Notes under the pieces: model-generated | Told to the model about the DNA's origin: nothing | The model's database searches: none | The model's input: only the letters and a program-made list of their open reading frames with translations | Shown: piece after piece, positions 1 to 64,000 of the stretch | Layout of the letters: every line of letters begins with the position of its first letter | How positions within the stretch are numbered: the stretch's first letter is position 1 | Translations under genes and position numbers: made by a program | Origin: Tenacibaculum tangerinum | GTDB lineage: Bacteria; Bacteroidota; Bacteroidia; Flavobacteriales; Flavobacteriaceae | DNA length: 64,000 bases | Reading direction: 5' to 3' | NCBI RefSeq assembly: GCF_029853675.1 | Contig: NZ_CP122539.1 | Location: 915,001 to 979,000 of the forward strand

Positions 1-116
1 ATTTGAAGAATTTAAGCTTATTGGTTGAGAAATTTCTTTAATCATAGAATATTTTTATCTTCGCTAAACTAAAAAAAGTTAAAGAAATAACCATAAAAAA
101 ATTGAAAAACTAGTTA

Positions 117-831
117 ATGGATCATTTTCAAATAGAAACAGCTCAAAATATTGCTATTAAGCAGAATGTAGCACATGTTACCACTCGAATCGGTTCTTAT
201 GTAATCGATTTACTATTTATTATTGGGTATTATATCATTATTATCCTCATTATGGAAATGTTAGACATACCAATTAGCATGGAATATATGAGTTTGTATG
301 CATTACTCGGACTTCCTGTATTTTTTTATAGTTTGCTGTTTGAAGTATTAATGAACGGACAAACACCAGGCAAATATTTTAACGACATAAGAGTGGTTAA
401 ATTAGATGGTTCTAAACCCACTTTTGGAAGCTATTTAATTCGTTGGTTATTGCGTTTTGTCGATTTTACCTTAGCCAGTGGCTCGGTAGCTGTTCTTACT
501 ATTTTATTGAATGGAAAAGGACAACGTTTAGGAGATATTGCTGCTGGAACTACCGTTATTTCAGAAAAAAAGAATTACTTTAAAAGACACGATTGCGAGT
601 GACATTGCTGATAATTATACGCCTACCTACTCACAGGTAACCTTGTTAACAGATAGCGATATTCATACCATCACCAATGTATATCGAGATGCTAAGAAAA
701 AAAGTAAGCATAAAGTAATTTTAAAACTACATGCTAAAATTATTGAATTAACAGGAATTTCTACGGAACAAAAGCCTATGGATTTCGTGGATACAGTCAT
801 TAAAGATTATCATTTCTATGCACGCCAGTAA
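117..831 (+). pseudogene. RDD-family membrane protein, frameshifted
   Basis: The first 150 or so residues are a typical RDD domain: an Arg near residue 24, two hydrophobic helices with an Asp, the GQTPGKYFNDIRVV segment, a third helix, then GQRLGDIAAGTTVIS. The frame then runs through a 7-A tract (565-571) into a short junk tail that stops at 602. Removing one A joins it to the +1 frame, which continues KRITLKDTIASD and stops at 831, giving about 237 residues, close to a full-length flavobacterial RDD protein. RDD proteins are small membrane proteins, some linked to ion transport; the substrate here is unknown. The break is a real disruption, a length-variable tract, or a sequencing error. 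Confidence 0.8.
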
Positions 832-925
832 ACAAGTGATATTATATTTTAAAGATTAAGGCGTTATTTGCAATTACATAGAGTTTTAACAACTCATCAA
901 ATTATCATATCTTTGAAATAAAAAA

Positions 926-1390
926 TTGATTTATATCTTCTTAATTTTACTATTAATAATTTTTTATCAGGATTTAAAAGAAAGACAAGTAAGCTTACTT
1001 GTACTGCTCACAGAGATAATTCTTGGGAGTTTTATGTATTTTAAAAACAGCTTCTACGAAATTTACGTTTTTAACATCTTGGTCAATTTAATCTTACTAG
1101 CGATGATCATTCTGATAATTTATGCATATACAAAATTAAAGTTAAAGAAGGCTTTTTTTTACGGTATCGGTTTAGGAGATATTCTTTTTTTCATCATGCT
1201 AGCGATGAGTTTTCCTAAAATTCCCTTTTTAATATTATTTTCTACATCATTAATTTTTTCACTGATTTTGTTTATAATCTTGAGGCCTAAACTAACTCAA
1301 AAAACAGTTCCTTTGGCTGGTTTTCAAGCATTCTTCTTATTTTTATTTATAAATTTGGTATTTAACTATACAAATATCTATGCACTATAA
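926..1390 (+). CDS. Prepilin peptidase-like A24 family membrane protein
   Basis: A 154-residue protein that is almost entirely membrane helices. It carries the two aspartate sites of the type IV prepilin peptidase (A24) family: YQDLKER near residue 15 and GIGLGDILFF (a GxGD-type motif) near residue 87. A24 enzymes cleave leader peptides of pilins and type II secretion pseudopilins at the inner membrane. It lacks the N-terminal methyltransferase domain, like the short flavobacterial and archaeal forms. The start is a TTG: an in-frame stop lies 12 bases upstream and there is no ATG nearby. A GspE-like remnant follows at once, so this may be a survivor of a lost pilus or secretion cluster. Confidence 0.65.
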   Translation: MIYIFLILLLIIFYQDLKERQVSLLVLLTEIILGSFMYFKNSFYEIYVFNILVNLILLAMIILIIYAYTKLKLKKAFFYGIGLGDILFFIMLAMSFPKIPFLILFSTSLIFSLILFIILRPKLTQKTVPLAGFQAFFLFLFINLVFNYTNIYAL

Positions 1391-1464
1391 TTCACGAAGT
1401 CAAAGAGATAGGAAGTAGTGACATCCATTTTGAATATTTTGAAAAACAAAAAAGGTTCTGTTAA
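1390..1464 (+). pseudogene. Remnant of a GspE/PilB-type secretion ATPase
   Basis: One frame reads IHEVKEIGSSDIHFEYFEKQ and ends at a stop a few codons later. This matches the N2-domain signature of type II secretion/type IV pilus ATPases (…A..ASDIHxEP.E…R.R.RIDG), with the SDIHFE core intact. There is no start codon or catalytic domain, so it is a fragment of roughly 24 codons. It directly follows, and slightly overlaps, the prepilin-peptidase-like gene, which supports a shared origin in a pilus or secretion cluster. The match is from recognising the motif, not from a search. Confidence 0.6.
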
Positions 1465-1480
1465 TTCTCAGAGCTTTTTA

Positions 1481-2803
1481 CTAACTTTTATTTTGCTGAT
1501 ATTGTTTCTGTTTACTTCTTCCATAATACATAATATACGCATAACATAACAACACTAACACAAAAGCGAATTTGAATCCTATATGGTCGGTAACCAATCC
1601 GTACAAAGGTGGAATAATCGCGCCTCCTACAATCATCGTACAAAGTAGTCCCGAAGCTTGTGGTTTCAACTCCTCTAATCCATCAATAGCAAGGGTGAAA
1701 ATAGTAGGAAACATAATCGAGTTAAACAATCCAACTGCCAAGATAGACCACATGGCTATAAACCCTGAAGTACTCATTGATATGACCACTAACAGTAAAG
1801 CTCCTATCGCAAAGCTTGTCAGCACTTTGGCAGGTGCTATTATGTTTGTTAAATACGAGCCTATGAATCGACCTATCATGGCACCAGACCAATAAAATGT
1901 AACAAATGCTCCTACAATGGCTTTATTATCTACTTCTAATAAATTTTTTCTAAGTAAGGTTTCTGAAATAGTGCTCATCAAAGAATTGCTTTTAATTAGT
2001 TCAAACAAGTTCATGTCTAAAAAATAATTCACCAAATAGCTTCCTATCGCCACCTCAGCACCTACATATACAAAAATACCCAAAGCCCCCATTAGTAAAG
2101 ATTTATTCTTCAGTAAAGTACCATAGCCTCCCTTAGGAATTTTTTCTAATAACTTCGGAAGTTTTACAAAAGCAAAGACCACTGCCAGTGCAATGATGAA
2201 TCCTGCAATGCCCAAGAAAGGGGTTTGTACTGCCTCTGCTTCGGCTGCTAAATACTCTTGTTTTGCCGATACTGAAAGTACTGCAATCTCTTCAGAAGTT
2301 TTTACTTTATCGCTTAAAATCAACATGGCTCCCACTGCAGGAGCTATCGCTGTCCCTAAAGAGTTAAATGCTTGTGATAAATTTAAACGGCTGCTCGCTC
2401 CTTCTTCAGTACCTAAGACTGCTACATACGGATTCGCTGCTACTTGTAAAATGGTCATTCCTCCTGCCAGCACAAAATAGGCTAGCATAAAAATTCCAAA
2501 AACTCGATAAGAAGCTGCTGGATAAAATAACAAACAACCTATCGCCATGGTTAACAATCCTAAAATAATTCCTTTTTTATAGCCAATTCTCGCTAAAATA
2601 TAACCTGCGGGAATCGATAATAAAAAATAAGCCCCAAAGAAGGCAAACTGTACCAATCCTGCCTGAAAATACGATAAGGTAAATAGTTCACGTATTCTGG
2701 GGATTAAAGAATCTACCAATACAGTAATAAATCCCCATAAAAAAAATAGAGAGGTCAAAAAATAAAATGCCTTCTTATACGATGTGTTTGTCGCTGTTGT
2801 CAT
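1481..2803 (-). CDS. FucP/NagP-type MFS sugar permease
   Basis: A 440-residue, 12-helix major facilitator of the FucP/GluP sugar:H+ symporter family. It has the N-terminal FFLWGFI segment, the loop PAGYILARIGYKKGI between helices 2 and 3, and LQVAANPYVAVLG, which is characteristic of this family. It would carry a monosaccharide across the inner membrane. It lies 13 bases after glycosylasparaginase in the GH92-AGA-permease operon. This context favours GlcNAc or mannose released from N-glycans, which is inference, not something the sequence proves. Confidence 0.85.
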   Translation of the reverse strand: MTTATNTSYKKAFYFLTSLFFLWGFITVLVDSLIPRIRELFTLSYFQAGLVQFAFFGAYFLLSIPAGYILARIGYKKGIILGLLTMAIGCLLFYPAASYRVFGIFMLAYFVLAGGMTILQVAANPYVAVLGTEEGASSRLNLSQAFNSLGTAIAPAVGAMLILSDKVKTSEEIAVLSVSAKQEYLAAEAEAVQTPFLGIAGFIIALAVVFAFVKLPKLLEKIPKGGYGTLLKNKSLLMGALGIFVYVGAEVAIGSYLVNYFLDMNLFELIKSNSLMSTISETLLRKNLLEVDNKAIVGAFVTFYWSGAMIGRFIGSYLTNIIAPAKVLTSFAIGALLLVVISMSTSGFIAMWSILAVGLFNSIMFPTIFTLAIDGLEELKPQASGLLCTMIVGGAIIPPLYGLVTDHIGFKFAFVLVLLCYAYIMYYGRSKQKQYQQNKS

Positions 2804-2816
2804 AAATTATAGGGTG

Positions 2817-3830
2817 TTATTCTTTACGGTTTAAGATAAAATCGGATTTAATATTCTTATTCTCTCCATTTTTATAAAGGTTATAGCTAAACCATTCATG
2901 AATTGAATAGGCTCCTGTTTCACCTTGTTTGTTAACTGCAATATAGCCTACCTGAAAATTTTTAAAATCGCTATTCGGTTTGTTTACAATTCGAGCAATC
3001 GCTTCTTCACAGGCTTCTTGCGGACTTTTTCCTTGGCGCATTAACTCTACAATTAAAAAGCTTCCTACTGTTTTTAATACTTCTTCTCCTAATCCAGTAG
3101 CAACTGCTGCTCCTACCTCGTTATCTACAAACAAGCCTCCTCCAATAATGGGTGAATCTCCTACTCTACCCGCCATTTTGTATGCCAAACCGCTAGTGGT
3201 GCAAGCCCCAGAAATATTCCCTTCTTTGTCTATAGCCAGCATACCAATGGTGTCGTGATTTTCAATATTGATAATGGGTTTGTATTCTGATTTCTCTTTC
3301 CATTTTTCCCATGCTTTTTTAGAAGGTTCTGTCAGTAAATTTTCACGTTCAAATCCTTGAGATATGGCAAATTGTTCAGCTCCTTCACCTGCTAACATTA
3401 CGTGTGGCGTTTCTTCCATTACTTTTCTGGCTACCGAAATTACATGTTTTATATTTTTTACGCATAAAACAGCTCCGTAATTCCCTTTGTCATCCATAAT
3501 ACAAGCGTCTAAGGTTACATTTCCATCTCTATCGGGCAATCCGCCTTTTCCAACCGATTGTCCTTTTTCATTGGCTTCTTCAATTCTACACCCTGCTTCT
3601 ACAGCATCTAATGCTGAACCACCTTTTTCTAACACTTTGGCGGCAGTTTCTACAGCCAATGGGGTATTCCACGTAGCTATGACTAGTGGTCTTACAGCAG
3701 AAGTACTCGTTTTTACTGTTTCTTTTTTTTCTGGTGACTTCTCTTCTAATTTACAAGCTATTAATAAGACAAGTGCCAATAGTCCTACTACTATTGTTGC
3801 TTTTTTTTGTATAAAATTGATTTGTTTCAT
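2817..3830 (-). CDS. N4-(beta-N-acetylglucosaminyl)-L-asparaginase lipoprotein
   Basis: A 337-residue Ntn-hydrolase of the glycosylasparaginase family. These enzymes cleave GlcNAc from Asn, the last step of glycoprotein linkage breakdown. The family autocleaves before a catalytic Thr, seen here as Thr194 in NHDTIGMLAID. Other family segments are GGSALDAVEAGCRIEE (residues 70-85) and IGGGLFVDNEVGAAVATG. The N-terminus is a signal peptide with a lipobox ending at Cys26, so the enzyme is probably a periplasmic lipoprotein. It sits between GH92 (53-base gap) and the permease (13-base gap), consistent with one transcript. Confidence 0.92.
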   Translation of the reverse strand: MKQINFIQKKATIVVGLLALVLLIACKLEEKSPEKKETVKTSTSAVRPLVIATWNTPLAVETAAKVLEKGGSALDAVEAGCRIEEANEKGQSVGKGGLPDRDGNVTLDACIMDDKGNYGAVLCVKNIKHVISVARKVMEETPHVMLAGEGAEQFAISQGFERENLLTEPSKKAWEKWKEKSEYKPIINIENHDTIGMLAIDKEGNISGACTTSGLAYKMAGRVGDSPIIGGGLFVDNEVGAAVATGLGEEVLKTVGSFLIVELMRQGKSPQEACEEAIARIVNKPNSDFKNFQVGYIAVNKQGETGAYSIHEWFSYNLYKNGENKNIKSDFILNRKE

Positions 3831-3883
3831 TGGGGAAATATAGTAAGTTTTATGTTTTTAATTTCTTTTTTTGTAAAATCGTG

Positions 3884-6814
3884 TTATCGTATTTGAATTT
3901 CATCTACAAACAACCACGATTTTCCATCGTGTTTGTAGCCTAGATGCCATTCTGGTAAGTTTCCTAATTTTTTAGCGATGACCTTTACGTAACGAGCTGT
4001 TTTTCCTTTAAAAGCATAGCCTACTTTTTCTATAGATACATTTTCACGAGGCTCAGTTGTATGTAGTTTTGTTTTTGTAAGGGTTGTATAGGTCTTTCCA
4101 TCAGAAGATATCAAGTATTCGATTTCAGTAGGTAAGAAAATCCACGAGCGTTGGTCTTCTAAAAAATTTACTTGAATGTACTCTAGCCACTTTTCTTTTC
4201 CTAAATCTACAACAGCCACCAAATCTGTATCGAAATATCCTTGCCAAGTTCCCGTTCTAAAATCATTGGCTCCCAAGACACCGTCAATCAGCGCATTTTT
4301 TCCTCCTGCATTGTATTGATTGGCATATGTTGTTTGTAAATCTATGGTAACATTCGGGTCTATTTTATATAAATCGGTAGTAATTGTAGCACTTTTGTTT
4401 CCATTTTTTTCAGCATACACCTGTAAAGTACCTTTTTCAGAAACTTGAATAGGTGTCGTGTATTTTAGAAAATTTCCTTCATTCAATGCGTAATAAATCG
4501 TAGCTTCCTTATCTACATTTTCCAAGGTTAATTTGGTACTTCCTTTGAAAGCGATGTCTCCTTTGGCGATAAAAGGCGCGGGTACAATTTCATATTCGTC
4601 AATACTTGTAACGGGTTCTTGTCCTTCTTTAGTACCCCATTCAGAAGGGGTATTCGTCATAAAAAATTCTAATACTCCTCCCTCAATAATTTCTTGGTGG
4701 TGTATAAAGGTTCTATCTAACAATTTTCCGTTTAAAAGTACCTTTTCAATGTATGTGTTTTCTGTTGATAAATGATGTGCTACTACGGTAAAATCTTTTC
4801 CATTTTCTAGGTATATGGTGGTCTTTTTAAACAACGGATTTCCGATTATATACTGATTAGATGCTGGTGTTACTGGATAAAATCCTAGGCTGCTAAAAAT
4901 ATACCAGGCACTCATTTGCCCGCAATCTTCATTCCCCGAAATTCCATCAGGTGTATTGGTGTATTGTTCGGTTAAGATTTGACGAATTCTTTCTTGTGTT
5001 TTATGGGGTTTGTTCACAAAATTGTATAAATACGCCATGTGGTGACTGGGTTCGTTTCCGTGTGCGTATTGCCCTATCAATCCTGTAATATCTACCTGAT
5101 GGCGACCAGAAGTACTGTCGTTCGCGGTAAATAATTTGTCTAAATTGGTTTCTAATTGCTTTTTTCCTCCTAGTAATTTTATAAAACCTGAAATATCTTG
5201 AGGCACGTAAAAACTGTACTGCCAAGAGTTGGCTTCTGTATAATTAAAGTTGACTTCATAGGGGTCGAACGGAGTAAACCATGTGTTTCTAAAACGTCCT
5301 CGCATAAACTGACTTTGGGGGTCGAAAACATTCTTATAATTTTGGGCTCTTTTTATGTAGGTCTTGTAGTCTTCTTCATTTTCTAAAGCTTTTGCCATTC
5401 GTGCTATCGTCCAATCATCATAGGCATATTCAAGGGTTTTAGAGACAGACTCCGACTCTTTTTCCACAGGAATAAATCCGTATTTTTTATACGATTCCAA
5501 TCCTAGTTTGTCTTGTACTGCCGAATGTTTCATTGCTTCAAAAGCCTTGCTCGTATCGTAGTTTCGAATTCCTTTCATATAGGCATCGGCAATTACGGGA
5601 ACGGCATGATAGCCTATCATACACCCCGTATAACAGCCTGCTAAATCCCAAATAGGCATGATGCCTCCTTCGTCGTATTTTGCTAAAAATGTATTGATAA
5701 AATCGTTGGTTCTTTCTTGTTCTATGAGTGTATACAGCGGGTGTGTTGCTCTGTAGGTATCCCAAAGCGAAAACACCGTGTAGTACTGAAAATCGTTAGT
5801 TTCATGAACTTTTAAATCCATTCCTCGATACCTACCGTCTACATCTTGGTACAGATTAGGGGCAATCATGGTATGGTACATGGCAGTGTAAAAGTTTACT
5901 TTATTATCATTGCTAGCATCTTCTACCACAATCTTTTCTAATTGCTGCTCCCAAACTTGCTGTGCGTTCTTTTTTACTTGCTCAAATGTTTTCCCAGCAA
6001 TTTCTTGTTGTAAATTTTTCTTGGCTCCATTTACATCTACAGGAGAAATTGCTACAGCCAATTCGATTGTATTTCCTGTATTTTCATCAAATTCAAACGC
6101 TGCTTTTACCTGTTTTCCTTCTTTTTTATCTTTTAAAAAAGTGACTTTGGTAAACGGTTTTGAAAATTGAATAGTAAAAAATAATTGTTGGTTGGTTGCC
6201 CATGCTTTTGAATGACGATATCCCGAAATCTCGGTATTGGAGTCGACAGTTAGCTTCGCATCCAACACTTCATCTCTATGTTCTAAATCTACAATAAGTA
6301 CTTGTTTTTCTTTTTCCGGAAAGGTATATTTATGAATGCCACTTCTTTCAGCAACTGTCAACTCAATATTGATGTTTGTATCTTCTAAAAACACCTTATA
6401 ATACCCTGGTGCTGCCACTTCTTGTTCGTGTGAAAATTTAGACTTGTAGCCTTCTTTTCCATCAGCTCCGTTATTAAAAATAACCTTATTGGTAGGCATA
6501 AGTAAAATATCGCCGTAATCAGACACTCCTGTTCCGCTTAAATGTGTATGAGAGAATCCATATATTTCAGAGTCAGAATAGTGATAGCCAGAACATCCAT
6601 CCCATCCGTCTAAACGGGTATCTGGAGATAATTGCATCATTCCAAAAGGCAGGGTCGCTCCCGGATACGTATGTCCGTGTCCTCCTGTTCCAATAAAAGG
6701 ATTTACATAAGAAGTCAAACTTTTCTCTTTTTGAGCTTTTGAAATTGTTGGTTGTTGATGACATCCTACTAACAAAACAACAAGAATAAAAAAGAATAAA
6801 AATTTGATTTTCAT
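3884..6814 (-). CDS. GH92 alpha-mannosidase with C-terminal discoidin-like domain
   Basis: A 976-residue lipoprotein (lipobox Cys18, LLVGCHQQ). It has GH92 landmarks: VNPFIGTGGHGHTYPGATLP near residue 40, SHTHLSGTG, LWDTYRATHPLYTL, GNEPSHHMAYLYN (carrying the family's catalytic Glu) and NEDCGQMSAWYIFSSLGFYP. GH92 enzymes are Ca-dependent exo-alpha-mannosidases that trim high-mannose N-glycans. After the catalytic part come a chitobiase-C-like stretch and a beta-sandwich ending WLFVDEIQI. The same ending (LAWLFIDEIIV) closes the neighbouring GH20, so both probably carry the same carbohydrate- or surface-binding module. It is first gene of the minus-strand operon. Confidence 0.95.
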   Translation of the reverse strand: MKIKFLFFFILVVLLVGCHQQPTISKAQKEKSLTSYVNPFIGTGGHGHTYPGATLPFGMMQLSPDTRLDGWDGCSGYHYSDSEIYGFSHTHLSGTGVSDYGDILLMPTNKVIFNNGADGKEGYKSKFSHEQEVAAPGYYKVFLEDTNINIELTVAERSGIHKYTFPEKEKQVLIVDLEHRDEVLDAKLTVDSNTEISGYRHSKAWATNQQLFFTIQFSKPFTKVTFLKDKKEGKQVKAAFEFDENTGNTIELAVAISPVDVNGAKKNLQQEIAGKTFEQVKKNAQQVWEQQLEKIVVEDASNDNKVNFYTAMYHTMIAPNLYQDVDGRYRGMDLKVHETNDFQYYTVFSLWDTYRATHPLYTLIEQERTNDFINTFLAKYDEGGIMPIWDLAGCYTGCMIGYHAVPVIADAYMKGIRNYDTSKAFEAMKHSAVQDKLGLESYKKYGFIPVEKESESVSKTLEYAYDDWTIARMAKALENEEDYKTYIKRAQNYKNVFDPQSQFMRGRFRNTWFTPFDPYEVNFNYTEANSWQYSFYVPQDISGFIKLLGGKKQLETNLDKLFTANDSTSGRHQVDITGLIGQYAHGNEPSHHMAYLYNFVNKPHKTQERIRQILTEQYTNTPDGISGNEDCGQMSAWYIFSSLGFYPVTPASNQYIIGNPLFKKTTIYLENGKDFTVVAHHLSTENTYIEKVLLNGKLLDRTFIHHQEIIEGGVLEFFMTNTPSEWGTKEGQEPVTSIDEYEIVPAPFIAKGDIAFKGSTKLTLENVDKEATIYYALNEGNFLKYTTPIQVSEKGTLQVYAEKNGNKSATITTDLYKIDPNVTIDLQTTYANQYNAGGKNALIDGVLGANDFRTGTWQGYFDTDLVAVVDLGKEKWLEYIQVNFLEDQRSWIFLPTEIEYLISSDGKTYTTLTKTKLHTTEPRENVSIEKVGYAFKGKTARYVKVIAKKLGNLPEWHLGYKHDGKSWLFVDEIQIR

Positions 6815-6853
6815 GATAGTAGATTGTTAATTTAGCATCAAATATAACAGAAA
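6815..6853. promoter_or_regulatory. 39-bp divergent intergenic region, GH92/GH20
   Basis: Only 39 bases separate the two divergent start codons. I see no clear TAnnTTTG box here, so at least one promoter must lie within the opposing coding region. A regulator binding here could switch both arms of the N-glycan locus together; that is inference. Confidence 0.4.
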
Positions 6854-9118
6854 ATGAAAATCAGTTATCATTACCTTGTCTTTTTTGTACTATTACTTAT
6901 CAACTGTCATAAAAATATTCCCAAACCCATCACTCCAGAAATCATTCCGATTCCTGTTTCACAAACCATTACCGAAGGAACTTTTATTCTTAACAATGCT
7001 GTTTCTGTAAACTATCAAGATGAATTCAAATCAGTAGCGAATTATTTTTCTGAATATATTGAAAAACAATATGATATTACTTTAACCACAGCCAAAACGG
7101 GTGCTAAAATTCAATTCTTAAAAGATGATACACTTAAAAATGAAGAAGCTTATATTTTAACTATTACTCCCAAAGAGATTATCATCAGCGCTTCTTCTGC
7201 AAAAGGCGCTTTTTATGGGGTGCAGAGTTTGCTACAATTAATGCCTGTTGCTACCAACTCAAAAAGCATGGCTATTCAATGCTTAGAAATAAAAGACAGC
7301 CCTCGATTTGTGTACAGAGGTATGCATTTAGATGTAGCTCGTCATTTTTTCTCGGTAGATTTTATCAAAAAATACATTGATATGTTGGCTATGCTTAAGA
7401 TGAATACGTTTCATTGGCATTTGACAGAAGATCAAGGATGGCGAATTGAAATCAAAAAATACCCAAAACTACAAGAAGTTGCTGCCTACAGAAAAGAAAC
7501 ACTTATTGGGCATTACAGCGACCAGCCACATCAATTTGATGGAAAAAGATATGGTGGCTATTACACTCAGGAAGAAATAAGAGAGGTTGTAACCTACGCA
7601 GCAGAAAGGCAGGTTACTATTATTCCTGAAATTGAAATGCCAGGACACTCTCAGGCAGCCATTGCCGCGTATCCTGAGCTAGGGTGTACTGGAGATACTA
7701 TTGAAGTAGCCACGAAATGGGGTGTTTTTGAAGATATTTATTGCCCCAAAGAAACCACTTTTCAATTTTTGGAAGATGTGATTGATGAAGTCGTTTCCTT
7801 ATTCCCAGGAAAATATATTCATATCGGAGGTGACGAAGCTCCTAAAAAACGATGGAGAAATTGTGCGCATTGCCAACAACTTATCAAAGAAAAAGGATTA
7901 AAAGATGAGCATGAGCTCCAAAGCTATTTTATTACTCGTATGGAGCAGTACATCAATTCTAAAGGAAAACAACTTATTGGTTGGGATGAAATTCTAGAAG
8001 GAGGCCTAGCACCTAATGCTACCGTAATGTCTTGGCGTGGTACTAAAGGGGCTGTAGAAGCTGCGAAAGCACATCATAATGTGGTGTTGACCCCGAACTC
8101 ACACTGTTACTTTGATCATTACCAATCTACCCATGAAAATGAACCATTGGCTATTGGTGGTTTTCTTCCTCTGGAAAAGGTCTACCATTTCAACCCAATC
8201 CCAAAAGAACTCACAAAAGAAGAAGCCCAATACGTCTTAGGTGCTCAAGGAAATGTATGGACAGAGTACATGAAAACTCCTGAAAAAGTAGAGTATATGA
8301 TTTTTCCTAGAGTGGCGGCTTTGAGTGAGGTAGTATGGTCTTCATCGAAACAGAAAAATTATGATGATTTTAAAAAGAGATTGCTTTCTTTTTTCAAAAG
8401 GCTAGACCATCTTTCTATCAACCATGCCAATCATTTGTATGAATTAAGAGGAAAACCCTTGTACGCTAAAGACAGTACTTTTTATATATTGGAAGCCCAA
8501 ATATCTGGAAAAGACATTCGATTTACGCTCGATGGTACTATTCCAACAGAAAAATCAACATTGTATACCGCTCCTATACCCATCACAAAATCTGTGACTA
8601 TTAAAGCGGCTAGTTTTGATAAAAAAGAACAAATTGGTGCTGTTTTTTCTAAGGATATTCTAAAACATAAAGCTATCAATCAAACGATTTCATTAAGTGT
8701 TCCTCCCAACCCTACTTACGGAAAAGGAGGCAAAGAAATATTGATTAATGGAATACAGGGAAATAAAAGTCGTTATGGAGATAAAGAATGGCTGGGGTTT
8801 GATACCGATTCGGTTAGCATAACGATTGATTTTGAAAAACCTACCGCTATTTCTTCTATTATCACACGATTTTACAATTCGGTAGGTTCATGGATTTATC
8901 CGCCTAAAAAATATACTGTTTCGCTAAATAATGGTTTTACAAAGGAAGTGGTACTGAATACTACTTCAGAAACTACGGTAAAGAGTCGTATTAGCATTCC
9001 GAAGCAAACAGTAAAACAATTAAATATTACCATTTCTTGCTTTGGAAAAATTCCCGAAGGAGAACAAGGTGCTGGTCATCTTGCTTGGTTGTTTATCGAT
9101 GAAATTATCGTTGACTAA
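6854..9118 (+). CDS. GH20 beta-N-acetylhexosaminidase lipoprotein
   Basis: A 754-residue GH20 enzyme with a lipobox (LLINCHKN, Cys18). Order: GH20b N-terminal domain (about 30-145), catalytic TIM barrel with HWHLTEDQGWRIEIKKYP and IPEIEMPGH, the catalytic Asp-Glu pair at 327-328 in IGGDEAPKKRW, then WTEYMKTPEKVEYMIFPR. A chitobiase-C-type segment (about 560-600, FTLDGTIPT) and a C-terminal sandwich ending LAWLFIDEIIV follow. GH20 removes terminal beta-GlcNAc/GalNAc by substrate-assisted catalysis. Placed beside GH92, PNGase F-like and beta-mannosidase genes, it most likely trims complex N-glycan antennae or the chitobiose core. Confidence 0.95.
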   Translation: MKISYHYLVFFVLLLINCHKNIPKPITPEIIPIPVSQTITEGTFILNNAVSVNYQDEFKSVANYFSEYIEKQYDITLTTAKTGAKIQFLKDDTLKNEEAYILTITPKEIIISASSAKGAFYGVQSLLQLMPVATNSKSMAIQCLEIKDSPRFVYRGMHLDVARHFFSVDFIKKYIDMLAMLKMNTFHWHLTEDQGWRIEIKKYPKLQEVAAYRKETLIGHYSDQPHQFDGKRYGGYYTQEEIREVVTYAAERQVTIIPEIEMPGHSQAAIAAYPELGCTGDTIEVATKWGVFEDIYCPKETTFQFLEDVIDEVVSLFPGKYIHIGGDEAPKKRWRNCAHCQQLIKEKGLKDEHELQSYFITRMEQYINSKGKQLIGWDEILEGGLAPNATVMSWRGTKGAVEAAKAHHNVVLTPNSHCYFDHYQSTHENEPLAIGGFLPLEKVYHFNPIPKELTKEEAQYVLGAQGNVWTEYMKTPEKVEYMIFPRVAALSEVVWSSSKQKNYDDFKKRLLSFFKRLDHLSINHANHLYELRGKPLYAKDSTFYILEAQISGKDIRFTLDGTIPTEKSTLYTAPIPITKSVTIKAASFDKKEQIGAVFSKDILKHKAINQTISLSVPPNPTYGKGGKEILINGIQGNKSRYGDKEWLGFDTDSVSITIDFEKPTAISSIITRFYNSVGSWIYPPKKYTVSLNNGFTKEVVLNTTSETTVKSRISIPKQTVKQLNITISCFGKIPEGEQGAGHLAWLFIDEIIVD

Positions 9119-9127
9119 TACTTTTGA

Positions 9128-9165
9128 TGAATTATGAATTACGAATTGTTAATTGTTAATTGTTA
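9128..9165. repeat. Heptanucleotide tandem repeat
   Basis: Five 7-base units in phase: TGAATTA, TGAATTA, CGAATTG, TTAATTG, TTAATTG, then a partial TTA. It fills most of the 63-base gap between GH20 and cutC. Similar 7-base-period tracts occur at 21158-21185 and 25104-25124. Confidence 0.8.
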
Positions 9166-9181
9166 AAACCTATACTATTCT

Positions 9182-9886
9182 ATGATTTTAGAAATTTGTG
9201 CCAATTCATATCAATCAGCTTTAAACGCACAAAGTGCTGGTGCACATAGAATTGAACTGTGCAGCGAACTATCTGTTGGTGGTATTACTCCTTCATTTGG
9301 ACTCATTAAAGAAGTTATTCAAAACACACGCATTCCTGTTTTTGTGCTAATTAGACCTAGAAGTGGTGATTTCTGCTATTCTGATGAAGAGTTTGAAATC
9401 ATGAAATCTGACATTCAATATTGCAAAGAAATAGGATGCTCAGGAATTGTTTCGGGTGTCTTAACTCCTACTAATGAAATTGATTTGGAAAGAACTCAAG
9501 CATTAATTGAACTTTCGAAGCCTCTAGCCTTTACTTTTCACAGAGCCTTTGACTGTGTTGCAAATCCTACAAAATCACTAGAACAACTCATAAGCCTTGG
9601 TGCTGACAGAGTGTTAACCTCTGGACAAAAAACTTTGGCAATAGAAGGGCTTGATGCACTTCAAAAATTGAACAAACAAGCAGCCGATCGAATCATTATT
9701 CTTCCTGGGAGTGGTATCAACGCTACCAATGCTGCGGTTTTTAAAAACAGTAGATTTTTAGAAATACACACCTCGGCTTCTGTGAAGATACTGCCCAATG
9801 AGGTACAACTGCCCTCAATGTTCGATACCATACAAACCGTTTCAGACATAGATTGCATCAAAAACATTGTGAACGTAATAAATTAA
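9182..9886 (+). CDS. cutC: CutC family protein
   Basis: A 234-residue TIM-barrel protein of the CutC family. Landmarks are the N-terminal LEICANSYQSALNAQSAGAH, RIELCSELSVGGITPS, VLIRPRSGDFCYSDEE, TFHRAFDC and the late ILPGSGINATNA. It was named for copper homeostasis in E. coli, but the copper role is weakly supported and the active-site architecture looks enzymatic. It lies in an N-glycan breakdown operon between GH20 and the PNGase F-like gene, so a role in amino-sugar or glycosyl-asparagine metabolism is at least as plausible. The family assignment is secure; the function is not. Confidence 0.9.
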   Translation: MILEICANSYQSALNAQSAGAHRIELCSELSVGGITPSFGLIKEVIQNTRIPVFVLIRPRSGDFCYSDEEFEIMKSDIQYCKEIGCSGIVSGVLTPTNEIDLERTQALIELSKPLAFTFHRAFDCVANPTKSLEQLISLGADRVLTSGQKTLAIEGLDALQKLNKQAADRIIILPGSGINATNAAVFKNSRFLEIHTSASVKILPNEVQLPSMFDTIQTVSDIDCIKNIVNVIN

Positions 9887-9925
9887 AAATTAACTACTTA
9901 TTAAAAGAATGTAGGAGAAGTTTTT

Positions 9926-9933
9926 TACCTTTG
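9926..9933 (+). promoter_or_regulatory. Bacteroidetes -7 box (TACCTTTG) before the PNGase F-like gene
   Basis: TACCTTTG fits the Bacteroidetes -7 consensus TAnnTTTG and lies 35 bases before the start codon. No clear -33 TTTG is visible. It suggests that the PNGase F-like/beta-mannosidase pair has its own promoter besides read-through from GH20-cutC. Confidence 0.45.
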
Positions 9934-9968
9934 ATTTTTTACTAACTGTTAGTATAATACCTCATACT

Positions 9969-11171
9969 ATGAAGCATATACACTTACTATTTTTAGCCAT
10001 CATTGTCTCATATTCTTGTCAAACAAAACCCACCCAGCTTGGGAATCAAAAGATGGTTGTTTTTGACAATACCAATCTTTATTTTGATATGGAATTAAAA
10101 AAGAATCCTAACAATCATAAAGATAGCATTCTAAGGCTAGATGCTGGGCGTGTTTTAGTAAAAAAAGTTAATCTTCCATCATATCAAATGCAACCTTCGG
10201 TTACTATTACTACCACCTTAACTTCAAATGGTGATCCATGGGACAAATCTGGTTCTGTTTTTGTTATTCCAGCTTCTGCTTCAGCTAGTTTTTTAGATTT
10301 AGAGAATAAAACTGTCAAGAAAGAACAGTTTCAAAATGAATATATAGGCATTCAACAAGAAAAAATAGATAGTAACCTCGTTTATAAACCCAATATTGAA
10401 TTGCTTCGCTTTATGACTCCTTTTGGTGTTGGATTCTTCAACAATCATGAAAAACTTAAAGATGCTAAACCCGTTTACATTCCAAAATGGGAAGATAATG
10501 TAGTTTGGAAACAAGACATTACCCATCTTTTACCCCTATTAGAAAACGAGGTATATATTGGTGTTTATGTTGACACTTGGAACAAACAAGGTTATACTGT
10601 TTCTGTTGAACTTGATTTTACAGAAACTACCATTCCTCATCATCTTAAAAAAGAACGAGGAGTACTTCCTGTTCTAAACACCACAAAATATGCTGCAAAT
10701 CAAAAATTTTATGATGCTTTTTCAAAAGGTAATTTAAGTATCGCTATTCCTGTGCAAAGCACCCTTAAAAACGCAAAGTTGTACTATATCGCTACAGGAC
10801 ATGGTGGGTATGCTGCTGGTGATGAGTTTAACCAAAAAGAAAATATTATTAAACTTAACCAAAAAGTGATTAAAAAGTTTACTCCTTGGCGTGATGATTG
10901 TGCTAGTTTCAGACGTTTTAATCCTAGTTCGGGTGTTGCGATGATACCTACCACCTATAAAGGAAAAAAAATTGAAGAACGTATTGCATCTTCAGACTAT
11001 TCTCGCTCCAACTGGTGTCCAGGGAGCGATGTAAAACCAGAAATTATCGCATTAGGCGATCTAGCAGTGGGTACTCATACATTTGAATTTGCAATTCCAA
11101 AAGCCAAAGCTATCGAAGATAACGATATTAATTACTGGATGGTATCTGCTTACATAACTTATGACAAATAA
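9969..11171 (+). CDS. PNGase F-like peptide-N-glycosidase lipoprotein
   Basis: A 400-residue lipoprotein (lipobox VSYSC, Cys17) resembling peptide-N4-(N-acetyl-beta-glucosaminyl)asparagine amidase F. PNGase F releases whole N-glycans from Asn with two eight-stranded sandwich domains. Equivalents by eye: NGDPWDKSGSV (Asp92 = catalytic Asp60 of Elizabethkingia PNGase F, in CDEWDRY), LLRFMTPFGVGF (= IGRFITPYWVG), VYVDTWNKQGY (Asp202 where PNGase F has Glu118), ATGHGGYAAGDEF (Glu286 = Glu206) and SRSNWCPGSDVKP (= RAGWCPGMAVP). About 70 residues more than mature PNGase F sit mainly at the N-terminus. The gene overlaps the next by 11 bases. Homology is clear in the motifs; activity is inferred. Confidence 0.85.
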   Translation: MKHIHLLFLAIIVSYSCQTKPTQLGNQKMVVFDNTNLYFDMELKKNPNNHKDSILRLDAGRVLVKKVNLPSYQMQPSVTITTTLTSNGDPWDKSGSVFVIPASASASFLDLENKTVKKEQFQNEYIGIQQEKIDSNLVYKPNIELLRFMTPFGVGFFNNHEKLKDAKPVYIPKWEDNVVWKQDITHLLPLLENEVYIGVYVDTWNKQGYTVSVELDFTETTIPHHLKKERGVLPVLNTTKYAANQKFYDAFSKGNLSIAIPVQSTLKNAKLYYIATGHGGYAAGDEFNQKENIIKLNQKVIKKFTPWRDDCASFRRFNPSSGVAMIPTTYKGKKIEERIASSDYSRSNWCPGSDVKPEIIALGDLAVGTHTFEFAIPKAKAIEDNDINYWMVSAYITYDK

Positions 11172-13644
11172 CCTATTTCTTTCACTTCTTACAGCCTACA
11201 TTTTTATTTCTTTCGTAGGATGTCAACCCCCTGATAGTTTACCAGAAATAGTTACGTTATCAACCAATTGGCAATTTAAAAAAGCCACCGATAGTATTTG
11301 GCGTACTGCTGAAGTTCCGGGGAACATTTATACCGACCTGTTACAGCATACGTTAATAGACGACCCCTTCGTTAAAAATAATGAAGAAAAAGTGCAATGG
11401 GTTTCGCAAATTCCGTGGGAATATAAAACTACGTTTTCATTGCAAAAAACCGTTTTACAAAAGAAAAACATTCAGCTTCAATTTGAAGGGTTAGATACCT
11501 ATGCTGCTATTTATTTGAATGACTCCTTGCTTCTAAAAACAGATAATGCTTTTAGAAGTTATACCTTGAATGTTAAAAATTTACTTCGGAAGGAAAATCA
11601 GTTGCGAATTTACTTCACTCCCACTTCCGAAGAAGAGAAACTTTTGAAACAACAACAAGCATACTCCTTACCCGAAGGAAATCGGATTTTTACCAGAAAA
11701 GCACAGTTTCAATATGGATGGGATTGGGGTCCAAAGTTGAATACTTCTGGTATATGGAAACCCATTACTTTAAAAGCATGGGATAGCCCTATTTTTGAAG
11801 ATATTTTTATGCGACAAGATTCTTTATCTAGTACAGAAGCAAGCCTAACTGCCCTACTCACTATTCATAGTAGTAAAGATACTTCCTGTGAAATTGTTTC
11901 AGAAGTAGCTTCTGTGAAAAAACAGACACCAATTCATCTCAAAAAAGGAACACATCAATATACAATCCCTTTCACTCTTAAAAATCCTACATTATGGTGG
12001 ACACACAATTTGGGAACTCCTCACCTATACAACTTCAATTTTAAATTAAAAGTGCATGGTAGCATAGCCGACAATAAAACAGTCAAAAAAGGAATTAGAA
12101 CCATCAAACTAATAACCCAAAAAGACAGTATAGGAGAAACTTTTTATTTTGAATTGAATGGAAAACCTGTGTATGCTAAAGGAGCTAATTACATTCCTCA
12201 ACACAGTTTTCAGAACAAAGTAAACCATAAGCATTACGAAAAGTTACTAAACGATGTGGTAGAAACAAACATGAACATGCTTAGAGTTTGGGGTGGCGGC
12301 ATTTATGAACATGACATTTTTTACGATTTATGTGATGAAAAAGGAATTTTAGTTTGGCAAGATTTTATGTTTGCCTGTGCCATGTACCCTGGCAACGCTG
12401 AATTTTTAGCCAATGTGCAACTAGAAGCTGAACAACAAGTAAAAAGACTAAGAAATCATGCATCTGTAGCTTTGTGGTGTGGAAACAACGAAAATTCGGA
12501 AGGATGGCATCGATGGGGTTGGCAAACCAACAGAACTGAAAAAGAAAAAACAGCTATTTGGAATGATTATCTCGCTGTTTTTGATAGCATACTTCCAAAA
12601 ACAGTTCGACAATTTAGCGACCATACTTCGTATTGGGAAAGTTCCCCTAAATACGGTCGTGGCAATCCGAAATACCAATTTGAAGGCGATGCACACGACT
12701 GGTGGGTATGGCACGACGGAGCGCCTTTTGAACATTTTAAAGAAAAAGTCCCTCGTTTTATGAGCGAATTCGGATTTCAATCATTTCCTGGTTATGAGGT
12801 TATTAGGTATCTCAATCAAAAAGATAGTATTGATATTCGCTCCAAAAGCATCCAATCGCACCAAAAACATCCCAGAGGATTTCAGTTAATGGAAGAGTAC
12901 ATGCAACGAGATTACACGCTGCCAAAAAATGATGAAGATTATGTGTATATGAGTCAATTAGTACAAGCACGGGGCATCGTAATGGGAATTGAAGCGCATC
13001 GAAGAGCTAAGCCCTACAATATGGGAACTCTCTATTGGCAATTAAACGATTGCTGGCCTGCCATTTCTTGGTCGAGTATTGATTATTTCGGAAATTGGAA
13101 GGCACTTCAATACAAAGCCAAAAAGGCTTTTAAAAATCTGCTTATTTCTTCAGAAATCAAAAAAGACAGCCTACACCTTTTCGTTGTTAATGACACCTAT
13201 ACAGATGTTAAAGGGCAACTCGAATTAACACTTCTCGATTTTGAAGGAAAAGTAAATTGGAAGCATTCTAAAGAAGTGCATATCCAACCCAACAGCAGTA
13301 CTATTATTGAAACCATTTCTTTAAAAAATAGCGAAAGAAAATCATCGGTACTCTGTGCAAAACTTGGTGACGAATCTGCTATTATTTATTTGGAGAAACC
13401 CAAAGATTTACTACTTCCTAAAAGCAATGCTACGACTACTATAACCAAAATTAACGAAGGTTTTTCTATTAACATACAATCTGAAAAACTTCTTAAAGAT
13501 GTGTTTTTATTTACTTCTGAAAAAGGGCATTTTAGCGATAATTTTTTTGATATACTACCAGGCGAAACAATACGCATTACCTTTAAAACAAAAGCCCATG
13601 CATTACATGATTTGCACCTAAAAACATTGAATGATTTTTTATAA
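11161..13644 (+). CDS. GH2 beta-mannosidase lipoprotein
   Basis: An 827-residue GH2 enzyme with a lipobox (FVGCQPP, Cys21). Order: jelly-roll domain (residues 30-200, AEVPGNIYTDLLQ), Ig-like domain, TIM barrel with RVWGGGIYEHDIFYDLCDEK and WQDFMFACAMYPG, acid/base Glu444 in WCGNNENSEGW, nucleophile Glu536 in MSEFGFQSFPG, then C-terminal Ig-like domains. Beta-mannosidase removes the Man-beta-1,4-GlcNAc core mannose left after GH92. The ATG lies inside the last codons of the PNGase F-like gene (11-base overlap), which indicates translational coupling. Confidence 0.94.
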   Translation: MTNNLFLSLLTAYIFISFVGCQPPDSLPEIVTLSTNWQFKKATDSIWRTAEVPGNIYTDLLQHTLIDDPFVKNNEEKVQWVSQIPWEYKTTFSLQKTVLQKKNIQLQFEGLDTYAAIYLNDSLLLKTDNAFRSYTLNVKNLLRKENQLRIYFTPTSEEEKLLKQQQAYSLPEGNRIFTRKAQFQYGWDWGPKLNTSGIWKPITLKAWDSPIFEDIFMRQDSLSSTEASLTALLTIHSSKDTSCEIVSEVASVKKQTPIHLKKGTHQYTIPFTLKNPTLWWTHNLGTPHLYNFNFKLKVHGSIADNKTVKKGIRTIKLITQKDSIGETFYFELNGKPVYAKGANYIPQHSFQNKVNHKHYEKLLNDVVETNMNMLRVWGGGIYEHDIFYDLCDEKGILVWQDFMFACAMYPGNAEFLANVQLEAEQQVKRLRNHASVALWCGNNENSEGWHRWGWQTNRTEKEKTAIWNDYLAVFDSILPKTVRQFSDHTSYWESSPKYGRGNPKYQFEGDAHDWWVWHDGAPFEHFKEKVPRFMSEFGFQSFPGYEVIRYLNQKDSIDIRSKSIQSHQKHPRGFQLMEEYMQRDYTLPKNDEDYVYMSQLVQARGIVMGIEAHRRAKPYNMGTLYWQLNDCWPAISWSSIDYFGNWKALQYKAKKAFKNLLISSEIKKDSLHLFVVNDTYTDVKGQLELTLLDFEGKVNWKHSKEVHIQPNSSTIIETISLKNSERKSSVLCAKLGDESAIIYLEKPKDLLLPKSNATTTITKINEGFSINIQSEKLLKDVFLFTSEKGHFSDNFFDILPGETIRITFKTKAHALHDLHLKTLNDFL

Positions 13645-13727
13645 ATTTTATTTAACATTCTTTTAACTAAACTCCATTAAACCATTAGGGAAATTTGCAG
13701 TCAAATAGGCTTTTACAAATCAACCTA

Positions 13728-16178
13728 ATGAAGAACATTACACTACTTATTTTACTTATTAGCTGTACAACTTTTGCACAGCGTACAACTAAAAGTACAT
13801 CTCCTAAAATCACACTAACGGGTATCGTTTTAGAAAAAAACAGTAAACAACCCTTAGAGTATGCGACATTGGTATTAACAAACACCAAGACGCAACAAGT
13901 TATTGGAGGTGTAACCAATACCAAAGGAAAATTTTCTATCGATGCATCTTCTGGTACCTACGCTATAAAAATTGAGTTTATAGGCTTTAAGACTAAAAGT
14001 TTAGGTAATCATGATTTGACAAATGATAAAAACTTAGGGACTATTCTATTGTCAGAAGACGCTGAAACATTAGACGAAGTAGAAATCATCGCAGAAAAGT
14101 CTACCGTTGAAATCCGCCTAGATAAAAAGATATACAATGTTGGTAAAGACATGACTGTAAAAGGAGGAAATGCTTCTGATGTGTTGGATAATGTACCTTC
14201 TGTTAATGTTGATGCTGAGGGAGCCGTAAGCCTACGTGGTAATGAGAATGTACGTATTTTAATTGATGGTAAACCCTCTGCTTTAGTAGGACTAAATGGT
14301 ACAGACGCCTTACGTAACTTACCTGCCGATGCCATTGAAAAAGTAGAAGTAATTACTTCTCCTTCTGCTCGTTATGATGCCGAGGGTAGCGCAGGAATTT
14401 TAAATATTATTTTACGCAAAGGAAAAATCACTGGATTAAACGGTTCTTTAAATACTACAATTGGATATCCAGAACAATTAGGTTTGGGTGGTAACATAAA
14501 TTACAGAACTAAAAAAATTAATCTTTTTAGTAATTTAGGATATAATTTTAGAAAAGGTCCAGGAAACTCTCAAAGCTATTTTACAAACTTCGATTCTAAT
14601 GGTAGTATTTCTGGTTTTAGAAATGAAGATAGAGTGTTTGATAGGGAAAATAATAACTTTAACGGACTAATTGGTTTAGAATATTATTTGAATGAAAATA
14701 GTTCTGTAACTGGTTCTTTCTTCTACAGAAAAAATAAGGGAAATGATATTGCTACAAATATAACTGATATTTTTGACGCCAATAAAAACCTACAAAATTC
14801 AATTACTAGAATCGAGAATGAAAATGAAGATGGTGTAGACAAACAATACTCCTTAAATTACACAAATAACTTTGATGGAAAAGGTCAAAAATTAACAGTT
14901 GATTTACAGTATGGTAATAGTAATGAAAAAGAGGACTCCCCTATTACTGAAAATGGGAACTTAAGAGAATTAAATTCACAAGTAACAAAATCTAAAACAC
15001 GATTACTACAGATAGATTATGTTTTACCCATTGGAGAGAGCAGCCAATTTGAAGCAGGGCATAAGGCAGATTTACAAGATGTTTTTTCAGATTTTCAGCA
15101 GAGAGATGAAAACGGCGTATTACAAACTGATATTTCTAATGCTATAAACTTTAAACAATATATTTATGCTTTTTATTCACAATACGGTAATAAAATAAAT
15201 AAGTTTTCTTATCTACTTGGTTTAAGAGCAGAAATTACCGACGTAGACCTAACATTGTTAAATACCAATGAGTTTTCAGATAAAAACTATACAGAATGGT
15301 TTCCTACTGTAAACTTAGGTTACGAACTAAAAGACAACGAAAACATCACATTAGGATACGCTCGTAGAATAAGAAGACCAAGAAGCTGGTTTATTAACCC
15401 TTTTGAAAGCCGCAGTTCTGCTACCAATGTGTTTAGAGGAAATCCAGATTTAAACCCAGCCTATACCAGTTCTTTTGACTTAGGATATAACACTCGAATT
15501 CGTAAATTTGACTTGGGAGCTTCGTTGTATTACCAACACTCTACTGATATTATTCAAATAACCAGTAGCATTGAAAACAGAGATATAAATAACGATGGTA
15601 ATCTTATTCCTATTACAGTTAGAACTCCTTTAAATCTTAATGGAGAAAGCAGGTACGGATTTGAGTTCACTTCTAATTATAATCCATCTAAAAAAATACG
15701 TTTAACAGCTTCATTCAATTACTTTAAATTTAATACTGATGCTTTTCAAGGAGACGGAACAATATTTCCTTTAGCAGAAGTTAACGAAAGTAGTTGGTTT
15801 GCTAGATTAAATTCACGGGTAACTTTACCATGGAAGGTTCAATGGCAAACACGCTTAATGTATCGTGGTCCTCAAGAGAATGCACAAGGAACAAGAGATA
15901 AATTATTTATGGCTGACCTCTCTTTTAGTAAAGATTTATTTAAAGATAAAGCCACACTAGTTTTAAACGTTAGGGACTTGTTCAATTCTAGAAAAAGAGA
16001 GAGTATTACCAATTTATACGACTCTGATGGTAATTTAATATCTATTTTAGATGGTGCTTTTCAATGGAGAGAACGCCAAATATCATTGAACTTCACCTAT
16101 CGTTTCAACCAAAATAAAAAACGTGAGCGACCTCAACGTGGAGAATTTGATGGTGGTGGTGAAGACTTTGGAGGATAG
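13728..16178 (+). CDS. TonB-dependent outer-membrane receptor
   Basis: An 816-residue receptor. Order: signal peptide (cleavage near TTFAQ), CarboxypepD_reg-like domain (LTGIVLEKNSKQPLEYATLVL), plug domain (NVPSVNVDAEGAVSLRGNEN; ITSPSARYDAEGSAGILNII), then a 14-3-3-free outer-membrane beta-barrel of the OMP_b-brl_3 type and a Gly-rich acidic C-terminus. An upstream TTG at 13695 is in frame, but the ATG at 13728 starts a clean signal peptide. No SusD partner is adjacent. Its place after beta-mannosidase, 83 bases away, suggests uptake or sensing of glycan or glycopeptide, though this subfamily is also found next to unrelated genes. Confidence 0.88.
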   Translation: MKNITLLILLISCTTFAQRTTKSTSPKITLTGIVLEKNSKQPLEYATLVLTNTKTQQVIGGVTNTKGKFSIDASSGTYAIKIEFIGFKTKSLGNHDLTNDKNLGTILLSEDAETLDEVEIIAEKSTVEIRLDKKIYNVGKDMTVKGGNASDVLDNVPSVNVDAEGAVSLRGNENVRILIDGKPSALVGLNGTDALRNLPADAIEKVEVITSPSARYDAEGSAGILNIILRKGKITGLNGSLNTTIGYPEQLGLGGNINYRTKKINLFSNLGYNFRKGPGNSQSYFTNFDSNGSISGFRNEDRVFDRENNNFNGLIGLEYYLNENSSVTGSFFYRKNKGNDIATNITDIFDANKNLQNSITRIENENEDGVDKQYSLNYTNNFDGKGQKLTVDLQYGNSNEKEDSPITENGNLRELNSQVTKSKTRLLQIDYVLPIGESSQFEAGHKADLQDVFSDFQQRDENGVLQTDISNAINFKQYIYAFYSQYGNKINKFSYLLGLRAEITDVDLTLLNTNEFSDKNYTEWFPTVNLGYELKDNENITLGYARRIRRPRSWFINPFESRSSATNVFRGNPDLNPAYTSSFDLGYNTRIRKFDLGASLYYQHSTDIIQITSSIENRDINNDGNLIPITVRTPLNLNGESRYGFEFTSNYNPSKKIRLTASFNYFKFNTDAFQGDGTIFPLAEVNESSWFARLNSRVTLPWKVQWQTRLMYRGPQENAQGTRDKLFMADLSFSKDLFKDKATLVLNVRDLFNSRKRESITNLYDSDGNLISILDGAFQWRERQISLNFTYRFNQNKKRERPQRGEFDGGGEDFGG

Positions 16179-16435
16179 ATAAATACTTTCTATCACTTTT
16201 TAAAAATAAGTATAAATGAACCATTAAAATCTGTATCAAAATTCATTTCCCCTGAAGAGAGAAATCATAAACTCCATTATAGAGTTTTGATTAGCACTAC
16301 TCAACTTTTTATGTATCACAATTCACTTTTGCTTGGTTAAAAATGACCAATCACCTTGCAATTTGTTGATTAACTGATAGATAATTGAGGGGTTGATTAT
16401 TCTTACAAGCCTAATATTAAATGAGTTATATAGAA

Positions 16436-16606
16436 TTAGTCAAATCCTTCTCCAGGAGATCCAGGACTTTGTGCTTGTGCTTTTTTAGGGTCTAAAATCA
16501 TATAAAAACCCAAAGCTGTTAATGCTGTATACTTACCATATTTTCCTATCTTTTCAAGGGCTTCTTTGCGTGTTATATGGTGTTTATCTTCTTTGTGTAA
16601 TTTCAT
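16436..16606 (-). CDS. Small 56-residue protein, unknown function
   Basis: ATG-to-stop frame encoding MKLHKEDKHHITRKEALEKI, then GKYGKYTALTALGFYMIL and a tail rich in Ala, Gln, Pro and Gly. The TRKEALEKIGKYGKYTALTALG part resembles the start of a Tat-type leader (basic pair, Gly-rich hydrophobic stretch), but nothing follows it. Small proteins of this look are frequent in Flavobacteriia. It may be membrane-associated. The 257 bases before it, from the TonB receptor stop (16179-16435), show no other gene. Confidence 0.55.
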   Translation of the reverse strand: MKLHKEDKHHITRKEALEKIGKYGKYTALTALGFYMILDPKKAQAQSPGSPGEGFD

Positions 16607-16709
16607 AAGACATATTAGTTTTATAAGGGTTTCTTTTCAGTTATTTTATACTCAACTCTACGCTTACATGAACTCGTTCATTGATTATGGATGTATGTTA
16701 ATAATCCAA

Positions 16710-18773
16710 TCATTCTAATAGTAACTTTTTGCGTAAGGTTCCATTTTTAGTATCTACTTTTAAAATATAAATACTCGAAGAGAGCTCCGGTAAGGCTACC
16801 GCCGAAGAATTGCTTGCATTAAATGTTGTTTGTAGCACTTTTTTGCCTAACACATCAAATAGTGTCACGTTGGCTGCTGTATCAGTTAGGCCCATAATGT
16901 GTAAATTTTTATCCTTTTGAAAAATTAAAACATCATCTAACGTATGCACTTGCGCAGTTGGTGATTTAGAGGAAATGTGTATATAAAAACGTCCTACACC
17001 AACTACTATTTCATCTGAACCCATTTCATAACTGGCGTTCCCTATTTCTGTAAAGGTACCAGCATCTCTATCTTCCAAATATACGTTTACGTCGCTAGGT
17101 AGGTTTTGTGTTTCGACTGAAAAATTTAAGTTTTTACCCGCATTTGCATGTACGCCAATAGGTATGACCATTGTTTCTAATTCGGTAATGGGTAAGGTTT
17201 GCTTTGCAAATGGTATGGTTTCTTTAGTATCAACTAAATGAGTGTATACATTTAAACCTGAATTCACTCCATTAAACATACCAATATCCAAACCAGCATC
17301 TAATCCTTTGGTTCCTGAATCTGTATAATTTATTGTTGTTTTTCTAGTAGCAACACCATCAGATAGATTAAGTGTTAATGATGGAACATCACTTTTATAA
17401 AAGGGCACACCAGTCTGATGGCTTTGCATCGCAGAAGTAATTGATGCATTATCTTCAGGTACTTTTGAATTAACAAAAAACGCTTGCCCAGGATGCACAT
17501 ATCCTGTGGTTAAGGGATCGTAAGACGCTGTACTGGCATTCCATACATATACTGCTTGATAGGCATCAGATAGTAAATCGCTTCCAACAATACCGTTGCT
17601 CGCTATAAAGGCACCGATATCCATGTAAGAGGGAAAAGAATTACCGATGAGATTCCAATTATTAGCTCCTTGTGATATTAAAGGAGTTGCAAGTGTTGGT
17701 ATTGTTCCTGTAAAAGAAAAGTCGCCACCTGTAGTTTGTTTTTTTAACGCATAGCCTGTTCCTGTAGCAAAATCTTCTGTAGTGCCTCCTTGAAAATATC
17801 TCCAGTGTCCGGTAACAACATCAGAAGTAACATTGTTATATGTAGAAACACCTCTATTGGTACCCGAAATAGCTATTCCGTTGTTGGTTACCCATGCGTC
17901 GTCGTATTGCTCACCTACAACAGGACTAGCAACTAAATGCCAGTTGACATCGGGTACATTCACATTATAAGTAATATCCCCATAGTTTGCTCCACTAATT
18001 AGTAAAGAACTTCCAGCGTTAACAGTAACGCTTCCTAAGTTCGTAAAATCTCCAGCAACGGTTAAAGCATTATTAACGTTTAAAGAAGAGGAAGTATTGA
18101 TAAAAATATCTTGTACCTCCACACTCGTCGTTATTGTAGGTTGGTTGGTAACGTTAGGGACTCTTATATAAGAAGATGTAGTTGGCACTGAGTTGGGAGT
18201 CCAGTTAGAAGCAGTTCCCCAATCGGTACTCGCACTACCATTCCATTCGCTAGAAATCAATCTGAATTGTTGATTAGCGTTGCTAGCGTTTACATCAAAG
18301 GTCTGGATTTGCGCACCCGGTAATCCATCTTGAATATCAAAGGCTTTTACAGGAACATTGACAGAACCAAAATTACAGGTAGTAAAGGCTATTTGAAACA
18401 CATACGAGCCCGTATTTGTACCTTCAGAGATTAAAAATTCTACATTGGCATCTGTGGCTAAGTATCTAGCTTGCACATCTCCAAAAATACCGCACCATCC
18501 ATCTTTTATTCCAATGTAGCTTCCTGTTTGTACATTTTTAATTTTATACACATTTGCTCCTTGGTGTTCGAAAACCCACAATTGTTTATTATCTAAAAAA
18601 TTAGGGGTTGTCATCGACACATCATAGTCTCCAGTAGTAGCTGTAACCATCGCTTCCTGATGCACATCTGAATAAATTTGATATGTTCCATTGGGTATTA
18701 TTTGTGCACTTAAAATGCTAGAATATACTACAAGAAAACAGATACAGAAGTAAATTTTTATTACGTTTTTCAT
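16710..18773 (-). CDS. T9SS-exported protein with RICIN-like domain
   Basis: A 687-residue secreted protein: signal peptide ending near SILSAQ, a beta-trefoil/RICIN-like domain (residues 25-165; IPNGTYQIYSD, KQLWVFEHQGANVYKIKN, GSYIGIKDG), a low-complexity G8/adhesin-like stretch (WNGSASTDWGTASNWTPNSV, 175-260), a long beta-rich region and a type A T9SS sorting domain (VTLFDVLGKKVLQTTF … IYILKVDTKNGTLRKKLLLE). It should be exported by T9SS and either released or anchored on the cell surface. The lectin-like domain suggests binding to sugar polymers. It is transcribed away from the glycan locus, so a link is only possible. Confidence 0.85.
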   Translation of the reverse strand: MKNVIKIYFCICFLVVYSSILSAQIIPNGTYQIYSDVHQEAMVTATTGDYDVSMTTPNFLDNKQLWVFEHQGANVYKIKNVQTGSYIGIKDGWCGIFGDVQARYLATDANVEFLISEGTNTGSYVFQIAFTTCNFGSVNVPVKAFDIQDGLPGAQIQTFDVNASNANQQFRLISSEWNGSASTDWGTASNWTPNSVPTTSSYIRVPNVTNQPTITTSVEVQDIFINTSSSLNVNNALTVAGDFTNLGSVTVNAGSSLLISGANYGDITYNVNVPDVNWHLVASPVVGEQYDDAWVTNNGIAISGTNRGVSTYNNVTSDVVTGHWRYFQGGTTEDFATGTGYALKKQTTGGDFSFTGTIPTLATPLISQGANNWNLIGNSFPSYMDIGAFIASNGIVGSDLLSDAYQAVYVWNASTASYDPLTTGYVHPGQAFFVNSKVPEDNASITSAMQSHQTGVPFYKSDVPSLTLNLSDGVATRKTTINYTDSGTKGLDAGLDIGMFNGVNSGLNVYTHLVDTKETIPFAKQTLPITELETMVIPIGVHANAGKNLNFSVETQNLPSDVNVYLEDRDAGTFTEIGNASYEMGSDEIVVGVGRFYIHISSKSPTAQVHTLDDVLIFQKDKNLHIMGLTDTAANVTLFDVLGKKVLQTTFNASNSSAVALPELSSSIYILKVDTKNGTLRKKLLLE

Positions 18774-19246
18774 TTTTATAACTTATTGAAGTGTTAAAAC
18801 TATTATCAAACCTATAACCGATAGCAAAGTCATGAATTACAGACTAGTAACATTCGGGTTTAGTCATAACAAAAGTGTACTAAACTTTTTTAAAATGTTT
18901 TATATCAGTGGGTATTCAATAAAATTAACAAAAGAAAATAGCCGAATTGTTTTTCTTTTTAAAAAAGTGGATAGGCTTTCAATATAAAAAATACAAAACA
19001 CTAAAAATCAAATAATTAAAAAAAGTATTTTTTAAAAAAAAGTAGATTAATCAGTTATTTTAAATGCTGAATTTCAGTTTTTTAACCGAATTTATTTTAT
19101 CAAATATTGATTATTTCATTAAAAGAAGTTGAAATTAAACTACTTGATTGTGCTTTCTTATAAAATGGTGCAATTCTTTTTTTGATGATGGAAGAGTATA
19201 AAAATCAAGATTCAAAAACTAAACAAACGTTTAAAAAGTTCATAAA
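18774..19246. other. Gene-free AT-rich stretch
   Basis: About 470 bases between two minus-strand genes. It is rich in A and T runs and contains no recognisable gene or RNA. The part next to 18773 presumably carries the promoter of the T9SS protein. Confidence 0.5.
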
Positions 19247-19272
19247 AAAACCACACTTTTTTGTGTGGTTTT
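19247..19272 (-). terminator. Rho-independent terminator
   Basis: Stem AAAACCACAC / GTGTGGTTTT around a 6-T loop. Reading the minus strand, it lies 23 bases after the stop of the 58-residue membrane protein and runs into a T stretch. Confidence 0.8.
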
Positions 19273-19295
19273 AGCGTATATAATGTACAAAAAGC

Positions 19296-19472
19296 TTACT
19301 TACCTTCTTCAGCAGCTTTTTTTGCTTCTCGTTTTAATTTCATGTTTTCCCAGATAGTTCCACCAATCCAGTAAGGAACTACAAATGTTAATAAGAAAAT
19401 TAACAGCCAAAATCCAGCCGTAAAAATAAACATGAATAATACCAATCCTGAAAATTCTGAAAAATCTAACAT
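19296..19472 (-). CDS. Small 58-residue single-span membrane protein
   Basis: ATG-to-stop frame encoding MLDFSEFSGLVLFMFIFTAG, then FWLLIFLLTFVVPYWIGGTI and a basic C-tail (KLKREAKKAAEEGK). One long or two short hydrophobic segments are followed by a charged amphipathic tail, a common design for small inner-membrane proteins. It has a good terminator and starts 145 bases from divergent fumC, which supports it being real. Function unknown. Confidence 0.6.
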   Translation of the reverse strand: MLDFSEFSGLVLFMFIFTAGFWLLIFLLTFVVPYWIGGTIWENMKLKREAKKAAEEGK

Positions 19473-19573
19473 TTGTTTCTTATTAATAATAGTTATGGCA
19501 CAAAATTATAACTATTTTTCTTTTCCTCCAATAAAATCTGATAAAAATCACTCTTAAAAACTATAAGAATTTG

Positions 19574-19581
19574 TAATTTTG
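19574..19581 (+). promoter_or_regulatory. Bacteroidetes -7 box (TAATTTTG) before fumC
   Basis: TAATTTTG matches TAnnTTTG and lies 36 bases before the fumC ATG, a normal distance for a Flavobacteria promoter. The -33 element is not obvious. Confidence 0.55.
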
Positions 19582-19617
19582 AACCTCATTAATTGTAAGC
19601 ATTTTAAATCATTTCAA

Positions 19618-21018
19618 ATGACAAAATATAGAATCGAGAAAGATACCATGGGTCAGGTAGAAGTTCCTGCCGATAAATATTGGGGAGCTCAAACCGAGCG
19701 TTCTCGTAACAACTTTAAAATTGGCCCAGCTGCCTCTATGCCTTTAGAGATTGTATACGGGTTTGCCTACTTAAAAAAAGCTGCTGCTTATACCAATGCT
19801 GAATTGGGTGTATTAGCTATTGAAAAGCGTGATTTAATCGCACAGGTGTGTGATGAAATCTTAGCTGGAAAGCTCGACGATCAGTTTCCGTTGGTAATTT
19901 GGCAAACGGGTTCTGGCACACAATCGAATATGAATGTAAACGAGGTAATTGCTAATCGCGCCCACGAAATTGCTGGCAATGTAATTGGTAAAGGAGAAAA
20001 AACGATTCAACCGAACGACGATGTAAACAAATCGCAATCTTCTAACGATACGTTTCCTACAGGAATGCACATAGCGGCGTACAAAAAGATTGTAGAAGTA
20101 ACCATTCCTGGTGTAGAGCAATTACGTGATACGTTACAAGCAAAGTCTGAAGCATTTAAAGATGTGGTAAAAATTGGACGCACACACTTAATGGATGCTA
20201 CTCCTCTTACCTTAGGACAAGAGTTTTCTGGATATGTAGCCCAATTAAATTTTGGATTAAAAGCCTTAAAAAACTCCTTAACACACTTAGCGCAATTAGC
20301 TTTAGGAGGAACTGCGGTAGGAACAGGATTAAACACCCCTGAAGGTTACGATGTTTTAGTGGCTAAATACATTGCGAAGTTTACTGGACTGCCTTTTGTA
20401 ACTGCTGAAAATAAGTTTGAGGCCTTGGCAGCACACGATGCCCTAGTAGAAACTCACGGAGCTTTAAAACAATTAGCGGTTTCTTTAAATAAAATTGCCA
20501 ACGATATTCGTTTAATGGCATCAGGACCACGTTCGGGAATTGGTGAAATTATTATTCCAGCCAACGAACCAGGTTCTTCTATCATGCCAGGAAAAGTAAA
20601 TCCAACACAAGCAGAAGCTTTAACAATGGTTTGTGCACAAGTAATGGGGAACGACGTCGCGGTAACCGTAGGAGGAACTCAAGGTCATTATGAGTTAAAT
20701 GTATTCAAGCCTATGATGGCGGCTAACGTATTGCAATCGGCCCAATTATTAGGAGATGCTTGTGTGTCGTTTGATGTGAACTGTGCTGCGGGTATTGAAC
20801 CCAACCAAGCTAGAATTACCGAGTTATTAAATAACTCATTAATGCTCGTTACGGCGTTGAATACGAGAATTGGCTATTATAAAGCTGCTGAAATTGCCAA
20901 TACCGCGCATGCAAACGGAACTACCTTAAAAGAAGAAGCAGTCCGTTTAGGATATGTAACACCAGAACAATACGATGAATGGGTAAAACCAGAAGACATG
21001 ACTGGAAGTTTAAAATAG
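19618..21018 (+). CDS. fumC: Class II fumarate hydratase
   Basis: A 466-residue cytosolic fumarase that interconverts fumarate and malate in the TCA cycle. Family landmarks: [53 protein letters not shown] and the superfamily signature [11 protein letters not shown] with its catalytic Ser. The ATG at 19618 gives the standard length of about 465 residues. An in-frame TTG at 19579 falls inside the -7 promoter box and would add 13 non-conserved residues. Confidence 0.97.
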
Positions 21019-21041
21019 CATGTACCTTTTATGATGTATAA

Positions 21042-21079
21042 TAAGAGCCTTCACAACAAAGATACTGTGAAGGCTCTTA
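21042..21079 (+). terminator. Terminator of fumC
   Basis: Perfect 14-base stem TAAGAGCCTTCACA / TGTGAAGGCTCTTA with a 10-base loop, 23 bases after the fumC stop. It is followed by GTTTAT rather than a long T run. Confidence 0.75.
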
Positions 21080-21157
21080 GTTTATCTAGATACTACCATT
21101 AGGAAAAAACAGTAAAGACCCACTATACTTATAAAAAAAGGTGTTTTGTTTCTCTGA

Positions 21158-21185
21158 TCTATTCTCTATTCTCTATTTTCTATTT
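21158..21185. repeat. Heptanucleotide tandem repeat
   Basis: Four in-phase 7-base units TCTATTC, TCTATTC, TCTATTT, TCTATTT between fumC and metF, which are convergent. Confidence 0.75.
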
Positions 21186-21233
21186 TATCTCTAAACAAAA
21201 TCCCTAAGTACCGTTGATAATGAGAATATTTCA

Positions 21234-22190
21234 TTAAAAAACCGCTGCTGCAATTTTTTGAATATTGGTTGATCTTCCCATTGAGTAATAATGTAAAATG
21301 GGTACTCCTTTTTGTAACAGTTCTTTACTTTGTGCAATGCACCACGCTATTCCTACTTGGCGTACTTCGTTATTGTCTTTGCATTTTAGTACTTCTTTTA
21401 CCAACGTATCGGGTAAATCTACCTTAAAACGGTGCGGAATTAAATTCAACTGTTTTTTAGTTGAAATAGGTTTTAATCCTGGAATAATAGGAACCGTAAT
21501 TCCTTCTTCTCTACATTTTTCTACAAATTCAAAATACTTTTGGTTGTCAAAAAACATCTGTGTCACCACATAGTTTGCTCCGTTTTTAATTTTCTTCTTT
21601 AAAAAGTGAATATCAGAATCTAAACTTGGTGCTTCCATGTGTTTCTCAGGATAGCCTGCTACTCCAATACAAAAATCAGTTTTTGAGGAATTTTGTAAGT
21701 CATCATCTAAGTACTTTCCTTTATTCAGGTTATCGATTTGCGTTACCAATTCAGTAGCATAGGTATGCCCCTCTTTTTCAGGTTTAAAATAGGTTTCACT
21801 TTTTACGGCATCGCCACGTAAGGCAACCACATTATCAATGCCTAAAAAATCGAGGTCTATTAAAAAGTTTTCGGTGTCTTCTTTCGTAAACCCTCCACAT
21901 AAAATATGCGGAATGGCATCTACCTGATATTTATTTTGAATTGCCGCACAAATACCTACCGTACCTGGGCGCTTTTTTACCACTTGTTTTTTTAACAATC
22001 CATCTCCTAATTCTTTATACACGTACTCTTCGCGATGATAGGTTACGTCTATAAAAGGCGGATTGAACTCCATTAACGGGTCAATATTTTTAAATATTGA
22101 CTCAATCGTGTCTCCTTTTAACGGAGGGAGAATTTCAAACGAGAATAATGAATTGCCATTTGCTTTTTGTAAGTGTTCTGTTACCTTCAT
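21234..22190 (-). CDS. metF: 5,10-methylenetetrahydrofolate reductase
   Basis: A 318-residue FAD enzyme that makes 5-methyl-THF, the methyl donor for MetH. Landmarks: FSFEILPPLKGDTIE, FIDVTYHREEY, GIDNVVALRGD, FCIGVAGYPEKH, GANYVVTQMFFDN and PIIPGLKPIS. It lies downstream of split metH on the same strand, with a 28-codon hydrophobic peptide frame in the 239-base gap. It may share the metH riboswitch transcript or have its own promoter. Confidence 0.96.
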   Translation of the reverse strand: MKVTEHLQKANGNSLFSFEILPPLKGDTIESIFKNIDPLMEFNPPFIDVTYHREEYVYKELGDGLLKKQVVKKRPGTVGICAAIQNKYQVDAIPHILCGGFTKEDTENFLIDLDFLGIDNVVALRGDAVKSETYFKPEKEGHTYATELVTQIDNLNKGKYLDDDLQNSSKTDFCIGVAGYPEKHMEAPSLDSDIHFLKKKIKNGANYVVTQMFFDNQKYFEFVEKCREEGITVPIIPGLKPISTKKQLNLIPHRFKVDLPDTLVKEVLKCKDNNEVRQVGIAWCIAQSKELLQKGVPILHYYSMGRSTNIQKIAAAVF

Positions 22191-22218
22191 AAGTTCAATC
22201 TTATAAAGGCGTATTTAA

Positions 22219-22305
22219 TTATACCAATGAAGCCAACAATAGTGATATTGCTGCCATTGCAAGTAGTTGTATTGCGAATCGAATCTCTAAACTATACTTT
22301 TTCAT
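22219..22305 (-). CDS. Possible 28-residue membrane peptide
   Basis: ATG-to-TAA frame in the gap between metH and metF, 28 bases before the metF ATG. It has a basic start (MKKYSLEIRF) and a hydrophobic helix (AIQLLAMAAISLLLASLV). It could be a small membrane protein or leader peptide, or chance coding in AT-rich DNA. No Met or Cys run suggests attenuation. Confidence 0.35.
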   Translation of the reverse strand: MKKYSLEIRFAIQLLAMAAISLLLASLV

Positions 22306-22429
22306 CTGTTTAATTTTATTCATTTTTTCGGGCTGCAATATTACTACTTTTCTTTAGATTATAGTTTATCTAATTTTAATTTATTGTTAATTAAATACGC
22401 GCTATTATGTATTAGTTTTAATGTTCCTT

Positions 22430-25084
22430 TTAATTATCTGATATATTGGGATGTAACCATTTTCTAGCTTTTTCTAAGGGGATATTTTTTCGTTCTGCAT
22501 AATCTCTTACTTGATCGTCTGTTATTTTCCCCAAACCGAAATATTTTGCTTCGCTATTGGCAAAATAGTATCCTGAAACTGCTGCTGCTGGCCACATGGC
22601 TAAACTTTCTGTTAAACGTACTCCTATATGCTCTTCTACCTGTAACAATTCCCAAATAGTCTCTTTTTCTAAATGATCGGGACAGGCAGGATAACCGGGT
22701 GCAGGACGAATTCCTTTGTATGCTTCTTGTATCAATTCTTCATTGGTTAAATTTTCTTCGGAAGCATAGCCCCAATGTTTGGTTCTCACTCGGTGATGTA
22801 AGTATTCAGCAAATGCTTCAGCAAAACGATCGGCAATAGCTTGTACCATAATTGCATTGTAATCATCGTGATTTTCTTTGTAATGTAATGCCAATGCATC
22901 GGCTCCGAAAATAGCGGTACAAAAAGCGCCTATATAATCTGTTCTTGTGGTTTGTTTAGGAGCAATAAAATCTGCCAAAGCAAAACTTGGTTTTCCTTCA
23001 CGCTTTTTTAATTGCTGACGCAGGGTTCTAAATACGGCCACTTCTTTTCCTTTCTTTTGAACTGAAATATCATCGTCGTTAGTCGTGTTTGCTTCAAACA
23101 ACCCAAAAACAGCTTTGGATTTTAATGCTTGTTTTTCAATGATTTGCTGTAGCATTTTTTGTGCATCTTCGTATAAACTAGATGCCTCCTCTCCTACTAC
23201 TTCATCTTCTAGGATATCAGGAAACTTTCCGTGTAAGTCCCATGAGCGAAAAAACGGACTCCAGTCAAAATAGGGTACCAAGTCTTTTAAACTTACTTGT
23301 ACTAGTTTTTGTACTCCTAGCTCTTTAGGTTTCGCAATGTCAGTAGTATCCCAATCTATTCTAAATTTACGTGCTCTTGCTTCCTCAATAGCTATATAGT
23401 GCTTCTGCTTACCTCGTTGTAAGAACTTATCACGAAAGGCTGAGTAATCTTTCTTCAATTTGGTAACATATTCATTAGAAGTTTCTCTATTCAGCAAATC
23501 TCCTACTACCGTTACGGCTCTAGAAGCATCGTTTACGTGTACTACTGCATTTTTATACTGTGTATCAATCTTTACAGCAGTATGTGCTTTTGAAGTAGTT
23601 GCACCACCAATTAACAAAGGAACTTCTAAGTTTTGACGTTCCATTTCTTTGGCTATGTACACCATTTCATCTAACGAGGGCGTTATGAGTCCGCTTAAGC
23701 CGATGGCATCTACGTTTTCTTTTTTGGCGGTTTCAATAATCTTCTCTGGTGGTACCATCACTCCTAAATCGATAATCTCATAATTGTTACAACCTAATAC
23801 CACCGATACGATGTTTTTACCAATATCATGCACATCTCCTTTGACGGTTGCCATCAATATTTTTCCAATAGCTTTTTGCTTCTCACTTTTCTCTGCTTCA
23901 ATGAACGGATTTAAGTAAGCGACGGCTTTCTTCATCACTCGGGCAGATTTTACAACTTGTGGTAAAAACATTTTTCCTGCACCGAACAAATCTCCCACCA
24001 CATTCATTCCTGTCATTAAATGCCCTTCAATTACATGCAGCGGTTTAGCAACACTTAAACGTGCTTCTTCAGCATCTTCTTCAATAAAAGTATCTATTCC
24101 TTTCACCAAAGAGTGTGTTATACGGTCTTGTAATGGTAAACTTCTCCATTCTAAAACCTGTTCGCTGTTTTCTTTTTTGTTTCCTTTTACGGTTTCTGCA
24201 AACTCTAACAGGCGTTCGGTAGCATCGTCTCTTCTGTCTAAAATAACATCTTCAATATGTTCTAATAAATCCTTCGGAATATCGTCATACACCTCTAACA
24301 TTGTCGGATTTACAATTCCCATATTCATTCCTGCTTTGATGGCATGGTATAAAAACACCGAGTGCATAGCTTCACGTACGACATTATTTCCTCTAAAAGA
24401 AAACGATACGTTACTTACGCCACCACTCACACTAACATGCGGTAAATTTTCACGTACCCATCGGGTAGCTTCAATGAAATCTATGGCATTTTTTCTGTGT
24501 TCTTCCATTCCAGTAGCGACTGGAAAAATGTTTAAATCGAAAATGATATCTTCTGGCGGAAAGTGGACGGTGTCCACTAACAATCTGTAAGAACGCTCGG
24601 CGATTTCAATTCTTCGCTCATACGTATCTGCCTGCCCTACTTCATCGAAAGCCATAATAATTACTGCGGCTCCGTATCGTTTAATTTGCGTTGCTTCCCA
24701 AATAAATTTTTCTTCTCCTTCTTTTAAGGAAATAGAGTTTACGACCGATTTACCTTGTACTACCTGCAATCCTGCTTCTATAATTTCCCATTTAGAGCTA
24801 TCAATCATTATAGGAACTCTGGCAATATCGGGTTCAGAAGCAATAAGATTTAAGAAACGTATCATGGCTTCTTTTCCATCAATCAAACCATCATCCATAT
24901 TAATGTCGATAATTTGCGCACCACCATCAACCTGATGACGGGCAATTGCCAACGCTTCATCGAACTTTTCTTCTTTTATCAATCGTAAAAATTTACGCGA
25001 CCCTGCTACATTGGTTCGCTCACCAACATTGATAAAATTACTTTCAGGTGTAATAATTAACGGTTCTAACCCTGATAATTTCAT
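22430..25084 (-). CDS. metH: Methionine synthase, folate/cobalamin/activation modules
   Basis: The C-terminal three-quarters of cobalamin-dependent methionine synthase, about 884 residues. Order: pterin-binding domain ([30 protein letters not shown]), cobalamin cap ([19 protein letters not shown]), cobalamin domain with [20 protein letters not shown] (His ligand), and AdoMet activation domain ([12 protein letters not shown]). The Hcy-binding module is a separate gene upstream. I start it at the ATG at 25084 ([11 protein letters not shown]). The in-frame ATG at 25141 would add residues encoded by a heptanucleotide repeat (QQPTTNN), although that ATG overlaps the preceding stop as ATGA. Confidence 0.95.
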
Positions 25085-25103
25085 ATACCTTTTAGGTATA
25101 TGG

Positions 25104-25124
25104 TTATTGGTTGTTGGTTGCTGG
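25104..25124. repeat. Heptanucleotide tandem repeat upstream of the metH C-module
   Basis: Three in-phase 7-base units TTATTGG, TTGTTGG, TTGCTGG. They lie just before the conserved start of the metH module and encode only the doubtful N-terminal extension. Confidence 0.6.
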
Positions 25125-25137
25125 TCTATTTTTTCTA

Positions 25138-25491
25138 TCATAACTTTTTATAGTAGTTAATAAAACCATTTAATATTTTTTTGCAAGAAGTTACTTTACC
25201 GAGGATACTTTCAAGATCACTACTTTTAAGATATCCTAAATCAAAAGACACATATAATTGAGTTTCTACTTCTTGTAACGAGCCCTTAGCTATGTACAGA
25301 AAATGGATGGTTTCTTTTGTAGATTGTCTTCCTATCCCTTCTGCGATATTTGAAGGTATGGATACAACACTTCTGCGAATTTGATTTGTTAATCCATACA
25401 TTTCTTCTTTTGGAAATGATTGTGTCAATAAATAAACAAGTTTGACCAATTCTCTCGTGTATTTCCAAACATCCAATTCTGTGTAATTCAT
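25138..25491 (-). CDS. Four-helix-bundle protein (23S rRNA IVS-type)
   Basis: A 117-residue protein of the family known from 23S rRNA intervening sequences. Landmarks: [38 protein letters not shown] and [15 protein letters not shown]. Members form pentameric four-helix bundles of unknown role and also occur as free-standing genes. Here it sits between the two halves of split metH. Its TGA overlaps an ATG in the metH C-module frame, and 51 bases separate it from the metH N-module. It is probably a mobile passenger co-transcribed with metH. No rRNA is nearby. Confidence 0.88.
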
Positions 25492-25542
25492 ACTCTTATT
25501 GTTATTTCTCTAAAATTCCAACCAACTAAAAACCAACACCAA

Positions 25543-26538
25543 TCAACTACTGTAATTTCGTGGTTTATACTTCGCTGCTATCGCTGCTATGGCTTTGATG
25601 TGGGCGGGGGTGGTACCGCAACATCCTCCTATAATATTGATTATATTTTTCTTTAAATATTCTTCTATTTGCTGGGCGGTTTCTTCAGGTGTTTCGTCAT
25701 ATTCACCAAAAGCATTGGGCAATCCTGCGTTGGGATGTGCCGAAATAGCAAAGTCTGTTTTAGACGCAATCGCTTCCAAGTGTGGCTGCAATAAATTGGC
25801 TCCTAAGGCACAGTTAAATCCTACTGATAACAACGGAATATGAGAAATTGAAATTAAAAAAGCCTCGGCTGTTTGTCCTGATAACGTTCGTCCCGAAGCA
25901 TCGGTAATGGTACCAGAAACCATGATAGGAATTTCGATATGTCGTTCCGTTTTCACTTCTTCAATAGCAAATAAAGCAGCTTTAGCGTTTAGGGTATCAA
26001 ATACTGTTTCTACCAATAATATATCTACGCCGCCATCTAACAAGGCTTCTACTTGTTGTTTGTAGGCAGTTCGCAATTCGTCAAAGGTTACCGCTCTGTA
26101 CCCTGGATCGTTTACATCAGGCGACATGCTTGCGGTACGATTGGTTGGGCCTATAGAACCTGCTACAAAACGAGGTTTGCGTGGTTCTTTTGCAGTAAAT
26201 TCTTCGGCTACTTCTTTCGCTATTTTAGCAGACTCGTAATTTAACTCATATACCAACTCTTCTAGTTGGTAATCTGCCATGGCAATGGTAGTTGCTGAAA
26301 AAGTGTTGGTCTCTACGATATCGGCTCCTGCCGCAAAGTACTTTCTGTGTACTTCCTTTACCGCTTCGGGTTGCGTAATGGATAACAAGTCGTTGTTTCC
26401 TTGCAATGGAGTTGGGTGGTCTTTAAAACGTTTTCCACGAAAATCTTCTTCGGAAAATTTATATTCCTGAAGCATGGTTCCCATAGCGCCATCGAGCACG
26501 AGGATTCGTTTTTGTATTTCTTGATAAATGTTTGACAT
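25543..26538 (-). CDS. metH: Methionine synthase, homocysteine-binding module
   Basis: A 331-residue Hcy S-methyltransferase domain, the N-terminal quarter of MetH as its own gene. Landmarks: [34 protein letters not shown], and the zinc ligands at GFNCALGA (one Cys) and the late [11 protein letters not shown] (Cys pair). It binds zinc-activated homocysteine and must work with the C-terminal module encoded downstream. Splitting metH this way is common in Flavobacteriia. Expression should fall at high SAM through the riboswitch ahead of it. Confidence 0.95.
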
Positions 26539-26539
26539 T

Positions 26540-26566
26540 CCTGATAGTTAGTGTGTTGTTATCAGG
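26540..26566 (-). promoter_or_regulatory. Start-proximal hairpin, likely riboswitch expression platform
   Basis: On the minus strand CCTGATA … TATCAGG forms a stem whose 3' arm ends one base before the metH ATG. The 5' arm contains GATAAC, the same hexamer as the 3' strand of the aptamer P1 helix, so the two may compete for the P1 5' strand. With no T-run terminator visible, control is more likely at translation initiation. This is inference. Confidence 0.5.
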
Positions 26567-26589
26567 AAAAGAGGAAGTAAACTTCTTTT

Positions 26590-26692
26590 CGTTATCTCTC
26601 TGCAAATGCAGTAGAATGTAGCACCTTCTTTGTTTTCACAAAGGGTTGCTAAGGTTTCAAAGGGTCTATTCCCTCCACCTTTCTTGATAACA
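26590..26692 (-). ncRNA. SAM-I (S-box) riboswitch
   Basis: The minus strand carries the S-box core in order: P1 5' strand GTTATCAAGA, GGTGGAGGGA, ACCCTTTGAAACC, TTAGCAACC, a P3-P4 region, AAGGTGCTACATTC, and the closing P1 strand GAGATAAC that pairs with GTTATC. These are the conserved S-box segments (AGA…GAGGGA…GCCC.UGAA.CC..GCAACC…AAGGUGC.A.UUC…GAUAA). It lies 50-150 bases ahead of metH, the expected target. SAM binding should lower methionine synthase expression. Confidence 0.92.
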
Positions 26693-26713
26693 TCAATACG
26701 TTAATGAACGGCG

Positions 26714-26721
26714 CAAAGTTA
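26714..26721 (-). promoter_or_regulatory. Promoter of the SAM riboswitch-metH transcript
   Basis: Minus-strand TAACTTTG matches the -7 consensus TAnnTTTG and is about 22 bases before the riboswitch P1 helix. A TTGG about 20 bases further upstream may be the -33 element. The transcript would thus start a few bases before the aptamer. Confidence 0.6.
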
Positions 26722-26925
26722 TAGTATTATTTTTAGTTATCCAATTTTTATTGTAGAATTGAGAATGATAGAAGTTGAAATAGTAACTACAACTAATTTT
26801 ATGAATCTACTTTTTTCAGTCTAAAAACAGAAAAGTATAACTATAAAACATTTATTAAAGCATGATATTCGTCAGTTAAAGAATAAACTATGATTTGTAA
26901 CTTTAACACCTAAAATAATCAACAT

Positions 26926-29055
26926 ATGCAAGTATACGACGACAAACACATAAAAAATGTAGTTTTTGTGGGTGCACATGGCTCTGGCAAAACTACCTTA
27001 GCTGAAACAATGCTTTTTGAGGCAGGATTAATCAACAGAAGAGGTACTGTAGAAGATAAAAATACCGTTTCAGACCACCACGAGATAGAACACGAAAGAG
27101 GTATTTCTGTGTTCGCCACACCACTACATACTGAATGGCGTAATTACAAAATAAATATTATTGATACTCCTGGTCTCGACGATTTTATAGGAGAAATTAT
27201 CTCTTCTATTCGCGTGGGAGATACTGTTGTTAATGTAATAGATGGAAAACAAGGTGTAGAAATAGGTACTGAAATAATTTGGAATTATATAGATACTTAT
27301 AACCGACCCACTTTATTTGTGGTAAACCAAATAGATCATGTGAATTGTGATTTTAACGAGTCTTTTAACAGTATCAAAAAATTAGTAGGAAACAATGCGG
27401 TAAAAATTCAGTATCCTGTTAAGATAGAAGGAGCCCAGTGCATAATTGATGTGCTTAAAATGAAACTATATAAATTCAAACCCGAGGGTGGTAAGCCAGA
27501 AAAATTGCCGATTCCTGAGAGTGAACAAGAAACTGCCAATGCACTTCATAATGAACTTGTTGAAAAGGCTGCAGAAAACGATGAAAACTTAATGGAATTG
27601 TACTTTGATAAAGGCACCTTGAATGAAGATGAAATGCGACAAGGAATTAAAATAGGAATGTTGCAGCATCAGCTATTTCCGGTATTCTGTGTTTCTGCCT
27701 TACTCGATATGGGTACTGGTAGATTAATGGGATTTATAGACAATGTAGCTCCAGCGGCTTCAGAGCTAAAACCTGAATATAGCAAAGAAGGTAAGGAAAT
27801 TGACCGCACTCCCGATGCCCCAACAAGTTTATTTATCTTTAAAACTTTACATCAGCCCAATTTGGGTCAGGTAACGTTCTTTAAAGTAATGTCTGGTGAA
27901 ATAAATACGAATGATAAGTTAACCAATGCACAAAATGGTGAAGTGGAAACCATTAACCAGCTCTTTATTATGGATGGTAAAGAACGTAAATCGGTTCAAA
28001 AACTCACTGTAGGTGATATCGGCGCTACCTTAAAGTTAAAACATACTGAAACCAATGATACCTTGTATGGTGGTCAAGAAAGTATTACTATTAAAGAAAT
28101 TCAATATCCTGCCCCAAGAATTACAAAAACTGTTAATCCTACAAACCAAAATGATGAAGAAAAACTAACAGAGGCACTCAAAAAAATACACAGTCAAGAT
28201 CCTACAGTAGAGATATCGTATTCAAACGAATCTAAAGAAATGCTCATTGGCTGCCAAGGAGAATTGCACTTAGCGACTATTAATTGGGCCTTGGAAAATA
28301 TTTATGGAGTGCAGGCTAGTTATAAAAAACCTAAAATTTTATACCGTGAAACCATTGTAAAGCCCAGTAGAGGTTTTTATAAGCATAAGAAACAATCGGG
28401 CGGTGCGGGTCAGTTCGGAGAAGTGCATTTAAAAATTGAGCCTTGGTACGAAGGTATGCCTGAACCCGAAGGGTTTAACATACGAGGTAAAGAAGAAATA
28501 GACCTTAACTGGGGTGGTAAACTGGTAATGTATAATTGTATTGTTGGAGGTGTTATCGACCAACGTTATTTAACTGCCATTCTAAAAGGTGTTTTAGAAG
28601 TAATGGAAAACGGACCGCTTACGGGGTCTTTTATTAGAGATGTACGTGTTATGGTATACGACGGTAAGATGCACTCTGTAGACTCTAATGATATTTCGTT
28701 TAAAATTGCTGGTGCAAATGCATTTAAAGAAGCATTTTTAAATGCTAATCCGAAATTATTAGAACCTATATTAGAATTAGAGGTAAAAGTACCTGAAGAA
28801 ATGGTAGGTAGTGTCATGACCGATTTACAATCGAGAAGAGCACTTATACAAGGAGTAACTAGTTTAGATCATTATCAGATTTTAAAATGTACGATACCCG
28901 CTGCGGAAATGTATGGTTATTCAACTGACTTACGATCTCTTACACAAGGAAAAGCTACGTTTAGCTCAAAATTTTCATCTTATCAAACCGTGCCTGCCAA
29001 TACACAAGAAATAATTGTAAAAGAATGCAAATCGGAACAGTTAACAGAAGTGTAA
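26926..29055 (+). CDS. EF-G paralogue with altered catalytic switch (EF-G2-like)
   Basis: A 709-residue translational GTPase with the full EF-G domain order (G, II, III, IV, V). The P-loop is GAHGSGKT (16-23), switch I keeps RGI (58-60), and G4 is NQID (134-137). Switch II reads DTPGLDD (80-86): Leu84 replaces the catalytic His of DTPGHVD in canonical EF-G. Domain IV has GGAGQFGEVHLKIEP. Loss of this His cripples GTP hydrolysis in EF-Tu/EF-G-type proteins, and Bacteroides is reported to use an EF-G paralogue that works without GTPase activity. This is not the housekeeping fusA, as no ribosomal protein genes are nearby. Confidence 0.85.
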   Translation: MQVYDDKHIKNVVFVGAHGSGKTTLAETMLFEAGLINRRGTVEDKNTVSDHHEIEHERGISVFATPLHTEWRNYKINIIDTPGLDDFIGEIISSIRVGDTVVNVIDGKQGVEIGTEIIWNYIDTYNRPTLFVVNQIDHVNCDFNESFNSIKKLVGNNAVKIQYPVKIEGAQCIIDVLKMKLYKFKPEGGKPEKLPIPESEQETANALHNELVEKAAENDENLMELYFDKGTLNEDEMRQGIKIGMLQHQLFPVFCVSALLDMGTGRLMGFIDNVAPAASELKPEYSKEGKEIDRTPDAPTSLFIFKTLHQPNLGQVTFFKVMSGEINTNDKLTNAQNGEVETINQLFIMDGKERKSVQKLTVGDIGATLKLKHTETNDTLYGGQESITIKEIQYPAPRITKTVNPTNQNDEEKLTEALKKIHSQDPTVEISYSNESKEMLIGCQGELHLATINWALENIYGVQASYKKPKILYRETIVKPSRGFYKHKKQSGGAGQFGEVHLKIEPWYEGMPEPEGFNIRGKEEIDLNWGGKLVMYNCIVGGVIDQRYLTAILKGVLEVMENGPLTGSFIRDVRVMVYDGKMHSVDSNDISFKIAGANAFKEAFLNANPKLLEPILELEVKVPEEMVGSVMTDLQSRRALIQGVTSLDHYQILKCTIPAAEMYGYSTDLRSLTQGKATFSSKFSSYQTVPANTQEIIVKECKSEQLTEV

Positions 29056-29164
29056 TGCATAGTAGCACTAGTTGAGCATATATATAACTCAAATTACAGC
29101 GTTATCATATAGCATCAACATAATCGGTAAGGAATAACAATTTAGTGTGCCATCCTAGGTACAC

Positions 29165-29214
29165 CTCTTAAACCAGCAGTTAACTGCTGGTTTAAGAGCC
29201 TTATCTACATAAGG
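29165..29214. terminator. 34-bp perfect palindrome followed by a second hairpin
   Basis: Bases 29165-29198 are a loopless perfect inverted repeat: the first 17 bases CTCTTAAACCAGCAGTT are followed by their exact complement. Directly after it, CCTTAT-CTAC-ATAAGG (29199-29214) forms another hairpin. They lie about 110 bases after the EF-G2 stop and may end its transcript, though no T run follows; a protein-binding palindrome is also possible. The rest of the 406-base gap to topB (29056-29461) holds no recognisable gene. Confidence 0.55.
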
Positions 29215-29461
29215 GGGAAACTGTTGAATTTTATAAAAAATAAACGTACAACAACACCCTTTATAAAAAAGTAACTCTCAATTTTATGCAATGATAAACT
29301 CTATAAAGTTGCCTCGACACCTAATAGACCGATACTACTAAAACCGAAAATTAAGAATCTAAGCTACAACCATACAGCTATTAACTCGTTAAAACATCTT
29401 CTAAAAACAGGGTGTTACATTCACAAATAATTTAGTAATTTCGACTTTATAAATTACTTTC

Positions 29462-31777
29462 ATGAAAGTTTGTATAGCCGAGAAACCGAGTGTAGCCCTT
29501 GAGATTGCTAATATCTTAGGAGCCAAGACCAAACGAGATGGATATTTCGAGGGGAATGGCTATGCGGTTACCTATACTTTTGGTCATTTATGCACGCTTT
29601 TAGAGCCCAAAGATTACAAACCGCACTGGAAAAGTTGGGATTTAAACAATTTACCCATGCTTCCTGAACGTTTTGGCACCAAAGTTACGGGTGATAGCGG
29701 TATTCAGAAACAGTTCAAAATTGTAAAGTCTTTATTTGAAAAAGCGGAGGTAGTTATCAACTGCGGGGATGCTGGACAAGAAGGAGAACTCATTCAACGA
29801 TGGGTAATTAATCAAGCTAATTACAAAGGTAAAATTCAGCGATTATGGATTTCTTCCTTAACTGAAGAGGCGATTAAAGAAGGTTTTGAAAACCTAAAAA
29901 ACAACGACGATTACAATAATTTATATTACGCAGGGTATTCTCGTGCCATTGGCGATTGGTTGTTAGGGTTAAACGCCACTCGTTTGTATACCGTAAAGTT
30001 CGGTGGTTACAAACAAGTGTTATCTATTGGTAGAGTACAAACCCCTACCCTTGCCATGTTGGTCGACCGTTATAAAGAAATTCAAACCTTTAAACCCGAA
30101 ACGTATTGGGAGTTACAAACCCAATATCGTGAGACCTTATTTAGTTGTGAAGAAGGACGTTTTTTAAAAAAAGAAGACGGACAAGCTTTTGCCGATAAAG
30201 TAAAAGAAAGTGACTTTGAAATAACTTCGGTTTCTAAGAAAAAAGGAAAAGAATACGCTCCTAAATTGTTCGATTTAACAGGATTACAAGTATACTGTAA
30301 CAATAAATTTAGTTTTTCTGCAGATGAAACCTTAAAAATTGTGCAGAAACTATATGAAATGAAAGTGGTTACCTACCCAAGAGTGGATACTACTTTTTTA
30401 CCAAACGATATATACCCTAAAGTCCCAAATATTTTAAAAGGATTACAAAAGTACGCTTCGTTAACACAGCCCCTATTAGGAAAAAAAATACGCAAATCGA
30501 GTAAAGTTTTTAACGATAAAAAAGTAACCGATCACCATGCTATTATTCCTACAGGAGTTGAAATCAAACTACAATACAACCAGCAACAAGTATATGATAT
30601 TATTGTAAAACGATTTATCGCAGTATTTTACCCCGATAGTGATATCTCAAAAACGGAAGTGAAAGGAGAAGCGGATAAAGTACCTTTTAGAACTTCAGGA
30701 AAAGAAATACTTACCAAAGGTTGGCGTGTGGTTTTTGAGTTTGGCAATGAGGCTAAAAAGACAGAAGAAAAAGATGTGCTTCCTACTTTTAAAAAAGGAG
30801 AAAAAGGTCCGCACGAACCCTCGTTTTTAGAAAAGGAAACCAAGCCTCCTCGAAATTATACCGAAGCGAGTTTGTTACGTGCTATGGAAACCGCTGGAAA
30901 ACAAGTAGATGATGACGAAATGCGTGAATTAATGAAAGAAAACGGCATTGGGCGTCCTTCTACACGTGCCAGTATTATTGAAACTTTATTTAGAAGAAAA
31001 TATATCGAACGTCAAAAAAAATTGATTATCCCAACGCAAACAGGCATTGATTTGATCGATTTAATTGATAATGAATTGTTAAAATCGGCTCAATTAACAG
31101 GGTTGTGGGAAAAACGTTTAAAAGAAATTGAACGTGGTGAATACCATGCGGCTACATTTATCAATCAAATGAAAAAAATGGTCGATGATTTGGTCTATGA
31201 AGTACGTTCGAGTTCTAAAACCAAACGCATTTCTTACGAAGCCCAACAAAAGAAGCAAGAGGTTAAAAAAAACACTTCAAAAAAGAAAACAGTGGTTGGC
31301 AAAGAATGTCCAAAATGCAACGGAGGACAATTATTAAAAGGAACTGCTGCTTACGGATGTTCTGCATATAAAAATGGTTGTGATTTTACCCTATCTTTTG
31401 AGTTTATGGATAAAAAAATATCTGAAAATCAACTTATTCGTTTACTTGATAAAGGATGTACTACCAACTTAAAAGGCTTTAACATGGCAGGTAAAAAAGT
31501 AGCGGGTTTGGTTCGTTTTGATGATAACTTTAATTTAAAGTTTGAACCAAAAAAAACGAACTCAAATATCATTTCAAACGATAACGAGAAATCTCACTCC
31601 GAGTCCCTAACCTGTCCTAAGTGTAGTAAAGGAACTATTTTAAAAGGAAAAGCTGCCTATGGTTGTTCTGAATATAAAAGTGGTTGCGATTTTGTGTTTA
31701 CTTTCAATGATATTAAAAAAATTGCCAACGGCAAACCACTTACCAAAGAGTTCGTTTCTAAAATATTGACTTCTTAA
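29462..31777 (+). CDS. topB: DNA topoisomerase III
   Basis: A 771-residue type IA topoisomerase that relaxes or decatenates DNA through a 5'-phosphotyrosine intermediate. TOPRIM: MKVCIAEKPSVALEIAN and CGDAGQEGELI. Active-site Tyr in VVTYPRVDTTFLP; NGIGRPSTRASIIETL follows. The C-terminus has two copies of a degenerate Topo zinc-ribbon repeat (CPKCNGGQLLKGTAAYGCS; CPKCSKGTILKGKAAYGCS) about 95 residues apart. The length and repeats match chromosomal flavobacterial TopB rather than a plasmid form. Confidence 0.95.
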   Translation: MKVCIAEKPSVALEIANILGAKTKRDGYFEGNGYAVTYTFGHLCTLLEPKDYKPHWKSWDLNNLPMLPERFGTKVTGDSGIQKQFKIVKSLFEKAEVVINCGDAGQEGELIQRWVINQANYKGKIQRLWISSLTEEAIKEGFENLKNNDDYNNLYYAGYSRAIGDWLLGLNATRLYTVKFGGYKQVLSIGRVQTPTLAMLVDRYKEIQTFKPETYWELQTQYRETLFSCEEGRFLKKEDGQAFADKVKESDFEITSVSKKKGKEYAPKLFDLTGLQVYCNNKFSFSADETLKIVQKLYEMKVVTYPRVDTTFLPNDIYPKVPNILKGLQKYASLTQPLLGKKIRKSSKVFNDKKVTDHHAIIPTGVEIKLQYNQQQVYDIIVKRFIAVFYPDSDISKTEVKGEADKVPFRTSGKEILTKGWRVVFEFGNEAKKTEEKDVLPTFKKGEKGPHEPSFLEKETKPPRNYTEASLLRAMETAGKQVDDDEMRELMKENGIGRPSTRASIIETLFRRKYIERQKKLIIPTQTGIDLIDLIDNELLKSAQLTGLWEKRLKEIERGEYHAATFINQMKKMVDDLVYEVRSSSKTKRISYEAQQKKQEVKKNTSKKKTVVGKECPKCNGGQLLKGTAAYGCSAYKNGCDFTLSFEFMDKKISENQLIRLLDKGCTTNLKGFNMAGKKVAGLVRFDDNFNLKFEPKKTNSNIISNDNEKSHSESLTCPKCSKGTILKGKAAYGCSEYKSGCDFVFTFNDIKKIANGKPLTKEFVSKILTS

Positions 31778-31786
31778 AGAAGTAGG

Positions 31787-31979
31787 CATTCCATCGGGGT
31801 CGGTTACGCCTCCCTTGCGCCAGCTGGCTCGTTCGCTAAAAAGGTATACCATATCTTTTTTTTAACGCCCCGCAATCCAAGTTATATGCAAACGGTGACT
31901 TATCTAACTGTATTGGGCTTTCCTCCAACGGGTCTAGGTTAAAAAACCTTCCTAAGGTTGCATCGTAATTTCGCTGTTG
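31787..31979 (-). pseudogene. Remnant of an RHS-repeat core domain
   Basis: A minus-strand frame (31881-31979) reads RNYDATLGRFFNLDPLEESP then IQLDKSPFAYN. This is the RHS repeat-associated core signature (ARxYDPxLGRFxxxDPLA…SPYxYxxNNP), the segment before the variable toxin tip of RHS polymorphic toxins. It is preceded by a stop. After SPFAYN the frame is broken; in a shifted frame VTDPDGM (31787-31808) may be the usual DPDG continuation. No start, shell repeats or toxin tip remain. It suggests that a toxin locus once stood beside the cassette array. Confidence 0.65.
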
Positions 31980-32044
31980 CTACAATACTTAACAAACATT
32001 TTTCTATACAGATACGTACTTTTATCTTTATTATGGTTTGCTAT

Positions 32045-32182
32045 TACTCCCTTTAGGTAGTGAATACCACTCCCCTTACCGTCGGAGTGTCGCTCCCCTT
32101 ACCGTTGGAGTGTCACTCCAATTAGGCATGGAGTATCACTCCCCTTAGCATTGGAGTGTCATCATGATTAGGCTCGGGTCGT
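32045..32182. repeat. Six imperfect 23-bp tandem repeats with internal dyads
   Basis: Head-to-tail 23-base units start at 32045, 32068, 32091, 32114, 32137 and 32160. The middle four fit CACTCC-N11-GGAGTG/AT, so each can fold into its own hairpin. The outer two are decayed. The period is not a multiple of three, so this is not protein-coding. There are no unique spacers, so it is not a CRISPR. It could be a protein-binding repeat or a relic of a repeat-bearing mobile element. Confidence 0.8.
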
Positions 32183-32685
32183 CGTCCCGATAAAAAATGT
32201 GTCGCTTTTTATCTTTATTTTTTATATTTGGAAGGATATACGGTCGTAAAACCGTGGGCTTCTCCTACTTAAGAAGTAGTTGATGCGAAAGTGACAACCA
32301 CTAAACATGCCCAAATAGCAGCGACCTAAATAGCGGTATACAAATCGTTTATGACAAAAAAACTACTTTTATTACTTCTATAGCTGTGCTTATGGGATTC
32401 CGTAAGAATGTATGCACCGATTGTATTAAGTTTGTAGGAACAGTATAATTAATAGTAACTTATTTTAAGAACTTTATAATGTCGCATGCTTTTGTTGAAA
32501 TAAAAGCATGAACGTTTAACTATAACGAGTTAAAAACTATTAAAACTCAGAAATTAAAAACCCTTGTAATAGTTTAGAAAGAACAGTATATTTATTAAAA
32601 AATAACAGCACTAAAAATTAACAAAAAGTATCTTTATACCTCCAAATAGGTTGTATAAGAGTGCTAAAGGTATTTATATAAACAA
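32183..32685. other. Gene-free stretch before the cassette array
   Basis: About 500 bases with no credible gene. It contains a small hairpin CTACTT-AAG-AAGTAG near 32261 and short inverted repeats just before the array (AGCACT at 32607 with AGTGCT at 32660). The latter could belong to a degenerate attC or an attI-like site, but the arms are too short to call. Confidence 0.45.
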
Positions 32686-32692
32686 GTTGTGC
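32686..32692 (+). other. Left core site (R'-type GTTGTGC) of the array
   Basis: GTTGTGC with following CTC matches the complement of GAGGCACAAC at the end of cassette 1. It is the left recombination core of the array, 18 bases before the cassette 1 ATG. The sequence to its left has no convincing attC partner, so it could be an old attI or a decayed attC. Confidence 0.65.
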
Positions 32693-32709
32693 CTCATTAA
32701 AACTGAAAA

Positions 32710-34209
32710 ATGCTAATAGACGATATATTCAAAAAAATAAATATTCAAGACGGACATAGAGGCTACTATATGTTCGAAACCTTTATTCTTAATTTACTTA
32801 AAATTCATCTTGAAAAAGTAAAAAAACCATTTATCTCTCAACCTCGGAGAATTGGTTTCGATGCTTATGCACCTGAAGGTATTGAGGATATTGAAGGAGC
32901 TACTCAAATAGAGATTAAGTTTAATCTCGAAAGGTTTCCTATTAAACGTCTAATAGACCAGGTTATACATATTCAAGCTAAAATTAAAGAACCTGAACCG
33001 TTTGATAATCTACTAATAATTTCGCCTAATCCTATATCAAATAGATTTAAAAGCTATATACTTCATCGGATTGAAGACGAAAAATTACCTTTCAAAATTA
33101 TAGTTTGGGGACCTGAGGAAGTTAATAGTATAGTAGCGAAAAACCGAAAAGAAGCCAATACTATTGCCAACAACCTTTTCTCTTTAAGAATTGAATCTGC
33201 AGTTGTTCAATCCTCAAAGGATTGGGAAAAAGAAAGACAAGAAAAAATTGAATTATTAAATAGATTGTATAAAAAAGGACAATTTTCTTTCTTCCTTGGT
33301 GCAGGCGTTTCAAGTAGTGCAGGAATGCCTGATTGGAATACACTTTTAAATTCTTTATTCGTAACATATTTAACGAACGAATTTGATAATGAATCAAAAA
33401 TATTAGATACCGATATCGAGCAAATTGTTAATAGATTAAATCAAATTGATGAACCTTCTGCATTAATGGCGGCTCGGTATTTAAGAAAAGGATTAGATAA
33501 TAGGAACACAGAGTCCGAACAGTTTACAAAAACAATAACTGAAAATCTATATAAGTTACGTGACACAGGAAAAGCTATTGATTCAGAATTAATAAAAGCT
33601 ATTGTCGAAATGTGTATGCCTTTAAGAACAGGTGCAAAAGTAAAATCTGTTATAACATACAATTTCGATGACCTAATAGAAAGACAACTTGAATCACAAT
33701 CTATTCAACATCACAGCATTTATTCAGATAATGACTTCATAGATCCTGATGAACTACCTGTTTATCACGTTCACGGATTTTTACCAGAAAACACTGATGC
33801 TTATGAAGGATTAGAAAAAAGCACATTAGTATTTTCAGAAGAAGGATATCACTTAATTTATTCTGACTCATATCATTGGTCTAACCTTGTACAACTTTCA
33901 AATTTGAGAGAAAATCATTGCTTAATGGTAGGTTTATCAATGACAGACCCTAATTTGAGAAGACTTTTGGATATTGCTTCAAGAAATAGTGACAAAACGA
34001 GACATTTCGCTTTTATGAAAAGGTTGACTATTGATAATTTCATAGAATCAAAAGAAGGCACTGTAATAGATAATATAGATGGGGCAAAGAAATTTTTAGA
34101 TAGACATCATAATTTGAACGAAGAGATTATGAGAGAACTTGGTGTTTCAATTATATGGTATACAACTTATGATGAAATTCCGAAATTATTAAGAGAAATT
34201 AAAAAATAA
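32710..34209 (+). CDS. PD-(D/E)xK nuclease-SIR2 fusion, probable anti-phage effector (cassette 1)
   Basis: A 499-residue protein with two parts. Residues 1-150 look like a restriction-endonuclease fold: Glu23, Asp51 in RIGFDAYAPEG and QIEIK (Glu68-x-Lys70) fit a PD-(D/E)xK site. Residues 185-499 are a SIR2-like NAD-binding domain: FFLGAGVSSSAGMPDW (195-209), ITYNFDD (315-321), VYHVHGF (351-357) and MVGLSMTDPNLRRLL (406-420). SIR2 domains in Thoeris, DSR and Avs-type systems deplete NAD+ on phage infection. A nuclease fused to SIR2 as the only gene of a cassette suggests a stand-alone abortive-infection protein. Which domain senses and which kills is unknown. Confidence 0.75.
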   Translation: MLIDDIFKKINIQDGHRGYYMFETFILNLLKIHLEKVKKPFISQPRRIGFDAYAPEGIEDIEGATQIEIKFNLERFPIKRLIDQVIHIQAKIKEPEPFDNLLIISPNPISNRFKSYILHRIEDEKLPFKIIVWGPEEVNSIVAKNRKEANTIANNLFSLRIESAVVQSSKDWEKERQEKIELLNRLYKKGQFSFFLGAGVSSSAGMPDWNTLLNSLFVTYLTNEFDNESKILDTDIEQIVNRLNQIDEPSALMAARYLRKGLDNRNTESEQFTKTITENLYKLRDTGKAIDSELIKAIVEMCMPLRTGAKVKSVITYNFDDLIERQLESQSIQHHSIYSDNDFIDPDELPVYHVHGFLPENTDAYEGLEKSTLVFSEEGYHLIYSDSYHWSNLVQLSNLRENHCLMVGLSMTDPNLRRLLDIASRNSDKTRHFAFMKRLTIDNFIESKEGTVIDNIDGAKKFLDRHHNLNEEIMRELGVSIIWYTTYDEIPKLLREIKK

Positions 34210-34213
34210 CGAG

Positions 34214-34344
34214 GCACAACAATGGCTATAAGTAATTGCATGTTCAGGTATACTTCTAAAAATCCTCGCGGATTTTCAGTTTGGTGCGTACTTGCAAAGT
34301 TAAGTGCTAAACCACGCAACTACTCATAGCCGAGACCGTTAGGC
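34214..34344 (+). other. attC-like site 1 (131 bp)
   Basis: R'' GCACAAC (34214-34220), L'' GGCTATAAGTAATTGC, L' GCAACTACTCATAGCC, R' GTTAGGC (34338-34344). L'' and L' pair with mismatches and an offset base. Inside is a perfect hairpin AAAATCC-TCGC-GGATTTT (34259-34276), identical to one in site 5. It begins five bases after the cassette 1 stop. Confidence 0.85.
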
Positions 34345-34357
34345 ACAATTTTCAAAA

Positions 34358-35293
34358 ATGACAAAAGAAGAAAAACTAAACAAAATACTTAGCTGGTACT
34401 CTGAAGTGAATGAAGAGGAAACCAAATATCTTGCTACACAGGAGAACTTTCTTCAAGTTCATGAAATTGAGAAGTTAATAGGAGAAGCTATTCCGAAAGA
34501 TATTAGAGACTTCTTCAAAAAATATGATGGAGAATCTGGAAATGGATACGGCTCTTTTTTTGGACATTCATTTGTTAGTCTTAGCGAAATGAAAAACAGT
34601 CTTGATTTTGCTAAAACACAAGTAAAACCTGAAAAACCAAAAATAACTGACCCCAATAAGTCAAATAACTTAATTAAGCGGATTATACAACTTGTAGTTA
34701 ATGAACTTCCTTTAAAGAAAAAACTAGGATTTATCAAACCCAAATGGCACAAGGTGGAATTTGAAACTGGACCTGGTTCAATGGGAGGTCCATATTTTTA
34801 TTCAGACAAGAACACTTCTGATAAAGAACGTGAGATAGTAAAACTGAGCACCGAAACACGAAAGCGAATTTCACAATTCACAAAAGAACTTCACGAACTT
34901 GAAATTCAGGATTATAATTGGGATAATCTTGAAATTATAGCATACGGTGATGGGGAACATAAAATTGATAGAACATTCTACGATTTTGATAATACTTTAC
35001 CATTAACATCAACTCCAGAAGGAGCAATAAAAAAGAAGTATTTCCACATCAAATGGATTCCGTTGATATCGGATTATGGCGGGAATTACATTGGAATTGA
35101 TTTAGACCCTGATAAAAATGGGACAAAGGAGCAAGTTATTATCTTCGGAAGAGATGAGGAAGATATGATTGTTTTGGCTGACTCTTGGGATGAATTTCTA
35201 GATTGGAATCTTGATTTGATTGAGAAAAAAGGAGACAATCTAAAAAATGAAAGCCATTTACACGATATATATAAACAAATAAAAAGTGCCTAA
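34358..35293 (+). CDS. SMI1/KNR4 (SUKH) family protein (cassette 2)
   Basis: A 311-residue protein. The N-terminal 80 residues fit the SUKH/SMI1-KNR4 fold (IEKLIGEAIPKDIRDFFKKYDG, then GNGYGSFFGHSFVSLSEM). A second matching set lies near residues 225-290 (WIPLISDYGGNYIGIDLDPD, then GTKEQVIIFGRDEEDMIVLA, with a WDEFLDWNL tail). The GGNYIGIDLDP motif is typical of bacterial SUKH proteins, many of which are immunity proteins for polymorphic toxins. Between them lies an insert with many Lys and Pro residues. No cognate toxin is present, but an RHS remnant lies 2.4 kb upstream. The stop codon TAA (35291-35293) falls inside the R'' core of the next attC. Confidence 0.8.
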   Translation: MTKEEKLNKILSWYSEVNEEETKYLATQENFLQVHEIEKLIGEAIPKDIRDFFKKYDGESGNGYGSFFGHSFVSLSEMKNSLDFAKTQVKPEKPKITDPNKSNNLIKRIIQLVVNELPLKKKLGFIKPKWHKVEFETGPGSMGGPYFYSDKNTSDKEREIVKLSTETRKRISQFTKELHELEIQDYNWDNLEIIAYGDGEHKIDRTFYDFDNTLPLTSTPEGAIKKKYFHIKWIPLISDYGGNYIGIDLDPDKNGTKEQVIIFGRDEEDMIVLADSWDEFLDWNLDLIEKKGDNLKNESHLHDIYKQIKSA

Positions 35294-35354
35294 CAATGTG
35301 TAACAAATCATAGCACCCTGCGGGATGCTACGCTTGTTACACGAGACGTTAGGC
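35288..35354 (+). other. attC-like site 2 (67 bp, compact form)
   Basis: R'' GCCTAAC (35288-35294), L'' TGTGTAAC, inner stem with CCTGCGGG, L' GTTACACGA, R' GTTAGGC (35348-35354). It is close in length and design to the short attC sites of class 1 integron cassettes. R'' and R' match the RYYYAAC/GTTRRRY consensus perfectly. Confidence 0.9.
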
Positions 35355-35382
35355 ACAAGCTGAAAAAAGCACCATAAGAAAA

Positions 35383-35904
35383 GTGAGAGATAAAAATAGA
35401 ATTCCGAAAATACTGAATGAACTCGAACGGATTTGGAAATCTAATCCTGACTTTAGATTGGGACAATTAATTGTCGCTGGAGCAAAACCTAAAGAACCTT
35501 GTCCTGAAGTATTTTACATAGAAGATGAAGATTTGTTGGACGGACTTTTGAAATTTGACAAAAGAGCCGAATTGGACAATGAAAAACCGAAAATCGTTCA
35601 TGATTGGAAAATATTTTCGAATGTCAGTAGAATAGACCCAAAACAATTGACAACCGAATTATTGGAAAAACTGATATTTGAACTTAAAAATTCGGACAAA
35701 AAAATAGTCATTACGCCAATAAACCTAATGAAATTAAATGGAGCACCTGTTTCTGACCAAACTTGGTTATTGAATCAAAAACCGAGAATTAAAAAGCTGA
35801 AAAAGTTATTGATTGAACTTAAAGAAAATGGATTGTTGAATGAGAGAAAGTCGAAACAAGATTTTCTTGGGATTAAGGAAGTTGGATATGACATTGTGGA
35901 ATAA
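35383..35904 (+). CDS. YihD-like (DUF1040) N-terminal region protein (cassette 3)
   Basis: A 173-residue soluble protein, GTG start. The first 55 residues (RIPKILNELERIWKSNPDFR, then LGQLIVAG … EDEDLLDGL) resemble E. coli YihD/DUF1040 (…[24 protein letters not shown]…DLTDDILIYHL). The rest (VHDWKIFSNVSRIDPKQLTTE; KKIVITPINLMKLNGAPVSD) is not recognised. Function unknown. GTG is chosen because no in-frame ATG precedes the conserved part within the cassette. Confidence 0.6.
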   Translation: MRDKNRIPKILNELERIWKSNPDFRLGQLIVAGAKPKEPCPEVFYIEDEDLLDGLLKFDKRAELDNEKPKIVHDWKIFSNVSRIDPKQLTTELLEKLIFELKNSDKKIVITPINLMKLNGAPVSDQTWLLNQKPRIKKLKKLLIELKENGLLNERKSKQDFLGIKEVGYDIVE

Positions 35905-35912
35905 AAGCCAGT

Positions 35913-36043
35913 GCCTAACAATGGCTATAATTCATTGTGGTTTTGTGCCACACCAAAGTAAAAGTATAAATCAAACGGCTGGATTTCGGCGGAATAATCC
36001 TGCGGATGATTCCACAACGAAATCATAGCCTAGACCGTTAGCT
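35913..36043 (+). other. attC-like site 3 (131 bp)
   Basis: R'' GCCTAAC (35913-35919), L'' GGCTATAATTCATTGTGG, L' CCACAACGAAATCATAGCC, R' GTTAGCT (36037-36043). An inner hairpin GGAATAATCC-TGCG-GATGATTCC closes the 3' part. The eight bases before R'' (AAGCCAGT) recur before site 4, suggesting a shared cassette lineage. Confidence 0.85.
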
Positions 36044-36057
36044 ACAAGCTAAAAAAA

Positions 36058-36510
36058 ATGAGGAAGTTAATACTGATATTGTTTCTAACCTTAACAAGTT
36101 GCTCAATAAAAACGGAATTCTTTATTTACAATACAAGTGACGAAATAGTAACTATTGAATACCAATTTATTGAACCAAGTAAATTCGGAGGTTTTGTTTC
36201 TAATCCAGAAATGATGGAATCGAATTGGCTATCAAAACTTAAAGAAATTAAAAGTTCGGAATTGACTATTGATTTGACCAAAAAGCATGTTACTTGTAGA
36301 TTAAAAAAAGGGCAAGCCTTGAAATTAGGATGGATTGGAAACTATAACCCAAAATCTGAATATAAAAGACAAGAGTTGGCTGAAAACCTAAAAGAATTAA
36401 GAATTATTCGCAGTGGAAAAGAAACAATAATCATTACGCAAAAAGAAAAAGTTGCTGATTTCTTTGAGCGTGTGAATTCAAAGCGATATGAGATAAAAAT
36501 AAATGAATAA
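36058..36510 (+). CDS. Small lipoprotein, unknown function (cassette 4)
   Basis: A 150-residue protein with a lipoprotein signal (MRKLILILFLTLTSCS, lipobox Cys15). The mature part is beta-rich: KTEFFIYNTSDEIVTIEYQF, then a Lys-rich region ending FERVNSKRYEIKINE. No family recognised. It begins 21 bases into its cassette and is probably a membrane-anchored periplasmic protein. Signal-peptide proteins are common in integron cassettes. Confidence 0.65.
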   Translation: MRKLILILFLTLTSCSIKTEFFIYNTSDEIVTIEYQFIEPSKFGGFVSNPEMMESNWLSKLKEIKSSELTIDLTKKHVTCRLKKGQALKLGWIGNYNPKSEYKRQELAENLKELRIIRSGKETIIITQKEKVADFFERVNSKRYEIKINE

Positions 36511-36517
36511 AGCCAGT

Positions 36518-36651
36518 AGCTAACAACGGCTATAATCCATTGCTATGAAAGTGAAAAAACCTAACTTAGTATCAATTAACTTTGGCTTGATTCCTACTCT
36601 GAAAAATCTCCGATTTTTCGCCGCAACGGAATCATAGCCAAACCGTTGTAG
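36518..36651 (+). other. attC-like site 4 (134 bp)
   Basis: R'' AGCTAAC (36518-36524), L'' GGCTATAATCCATTGC, L' GCAACGGAATCATAGCC, R' GTTGTAG (36645-36651). Inner hairpin GAAAAATC-TCC-GATTTTTC. The last base of R' is also the first base of the GTG start of the next gene. Confidence 0.85.
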
Positions 36652-37439
36652 TGCATTTAAACAAAACGAATTTGGAATTACTAGAGCATATAATTTTTAA
36701 GAGATTTAAGACTGAAATTGAAAAAGCAGGATTGTCTATAAATCGAATTGACGAAGAGGGATTTTTATTCATTGAAAAAGACGATTTAGATTATAAAATA
36801 CATTTAGAAAACTCAATCCGAGATTTTGAATCTAACAAGAGTTTTCATACAGTTGATACTGTAATAAAAATTCTGACCGAACCTGAACCTGAAATCCCGA
36901 ATTGGAAAGAAGCGAAAGATTATATTTACTCATCTCTCGTTCCAAATGACTCATTTGACAAGTCAGATATTTTAAATCAAGAGTTCGACAACGATTTGAG
37001 TAAAATCTTTGTTTATTACCAGTCGGACTTAATCCATTGGATAACAAACTACCAATTGGAAAATTGGGGAATTGACACAAGTTTGATTTTTGAGCAAGCT
37101 GACTCAAATATTAATCGAATTTTAAATAAAACGGAACTGGAAATTCAAAATCTTGAAGGGCACAAATTGTGCTTTTTTGATACTGATTTTTTTATGAAAT
37201 CAGAGTTATTATTAGCTACTGATTTAAAAGCAAAAACGAAAAAGGAAATTGGATGGCCAATTTATTGTGTTTTTCCAGTAAGAGATTTCATTTATATGTT
37301 TGGGAAAAAGGATTTTGAGTATTTTACAAACCGTATTGGAAGTATAGTAATTGAGGAATATGAAAATACCCAATATCCAATAACAACTGGAATTTATGAA
37401 ATTGGAGATAAAGGGTTTGAGTTAAAAGGAAAATATTAA
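36651..37439 (+). CDS. Unknown 262-residue protein (cassette 5)
   Basis: Soluble, acidic N-terminal half (IDEEGFLFIEKDDLDYKIHL), then a C-terminal half reading KLCFFDTDFFMKSELLLATD … WPIYCVFPVRDFIYMFGKKD … EYENTQYPITTGIYEI. The layout faintly recalls YtpQ/DUF1444 proteins (a phage-neighbourhood family), but I cannot confirm it. The GTG start at 36651 sits on the attC core. The next in-frame candidate is a TTG seven codons later, and no ATG occurs in the first 190 codons. The start is therefore uncertain. Confidence 0.55.
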   Translation: MHLNKTNLELLEHIIFKRFKTEIEKAGLSINRIDEEGFLFIEKDDLDYKIHLENSIRDFESNKSFHTVDTVIKILTEPEPEIPNWKEAKDYIYSSLVPNDSFDKSDILNQEFDNDLSKIFVYYQSDLIHWITNYQLENWGIDTSLIFEQADSNINRILNKTELEIQNLEGHKLCFFDTDFFMKSELLLATDLKAKTKKEIGWPIYCVFPVRDFIYMFGKKDFEYFTNRIGSIVIEEYENTQYPITTGIYEIGDKGFELKGKY

Positions 37440-37447
37440 AAAACGCA

Positions 37448-37577
37448 CTACAACACCGTATAAAATTAATTGCTAGTGCAAGCTTGCTTACGAAAATCCT
37501 CGCGGATTTTCTATTTGGTTTGTATTTACTCAATTAGTTGCTGAAACACGCAACTAACTTTATACCAAACGTTGTAT
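37448..37577 (+). other. attC-like site 5 (130 bp)
   Basis: R'' CTACAAC (37448-37454), L'' CGTATAAAATTAATTGC, L' GCAACTAACTTTATACC, R' GTTGTAT (37571-37577). It shares the 18-base hairpin AAAATCCTCGCGGATTTT (37493-37510) and the nearby TTTGG with site 1, though the L arms differ. Confidence 0.82.
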
Positions 37578-37605
37578 GCAATGACCAAAAACCTCTGAAC
37601 AATCG

Positions 37606-39360
37606 ATGAATATTAAGGAAATAGAATTAACAAACATAAAAGGAATTCAAAATGAAATATTTCCTTTGAATCTAATTCCTAACAAACCCAGCATTTTTGT
37701 TGCACCGAATGGATTTGGTAAAAGTTCAATAGGTATTGGATTCGATTCTCTAAAACCAAAGAAAATTGAGTTAGATGAAAAATCATATTTTGAAAATAAT
37801 GATAGCAATCGACCTGAACTAAAAATCACAATTACCGAAAACGGAACGGAACAAACACTAATAGCGAACGACACACAAAATACTATCAATGATGTTTTTG
37901 ATGTATTTGTAATAAATAGTCAAGTTGTTTCTAAAGCAACATCTCAGCGTTATGGAGGAAGAACAATTACAAGGTCTTCATTAGAAATTGAACCGACAAT
38001 CTTTGTTCCTCGAATACCAAACAAAGTACATTTCAATTATTCAATATCAGCTGAAAAGAAAGATTTTGGTTCAAATGGCAAATTGTTAGAAAGAATAGAG
38101 AATATTTTATATAATCCACAAGTTCAAAGGTTAATAGCTCACGAAATTAATCTTGACAAATTTGGGCAAGTAAAAATTGGAAAATACATATCGGATTATA
38201 AAACTTCAATTAACCAATTATCTGGAACATCAGAATCAATAAAAAGGCAAGTAAACGACAATCCAATAGAATCTATTCTTGATTGTGATGAATTCATAAA
38301 ACTTCGTGATATAGTCAAATCTTTTGGCTTCGCGAATGCCAGTACCGATTTTGAATGCAATCTTGTTGCCATTCAAATAATTTCAACTTATCATAAAACA
38401 GGAAAAACCCAATATAGAAAGGCTTGTAATTACATCTATTATTCAGAGTATAAAGACGAAATTACAAGAATGATAAGTGACTTTAATACAACCAGATTTA
38501 GAATAGTACCGAAAGAAGACAAGAAAAAGGGTTTAATGGTTAATTGGCCAAAGGCTCATCAAATGTCTAATGGACAAAGAGATATTCTTTCTTTTGTTAC
38601 TCTAATGATGAAATCCCGTAGTTCATTTCAAAAAGAAAATTGTATTTTAATTATAGATGAAGTATTTGATTATTTAGATGATGCCAATTTAGTTTCATTT
38701 CAATATTTCATAACAAATATGATTGAGGAAATGCAATCTCAGAATAGGAATTTCTTTCCTATTGTTATGACTCATTTAGACCCTAATTATTTTAATCATT
38801 TTTGTTTTAATAAGCACAAATTAAAAATTAGGTACTTAAAGGAACAGCAAGCCAAAGCAAGTCAGAGAATTTTAAATTTAATCTACAATAGAGAAAATCC
38901 ATTAATTAAAGCTAATGTTGATAAATATTTCTTTCATTTTCACCCTAATCAAATAGATATATCTACCGATTTTGAAACATTAGGACTGAATAAATCTTGG
39001 GGAAATTCTCAAAAGTTCTTAAATAAGATTTATCGGGAAATGACAAAATACATAAATGGTCAAGAAAAATACGACCCAATAGCTGTTTGCTTCGCTCTAA
39101 GAAAAGTTATAGAAATGAAAGTCTATAAATTAATCAAGGGTCAAGCTGAAAAAGATAAGTTTTTAGATATTAATGGAACAAAAAAGAAATTGAATTATTC
39201 TCAACTCATAGGAATTGATGTGCCAGAGATTTTTTTCTTGTTAGGAATAATCTATAACACCTCATTGCATTTGTATGTTGGACAAGATATATCGCAACCT
39301 TTAGCACAGAAACTGAATAATTTAACAATTAGAAATCTAATAACTGAAGTATGTACATAA
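37606..39360 (+). CDS. ABC/SMC-type AAA ATPase (cassette 6)
   Basis: A 584-residue protein with a RecF/OLD/SMC-like ATPase. N-terminal IKEIELTNIKGIQNEIFPL, Walker A APNGFGKSS (33-41), a signature-like MSNGQRDILSF (about 325), Walker B CILIIDEVFDYLDD (346-359) and a switch-His motif MTHLDPNY (about 390). The C-terminal 180 residues are helical and unrecognised. Such cassettes and operons often encode phage-defence ATPases paired with a nuclease, but no partner is fused or adjacent here. Function is inferred only at that level. The coding frame fills the whole cassette, which is unusually long. Confidence 0.7.
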   Translation: MNIKEIELTNIKGIQNEIFPLNLIPNKPSIFVAPNGFGKSSIGIGFDSLKPKKIELDEKSYFENNDSNRPELKITITENGTEQTLIANDTQNTINDVFDVFVINSQVVSKATSQRYGGRTITRSSLEIEPTIFVPRIPNKVHFNYSISAEKKDFGSNGKLLERIENILYNPQVQRLIAHEINLDKFGQVKIGKYISDYKTSINQLSGTSESIKRQVNDNPIESILDCDEFIKLRDIVKSFGFANASTDFECNLVAIQIISTYHKTGKTQYRKACNYIYYSEYKDEITRMISDFNTTRFRIVPKEDKKKGLMVNWPKAHQMSNGQRDILSFVTLMMKSRSSFQKENCILIIDEVFDYLDDANLVSFQYFITNMIEEMQSQNRNFFPIVMTHLDPNYFNHFCFNKHKLKIRYLKEQQAKASQRILNLIYNRENPLIKANVDKYFFHFHPNQIDISTDFETLGLNKSWGNSQKFLNKIYREMTKYINGQEKYDPIAVCFALRKVIEMKVYKLIKGQAEKDKFLDINGTKKKLNYSQLIGIDVPEIFFLLGIIYNTSLHLYVGQDISQPLAQKLNNLTIRNLITEVCT

Positions 39361-39368
39361 ATCACTGC

Positions 39369-39516
39369 ATACAACAACGGTAGCTGATGCACAACCCCCA
39401 AATTTCAAAGAATAGAATTTATTTTAAAGCTATGTAAGGTCTTTATTTAGACGAAGCCAAAATTTTTAACCCCTTATTTTGTTCTTTTAGAAAGCTTACA
39501 ACAAAAGATGTTAAGT
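39369..39516 (+). other. attC-like site 6, 3' half decayed
   Basis: R'' ATACAAC (39369-39375) with TGC before it pairs exactly with the start of cassette 6 (GTTGTATGCA), so this end is secure. The 3' half is not. The best candidate R' is GTTAAGT (39510-39516), which fits GTTRRRY. GTAGCT near 39381 could pair with AGCTTAC (39493-39499) with one bulge. The remainder of the gap to 39746 holds only the IS-like end described next. Confidence 0.5.
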
Positions 39517-39540
39517 AATAGCGTGCATTTTTTTTGACAT

Positions 39541-39569
39541 CCCCAAAAAACAGGACAGTTATAAATTAT
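39541..39569 (-). mobile_element. IS-end-like sequence (solo)
   Basis: On the minus strand ATAATTTATAACTGTCCT, then G, six T and GGGGA. The same 18 bases followed by A, five T and GGGGA occur at 62167-62195 on the plus strand. This looks like a terminal inverted repeat of an IS (IS3-like in style). No transposase lies beside either copy. It marks the right edge of the cassette array. Confidence 0.45.
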
Positions 39570-39746
39570 CATTTACGAACGTCGAATCCGAACTGTTACC
39601 ATGAAAAGCAACAAAAAGTGCTATCAATCTATACAACCAAACAAGATTACATGTATCTTTAAACTTTAAAACACCGAATATGATATGTGAGTTATCAGGG
39701 TAAAATCAATTTTTAACCTGTAGCCATATTTCAGGACTAGACAGTC

Positions 39747-40427
39747 TTGCATGCATATACATGTTTTGAGGCTGAAAACGGAAAAGAAGCTTTAGACATA
39801 CTTTCTAAAAAGGAAACTGATATCGTGATTACCGATTACATGATGCCTGTAATGAATGGTTTGGCCTTCATTGAAAAAATTAGAGAAAAAGAAATTAACA
39901 TTCCTATTCTAATGCTTACGGCTCGTTCTGACTCTAAAAGTAAATTACAAGTGCTACGCTTAGGAATAGACGATTACATGAACAAACCTTTTGAAAAAGA
40001 AGAATTGCTCATTCGAATACAAAATGCTCTTAAAAATAATGCTACTCGAACAGCCTTTATTAAGTTAAACACTATTGATAAAAAAGAATTACATCAAAAT
40101 ACTTCATGGATTAAAAATGTAAAAGATTTTATTTACCAAGAGTGTTCAAATACGAATATGACACAAGAAGATGTTGCATCTCATTTCAACACTTCTAGAA
40201 GTTCTTTGATTAGAAAGATAAAAGCTAAAACTGGATTAACCCCTAACCAATTTATTACTGAAGTTAAACTTCAAAAAGCACACTATTTAGCCGAACAAGA
40301 CCCCACCATACTTCTAAAAACCTTAGCTTTAGAAGTTGGCTATTTGTACCCTACCTATTTTTCTAAAATATATACACAACGTTTTGGTATACCTCCTGTA
40401 TATAAAAACAAAAAGAGAGTCAATTAA
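39747..40427 (+). pseudogene. Truncated receiver-AraC regulator (3' end of a hybrid two-component gene)
   Basis: Residues 1-95 are the back two-thirds of a receiver domain (EAENGKEALDIL; phospho-Asp in VITDYMMPVMNG; ILMLTARSD; DDYMNKPFEKEEL). Residues 125-220 are an AraC-type DNA-binding domain (DVASHFNTSRSSLIRKIKAK; GYLYPTYFSKIYTQRFG). The first beta strand and the acidic pair of the receiver are missing. An in-frame TAG lies nine bases before the first possible start (TTG at 39747). It is most likely the tail of a hybrid sensor kinase cut off by the event that placed the array or IS here. Without the acidic pair it should not be phosphorylated normally. Confidence 0.75.
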
Positions 40428-40441
40428 ATAAACTCTCTTTT
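40411..40441. terminator. Bidirectional terminator
   Basis: AAAAGAGAGT (40411-40420) pairs with ACTCTCTTTT (40432-40441), with A and T runs outside. It overlaps the end of the truncated regulator and also serves the convergent ABC-F gene. Confidence 0.8.
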
Positions 40442-40465
40442 TTGTTAATATATTGTAAAACTAAA

Positions 40466-42124
<1,659 letters not shown>

Positions 42125-42230
42125 CTAAACACTATAACAGAATTTGCACGAAAGTTTTTAACCTCTTAATTTTGGTCGCTTTTAATTCGTTTTTAACAAC
42201 GAATTAACAGCCTAATATTAAAGAGTTATC

Positions 42231-42238
42231 TATTTTTG
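42231..42238 (+). promoter_or_regulatory. Bacteroidetes -7 box (TATTTTTG)
   Basis: TATTTTTG matches TAnnTTTG and lies 28 bases before the ATG of the thioredoxin-fold lipoprotein. Confidence 0.5.
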
Positions 42239-42266
42239 AATTCTGATGTTTAGGGCAATTTGAATT

Positions 42267-43622
42267 ATGATTAAGTATTTTATACCTCTCATATTAACTG
42301 TATTTATTGGATGTGAATCTGACAAAAATAAACCTACCTATTTTGGGGGTAAGATCATCAATCCAAAAGCTGAGTTCGTTGTATTGTCTGACAATTATGA
42401 CTTTAACGATACTATTCCTCTCAATAAAGACAATACATTTTTAGGAAGCTATAATAACTTTAAAGAAGGATTATACATATTTCACCACGGTAACGAATTG
42501 CAGTATGTGTATATGCAACCTTCTGATAGCTTACTAATTAGGCTAAATACTTGGGACTTTGACGAGTCGCTAGTTTTTAGTGGTATTAATGCTGAACGAA
42601 ACAATCTATTATTGGAGTCTTTTTTACAGTACGAACAAGATTACAAAAACACCTCCAAGTACCTTTCGTTACCTAAAAATGAATTTTTAGCAAAAATAGA
42701 TTCAATGAAATCTATCAAGAGTGCTATTTTAGAAAGTTATGAAACTCGTAGTAACGATGCGTCAGGTTTTCTAGATATTTTAAATATTTCTCTAAATTTT
42801 CCTTTATATGCGAAGCTAGAAGAGTATGCTATACAAAGTTTAGAGAAAGAAACTACTGAAAAAATTAGCAGTTCTTACTTTAATTACCGTAATGATGCTC
42901 CAATGAATAAAGATTCTTTAATGTTCTACGGACCCTATTATAGGTTTATTATTAAGAAAATACAAAACGATGCTTACTTAAAAAACACAGAAGTAAAATC
43001 AGCAAAATTTACGCAAAACTTATTACATGCTATTGATGAAAACATAACTCTTGAAACTGTTAAAAATAAAATGTTATACAACGCTGTTATTCGCAACTTT
43101 TATGAAGAACCAAGCAGCGAAATGAAAAGTGAAGCATTTTTTACTTTCTTCAAGTTAAATACAAATAACGAGCATAAAAAAAATGTACAACGCTTAATTA
43201 ATGATTTAAAAATATTAAATAAAGGAGAAAAACTACCTTCTTTTAAACTAATTGCGGCTGATGGCGAGCTAAAAGATTTTTCTAGTATCGCTAAAAATAA
43301 AAATACTGTTGTATTGTTAAAGAACTATCAATACGCTTCAGACGATTGGGTGTCTTCTCGTTTTAATTATTTAGTAAAGAAAAATCCTGATATTAACTTT
43401 GTACTAGTTAATTTATGCGACTCTTCAAAAAGGTTTACTAAAAACGTAGATGTAAAATACCAATATACCATACCTAGTGAAAGTGATGTGTGTAATTTTA
43501 CTACCAGTAAATTTCCTCGTATGATTTTGGTTGACAAAAACGGAATTATTCAAAACGGCTATACCAGTTTGTCGGCCAAAGATATCAACTCAGAAATCAG
43601 TAATTTACAAAAAAACAAATAG
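42267..43622 (+). CDS. Thioredoxin-fold-like lipoprotein without CXXC
   Basis: A 451-residue lipoprotein (lipobox FIGCESD, Cys15). The N-terminal 110 residues look like the DUF4369/TlpA-associated beta domain (YFGGKIINPKAEFVVLSDN). The C-terminal 130 (LPSFKLIAADGELKDFSSIA; FPRMILVDKNGIIQNGYTSL) have the thioredoxin/TlpA layout, but the CXXC redox motif is absent (VLLKNYQYASDDW in its place). It therefore cannot act as a standard disulfide reductase. Role unknown; probably envelope-associated. Confidence 0.7.
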   Translation: MIKYFIPLILTVFIGCESDKNKPTYFGGKIINPKAEFVVLSDNYDFNDTIPLNKDNTFLGSYNNFKEGLYIFHHGNELQYVYMQPSDSLLIRLNTWDFDESLVFSGINAERNNLLLESFLQYEQDYKNTSKYLSLPKNEFLAKIDSMKSIKSAILESYETRSNDASGFLDILNISLNFPLYAKLEEYAIQSLEKETTEKISSSYFNYRNDAPMNKDSLMFYGPYYRFIIKKIQNDAYLKNTEVKSAKFTQNLLHAIDENITLETVKNKMLYNAVIRNFYEEPSSEMKSEAFFTFFKLNTNNEHKKNVQRLINDLKILNKGEKLPSFKLIAADGELKDFSSIAKNKNTVVLLKNYQYASDDWVSSRFNYLVKKNPDINFVLVNLCDSSKRFTKNVDVKYQYTIPSESDVCNFTTSKFPRMILVDKNGIIQNGYTSLSAKDINSEISNLQKNK

Positions 43623-43648
43623 TTACCCTTTATTTATTTTATTTAACG

Positions 43649-43746
43649 TACTTTTGCACCGTCCAAAAAAAATCGTAGGAAACGATTTTATAAATATTAA
43701 TATAGAATTCGCGGAGGGGCATCTGTGGGTTCTCTAAAAACACAGT
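43649..43746 (+). promoter_or_regulatory. Promoter and structured 5' leader of the DEAD-box helicase
   Basis: A -7 box TACTTTTG (43649-43656) gives a leader of about 80 bases. It can form two hairpins: AAATCGT-AGGAA-ACGATTT and CTGTG…CACAG, the latter ending two bases before the ATG, with a GGAGGGG run between them. Long structured leaders are common for cold-induced RNA helicases; whether this one is a thermosensor or autoregulatory target is inference. Confidence 0.5.
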
Positions 43747-45540
43747 ATGTCAACATTTTTAGATTTAGGTTTGCAAGAACCTATCAATAGGGCTTTGACC
43801 GATTTAGGTTACGAAAAGCCAACAGTAATTCAAGAAAAAGCGATTCCTCAAATCATTTCTTCCACAGAAGATTTAAAAGCATTTGCACAAACAGGTACAG
43901 GTAAAACTGCTGCCTTTAGTTTGCCTATTATTGAACTTATCGATCAAACAAGCACGCACACACAAGCAATCATCTTATCTCCTACCCGTGAACTAGCGGT
44001 ACAAATAGGTAAGAATATTGAAGATTTTTCAAAATACCTACCCAATTTAAGAGTAGCAACTGTTTATGGAGGTGCTAATATTGATGAGCAAATTAAAAAA
44101 TTAAAAAAAGGGGTTCAAATAGTTGTAGGTACTCCAGGTAGAACCGTAGACTTAATTAAAAGAAGAGCTTTAAAGCTCGGTAATATACAATGGTTGGTGT
44201 TAGATGAAGCCGATGAAATGCTTAACATGGGGTTTAAAGATGAATTAGACCAAGTTTTAGAAGCTACACCAAATACCAAACAAACGTTATTGTTTTCGGC
44301 AACTTTTCCTAGAGAGGTAGAAGATATTGCTAAAAATTACATGACCAACCCAGTTGAGCTTACATCAGGTCAGAAAAATCAAGGTTCTGATAATGTAAGT
44401 CATGAATACTATTTGGTTAATGAAAAAACTCGCTACTCTGCATTGAAAAGAGTGGCAGACTTAAACCCTGACATATACGGAATTGTTTTCTGTAGAACGC
44501 GTAGAGAAACGCAAGAAGTAGCGAACAACTTGATTAGAGATGGTTATAATGCCGATGCTTTACATGGCGATTTATCACAAGCACAGCGTGACTCTGTCAT
44601 GGAAAAATTCCGTAAAAAGAATATTCAAATATTAGTTGCTACCGATGTTGCCGCTCGTGGATTGGATGTAAACAATCTTACCCACGTAATCAATCATAAA
44701 CTACCCGATCAAATTGAAAACTACAACCACCGTAGTGGTAGAACTGGTAGGGCTGGTAACAAAGGAATTTCTATTGTTTTAGTAAGTAAAAAAGAGCAAG
44801 GAAAACTACGCCCTATTGAGCGCATCATAAAAAAACAATTTGTTCATACCCCTATTCCTTCTGGTAAGGAAATATGTCAAAATCAATTGTTTCACTTAAT
44901 TGATAAAGTTCATAATACAGAAGTAAATACCGAGCAAATTGAAGGTTTTTTACCAAGCATTTATCAAAAATTAGAAGACTTAAGTCGTGAAGAGTTAATT
45001 CAAAAGTTTGTGTCATTAGAGTTCAATACTTTCTTATCATACTACGAAAATGCTCCTGATTTGAATAATTTATCTTCAAGAGAAAATTCAAGAGGGCGTT
45101 CTTCTAGTGAAAATATGACTCGTTTCTTTATTAATTTAGGAAGGAAAGATCGCTTAAACCCTGCTAAACTTATTGGTTTAATCAACGATCAAAATATTGG
45201 AGATAAAATCGAAATTGGTGCTATTGATATTTTAGATACGTTTTCATTCTTTGAGATTGACAAAAACTTCGAAAAAGAAACTCTTGACGCGTTTGCTGTA
45301 AATGATCCAGATTTTAACGGTCGCTCTGTAAATATTGAAATTACTAAAAACGACCGAAATGGCGCTGGTGGAAGAAGTTCACGTAAAAGTGGTGGCGGGT
45401 TTAATGGTAAAAAACGTAGAAGTGATAGACCTACTGACAATAAAAAAAGTTTTGGTAGAATACGTAATGAAAAGAGCTCTTCTAGAAGAACAGACAACAA
45501 ACCTGCTGCTGGTTTTGGTAGAAAACGTAGAAGAGATTAA
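43747..45540 (+). CDS. DEAD-box RNA helicase
   Basis: A 597-residue ATP-dependent RNA helicase. Motifs: Q motif (NRALTDLGYEKPTVIQEKAI), I AQTGTGKT, Ia PTRELAVQ, II DEAD (in VLDEADEMLNMGF), III SAT, V VATDVAARGLD, VI HRSGRTGRAG. A DbpA/CsdA-type RNA-binding domain follows (TRFFINLGRKDRLNPAKLIG, about 455-530), and then a basic, Gly/Arg/Ser-rich tail. This layout matches DeaD/CsdA-type helicases involved in ribosome assembly and cold adaptation. Confidence 0.93.
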   Translation: MSTFLDLGLQEPINRALTDLGYEKPTVIQEKAIPQIISSTEDLKAFAQTGTGKTAAFSLPIIELIDQTSTHTQAIILSPTRELAVQIGKNIEDFSKYLPNLRVATVYGGANIDEQIKKLKKGVQIVVGTPGRTVDLIKRRALKLGNIQWLVLDEADEMLNMGFKDELDQVLEATPNTKQTLLFSATFPREVEDIAKNYMTNPVELTSGQKNQGSDNVSHEYYLVNEKTRYSALKRVADLNPDIYGIVFCRTRRETQEVANNLIRDGYNADALHGDLSQAQRDSVMEKFRKKNIQILVATDVAARGLDVNNLTHVINHKLPDQIENYNHRSGRTGRAGNKGISIVLVSKKEQGKLRPIERIIKKQFVHTPIPSGKEICQNQLFHLIDKVHNTEVNTEQIEGFLPSIYQKLEDLSREELIQKFVSLEFNTFLSYYENAPDLNNLSSRENSRGRSSSENMTRFFINLGRKDRLNPAKLIGLINDQNIGDKIEIGAIDILDTFSFFEIDKNFEKETLDAFAVNDPDFNGRSVNIEITKNDRNGAGGRSSRKSGGGFNGKKRRSDRPTDNKKSFGRIRNEKSSSRRTDNKPAAGFGRKRRRD

Positions 45541-45610
45541 AATATTATTGATTAAAATTTTGTGTGAAAAATTACCTAAAAAGACAATATCTCACAAAAT
45601 ATGTGAATTA

Positions 45611-45643
45611 AAAAAAGCGAGGGTTACAACCCTCGCTTTTTTT
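45611..45643. terminator. Bidirectional terminator
   Basis: Stem AAAAAGCGAGGGTT / AACCCTCGCTTTTT with a tiny loop and flanking A and T runs, between the helicase and the convergent lipoprotein gene. Confidence 0.88.
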
Positions 45644-45707
45644 TACTTATAAATTTTATAGGCAAATAGATAGCTAAGTCCTTTTAAAATATAAGACGTT
45701 GTATAAG

Positions 45708-46907
45708 TTAATGAGCTCTAAACTTATTTCGAGTAATAATATGTTTCAACTTCTGTTTTAGATCTGTACCTGTATCATACACCATTTGCTCATTTGAAGG
45801 AAAGCTTATTCGTGTTTGTTCTAACAACGTTATATACGATTTGTCTAACGCCCTTCTGTCTCCATCATAATCGGCATACACGTGTTCAAAAACAAACTCA
45901 CTTTGTATAGGGAATCGTTGTAATAATTGATTCGTTTTGTTATCAATATACTGCACAACCCCAGTGACTTTACTACTCTTAAACTGAGTAAACTGATAAA
46001 ACGTACAACGTACTCGCTTAAATTTATCTACTTTTATTTTGTTTCCTAAACTATCTTTTACGTAGTTACCTTTATCGTCTAACAAGTATTTATAACCATC
46101 TTTTATTTGTCGTTCTTTAATCACTTCCTTTTCATGTACTTGCTCTGGGGAAATAAAAATATCTCTAAAATTTAACTCTAAATCGAAATCATATTGAATA
46201 TTTTCATCTTTTTCAGCGTGATATTGCGTCCATAAATCATTCAATCCATAAGTATCTATTGCCAATAAATCTCTTTCCAATCTTCTCGGAATTATTTGAT
46301 CTGTTCTATTTTTAACAGATACAAATACATAGTCAACTCCCTTAGCTTGCGCTTCTTCTAGTAAGTTTCTGGTATCTTTATAATTAGGACTGATATTTTC
46401 TAAGTGCCTGAATTCATCAAAAGCTCTTCTGTAATTCATCTTGTTTCTATTGCCTTCATTTAATAGGGCTACCCCATTTTCATACAAATAACCAGCATAG
46501 TTTTCTTTTGCTGTAAGAATTTTATCAGAATAATCGGTAAATGTAAACTTAGCATTTTTGCCAGAAGACAAAATTCGTAACGGCAGTAATGGTTTTATGC
46601 GTTCTTGTCGGTTATGAAGACCTTGATAAAGCGTATATATTGTTTCAAAGTTTTCAGGGTTTTGTTCTTTCCTTAAAAAAGAAATTCTATCTAAATCTCT
46701 ATCCGTAGCTTTTTTAAATGCTTCTTGAAGCATAAGCACATACGGTTGATTTTTTTCTTTGGTTTTATTCTTTCTTAGATTTTCAACAGACAATGAAATT
46801 GCCTTTTCATAATTACCAGAGTTGATTGCCTTTTCAGTAGTTTTTACGCTACTACAAGACACAAACCCAAGTACAAATAAAATAAGTAGTAAAGTAGTTT
46901 TTCTCAT
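45708..46907 (-). CDS. Lipoprotein with TPR-like N-terminus, unknown function
   Basis: A 399-residue lipoprotein (lipobox GFVSCSS, Cys19). Residues 25-200 are helical and TPR-like (KAINSGNYEKAISLSVENLR; YRRAFDEFRHLENISPNYKD). The C-terminal half is beta-rich (RTDQIIPRRLERDLLAID; SKVTGVVQYIDNKTNQLLQR). It has the look of a common Bacteroidetes envelope protein that I cannot name. It is separated from the M1 peptidase gene by 85 bases and may be co-transcribed with it. Confidence 0.7.
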   Translation of the reverse strand: MRKTTLLLILFVLGFVSCSSVKTTEKAINSGNYEKAISLSVENLRKNKTKEKNQPYVLMLQEAFKKATDRDLDRISFLRKEQNPENFETIYTLYQGLHNRQERIKPLLPLRILSSGKNAKFTFTDYSDKILTAKENYAGYLYENGVALLNEGNRNKMNYRRAFDEFRHLENISPNYKDTRNLLEEAQAKGVDYVFVSVKNRTDQIIPRRLERDLLAIDTYGLNDLWTQYHAEKDENIQYDFDLELNFRDIFISPEQVHEKEVIKERQIKDGYKYLLDDKGNYVKDSLGNKIKVDKFKRVRCTFYQFTQFKSSKVTGVVQYIDNKTNQLLQRFPIQSEFVFEHVYADYDGDRRALDKSYITLLEQTRISFPSNEQMVYDTGTDLKQKLKHIITRNKFRAH

Positions 46908-46992
46908 AAAGTTTACGTTTCTTAAGAAAATTCAATTAGTATGCCAAAACTAAGTATTCTTTTTAATTTAAACTTTATGAAATTGATACTAT

Positions 46993-49440
46993 TTATTCGA
47001 GTAGCTTCGCCATAGCTATTTGAATAATTTTTAGGTGTTTTTCTTTATTCGATGGTTTAGTATTTTTTTGCAGTTGAGCAAGTTGACGTAATAAATTAAT
47101 TCCTACCTGATCGAAGCCATATTGTTTGTATTGGAGTCCTTTGGCTACAATATCATCTGATAGGTTTTGAATAGCTTCTGTATTATTACTTTTGGCAATC
47201 TTATCGAATGCTTCTTTATACAATGACTGAATTTTCTTATTCGGACTTAAAAACATTCCAGACATTACATTGCTCGCTATAAAACTTAACTCTTCATCAT
47301 CGTTTTCTTCTAAATAAATGCGTGTTAGCGGTGTTGCAATAATCTTTTTTACTGCTAAAGGCAAGGTTTTCGATTTTTGAATTGCCAATTGTTTATCGAT
47401 ATAATACATTGCTACCAACGACTTTCCTAATACTGAGTAGGATTTACTTTGCAAACCTTTTTCAAATACGGATTTTAATGCTGGGTCTGTTAATTTTCCT
47501 AAAGTTTCAATGGCGGCTGCTTGTACTAAGGTTTTTGGGTCGTTCTGAGCAATTCGCATAATTTGGTCAATCACATTCTTTTTAGAGTATTTATTGATTA
47601 AATTGATATTCTCTAAAGCTAAAATCCTTATTTTATAAAACTCATCATCCAAAGCATCAGCAACTGCATTAAACGCTTTTTTATCATCCTGATGTCTAGC
47701 TACTTCTAACAAAGCTTCTCTTTTATGTGCATAGTTTTGAGCATACTTTAGTTGATAAATATAATCGCTCAATACTTTATTTTCGTTGATATCACACAGC
47801 AACACTCCGTCGGCATTTACCTGAATTAAATCTGGATTTTTAGTAAAAGGAAATGTAAATGAGGCATCTCTTCCTTCAACAAACACCTTGTGGCGTGTGC
47901 GTTTACCTCCTTCAAACACATCAATAGCGAATGGAAATGTAAATTCGTTCATTTGAGTTTGTCTGATATTTACGGTAACTGTTTTTCTGAGTTTATTATA
48001 ATCGTACGAAATTGACAACTTCGGATGTCCGCTATTAAAATACCACTGATTAAAAAACTTATTCAAGTCTTTGCCGCTTACTTTTTCAAAGGCTAAACGT
48101 AATTGATGTGCCTCTCCTGTTCCGTATTTATTATCGGTTAAATAGGTGTTTAATCCTGTAAAAAAAGCATCGTCACCTAAGTAGTTACGTAACATGTGTA
48201 AAATTGCCCCTCCTTTGTTATAGCTAACGGCATCAAACATATCTTCTTTATCATCGTAATAAAAACGCACTAAATGTTTATCATAGTTTTGTCCGTTTTT
48301 ATAGCTTTCAATATCTTCAAACAAGTGTGCATCTGCTTCATCTTTTCCATATTTATGCGCTAACCATAAATACTCGCTGTAGTTTGCAAAACTCTCGTTT
48401 ACTGTTAAGTTACTCCAACTTTCAGCCGTTACCAAATCTCCAAACCAATGATGAAAAGCTTCGTGTGCTATCGTGTTTTCTTGTACGTTTTCATCAATTA
48501 ATTGCCCTGGGGTTTGGTAAGCTCTTTCTCCATGAATTACTGCCGTAGTGTTTTCCATGGCGCCACTTACATAATCGCGTCCAACAATTTGCGCGTACTT
48601 ATTCCACGGATACTCAATTCCTGTAACCTTTGAAAAGAACGCTAACATTTCAGGAGTATTTCCAAAAATATCTTTTGCATACGGTGCATATTCTTTTTCT
48701 ACATAATATTCTACAGGAATGTCTTTATATTGATCTCTAATAATTTCATACCCGCCTACTCCCATAAAAAATAAGTAGGGAGCATGTTTTTGCGTAAAAT
48801 TCCAATAATCGGTACGAGTTCCATCTGCATTAGTCGCTTGCTTTTCTAATTTTCCGTTAGAAAGTGTTACATACTTTTGTGGAACCGTTATATATATTTC
48901 TTGTGATGTCTTTTGGTTTGGAGCATCAATTGTTGGAAACCAGCAACTACTCGCTTCAGTTTCTCCTTGAGTCCAAATTTGGGTTGGCTTGTTTTTATCA
49001 AAACCTGTTGGATTGATAAAATACAATCCTTTTGCAGCTGTAATAGCAGCACTGCCCTTTTGCTTCACTCTTTCAGGTCTTGCTGTGTATTTAATATATA
49101 AGGTAAACTCTTCATTTCGCTTATACGTGCGAGGTAAGTTGATGATTAACTCATAGTCATTGTACGTATACTCCAGCGGTTGATTATTCAGTGTTACCTT
49201 TTGAATTAGCATTGCTTTAGCATCTAATGTAACCTTATCAGTTTCATAAAAATGAGGGCTTAAGGTTACCCATTCTTCTCCGTTCATTTCTTTTTGTTGA
49301 AAGTTAAAATCCACTTTTAACTTTGTATGAACTAAGTTATGAACTTTATCTTTTTCGGCTCTGTATGCTTTTCCTGATTGAGAGAATAATGTTACAGTAA
49401 AAAATGCAATTGCAACAACAATGAGTTTTTTAAATTTCAT
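46993..49440 (-). CDS. M1 family metallo-aminopeptidase with HEAT-like C-terminus
   Basis: An 815-residue exported peptidase (signal peptide ending near LFSQS). The M1 signature is complete: GAMENTTAVI (substrate/N-terminus recognition), HEAFHHW (HExxH zinc site) and the downstream zinc Glu in NESFANYSEY. The Tyr needed for catalysis is plausibly in the DAVSYNKGGAIL region. Residues 560-815 are helical repeats (DPKTLVQAAAIETLGKL). M1 enzymes remove N-terminal residues from peptides, here probably in the periplasm for peptide nutrition. Confidence 0.93.
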   Translation of the reverse strand: MKFKKLIVVAIAFFTVTLFSQSGKAYRAEKDKVHNLVHTKLKVDFNFQQKEMNGEEWVTLSPHFYETDKVTLDAKAMLIQKVTLNNQPLEYTYNDYELIINLPRTYKRNEEFTLYIKYTARPERVKQKGSAAITAAKGLYFINPTGFDKNKPTQIWTQGETEASSCWFPTIDAPNQKTSQEIYITVPQKYVTLSNGKLEKQATNADGTRTDYWNFTQKHAPYLFFMGVGGYEIIRDQYKDIPVEYYVEKEYAPYAKDIFGNTPEMLAFFSKVTGIEYPWNKYAQIVGRDYVSGAMENTTAVIHGERAYQTPGQLIDENVQENTIAHEAFHHWFGDLVTAESWSNLTVNESFANYSEYLWLAHKYGKDEADAHLFEDIESYKNGQNYDKHLVRFYYDDKEDMFDAVSYNKGGAILHMLRNYLGDDAFFTGLNTYLTDNKYGTGEAHQLRLAFEKVSGKDLNKFFNQWYFNSGHPKLSISYDYNKLRKTVTVNIRQTQMNEFTFPFAIDVFEGGKRTRHKVFVEGRDASFTFPFTKNPDLIQVNADGVLLCDINENKVLSDYIYQLKYAQNYAHKREALLEVARHQDDKKAFNAVADALDDEFYKIRILALENINLINKYSKKNVIDQIMRIAQNDPKTLVQAAAIETLGKLTDPALKSVFEKGLQSKSYSVLGKSLVAMYYIDKQLAIQKSKTLPLAVKKIIATPLTRIYLEENDDEELSFIASNVMSGMFLSPNKKIQSLYKEAFDKIAKSNNTEAIQNLSDDIVAKGLQYKQYGFDQVGINLLRQLAQLQKNTKPSNKEKHLKIIQIAMAKLLE

Positions 49441-49510
49441 ATATTTTTATTTAAAGTTCAAAAATAGGAAATTCTAACGGTAGGCTTGTTAATGCCCCGT
49501 TAAAAAGAAA

Positions 49511-49535
49511 AAGCCACCAGATAATCTGATGGCTT
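49511..49535 (-). terminator. Terminator of the ECF-sigma operon
   Basis: On the minus strand AAGCCATCAGAT / ATCTGGTGGCTT (one A-C mismatch) is followed by a T-rich run. It lies about 22 bases after the last DUF4252 gene. Confidence 0.75.
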
Positions 49536-49557
49536 CTCTTTATTGTTAAGCTAATTT

Positions 49558-50118
49558 TTATTCTGTTTCTTCTGAAGAACGATCCTTTTCATCAAAAATC
49601 ATTTTGAACTGCTTTAAATCTACTCCACCAGCATCCATTTTTACTTTTTGCATCATTTCCATAATCTTTCCAACATTCATATTTTCTCCTAAAAGACGAG
49701 CTACTCCTACTCCCATGTCTTTCCCGTAGCCAAAAGCTACAATTTCATCAATAGCATCTGCATCGCCTGAATAATAAATTGTTGCATTGGCTCCGTCTTT
49801 CTTAAATTTCATCAACTGCTTATAGTCCGATTTTTTAAAGATTGATTTCAACTTCTCCTTCTCTGCTTCGTAACTAGCTTCGTCTAAATTTTTATAAGGA
49901 ACTCCTGTAATATTTATTTTTTTAATACTTTGATAGGCTTCTTTATCTTGTTCAGACGCCTTATCCATACTTAACTGTAGTACACTTGCAGGCAAATCAA
50001 AAGTTATAAATCCTTCTTTTTCTTGACTTTCTACCAAATAGCTTTGTAAAGATTCTGTTTTACACGAAACAGTAACAAAAGCTACAAGTAATATTGAATA
50101 TATAAATAATTTTTTCAT
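49558..50118 (-). CDS. DUF4252 lipoprotein
   Basis: A 186-residue lipoprotein (lipobox VTVSCKT, Cys19) with DUF4252 features (a small alpha/beta domain; KKINITGVPYKN; LKSIFKKSDYKQLMKFKKDG; EIVAFGYGKDMGVGVARLLG). It is the last gene of a four-gene operon led by an ECF sigma factor and is paralogous in layout to the preceding gene. DUF4252 genes accompany ECF sigma/anti-sigma pairs in many Bacteroidetes; their role is not established. Confidence 0.8.
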   Translation of the reverse strand: MKKLFIYSILLVAFVTVSCKTESLQSYLVESQEKEGFITFDLPASVLQLSMDKASEQDKEAYQSIKKINITGVPYKNLDEASYEAEKEKLKSIFKKSDYKQLMKFKKDGANATIYYSGDADAIDEIVAFGYGKDMGVGVARLLGENMNVGKIMEMMQKVKMDAGGVDLKQFKMIFDEKDRSSEETE

Positions 50119-50183
50119 TGTTGTTAATTTTTGATTGAAAGCAGTGCCAATTGCTTAACACTGCCTTACTTGATTTATTTACC

Positions 50184-50690
50184 TTACTTATCGTCTTTAG
50201 AAAACGTTTCTGTTAATTTCGACATTTTATTGATGTCGATATTACCTGTTAACGAAACTATTACAGATTCTGGTGTTCCATTCTTTGAGTCTTTATCTTT
50301 AATAAACATCAACACTTCACTAACAAAATCTTTGTTTTTTGTTGATTTTACATAGATTTTAACACGAGAATCTTTGTCTTTTACACGCATTAACTCTATT
50401 AAATTTCCTTGTTTAACTGCCGATTTTACCATTTTTTCCATTTGGGCAGATACATTGGCGTTTTCTGTTGAAAATAATTTTAACTCTTGCAAGTCTTGAA
50501 TCATTTTAAAAACTTCCATCGCTTCATTGTCTTCTGACGGCCCCTTGAATTTTGATAAAATTTCAAAAGCATCTTTGTTTACAATTACTGATGATACTTC
50601 ATCCATATCTTCTAATTTATCAAATATAGACTGTCCAAAACTTAGGTTTGATACAAATATCAATGCGAATATTGTTATTATTTTTTTCAT
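50184..50690 (-). CDS. DUF4252 protein, exported
   Basis: A 168-residue protein with a cleavable signal peptide (VSNLSFGQSIF). The mature part begins DKLEDMDEVSSVIVNKDAFE, the DUF4252 start motif, and ends with IVSLTGNIDINKMSKLTETF. It lies 65 bases before the DUF4252 lipoprotein and 40 bases after the anti-sigma-like gene. It is probably periplasmic and may feed back on the sigma/anti-sigma pair, which is inference. Confidence 0.8.
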   Translation of the reverse strand: MKKIITIFALIFVSNLSFGQSIFDKLEDMDEVSSVIVNKDAFEILSKFKGPSEDNEAMEVFKMIQDLQELKLFSTENANVSAQMEKMVKSAVKQGNLIELMRVKDKDSRVKIYVKSTKNKDFVSEVLMFIKDKDSKNGTPESVIVSLTGNIDINKMSKLTETFSKDDK

Positions 50691-50730
50691 GATTTTCTTG
50701 GTTTATAAGTACTTGGTTTTACTTTCTTAA

Positions 50731-51210
50731 TTAATTTACGGTTTTTATTACTTTGTTTACAGTTTCTTCATAGGCTCCTAAATATTCGATGGCATCACTT
50801 CCTTTTTTTAGGTTGTTTGAAACGGCATACAATGCCTCGTTTCCTTTGTTTAGATTAGATGAAACTAACTGCAAGGCTTCTTGTACTTGTGCAAATTGTG
50901 CCTCTAATTGTTTCTTTTCTAAGTAATCATCATACTGTTTACCTATAAATACACTAAATAGCAAGACTACTGACGCTGCTACTGATAACCATTTCCAGTT
51001 CTTCTTAGTTTTCTCAGGTTTTAACTGAATGGTTTTGGTATAGGTTTCGTCTTTACTTTGTTTAAAATAACCAAATAGCATACTATACTCTTGCAAATGC
51101 GGTGCCACGTTGTTTGAGGTGAAGTACTCTTGTAACGTTTGCTCTTCTTGCAGTGTAGTTTCTGCGTTTAGATATTTATCTAATAACTTTTCTATGTTAG
51201 CTAACTCCAT
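50731..51210 (-). CDS. Single-span membrane protein, probable anti-sigma factor
   Basis: A 159-residue protein: a cytoplasmic N-terminal helix-rich part (IEKLLDKYLNAETTLQEEQT, a zinc-free anti-sigma-like start), one membrane helix (WLSVAASVVLLFSVFIG, about 75-91) and a periplasmic coiled-coil-like tail. Its start overlaps the end of the sigma gene by 14 bases, which fits a sigma/anti-sigma pair. The role is inferred from position and topology. Confidence 0.72.
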   Translation of the reverse strand: MELANIEKLLDKYLNAETTLQEEQTLQEYFTSNNVAPHLQEYSMLFGYFKQSKDETYTKTIQLKPEKTKKNWKWLSVAASVVLLFSVFIGKQYDDYLEKKQLEAQFAQVQEALQLVSSNLNKGNEALYAVSNNLKKGSDAIEYLGAYEETVNKVIKTVN

Positions 51211-51706
51211 AGTTGTGTTGTTTTATTAATTCTTGTCTTATTGCTTTTCTAGCTCTTGATAAAGCTACTCTAACAGCTGTTGGTTTCATATCAACCATTT
51301 TACATATTTCATCAAAATCATATTGTTCAATATCTCGTAACTGTATGATTATTTTTTGCTGTTCTGGTAACTTCTCAATTAGCTGATGTACTCGGTTTAC
51401 ACTGTCGTTATGTTCTACTCTCTTTTCAAGAGGAGTATCTTTTTCTTTATAATTGCTATGAACTAAGGTTAAATTACTTGCTTGTTTTGACTTTAATCTA
51501 TCGTAACAGTAATTCTTTGTCATGGTCATTGCAAATGCCTCTACATTTTTGTAATCAGAGAGTTTTTCTCTGTTTCTCCATAATTTAAAGTACAACTCTT
51601 GTGTAGCGTCTTCAGCTTCTTCTGTAGAAACCAACAATCTTTTCGCTAAACGAAAGACTTTGTCTTTAAATGGTAATACAACTTTTAAAAAGTCCGATTG
51701 GTTCAT
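51197..51706 (-). CDS. ECF RNA polymerase sigma factor
   Basis: A 169-residue ECF sigma. Region 2: VFRLAKRLLVSTEEAEDATQ then ELYFKLWRN. Region 4: LPEQQKIIIQLRDIEQYDFD then EICKMVDMKPTAVRVALSRARKAIRQ. It heads the operon with the anti-sigma-like and two DUF4252 genes and probably answers an envelope signal. No target promoter could be named. Confidence 0.93.
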   Translation of the reverse strand: MNQSDFLKVVLPFKDKVFRLAKRLLVSTEEAEDATQELYFKLWRNREKLSDYKNVEAFAMTMTKNYCYDRLKSKQASNLTLVHSNYKEKDTPLEKRVEHNDSVNRVHQLIEKLPEQQKIIIQLRDIEQYDFDEICKMVDMKPTAVRVALSRARKAIRQELIKQHNYGVS

Positions 51707-51864
51707 GGTTTGGTTAATTAGTTCTGTAAGCCTATAAAAACAATTGCGTCTTATCTAACAGGTTTACATAGCTACGACGACATAGTTGTAAGTTTGTTAC
51801 ATCAATACTAAAAAAAATAATATTATTCGCTAAATTGCGTTGTTGTTACAACTAATATATTCTT

Positions 51865-53313
51865 ATGAAATTACTAAAAACATTCCTAATTATCTTATTT
51901 TCAACACTAATTGTTTCTTGTAGTGAAAAAGACGATGCTCCAAAAAATATTGAAGTTCAAAATTTTGTTTGGAAAGGTTTAAATGCCTACTATTTATGGC
52001 AAGACTTGGTTCCTGATTTATCTGACAGACGTTTTAGCAACGATAATGAGTTATACAGTTATTTATCGGGGTATGAAAGTCCTGCTAATTTGTTTTACAA
52101 TTTATTGTATATGCCTAATGAATACCCTAAAGATCCTAATCGAACTTATTCTTGGATTGTAGATGATTATATCGCTTTAGAAGATTCTTTTGCTGGAATA
52201 CGCCTCACAAGTGGTATGAAATTAAAAGGTGCTGATTATGCCGATGGTTCTGGAAACTTCTATATTTATGTATACGATGTTGTTACGAGTTCTGATGCCG
52301 ATATTCAAGGGGTTACTCGTGGTATGATTATTACAGAAATTAATGGAACAACCATAACCAGAGCAAATATCAATAATTTATTAAACAACAATACATTTAC
52401 TATTCATTTAGCTGATTATAATGCTGGAAATCCAGTTAGTAACGGAACAACAATTACGGTTAACAAATCTCAAGTAACAGAAAACCCAATAAAAGTAACC
52501 AATGTAATCGTGGAAGGTAGCCATACTATTGGATATTTAATGTATAATCAATTCTCAAGAAATTTCGATGGAGAGTTAAATGCTGAGTTTGCTAAGTTTC
52601 AAACAGCAGGTCTTACCGACTTAATCATCGATTTACGTTATAATGGTGGAGGTTCAGTACAAACAGCTACCTACCTGGGAAGTATGATTACTGGACAGTT
52701 TAATGGGGAACTTTTTTCAAAACAAGTTTGGAATCATAAAGTAATGGAAGTAACAAATACTGATTTACTGATCAATAACTTTACCGACCAAATTTTAAAT
52801 AAAGACCAACAAGGAAATGTAATATTGAATGAAGCTATTAATAGTCTAAACTTAGAAACGATATATTTTATAGTATCTGAAAATTCTGCCTCTGCTTCAG
52901 AATTAGTTATCAATGCTTTGAAACCTTATATTACTGTGAAGCTCGTGGGTATTCAAACGTACGGAAAGCATGTAGGTTCTATTACTTTATACGATTCTGA
53001 TAACTATACTCGTAATGGTAACAACCTAAAAAGTCATACTTGGGCTATGCAACCTATTGTATTAGAAATTCAAAATGTTAATGGTGAAAATGCTCCTGAA
53101 GGATTTATTCCTGAAGTTTTAATAGATGAAGACCCTGGTAACTTAGGCGTTTTAGGAGATTCTACAGAGCCTTTGTTAGCAAGAACCATTCAATATATTA
53201 CTACAGGATCAAAAGGAGTTCCCACAATACAACAAAATACTCAAATTTCTCCGTCGTGGAATTCAAATATGATGCACCCTGATTATAACAATATGTATGT
53301 GGAGTTAAAGTAA
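51865..53313 (+). CDS. S41 family peptidase lipoprotein
   Basis: A 482-residue lipoprotein (lipobox LIVSCSE, Cys19). The N-terminal helical part (VQNFVWKGLNAYYLWQDLVP) is followed by a PDZ-like segment (GVTRGMIITEINGTTITRAN) and the tail-specific protease core (LIIDLRYNGGGSVQTATYLG; FIVSENSASASELVINAL with the catalytic Ser in NSASASE). S41 enzymes cleave proteins from unstructured C-termini. It is probably an envelope housekeeping or nutrient protease. A 46-base inverted repeat follows. Confidence 0.88.
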   Translation: MKLLKTFLIILFSTLIVSCSEKDDAPKNIEVQNFVWKGLNAYYLWQDLVPDLSDRRFSNDNELYSYLSGYESPANLFYNLLYMPNEYPKDPNRTYSWIVDDYIALEDSFAGIRLTSGMKLKGADYADGSGNFYIYVYDVVTSSDADIQGVTRGMIITEINGTTITRANINNLLNNNTFTIHLADYNAGNPVSNGTTITVNKSQVTENPIKVTNVIVEGSHTIGYLMYNQFSRNFDGELNAEFAKFQTAGLTDLIIDLRYNGGGSVQTATYLGSMITGQFNGELFSKQVWNHKVMEVTNTDLLINNFTDQILNKDQQGNVILNEAINSLNLETIYFIVSENSASASELVINALKPYITVKLVGIQTYGKHVGSITLYDSDNYTRNGNNLKSHTWAMQPIVLEIQNVNGENAPEGFIPEVLIDEDPGNLGVLGDSTEPLLARTIQYITTGSKGVPTIQQNTQISPSWNSNMMHPDYNNMYVELK

Positions 53314-53368
53314 AATACATACTTTATTTGACGTTTTTTGAAAATGAGAGTATTTAAAAAACTATATG

Positions 53369-53414
53369 AATTATAATTAAAGACGGATTTTGAAATCCGC
53401 CTTTAATTATAATT
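53369..53414. terminator. 46-bp near-perfect inverted repeat
   Basis: AATTATAATTAAAG-A-CGGATTT, centre TG, AAATCCG-C-CTTTAATTATAATT: 22-base arms with one mismatch. It lies 55 bases after the S41 peptidase stop and can act as its terminator. It also sits beside the IS200-type remnant, so an IS-end origin is possible. Confidence 0.7.
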
Positions 53415-53438
53415 TGATGAATACCATTTTAGAAAATA

Positions 53439-53765
53439 TCATTTTGACCAAAAATGATTACCAAAGTATGGCTTTTGTTTCAAAATTGGGTAAGTCTTGA
53501 AAAGTTTGATTGCAATTTTCACTTTCATCCTCATATATTCTGGTATTGAAACTATAGGAGGTATTGAACAGACAAGATGGATGTAATACTTTTGTACATT
53601 TATCTCGATTATCAATACATCTTTCCATCTACTGATTACTTGCAAATAATGATCAACTAATGATTTCATCATTCCTTCTATGATCTGAAATCGATACTTC
53701 GGTGTGAAAGCAAGGTGGCGATTACATTTACAATACATGTGGGGTAATTTTCTATATTTAGTCAT
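53439..53765 (-). pseudogene. Decayed IS200/IS605-type transposase (TnpA)
   Basis: About 108 residues from MTKYRKLPHMYCKCNRHLAF; HLAFTPKYRFQIIEG matches the TnpA start (HLVFVPKYRxxV), and VSIPEYMRMKVKIAIKLF plus YFGNHFWSK match the helical and GGHLWS regions. The HUH motif that should read HxH before the loop reads YYIHLV: the first His is Tyr. The protein stops after FWSK, losing the C-terminal catalytic Tyr helix. Both changes predict an inactive element. An ATG 39 bases upstream would add residues unlike the family. Confidence 0.8.
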
Positions 53766-53820
53766 CTTAAAAAGTTTTAAACGAGCAAACCTAAAAAATG
53801 GCAAAGCCTTTAAAACATGG

Positions 53821-53839
53821 CCATCGTCAAAGACGGTGG
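53821..53839. repeat. Subterminal hairpin of the IS200-type remnant
   Basis: CCATCGTC / GACGGTGG with a short A loop and a T run after it on the plus strand, 55 bases before the transposase start. IS200-family left ends carry such a hairpin just before tnpA, where it is both the end recognised by TnpA and a transcript blocker. Confidence 0.5.
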
Positions 53840-54022
53840 TTTTTTCAAGATGAAATAAATATTACGTATTAAACGACTACTATGGTTCGTAAAGTATTAC
53901 ACTTTATTTCCTCTATAAATAAGATGTTTATTCCTTTTAAAAATTCAGTTGTTAACCTAAAGTTCTTCTTCCTTTTCGGTTATAGTTTTGTCTACATTAT
54001 AAATCATAATAAAATTTAAATC

Positions 54023-54247
54023 ATGAAAAAAAGTGTTTTTAACTTAAAAGGAGTAAAAAAATTAGAAAAGGATTCTTTAGCTAAGATAAATGGAGGAGCT
54101 CAAGAATATTTATGTTGGGGAGAAGGAAATGATCAGTTTGTATCTGATTCAGATTTATCTGGAAGTTCCGTTCACTGCACTCCAATAGCTGTAGTAGAAA
54201 AAGAAGAAGAAAAATTACTCTTCCCTATAGACGGACTCCGTAGGTAA
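54023..54247 (+). CDS. Double-glycine leader peptide (bacteriocin/natural product precursor-like)
   Basis: A 74-residue peptide. The leader MKKSVFNLKGVKKLEKDSLA then KINGG has the Bacteroidetes GG-leader form (…LKKLxKxxLxKINGG), with the cleavage site after Gly25. The 49-residue core has two cysteines (Cys31, Cys52), one Trp, acidic patches and a basic end (DGLRR). Such precursors are cleaved and exported by C39-peptidase ABC transporters and are sometimes modified. No transporter or modifying enzyme is in the flanking genes, so maturation would need a system elsewhere. A strong terminator follows seven bases after the stop. Confidence 0.8.
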   Translation: MKKSVFNLKGVKKLEKDSLAKINGGAQEYLCWGEGNDQFVSDSDLSGSSVHCTPIAVVEKEEEKLLFPIDGLRR

Positions 54248-54253
54248 AGGAAG

Positions 54254-54293
54254 AAAAGTAAAGGTAAATTCTTTTAAATTTACCTTTACTTTT
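54254..54293. terminator. Bidirectional terminator
   Basis: Perfect 17-base stem AAAAGTAAAGGTAAATT / AATTTACCTTTACTTTT with a 6-base loop, between the GG peptide gene and the convergent hydroxylase gene, whose stop codon touches it. Confidence 0.85.
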
Positions 54294-55131
54294 ATTTTAA
54301 ACCTTCAATATTCGTAGGCTTTCGATACCCTTGAAAAGGTTGTTTTAATAATTCTTTTAAACTGGAGTTTTTCTCTTCGTCAGGAAATGTATCTACGCCG
54401 TATACTATTTTTTCTCTATCCAACTCCATGTAGGTTCCTAATATTCGGTCCCAAATAGAGAAAATATTTCCATAATTAGAATCGGTATAAGGCAAGAGGT
54501 TGTGATGGTGTACTTTGTGCATATCGGGCGAAACGATTACATAACTCAATACTTTATCTAATTTCTTAGGCATCTTAATATTAGCATGTGTTAACTGCGT
54601 GAACACTAACGACATCGATTGATACAGCATGATAATTCCGATAGGCGTTCCTACTAAAAAGACACCTAGCAAGGTAAAAGTAAAACGAATAACACTCTCT
54701 ATTGGGTGATGTCTGTTTGCGGTGGTAGTATCTACCTTATGGTCGGTATGATGCACCAAGTGTACCATCCATAAAGGTTTTACCTTATGCTCTACCAAAT
54801 GCGCTAAATAGGCGCCGAAGAAATCTAAACACAACACCCCCAATAATACATATAACCATAAAGGCATTTCAGGAAGCCAGTTAATCAATCCAAAATTAGT
54901 TGCTTGCACCCAATCGGCTGTTTTTAACAATACAAATGCCAACGCAAAATTGATGATCACGGTAGTCGCTGTAAAAAATAAGTTAGGCCATGCATGCTTC
55001 CATTTATTGTATTTAAAACGAAATAAAGGCACAGCACTTTCCAACAACCAAAAGAATGTAATTCCACCAACTAAAAGTATACTTCTATGACTTGAAGGAA
55101 CGGTTTCAAAATAATGTATAAGCGTTTCCAA
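54292..55131 (-). CDS. Fatty acid hydroxylase/sterol desaturase family protein
   Basis: A 279-residue membrane protein with four or five helices and the di-iron histidine boxes of the superfamily: HLVEHKVK, HLVHHTDH, NRHHP and HKVHHHN. These enzymes use O2 to hydroxylate or desaturate lipids or carotenoids. The exact substrate cannot be read from the sequence. It is monocistronic and convergent with the GG peptide gene. Confidence 0.9.
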   Translation of the reverse strand: METLIHYFETVPSSHRSILLVGGITFFWLLESAVPLFRFKYNKWKHAWPNLFFTATTVIINFALAFVLLKTADWVQATNFGLINWLPEMPLWLYVLLGVLCLDFFGAYLAHLVEHKVKPLWMVHLVHHTDHKVDTTTANRHHPIESVIRFTFTLLGVFLVGTPIGIIMLYQSMSLVFTQLTHANIKMPKKLDKVLSYVIVSPDMHKVHHHNLLPYTDSNYGNIFSIWDRILGTYMELDREKIVYGVDTFPDEEKNSSLKELLKQPFQGYRKPTNIEGLK

Positions 55132-55248
55132 GGTGTTCTATTTTTGTCTAAAAATAGGAAAATTACCTAATTAATAGGTCAAAAAAATTATAAGATAAGA
55201 TATGCTTCATTTTTTTAGAAATAAATTAATGTAAATAAAAAAAAAACT

Positions 55249-55277
55249 TTTGTAACCAAATAATTCTCTTAGCTTTG
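55249..55277 (+). promoter_or_regulatory. Bacteroidetes promoter before the DUF3667 gene
   Basis: TTTG at 55249-55252, a 17-base spacer, and TAGCTTTG at 55270-55277: a good match to the -33 TTTG / -7 TAnnTTTG promoter of Bacteroidetes, 42 bases before the start codon. Confidence 0.7.
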
Positions 55278-55319
55278 TTATAGAACAAAGTATAAATAAG
55301 TGAATAAATTTACATTAAA

Positions 55320-56021
55320 ATGACTTGCGTTTCTTGTGGAAAAAAACATAATGGAAACTATTGTTCAAATTGTGGTGAAAAAAGCGGTAACAACTCTATA
55401 AACTTTACAAGCTTTATAAAAGACTCTTTTTCAACAATAACCAATATGGATAAAGGTTTTTTATTCAATATTAAAGCCTTAATGATTAATCCTAAAAAAT
55501 TAATATTGGAATATTTAAACGGAAAAAGAAAAGGTATATTTAACCCTATTTCATTTCTATTTCTATCCATTACTATATACTTAATCCTAGTTAATTTTTT
55601 AAAAATTCCAAAAGTATCTAGTAGTTATATTGAACCGAATAATGATTCGTTAAAATCCATTGGTTATGAAATTGGTTTATTTATAAGAACTTATTTTAGG
55701 TACTTTTGGATATTTTCTATTGTTCCTTTAGCAATATCATTAAAATCATTTTTTAGATATAACTTTATAGAACTATTAGCTGTAAGTTGTTTTATTTTAG
55801 GTCAAGCTACTCTTGTCGCTACAATTAGTTTTATTTGTTTTAGGCTTCCCTTAATTTTTGATCCAATTATATATTTATTTATAATGTTTCTAACATATAG
55901 AATTATCAGGACTCCAAATAAGACTGAATCATTATTAATGGCTTTTACCAGCACATTTATATTTGTTCTTCTACTTATACTTGCTGTAGCACTTTTTGGA
56001 ATGATTAAATCGATTTTTTAA
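55320..56021 (+). CDS. DUF3667 membrane protein with zinc ribbon
   Basis: A 233-residue protein. The N-terminus has two CxxC pairs (MTCVSCGKKHNGNYCSNCGE), a short zinc ribbon. Then come TNMDKGFLFNIKALMINPKK and LILEYLNGKRKGIFNPISFL, the DUF3667 signature, and four or five membrane helices. Function unknown; the family is typical of Bacteroidetes. Confidence 0.85.
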   Translation: MTCVSCGKKHNGNYCSNCGEKSGNNSINFTSFIKDSFSTITNMDKGFLFNIKALMINPKKLILEYLNGKRKGIFNPISFLFLSITIYLILVNFLKIPKVSSSYIEPNNDSLKSIGYEIGLFIRTYFRYFWIFSIVPLAISLKSFFRYNFIELLAVSCFILGQATLVATISFICFRLPLIFDPIIYLFIMFLTYRIIRTPNKTESLLMAFTSTFIFVLLLILAVALFGMIKSIF

Positions 56022-56025
56022 TTTT

Positions 56026-56521
56026 TTAAGGCAGTCTTTTTTTTAACTCTTCAACTATTCTGTAGGTTGCAGGACAAACCTCAGTATTCTTAATCGTTAA
56101 ATCGGCTAATTGAATGAACTTTTTCTCGATTGGTATGTGGATATTCTGAACAGGCTTTCGGACGCACATCGTAAATAAAACAAGTGTTGTCAGATGCATC
56201 TAAAAAAGTACAAGGAGCCGATTGCAACACCATGAAATTATCTTCATCTCGCTGTAAATATTGATTGATAAAATCTATCACCTTCATGCGTAAGTGTTTT
56301 GCAATACGCTCAATATCTTTTTCAGTAAAAATAGGTGACGTGGTTTTGCAACAATTCGCGCAGGCTAAACAGTCGGTGCGTTCAAACTCTTCCTCATGCA
56401 ACTCTTGCATTAGCAAATCTAACCGCTTCGGGGTACGCTTTTTTAATCGTTGAAAATACTTCTTATTTTCTTGTAAAGCGTCTTTAGCTAATTTTGGTAA
56501 ATTTTCTAGGTCTCTATCCAT
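56026..56521 (-). pseudogene. YkgJ-type cysteine-cluster protein, frameshifted near its end
   Basis: Reads MDRDLENLPKLAKDALQENK, then the cysteine cluster CLACANCCKTTSPIFTEKDI, a second cluster SAPCTFLDASDNTCFIYDVR and PKACSEYPHTNRE, after which the frame ends in a short junk tail (stop near 56090). Removing one T from the 56120-56124 T-run (poly-A on the coding strand) restores KFIQLADLTIKNTEVCPATY then RIVEELKKRL, the usual family ending, stopping at 56026. The family probably binds an Fe-S cluster or zinc. An upstream ATG (56566) adds a non-conserved 15 residues. Confidence 0.8.
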
Positions 56522-56613
56522 GGCACAAAGGTACAAAAGCACCTTTGAAGTCATAGAGTATTCCATCTTAAAAAATCATGGGGCAAATCGTGGGAAGAAA
56601 AAATTAAAAACAC

Positions 56614-56621
56614 TAATTTTG
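56614..56621 (+). promoter_or_regulatory. Bacteroidetes -7 box (TAATTTTG) before argS
   Basis: TAATTTTG matches TAnnTTTG and lies 21 bases before the argS ATG, giving a very short leader. Confidence 0.55.
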
Positions 56622-56642
56622 TGCGACCATTAAAAAGAACAA

Positions 56643-58424
56643 ATGAATATTCAATCGTTACTAGAAACGAAGGTAAAAGAAGGATTTTTAGCCTTGTATG
56701 ATGTAGAGATTCCTAATGTTGAATTTCAAGCAACCCGTAAAGATTTTGAAGGTGACATTACTATTGTTGTCTTTCCGCTGCTACGTTACAAGAAAGGAAA
56801 CCCTGTTCAAATTGGTGAAGATTTAGGAAAGTATCTGGTTGAAAACATTAACGAAATTACGAGCTACAACGTCGTAAAAGGTTTTTTAAACTTGGTAGTT
56901 GACGATTCTTTCTACTTAAACTTTTTCAATCAAATAGCTGCAGATGCATCGTATGGTTTTGTAAAAGAAGATGAAACCGATGCTCGTATGGTAGAATACT
57001 CTTCGCCAAACACCAACAAACCGTTGCACTTAGGGCACGTTCGTAATGTGTTGTTAGGGTATTCGGTTGCTGAAATTTTAAAAGCGGCGGGACATAAAGT
57101 GTATAAAACACAAATTATCAACGACCGTGGTATTCATATTTGTAAGTCGATGCTGGCTTGGCAAAAATTTGGAAATGGCGAAACTCCTGAGTCTACAGGG
57201 TTAAAAGGTGATAAACTGGTTGGTAATTACTATGTAAAGTTCGACCAAGAATATAAAAAAGAAGTTACTGAATTAGTTACTAAAGGAATTTCTGAAGACG
57301 ATGCTAAAAAACAAGCACCTTTATTCGTTGAAGCCCAAGAAATGTTGCGTAACTGGGAGGCTGGAGATACAGAAGTGGTGGCTCTTTGGGAAATGATGAA
57401 CGGATGGGTGTACGAAGGTTTCGACGTTACGTATGAAAATATCGGAGTTGACTTTGACAAATTATATTACGAAAGCAATACCTATTTATTAGGAAAAGAT
57501 ATTATTGAAGAAGGACTTCAAAACGGTGTTTTCTTCAAAAAAGAAGACGGTTCAGTTTGGTGTGATTTGACTGATGAAGGATTAGATGAAAAATTAGTAT
57601 TGCGTTCAGACGGAACTGCCGTATATATGACCCAAGATATTGGTACTGCGGTACAACGTGCTAAAGATTTTCCTGATGTAAACGGAATGGTATATACTGT
57701 TGGTAACGAACAAGATTACCACTTTAAAGTGTTGTTCTTAATCTTACAGAAATTAGGATATTCTTGGGCAAAACAGTTGTATCATTTGAGTTACGGAATG
57801 GTCGATTTACCTTCAGGAAAAATGAAGTCTCGTGAAGGAACGGTTGTAGATGCTGATGATTTGATGGCTGAAATGACCAATACGGCTCGTCAAATTTCAC
57901 AAGAACTAGGAAAGCTAGAAGGTTATTCAAAAGAGGAAAAAGAGGAACTGTATAAAATTATCGGATTAGGTGCTTTAAAATACTTTATTTTAAAGGTCGA
58001 CCCTAAAAAGAGAATTTTGTTTGACCCACAAGCATCGGTAGATTTCCAAGGAAATACAGGACCATTTGTACAATATACCTATGCAAGAATTCAGTCCATC
58101 TTACGTAAAGCTGATTTTGATTATAGTAGTTCACTGAACGGAGTCGAAGTGAACTTACACGAAAAAGAAAAAGAACTCATCAAGCAATTAGAATTGTATC
58201 CTGAAGTAATTCAGCAAGCAGCGAGTAATTATTCACCAGCTGTGATTGCTAATTATACGTATGATTTGGTAAAAGAGTTTAACTCCTTCTATCAAAACGT
58301 ATCGATTTTAGGAGAAGAGAATCAAGACAAAAAAATATTCAGAGTTCAGTTATCTAAAAAAGTAGCTGATACCATTAAATCAGCATTTAATTTACTAGGA
58401 ATTCAGGTTCCTGAGAGAATGTAG
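56643..58424 (+). CDS. argS: Arginyl-tRNA synthetase
   Basis: A 593-residue class I synthetase that charges tRNA-Arg. HIGH-type motif in SSPNTNKPLHLGHVRNVLLG (residues 118-137), KMSKS equivalent MKSREGTVV (about 396), an N-terminal Add1 domain, and an anticodon-binding C-terminus ending FNLLGIQVPERM. Length is normal. Its last 49 bases are duplicated exactly 675 bases downstream, so this 3' end has served as an insertion or exchange point. Confidence 0.97.
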   Translation: MNIQSLLETKVKEGFLALYDVEIPNVEFQATRKDFEGDITIVVFPLLRYKKGNPVQIGEDLGKYLVENINEITSYNVVKGFLNLVVDDSFYLNFFNQIAADASYGFVKEDETDARMVEYSSPNTNKPLHLGHVRNVLLGYSVAEILKAAGHKVYKTQIINDRGIHICKSMLAWQKFGNGETPESTGLKGDKLVGNYYVKFDQEYKKEVTELVTKGISEDDAKKQAPLFVEAQEMLRNWEAGDTEVVALWEMMNGWVYEGFDVTYENIGVDFDKLYYESNTYLLGKDIIEEGLQNGVFFKKEDGSVWCDLTDEGLDEKLVLRSDGTAVYMTQDIGTAVQRAKDFPDVNGMVYTVGNEQDYHFKVLFLILQKLGYSWAKQLYHLSYGMVDLPSGKMKSREGTVVDADDLMAEMTNTARQISQELGKLEGYSKEEKEELYKIIGLGALKYFILKVDPKKRILFDPQASVDFQGNTGPFVQYTYARIQSILRKADFDYSSSLNGVEVNLHEKEKELIKQLELYPEVIQQAASNYSPAVIANYTYDLVKEFNSFYQNVSILGEENQDKKIFRVQLSKKVADTIKSAFNLLGIQVPERM

Positions 58425-58425
58425 T
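58377..58425 (+). repeat. 49-bp direct repeat, copy 1 (argS 3' end)
   Basis: Covers the last 16 codons (48 bases) of argS, including its stop, plus one base. It is identical to 59052-59100. Confidence 0.95.
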
Positions 58426-58455
58426 GATTTTAGTATAAAAAATAAAAAAATAGTA

Positions 58456-59029
58456 ATGTACTTAAAAAAAATACTTTTCATAGCAACGATTTTATTCACC
58501 TCAAATATCTTTTCACAAGACAAGTTTGAAGAAGCTAAATTAATATTAAGAGATAGCACTGAAATAGTAGGATTTGCAAAGGCTTCTAAGAAAAAAATAC
58601 TATTCAAATTAGAAAAAGAAGGGAAGAAAAAAATATGATCACGAACAAGCTAAGAAATTAATTTTTAGTAACGGAGATGAATATGTGTTTAAAATATCAA
58701 AAGGCAACATTCTTTTATTAAAAATAGAAACTCTTGGTAAATTAAGTTTATATAGTTCAATCAAGACAGTTGTTTATAGTGATTTTAATTATTCTGGTGG
58801 GAATATGACTCCTAGAGTTAATGGTTCGGATACTTACACTATTTATTATTTTGGAGAAGATGATACTACCGTCGTTTCCCCATTAAGAAACGAAAAAGAT
58901 GATGCTAAGATTTATAATAAGTTCTTTAAAAAATGTAAAGTTTTTGTAGACTTATCTCTTGAAGAACGAAAAAAGTTGAATGGTATGAAAGGTGCTGTAG
59001 AATTTTTTAATAAAAATTGTACAAATTAA
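58456..59029 (+). pseudogene. Secreted protein of unknown family, frameshifted; argS-linked passenger
   Basis: Starts with a signal peptide (ILFIATILFTSNIFSQ) and FEEAKLILRDSTEIVGFAKA; the frame hits TGA after GKKKI. Removing one A from the 7-A tract just before (near 58628-58634) gives KYDHEQAKKLIFSNGDEYVF and continues to 59029, for about 190 residues ending FNKNCTN. The corrected protein looks like a small exported beta-rich protein. It is the only gene between the two copies of the argS 3' end. Confidence 0.7.
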
Positions 59030-59033
59030 CAAA

Positions 59034-59099
59034 GAAAAGACTGAAACGATAAAATCAGCATTTAATTTACTAGGAATTCAGGTTCCTGAGAGAATGTAG
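59034..59099 (+). pseudogene. Second argS 3' end (fragment)
   Basis: Encodes EKTETIKSAFNLLGIQVPER then Met-stop, in frame and ending exactly like ArgS. The last 16 codons are base-for-base identical to argS. The preceding codons differ partly by synonymous changes (ACG for ACC, ATA for ATT, GAA for GAT) and by amino acids. It therefore derives from a different argS allele, not a simple local copy. Confidence 0.85.
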
Positions 59100-59100
59100 T
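59052..59100 (+). repeat. 49-bp direct repeat, copy 2
   Basis: Exact copy of 58377-58425; the two define a 675-base unit. Confidence 0.95.
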
Positions 59101-59105
59101 TTAAC

Positions 59106-59708
59106 ATGAAACAGTTATTTAGAACGAATTTCAAAATATTAATGCTTTATGCTATAAAAGTTGTTATAGCAGGTATTATTATTGGTTTATTGCACGAATA
59201 TCAACTTCTATTAGTAGTAATTTTAACTGCAAGAATAATATATAGAATTTATAATTTCAAAAAGCATAAAGTAGATAATATTAATATTATAATAACTGGG
59301 ATGTTAATTACCGGGGTTATAGGAGTAACAATAGAATATTTTGGTACAAAATATGGTTATTGGGAATATCATGACATAAATAGTCAACTTCCTCATTACC
59401 TACTTTTGGTTTGGATGCTAGCCTTTTCTTTTATGTATAATTTAGAGCGAAAAGTTTTTATCGCATCCGAAAGCGTAACACGAAAACAAAAGTTATACCT
59501 TGTTTTATTTGCTGTTATCGTATATCCTTCTCTTGGTGAAATTGCTTCAATTAACTTAGGTGTTTGGACCTATTATTTTCCATATAAATTTTTTGGAATT
59601 ACACCGCATACTATTGTTGCAATTGCATTTGTACATATGGTAATTAACTATGCAATGGGGCAATATTTAAAAAAGAAAAACATTAAAGACATTGTGTTAA
59701 ATCCATAA
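59106..59708 (+). CDS. Multi-span membrane protein, unknown function
   Basis: A 200-residue protein with five or six hydrophobic segments and a motif-like region GTKYGYWEYHDINSQLPHYL and SLGEIASINLGVWTYYFPYK. It starts six bases after the second argS repeat and ends 44 bases before lpdA. The conserved aromatic/acidic loops suggest an enzyme or transporter rather than a structural protein, but I do not recognise the family. It recalls the 194-residue membrane protein on the other side of lpdA only in size and topology. Confidence 0.6.
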   Translation: MKQLFRTNFKILMLYAIKVVIAGIIIGLLHEYQLLLVVILTARIIYRIYNFKKHKVDNINIIITGMLITGVIGVTIEYFGTKYGYWEYHDINSQLPHYLLLVWMLAFSFMYNLERKVFIASESVTRKQKLYLVLFAVIVYPSLGEIASINLGVWTYYFPYKFFGITPHTIVAIAFVHMVINYAMGQYLKKKNIKDIVLNP

Positions 59709-59752
59709 AACACATTAAATCATAAACAAACAACAAGTAAAATAAATATATC

Positions 59753-61141
59753 ATGAAATACGACGTACTAATAATTGGAAGCGGTCCTGGAGGTTATGTA
59801 ACTGCGATTAGAGCCTCTCAATTAGGATTTAAAACCGCTGTAGTTGAAAAGGAAAACTTAGGTGGAATTTGCTTAAACTGGGGATGTATTCCTACCAAAG
59901 CATTATTAAAATCTGCTCAAGTATATGATTATTTAAAACATGTTGATGAATACGGTTTAAAAGCAGAAGCAATCGATAAAGATTTTGAGGCCGTGATTAA
60001 ACGTAGTCGTGGTGTTGCTGAAGGAATGAGCAAGGGTGTTCAATTCCTAATGAAGAAAAACAAAATCGACGTAATCGATGGTTTTGGAAAGATTAAAACT
60101 GGAAAAAAAGTAGATGTTACCGATAACGATGGTAAGGTTACAGAATATAGTGCAGACCATATTATCATTGCTACAGGAGCTCGCTCTCGTGAATTACCTA
60201 GTTTACCTCAAGATGGTAAAAAAGTAATCGGATACCGTGAGGCCATGAGCTTACCAACACAACCAAAATCAATGATTGTAGTAGGTTCTGGTGCTATTGG
60301 GGTTGAGTTTGCTCACTTCTATAACTCAATGGGAACTGAGGTAACTATTGTTGAGTTTATGCCTAATATAGTTCCTGTTGAAGATAAAGATGTTTCAAAA
60401 CAGATGGAACGTTCTTTCAAAAAAGCAGGAATAAAGATAATGACAAGTTCTTCTGTAGAATCTGTTGATACTTCTGGTAACGGTGTAAAAGCTACTGTAA
60501 AAACTAAAAAAGGACAAGAAGTTTTAGAAGCAGATATCGTATTATCGGCTGTTGGAATTAAAACCAATATTGAAAACATCGGTTTAGAAGAAGTTGGTAT
60601 TATTACCGATAGAGATAAAATTTTAGTAAACGATTGGTACCAAACCAACATTCCAGGCTACTATGCCATTGGCGATGTAACTCCTGGTCCTGCCCTAGCG
60701 CACGTTGCTTCTGCAGAAGGAATTACTTGTGTTGAAAAAATAGCTGGTTTACATACCGAAGCTATTGACTACGGAAATATTCCGGGTTGTACCTATGCTA
60801 CACCTGAGATTGCCTCTGTTGGTTTAACAGAAGAAAAAGCAAAAGAAGCAGGCTACGAGTTAAAAGTTGGGAAATTCCCATTCTCAGCTTCTGGTAAAGC
60901 AAAAGCAGCAGGGACTCCTGACGGTTTTGTAAAAGTAATTTTCGATGCTAAGTACGGTGAATGGTTAGGATGCCACATGATTGGTGCGGGTGTTACCGAT
61001 ATGATTGCCGAAGCTGTCTTAGGACGTAAATTAGAAACTACGGGGCATGAAGTATTAAAAGCAATTCATCCTCACCCAACGATGAGTGAAGCGGTTATGG
61101 AAGCGGTTGCCGATGCGTATGATGAGGTAATTCACTTATAG
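59753..61141 (+). CDS. lpdA: Dihydrolipoyl dehydrogenase
   Basis: A 462-residue FAD disulfide oxidoreductase (E3 of the pyruvate and 2-oxoglutarate dehydrogenase complexes). FAD-binding GSGPGGYVTAIRA, redox pair in GGICLNWGCIPTKALL, NAD-binding GSGAIGVEFAHFY, FAD-binding AIGDVTPGPALAHVA, and catalytic His-Glu in IHPHPTMSEAVMEA. Full length and intact. A strong terminator follows. Confidence 0.96.
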   Translation: MKYDVLIIGSGPGGYVTAIRASQLGFKTAVVEKENLGGICLNWGCIPTKALLKSAQVYDYLKHVDEYGLKAEAIDKDFEAVIKRSRGVAEGMSKGVQFLMKKNKIDVIDGFGKIKTGKKVDVTDNDGKVTEYSADHIIIATGARSRELPSLPQDGKKVIGYREAMSLPTQPKSMIVVGSGAIGVEFAHFYNSMGTEVTIVEFMPNIVPVEDKDVSKQMERSFKKAGIKIMTSSSVESVDTSGNGVKATVKTKKGQEVLEADIVLSAVGIKTNIENIGLEEVGIITDRDKILVNDWYQTNIPGYYAIGDVTPGPALAHVASAEGITCVEKIAGLHTEAIDYGNIPGCTYATPEIASVGLTEEKAKEAGYELKVGKFPFSASGKAKAAGTPDGFVKVIFDAKYGEWLGCHMIGAGVTDMIAEAVLGRKLETTGHEVLKAIHPHPTMSEAVMEAVADAYDEVIHL

Positions 61142-61190
61142 TGTATAATACTTAGGTTATTGTATTTCTAAACTTCTAGAAAACATAAAT

Positions 61191-61229
61191 AAAGATAAAC
61201 CCCACCAAAAATTGGTGGGGTTTATCTTT
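61191..61229. terminator. Terminator of lpdA
   Basis: Perfect 18-base stem AAAGATAAACCCCACCAA / TTGGTGGGGTTTATCTTT with an AAA loop, 50 bases after the lpdA stop. Confidence 0.85.
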
Positions 61230-61346
61230 GAATTTAGATAGTATTAATACTCTGACACCTTTGCATTAAGCTCTAAAAATTCTACGGTATATATAGCTTC
61301 TTTTTATAGCCTAAAACAAAATAATTACACTACTTAACTCCATTCA

Positions 61347-61931
61347 TCAATATGAATATAGTACAACTAAAATGATAATTGCAATTGCTATATTTAATTT
61401 TTCTTCTTTATACATTACTGTTGAATATTTAACTATTGCTTTATACCCCATCCACCAAAATGGTAAATTAGTAAAACTAGACCAGTGATTCAAATCTGGA
61501 ACAAAATAATAGAAGTAATAATTATTAAAAATAAGATAGGCTACAAAATTAAATATAAGTTCAAGAATTAAAAGAAAAAAAGACTCAGAAAGAAATAAAA
61601 CTAAAGGATTTTTATTTTTAATCTTTAAAAGTTGATAGTTTTTATGAAAACATATATATACAGCTGAAATTCCCCACATGATAGGGCCGAAAGACGAAGT
61701 AATACCATCATGTATTGGCATAACCCTATACTGCCATATAGGCTCTTTAAAAATCCATTCTATAATTTTAAATAAAAAAAGCTCTCCCATCATGCCAAAC
61801 CAAGAGCCAAAAATAAAATAACTTAGAATCAACCTGTAATCTACAGTAATACCTTTTCTATTTAGTAAGTTTCTCCATACAAAAAGGGGAACTAACTGTA
61901 TTATTATAAAGATTAATATTTTAGTAACCAT
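61347..61931 (-). CDS. Multi-span membrane protein, unknown function
   Basis: A 194-residue protein with five or six hydrophobic helices. Notable loops are WIFKEPIWQYRVMPIHDGIT and FVPDLNHWSSFTNLPFWWMG. No family recognised. It is a single minus-strand gene between lpdA and the glycosidase. The 345-base gap after it (61932-62276) holds no gene, only the IS-end-like motif at 62167. Confidence 0.55.
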   Translation of the reverse strand: MVTKILIFIIIQLVPLFVWRNLLNRKGITVDYRLILSYFIFGSWFGMMGELFLFKIIEWIFKEPIWQYRVMPIHDGITSSFGPIMWGISAVYICFHKNYQLLKIKNKNPLVLFLSESFFLLILELIFNFVAYLIFNNYYFYYFVPDLNHWSSFTNLPFWWMGYKAIVKYSTVMYKEEKLNIAIAIIILVVLYSY

Positions 61932-62166
61932 TCTACAATATTTGGCTGCAAAAATAAAATTTAAAATTAAATAATTTGAGCCTATGATAACTTCTATTTA
62001 AAATGTATTAAAATCTCTTTTTAAGACTTGAGTTAAACATGTAAAAAATAATTCACAAATATGAACACTACAATTGAGTAAAGAACCTTTTCAACTTTTT
62101 TATTATTAATGTGATTTAGGGATAAAATATTTTTCCTGAAATAGAAGAAGAATGTAAACATACTTT

Positions 62167-62195
62167 ATAATTTATAACTGTCCTATTTTTGGGGA
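62167..62195 (+). mobile_element. IS-end-like sequence (solo), second copy
   Basis: ATAATTTATAACTGTCCT, then A, five T and GGGGA. It is the plus-strand counterpart of 39541-39569, with 18 identical bases and a similar G-run. No transposase is adjacent. It lies 82 bases from the 3' end of the glycosidase gene. Confidence 0.45.
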
Positions 62196-62276
62196 AGCGT
62201 ACATATAAATAGACACAAGAATGTAAAGCTTATAAAGCTGAGAATTACTTTTTAGTCCATTGTTGTATGCTACATG

Positions 62277-64000
62277 TTATTTAATTTGAATTACTCTCAA
62301 ATAATCTAACATTGCTGTATTTACATCTACATTCATATTATTATTCCAATCCTCAAAATGTACTTTTACCGTATTAATACCAGACTTCAAGGGTACTTGA
62401 TGAATATTAGAAAAACCCCAATCTGACCATTCGTCTTTTCCTCGTTGTGGCATTACAATTACACCTTCAAAATTATCATTAACCGTTAAACTACGAATAG
62501 CACATTTATTATTTGTATTCCAAGGGCCGCTACCATTTGAGTATTGGAAATCCAATAAATAAGTTCCGTCTTTTTCAATTTCAAAAGTGAAAACAATTTC
62601 CTTATTCTTATGTAACGATAACTCTACAAAACCATTGCCTGAATAATTGCTGTAAGGCAAGGAAGAAGAAACGGCAAATTCCTCTGCTTCAATTGTTCGT
62701 GCTTCCTTTGCAAAAACTACAGGTTCACTCGCAAAACCTTCATATCCTTGCGTATCAACGGCACTTATCATATAAGAAGCATACAGATCTTCATCATTCT
62801 TAAATTCCGTTTGTGTTGTTGTTTTTAAAAAACTACCATTTTTATAAATACGATATTCTTTTGCGGTATTCATGGCTTGCCATTTTACCCAATCACCTTC
62901 TTTTTTTGCTAAAACTGTCGTTGGTGTAAAGTGGTTTTCCACCTTATTGATCCCTTTATTTGGAAAATCATTATTCGCCATTTCGATAAAAATCTCATGT
63001 GTTCCACTCGCGTCGTGTTCAATAAAGGCCTTGTCTTGTGTTTTTCCGTCAATGCGCACAGATTTAATTTTGGTACCATGACCTTTAATGTTAATATTTA
63101 GCGTTGCGTTGCGATATTTGAAATTCGACAACGTGCGTTCACCATCATAAGCACTAGGAATAACAGGATTGAACGCCAAACCCTCTGTGGTAAATTTCAT
63201 TCCCATAAACACTCGGTGAACCATTGCTAAATTACCAGCCATGCTCCAAAGCATTCGATGCGAGTTGATTTCTGTTCCTAAAAAGTCACCAGTTTCAGCA
63301 ACCATATTTTCATAATTCGTTAAAAACAAACCTGCTGCACGATATATACTTGCCAAACCATGATTTAAAACGTCTTCATTTCCAGTTTTTGCTGCTGCCC
63401 AATTCCAATACGATTGCACAAAAGGCCAAATTCCGTTATTGTGATACGGCGGAATATCAGGAATTTGCGGATAAATACAAGTGGCACCAAACGCTGTCAT
63501 TGGTGATTTCGAAATAATCGAAGCTGCTTGTGTATCATCAGCAACCTCAAACAAAATTGCCAAAGCTTCACCCAAAGCCTCATATCGAGGCGATAAAATT
63601 AAATTCTCGCGACCATATAAAAACTGTGCATAATATCCTTTGTCCTTCATCCATAAATAGTCATTGATGCCTTTTTTGATATTCGCTGCTCGCTGATTGT
63701 AAACCGTTGCATCTTCTCCTTTCAGCTTTGCCATTGCCGCCAAAATCTTATGTGCTTGATAATGTACAACATTGGTTCCTAAGTTGTGCGACACATAAAT
63801 ATCTCGGTTGTCCATCCATTTAGGATAAGTTTGTTCTCGCCAATCTAAAAACGATGACTCTCCCGAATACATACCAAATCGCTTATCATAAATCGTTTTA
63901 TAATCATCTTCCAACGTATTTTTAATAATTGGATACACCTCATTTAACCAAGCCTTATCGCCAGTTAATTTGTAAATTTCCCAAGCTGCCAAACACCAAG
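62277..64000 (-). CDS. Six-hairpin glycoside hydrolase with C-terminal CBM (5' end outside the window)
   Basis: At least 574 C-terminal residues; the gene runs off the right edge. The first 285 visible residues are an (alpha/alpha)6 barrel (SSFLDWREQTYPKWMDN; SHNLGTNVVHYQAHKILAAM; PPYHNNGIWPFVQSYWNWAA; NSHRMLWSMAGNLAMVHRVF), the layout of GH63/MGH1-like and related six-hairpin enzymes. Then come a beta domain, an Fn3-like segment (KEYRIYKNGSFLKTT) and a CBM6/35-like sandwich (EEFAVSSSLPYSNYSGNGFV … MLDYLRVIQI). Substrate unknown; alpha-glycans or alpha-mannosides are possible. The true start is not in view. Confidence 0.8.
   Translation of the reverse strand, partial: WCLAAWEIYKLTGDKAWLNEVYPIIKNTLEDDYKTIYDKRFGMYSGESSFLDWREQTYPKWMDNRDIYVSHNLGTNVVHYQAHKILAAMAKLKGEDATVYNQRAANIKKGINDYLWMKDKGYYAQFLYGRENLILSPRYEALGEALAILFEVADDTQAASIISKSPMTAFGATCIYPQIPDIPPYHNNGIWPFVQSYWNWAAAKTGNEDVLNHGLASIYRAAGLFLTNYENMVAETGDFLGTEINSHRMLWSMAGNLAMVHRVFMGMKFTTEGLAFNPVIPSAYDGERTLSNFKYRNATLNINIKGHGTKIKSVRIDGKTQDKAFIEHDASGTHEIFIEMANNDFPNKGINKVENHFTPTTVLAKKEGDWVKWQAMNTAKEYRIYKNGSFLKTTTQTEFKNDEDLYASYMISAVDTQGYEGFASEPVVFAKEARTIEAEEFAVSSSLPYSNYSGNGFVELSLHKNKEIVFTFEIEKDGTYLLDFQYSNGSGPWNTNNKCAIRSLTVNDNFEGVIVMPQRGKDEWSDWGFSNIHQVPLKSGINTVKVHFEDWNNNMNVDVNTAMLDYLRVIQIK

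Follow-up and report, generated by a model that had tools for sequence, protein, structure and literature searches.

An attI-type site followed by six integron-type cassettes in Tenacibaculum tangerinum, and an associated recombinase family without the IntI-specific domain in Bacteroidota

A cassette array behind an attI-type site

The window, that is, the whole 64-kb stretch of Tenacibaculum tangerinum DNA analysed here, contains six co-directional units within positions 32686-39375, each with exactly complementary ends of 9-10 nt (Table 1). Five hairpin sites of one geometry join the six units. An earlier note, made from the sequence alone, had described six same-strand units with exactly complementary ends as an integron-type cassette array without an integrase, carrying mostly unknown or defence-like cargo. 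All six units were found at the positions it gave, the end pairs were measured for every unit, and no recombinase match was found in the window; the designation as an integron-type array is supported. As to the cargo, genes 3-5 gave no match in Pfam, PADLOC and NCBIfam scans, and the nameable products of genes 1, 2 and 6 (SIR2-like, SUKH and PtuA-like ATPase) look like those of anti-phage defence or immunity genes.

Table 1. Features of the cassette array and its flanks (window coordinates)
Feature	Position	Strand	Remarks
Repeated stretch upstream of attI	31786..32551	+	partly common to three other attI platforms
Recombinase-gene 3' end remnant	32552..32577	+	aligns with last codons of mutS2-locus recombinase
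attI-type site	32578..32688	+	predicted crossover between G32686 and TT32687-32688
Cassette 1	32687..34338	+	exact end complements 32686/34220 (10 nt); G175 homologue with the same two ends
Gene 1, 499 aa	32710..34209	+	SIR2-like domain; resembles ThsA/LmuA models
attC 1	34211..34347	+	
Cassette 2	34339..35348	+	exact end complements 34338/35294 (9 nt)
Gene 2, 311 aa	34358..35293	+	SMI1/KNR4 (SUKH) protein
attC 2 (short form)	35285..35357	+	
Cassette 3	35349..36037	+	exact end complements 35348/35919 (9 nt)
Gene 3, 173 aa	35383..35904	+	no family match
attC 3	35910..36046	+	
Cassette 4	36038..36645	+	exact end complements 36037/36524 (9 nt)
Gene 4, 150 aa	36058..36510	+	no family match
attC 4	36515..36654	+	
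Cassette 5	36646..37571	+	exact end complements 36645/37454 (10 nt)
Gene 5, 262 aa, GTG start	36651..37439	+	no family match
attC 5	37445..37580	+	
Cassette 6, to end of R'' arm (AAC 39373-39375)	37572..39375	+	exact end complements 37571/39375 (10 nt)
Gene 6, 584 aa	37606..39360	+	SMC/RecF-like ATPase; weak PtuA match
Repeated element replacing last attC	39376..39743	+	left edge at R''-arm AAC in five aligned copies; ends GGACTAGACA

The end of the array, placed at 39516 by the note, has to be moved: the arm of the last unit stops at 39375, and 39516 is no boundary because positions 39376-39743 belong to a multi-copy element (at least five copies in the genome) and hold no normal attC. Searches of Rfam gave no match within the array. 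A comparison of attC 1 against phage records gave none either, and against plasmids it matched three records.

Analysis of the upstream side revealed that the repeated stretch aligns with three other attI platforms over 417-995 bp at 88-97% identity. A segment of ~134 bp, comprising the recombinase tail and the attI-type site, has six copies in the genome, all of which diverge right after ...AAACAAG^TT. The copy adjacent to mutS2 is preceded by a tyrosine recombinase gene and followed by 13 linked cassettes. Judged by sequence, the system has, as integrons do, an attI adjoining the recombinase gene with insertion at G^TT. Because an attI-type site and a recombinase 3' tail likewise precede the array in the window, this array resembles a platform from which the recombinase has been lost. 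The genome has one recombinase of the array-associated family, located beside mutS2 next to the larger array, and its gene is frameshifted before the catalytic tyrosine; since it is the only one, the array in the window is predicted not to move at present.

Architecture of cassette ends and attC sites

Complementary ends alone are not rare: the + strand of the 64-kb window contains 49 such pairs of at least 9 nt, running from GTT to AAC 200-2500 bases apart, and a general detector that also requires hairpins finds two extra pairs elsewhere in the window. The part that exceeds chance is the set of hairpin joints of one geometry, together with an end rule that holds across genomes. This rule was measured in 20 relative loci, picked among the recombinase matches for having downstream sequence. 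At least 8 exactly complementary bases were found in 104/126 neighbouring pairs (cassette neighbours >3000 bases apart are left out of this count), compared with 5/156 within one attC and 48/1428 among other pairs. Tandem same-strand one-gene cassettes with complementary ends, a trait of integrons, are present here. Moreover, window cassette 1 and its homologue in genome G175 differ at both ends of the 1.5-kb unit (GTTGTGCCTC/GAGGCACAAC versus GTTGTACCTC/GAGGTACAAC), which from the sequences reads as a compensatory change. The earlier note had taken covarying ends as a trace of circular cassettes.

Pairing of the ends runs over 10 bp, is interrupted at position 11 by an A.C mismatch, and resumes for 3 bp (positions 12-14). 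The A.C is present in 100/110 neighbour pairs, these being the 126 neighbours minus 16 with fewer than 8/10 complementary positions; in the window it occurs in five of six units, the remaining one having A.A. Covariation is also seen in the L stem, where 8/12 pairs have changes on both sides, and the bottom strand is predicted to be the more stable one in 109/110 cases versus 662/880 shuffles. The classical attC core sites are given as GTTRRRY and RYYYAAC in PMC3053210. Here, GTTRRRY occurs in 13/156 sites and RYYYAAC in 11/156, with GTT and AAC fixed by the search rule, so that the core consensus differs from the classical one.

The end pairing differs as well, with 10 bp, a mismatch and 3 bp here compared to a gradual decay in classical integrons. 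With a chain detector, chains of 4-10 were obtained in five of ten IntI loci. Shuffled strands also gave chains of at least four in 22/100 cases, and therefore only the two long IntI chains (10 and 9) were used. Because complementarity is symmetric, all chains from both strands were combined in the pairing profile; neither this profile nor the general hairpin-pair detector distinguishes strands.

A recombinase family without the IntI-specific domain

An integron is defined by the tyrosine recombinase IntI with an IntI-specific additional domain. This domain is regarded as the defining mark and as indispensable to integron recombination, and IntegronFinder relies on it to recognise integrases (PMC9668308). 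The earlier note had expected an IntI with this patch. Instead, a genome-wide search found no match over the TIGR02249 cut-off, and the recombinase linked to the sites is patchless. The spacing from the K box to HxLRH is 107 residues in 11/11 IntI (a twelfth IntI locus has no usable ORF) and 65-66 residues in 23/23 family members, 20 of which come from array loci. The family therefore lacks a stretch of ~42 residues found in IntI, that is, the domain that marks an integron with IntI. In an alignment, IntI4 residues 176-243 are unaligned and lie opposite 25 residues of the patchless recombinase. PMC3053210 names eight IntI residues that read the extrahelical bases of the IntI-VCR structure, and six of them (K209, Y210, W219, P232, H240 and H241) fall within the stretch without counterpart, if the chain numbering is that of the paper.

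The core fold, compared by Foldseek and, over residues 84-355, by VIA-align, resembles that of IntI: the top Foldseek match of the recombinase is the IntI-VCR structure 2a3v. Residues R219, K244, H308, R311, H334 and Y343, which we take to be the catalytic set, are invariant in A5. Against the XerA model NF040815, the mutS2-locus ORF, which lacks its C-terminus owing to the frameshift, scores 133.7 bits (cut-off 220). The family differs from XerA and XerH in lying beside arrays of many hairpin sites, in giving as many as four matches in a single genome (G125), and in a long form with ~85 extra N-terminal residues. In the 20 relative loci this long form points the same way as the array, whereas a classical intI is as a rule oriented divergently. 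A short, divergent form uses the same sites as the long form, as counted in eight short-form loci of ten picked. The two loci left out are L256, a long form with one site match upstream on the same strand, and L257, a recombinase gene with a stop and six sites downstream on its strand. In the tree, L171 and L187 group with the patched IntI rows (support 100), all remaining rows lying outside, and the patchless recombinases do not form one supported clade; the tree, made by a quick method with SH-aLRT only, gives no firm word on which form is older.

Of the attC sites in the 20 relative loci, 156 are downstream of the recombinase gene on its strand, none upstream and one on the opposite strand, with ~0.9 expected by chance beside the recombinase (shuffles). 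The first crossover was called where at least 8/10 bases were complementary and position 11 was an A; it is 26-135 nt past the recombinase stop codon in 14/20 loci. Sites beside the recombinase are also present in named genera, where a rule-based site lies downstream in only 14/55 mapped loci, many contigs ending early; in several named loci, among them Mesonia and Pontibacter, 10 kb contain no rule-based site. For the long-form locus L146, the two matches of the site model R1 are upstream on the other strand.

The model R1 was trained on 20 sites of this genome, five of them from the window itself, and its E-values are rough. Across 247 genomes of the phylum, the sites track the patchless recombinase and not IntI: among 60 site-bearing genomes, the former is present in 38 (odds ratio 6.2, p 8e-9) and IntI in 16 (odds ratio 0.9, p 0.87). 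The remaining 22 site-bearing genomes have no recombinase match at E 1e-45, and 41/79 recombinase-bearing genomes have no site match at E 1e-6. The 16 IntI genomes with site matches include 10 with the patchless recombinase and 6 without it. IntI exceeds the cut-off in 70/247 genomes, but neither in this genome nor in a same-family genome of the sample. R1 finds no site in ten IntI loci (186.6 kb), and sites do occur elsewhere in two of the genomes concerned (G342, G386). With E values up to 1 allowed, 20 IntI genomes gave five matches in 3 genomes; as these 20 were chosen after the site scan, and include none of its 16 IntI genomes with sites, this low count is partly a matter of selection. 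A patchless recombinase is 2.0 kb away from one of the G267 matches and 0.8 kb away from a G434 match (E 0.07); two further G267 matches and one in G263 (E 0.6) are near no known one.

In this genome R1 gives 75 site matches at E <=0.001. The listed sites span at least 50 kb in some genomes of the family (G113, G068), and a Persicobacter plasmid has 33 matches in 40 kb. By BLAST, attC interiors match across species and the genes between them mostly do not.

A probable integron system apart from IntI

Relatives' arrays have the recombinase gene beside them, and they share with the window the attC sites and the matched cassette ends; the attI copies place the same site at several positions of this genome. 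The window has an attI-type site and six cassettes, and it is likely that a tyrosine recombinase lacking the IntI-specific domain captured these cassettes and linked them. We propose that the cassette would circulate as a closed circle, bringing its ends together into a 14-position arm (10 bp, the conserved mismatch and 3 bp). The arm and the inner L stem would fold on the bottom strand, and the recombinase would cut at G^TT and link the circle with attI or a further attC. We read the system as an integron without IntI, in which cassettes would move in this way.

The resemblance to classical integrons extends to an attI beside the recombinase, tandem single-gene cassettes, the G^TT crossover, complementary cassette ends, and a hairpin attC with R and L arms whose bottom strand is predicted to fold better. 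Several attC-type sites without an adjoining recombinase gene would also fit a CALIN, from which the window array differs by the attI-type site and recombinase tail before its first cassette. Sedentary chromosomal integrons of the Vibrio type have many cassettes, as does this genome, which differs in having at least six attI platforms across one chromosome.

That classical IntI integrons made and moved these cassettes, now stranded here, with the patchless recombinase of the relatives as a bystander, is improbable. Although integron cassettes share this general anatomy, with a G^TT crossover, R''/R' arms and a single gene each, and IntI occurs elsewhere in the phylum, IntI over the cut-off is absent from this genome and from a same-family genome of the sample, site matches are unassociated with IntI, the IntI loci contain no R1 site, the classical core motifs are rare, and in most relative loci it is the patchless recombinase that ends just ahead of the first cassette. 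We dropped this explanation for the lack of a local IntI, of any site-IntI association and of sites in IntI loci.

We give equally little credence to passive shuffling, in which homologous recombination between attC-like repeats would rearrange the genes with the recombinase uninvolved. Recombination within a 120-nt repeat leaves unexplained the exact G^TT breaks of the six attI copies, the complementary and covarying cassette ends, and the recombinase gene directly ahead of the first cassette in 14/20 loci, even though attC interiors alike across species, with mostly unlike genes between them, speak for it. Hairpins of terminator, REP or MITE type separating unrelated genes would fit the inverted repeats seen there, but can practically be dismissed. 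As the earlier note had argued of terminators and REP repeats, such elements would not give a unit two ends that complement each other; the excess of matched neighbours over other pairs agrees with this, and the siting of attC downstream of the recombinase only is unexpected for them. The matched ends and the one-sided placement led us to drop terminators and REP repeats.

Returning to a recombinase without the IntI-specific domain, we consider it probable that Bacteroidota possess a second integron system apart from IntI, in which long co-directional and short divergent recombinases read hairpin attC sites domain-free, the position-11 mismatch (a T.G wobble on the bottom strand) tells the strands apart, and the sites, present in most Flavobacteriaceae, go unseen by standard searches. 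A Tenacibaculum genome paper that ran IntegronFinder reports no integrons (PMC10013915). The open literature searched, subscription papers and preprints apart, contains no recognisable description of patchless integron-type recombinases in Bacteroidota. This is no minor phenomenon, as R1 finds sites in 133/149 genomes of the family. If this reading is true, a large stock of cassette genes, whose cargo in the window is defence-like, would be escaping the counts. Hairpin sites would be served without the IntI-specific domain, which would make the origin of that domain and of strand choice directly testable, and the phylum appears to have a form of its own of one of the major systems for exchanging genes.

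Cassettes of the window array

All six genes of the array lie on one strand (32710-39360), and, as the earlier note had claimed and our analysis confirmed, the opening 9-10 bases of every unit, counted from the G of GTT, exactly complement its closing 9-10. The five intervening sites share a geometry of AAC, 3 nt, L stem, loop, L-stem partner, 5-6 nt and GTT. Alignment of 20 sites from the T. tangerinum genome (searched as a single contig of 3,610,406 bases, with the window at 915001-979000) revealed pair-keeping changes on both sides at eight of the 12 predicted L-stem pairs. Pfam, PADLOC and NCBIfam scans gave no family match for genes 3-5; the family names of the others (SIR2-like, SUKH, PtuA) allow a guess at a defence role of the cargo.

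At the end of some cassettes, a ~370-bp element stands in place of attC. Across five aligned copies, the arm's AAC marks the left edge. The element terminates in GGACTAGACA, in some copies immediately ahead of an ATG. The partial gene listed at the end of the array resembles the 3'-terminal part of a longer gene, which the array may have cut.

Features of the window array and related elements of the genome
Feature	Position (strand)	Description
Gene 1		SIR2-like; nearest PADLOC models ThsA and LmuA
Gene 2		SUKH
Gene 6		SMC/RecF-like ATPase; PtuA match weak
~370-bp element	window 39376-39743; genome 92723(-), 85853(-), 1309663(+), 1310557(+)	
Related GTAGCTGATGC elements	genome 213567, 214792, 858196, 1312364	
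Partial gene	window 39747-40427	response regulator + AraC domain
Repeated stretch upstream of attI	window 31786-32551	partly common to four attI platforms
Motif run inside repeated stretch	window ~32060-32160	ggagtgtc/actcc
SAM riboswitch	window 26589-26693 (-)	
L002	genome 842608-842832	tyrosine recombinase remnant

At least eight exact complementary bases were found in 104 of 126 neighbouring pairs, compared to 5 of 156 within one attC and 48 of 1428 other pairs. A pairing profile was derived from 110 cassettes passing an 8-of-10 filter, outside of which position 11 lies. At this position, 100 cassettes have A.C, seven A.G and three A.A; pairing at positions 12-14 reaches 93, 97 and 88%, and falls to 15% at position 15. 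The A.C reads T.G on the bottom strand, which folds better in the modelled circle site of 109 of the 110 cassettes, by a mean of 4.6 kcal/mol, compared to 662 of 880 dinucleotide shuffles with a mean of 1.3 kcal/mol. We propose that the position-11 mismatch sets the strand choice.

Cassette 1 points to exchange between species: it has a homologue of 78% identity in another Tenacibaculum genome (G175), with similarity that starts at GTT and ends just past AAC, and a compensatory change between the two ends, 1.5 kb apart. Among the matches listed for other Tenacibaculum genomes, the attC stretches of the window array are covered and the genes are not.

The attI platforms and the mutS2 locus

An attI-type site precedes cassette 1. 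The ~134 bases ahead of this cassette have five further copies in the genome; identity is 93-99% for four of them and 78% for the fifth. All six are similar through ...TATAAACAAG^TT and dissimilar beyond, indicating that one insertion point has taken in six different first cassettes, one per copy. Four copies also have 417-995 bases in common farther upstream, in part interrupted.

The copy beside mutS2 directly follows a tyrosine recombinase gene and contains its last codons. This locus holds a larger integron than the window array, with 12 linked cassettes whose ends are complementary over 8-10 nt; these lie on the recombinase strand, downstream of the gene, from 240.3 to 226.4 kb of the genome. 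One extra cassette ahead of the 12 starts at the attI crossover at 241,139 and has ends complementary over 10 nt. The recombinase, the sole family match in the genome at E 1e-40, reads as an ORF of 318 aa; the frame breaks off after HTLRHSFATH, ahead of the catalytic tyrosine, and the remainder is readable in another frame. Its closest named relatives are Tenacibaculum proteins of 64 and 72% identity.

R1, a covariance model for attC-type sites built from 20 sites of this genome, matched 82 places at E <=1 and 75 at <=0.001, the training set of 20 among them. The sites seem to fall into zones of one orientation: they are on the minus strand at 88-505 kb and 2958-2965 kb, and on the plus strand at 736-1514 kb, except for a pair at 1348-1349 kb, and at 3214 kb. 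The remnant L002 is the C-terminal part of another, distinct tyrosine recombinase of similar kind; together with the mostly weak attC matches that follow at 844-860 kb, it possibly represents a decayed integron.

Recombinases and sites in relatives

Among 149 Flavobacteriaceae genomes, the recombinase is present in 95 (E 1e-40) and R1 sites in 133 (E 0.001); the recombinase of one Flavobacteriaceae genome is identical to that of Algibacter onchidii over the compared columns. In 20 relative loci, chosen for sequence extending beyond the recombinase, 156 rule-based sites (GTT and AAC fixed) lie downstream on the recombinase strand, none upstream and one on the other strand, against ~0.9 expected from shuffles. 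At 14 of these loci, the first cassette begins 26-135 nt past the recombinase stop codon, and the attI is either ATATAA..C..AG^TT-like or has an inverted repeat ahead of ^TT.

A scan of named genomes covered 80 loci, 55 with a mapped recombinase match and 25 kept separate. The same arrangement was found in Algibacter, Flavobacterium, Algoriphagus, Aquiflexum, Winogradskyella, Seonamhaeicola and Rufibacter, and by R1 in Zunongwangia. The 55 mapped loci hold 43 rule-based sites downstream, none upstream and two opposite, with a downstream site in 14 loci; among those lacking one, many contigs stop soon past the gene, yet some span 10 kb site-free. The 25 unmapped loci gave one site match, in L163. 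R1 had no match in the tested recombinase relatives from Sphingobium, other Proteobacteria, Firmicutes and one methanogen. Recombinase relatives also occur on contigs labelled Spirochaetota and Undinarchaeales (L136, L144), which are possibly mis-binned; L136 has one rule-based site downstream. The Persicobacter psychrovividus plasmid pPP2 (405 kb) carries 33 site matches on a single strand within 40 kb, with mostly hypothetical genes.

The recombinases have two anatomies. The long form, of about 370-395 aa with an additional N-terminal part, is co-directional with the array in the 20 relative loci; L146, from the named-genome scan, is an exception to this layout. The short form, at eight loci, has 272-281 aa in six; in the other two, counted from the first ATG, it has 306 and 330 aa. 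It is divergent from the array, with all rule-based sites (28/28) upstream on the opposite strand, as are the R1 matches.

Relation to IntI integrons

In one sample of 247 Bacteroidota genomes, IntI, the classical integrase, was called by cut-off, sites at E 1e-6 and the patchless recombinase, which lacks the IntI-specific stretch, at E 1e-45. IntI exceeded the cut-off in 70 genomes, one of the same class, and in no Flavobacteriaceae genome of the sample. Sites were found in 60 genomes and the patchless recombinase in 79. Of the 60, 38 also have that recombinase (Fisher p 8e-9), and 16 have IntI, as many as expected by chance (p 0.87). Across the sample, the occurrence of sites tracks that of the patchless recombinase; in 22 of the genomes with sites, no recombinase was matched at E 1e-45. 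R1 revealed no site in ten IntI loci, though chains of 10 and 9 cassettes are present in two of them. In the pooled chains of the IntI loci, end pairing declines smoothly, with 62% at position 11, and the A.C block is absent there. IntI and a patchless recombinase occur together in at least one genome (G267), where a site match lies 2.0 kb from the latter; the two systems can therefore coexist.

An integron is defined by IntI with its additional domain (PMC9668308, PMC2426708), Bacteroidota is listed among integron-bearing phyla (PMC8618304), and IntegronFinder 2.0 names Salinibacter (PMC9024848). A study of attC taxonomy built models for eleven taxa, Bacteroidota not included (PMC8352920), and a Tenacibaculum paper using IntegronFinder reported no integrons (PMC10013915). 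By the IntI definition, the present system is not a classical integron; judged by its parts, as read from sequence, it appears to work like one.
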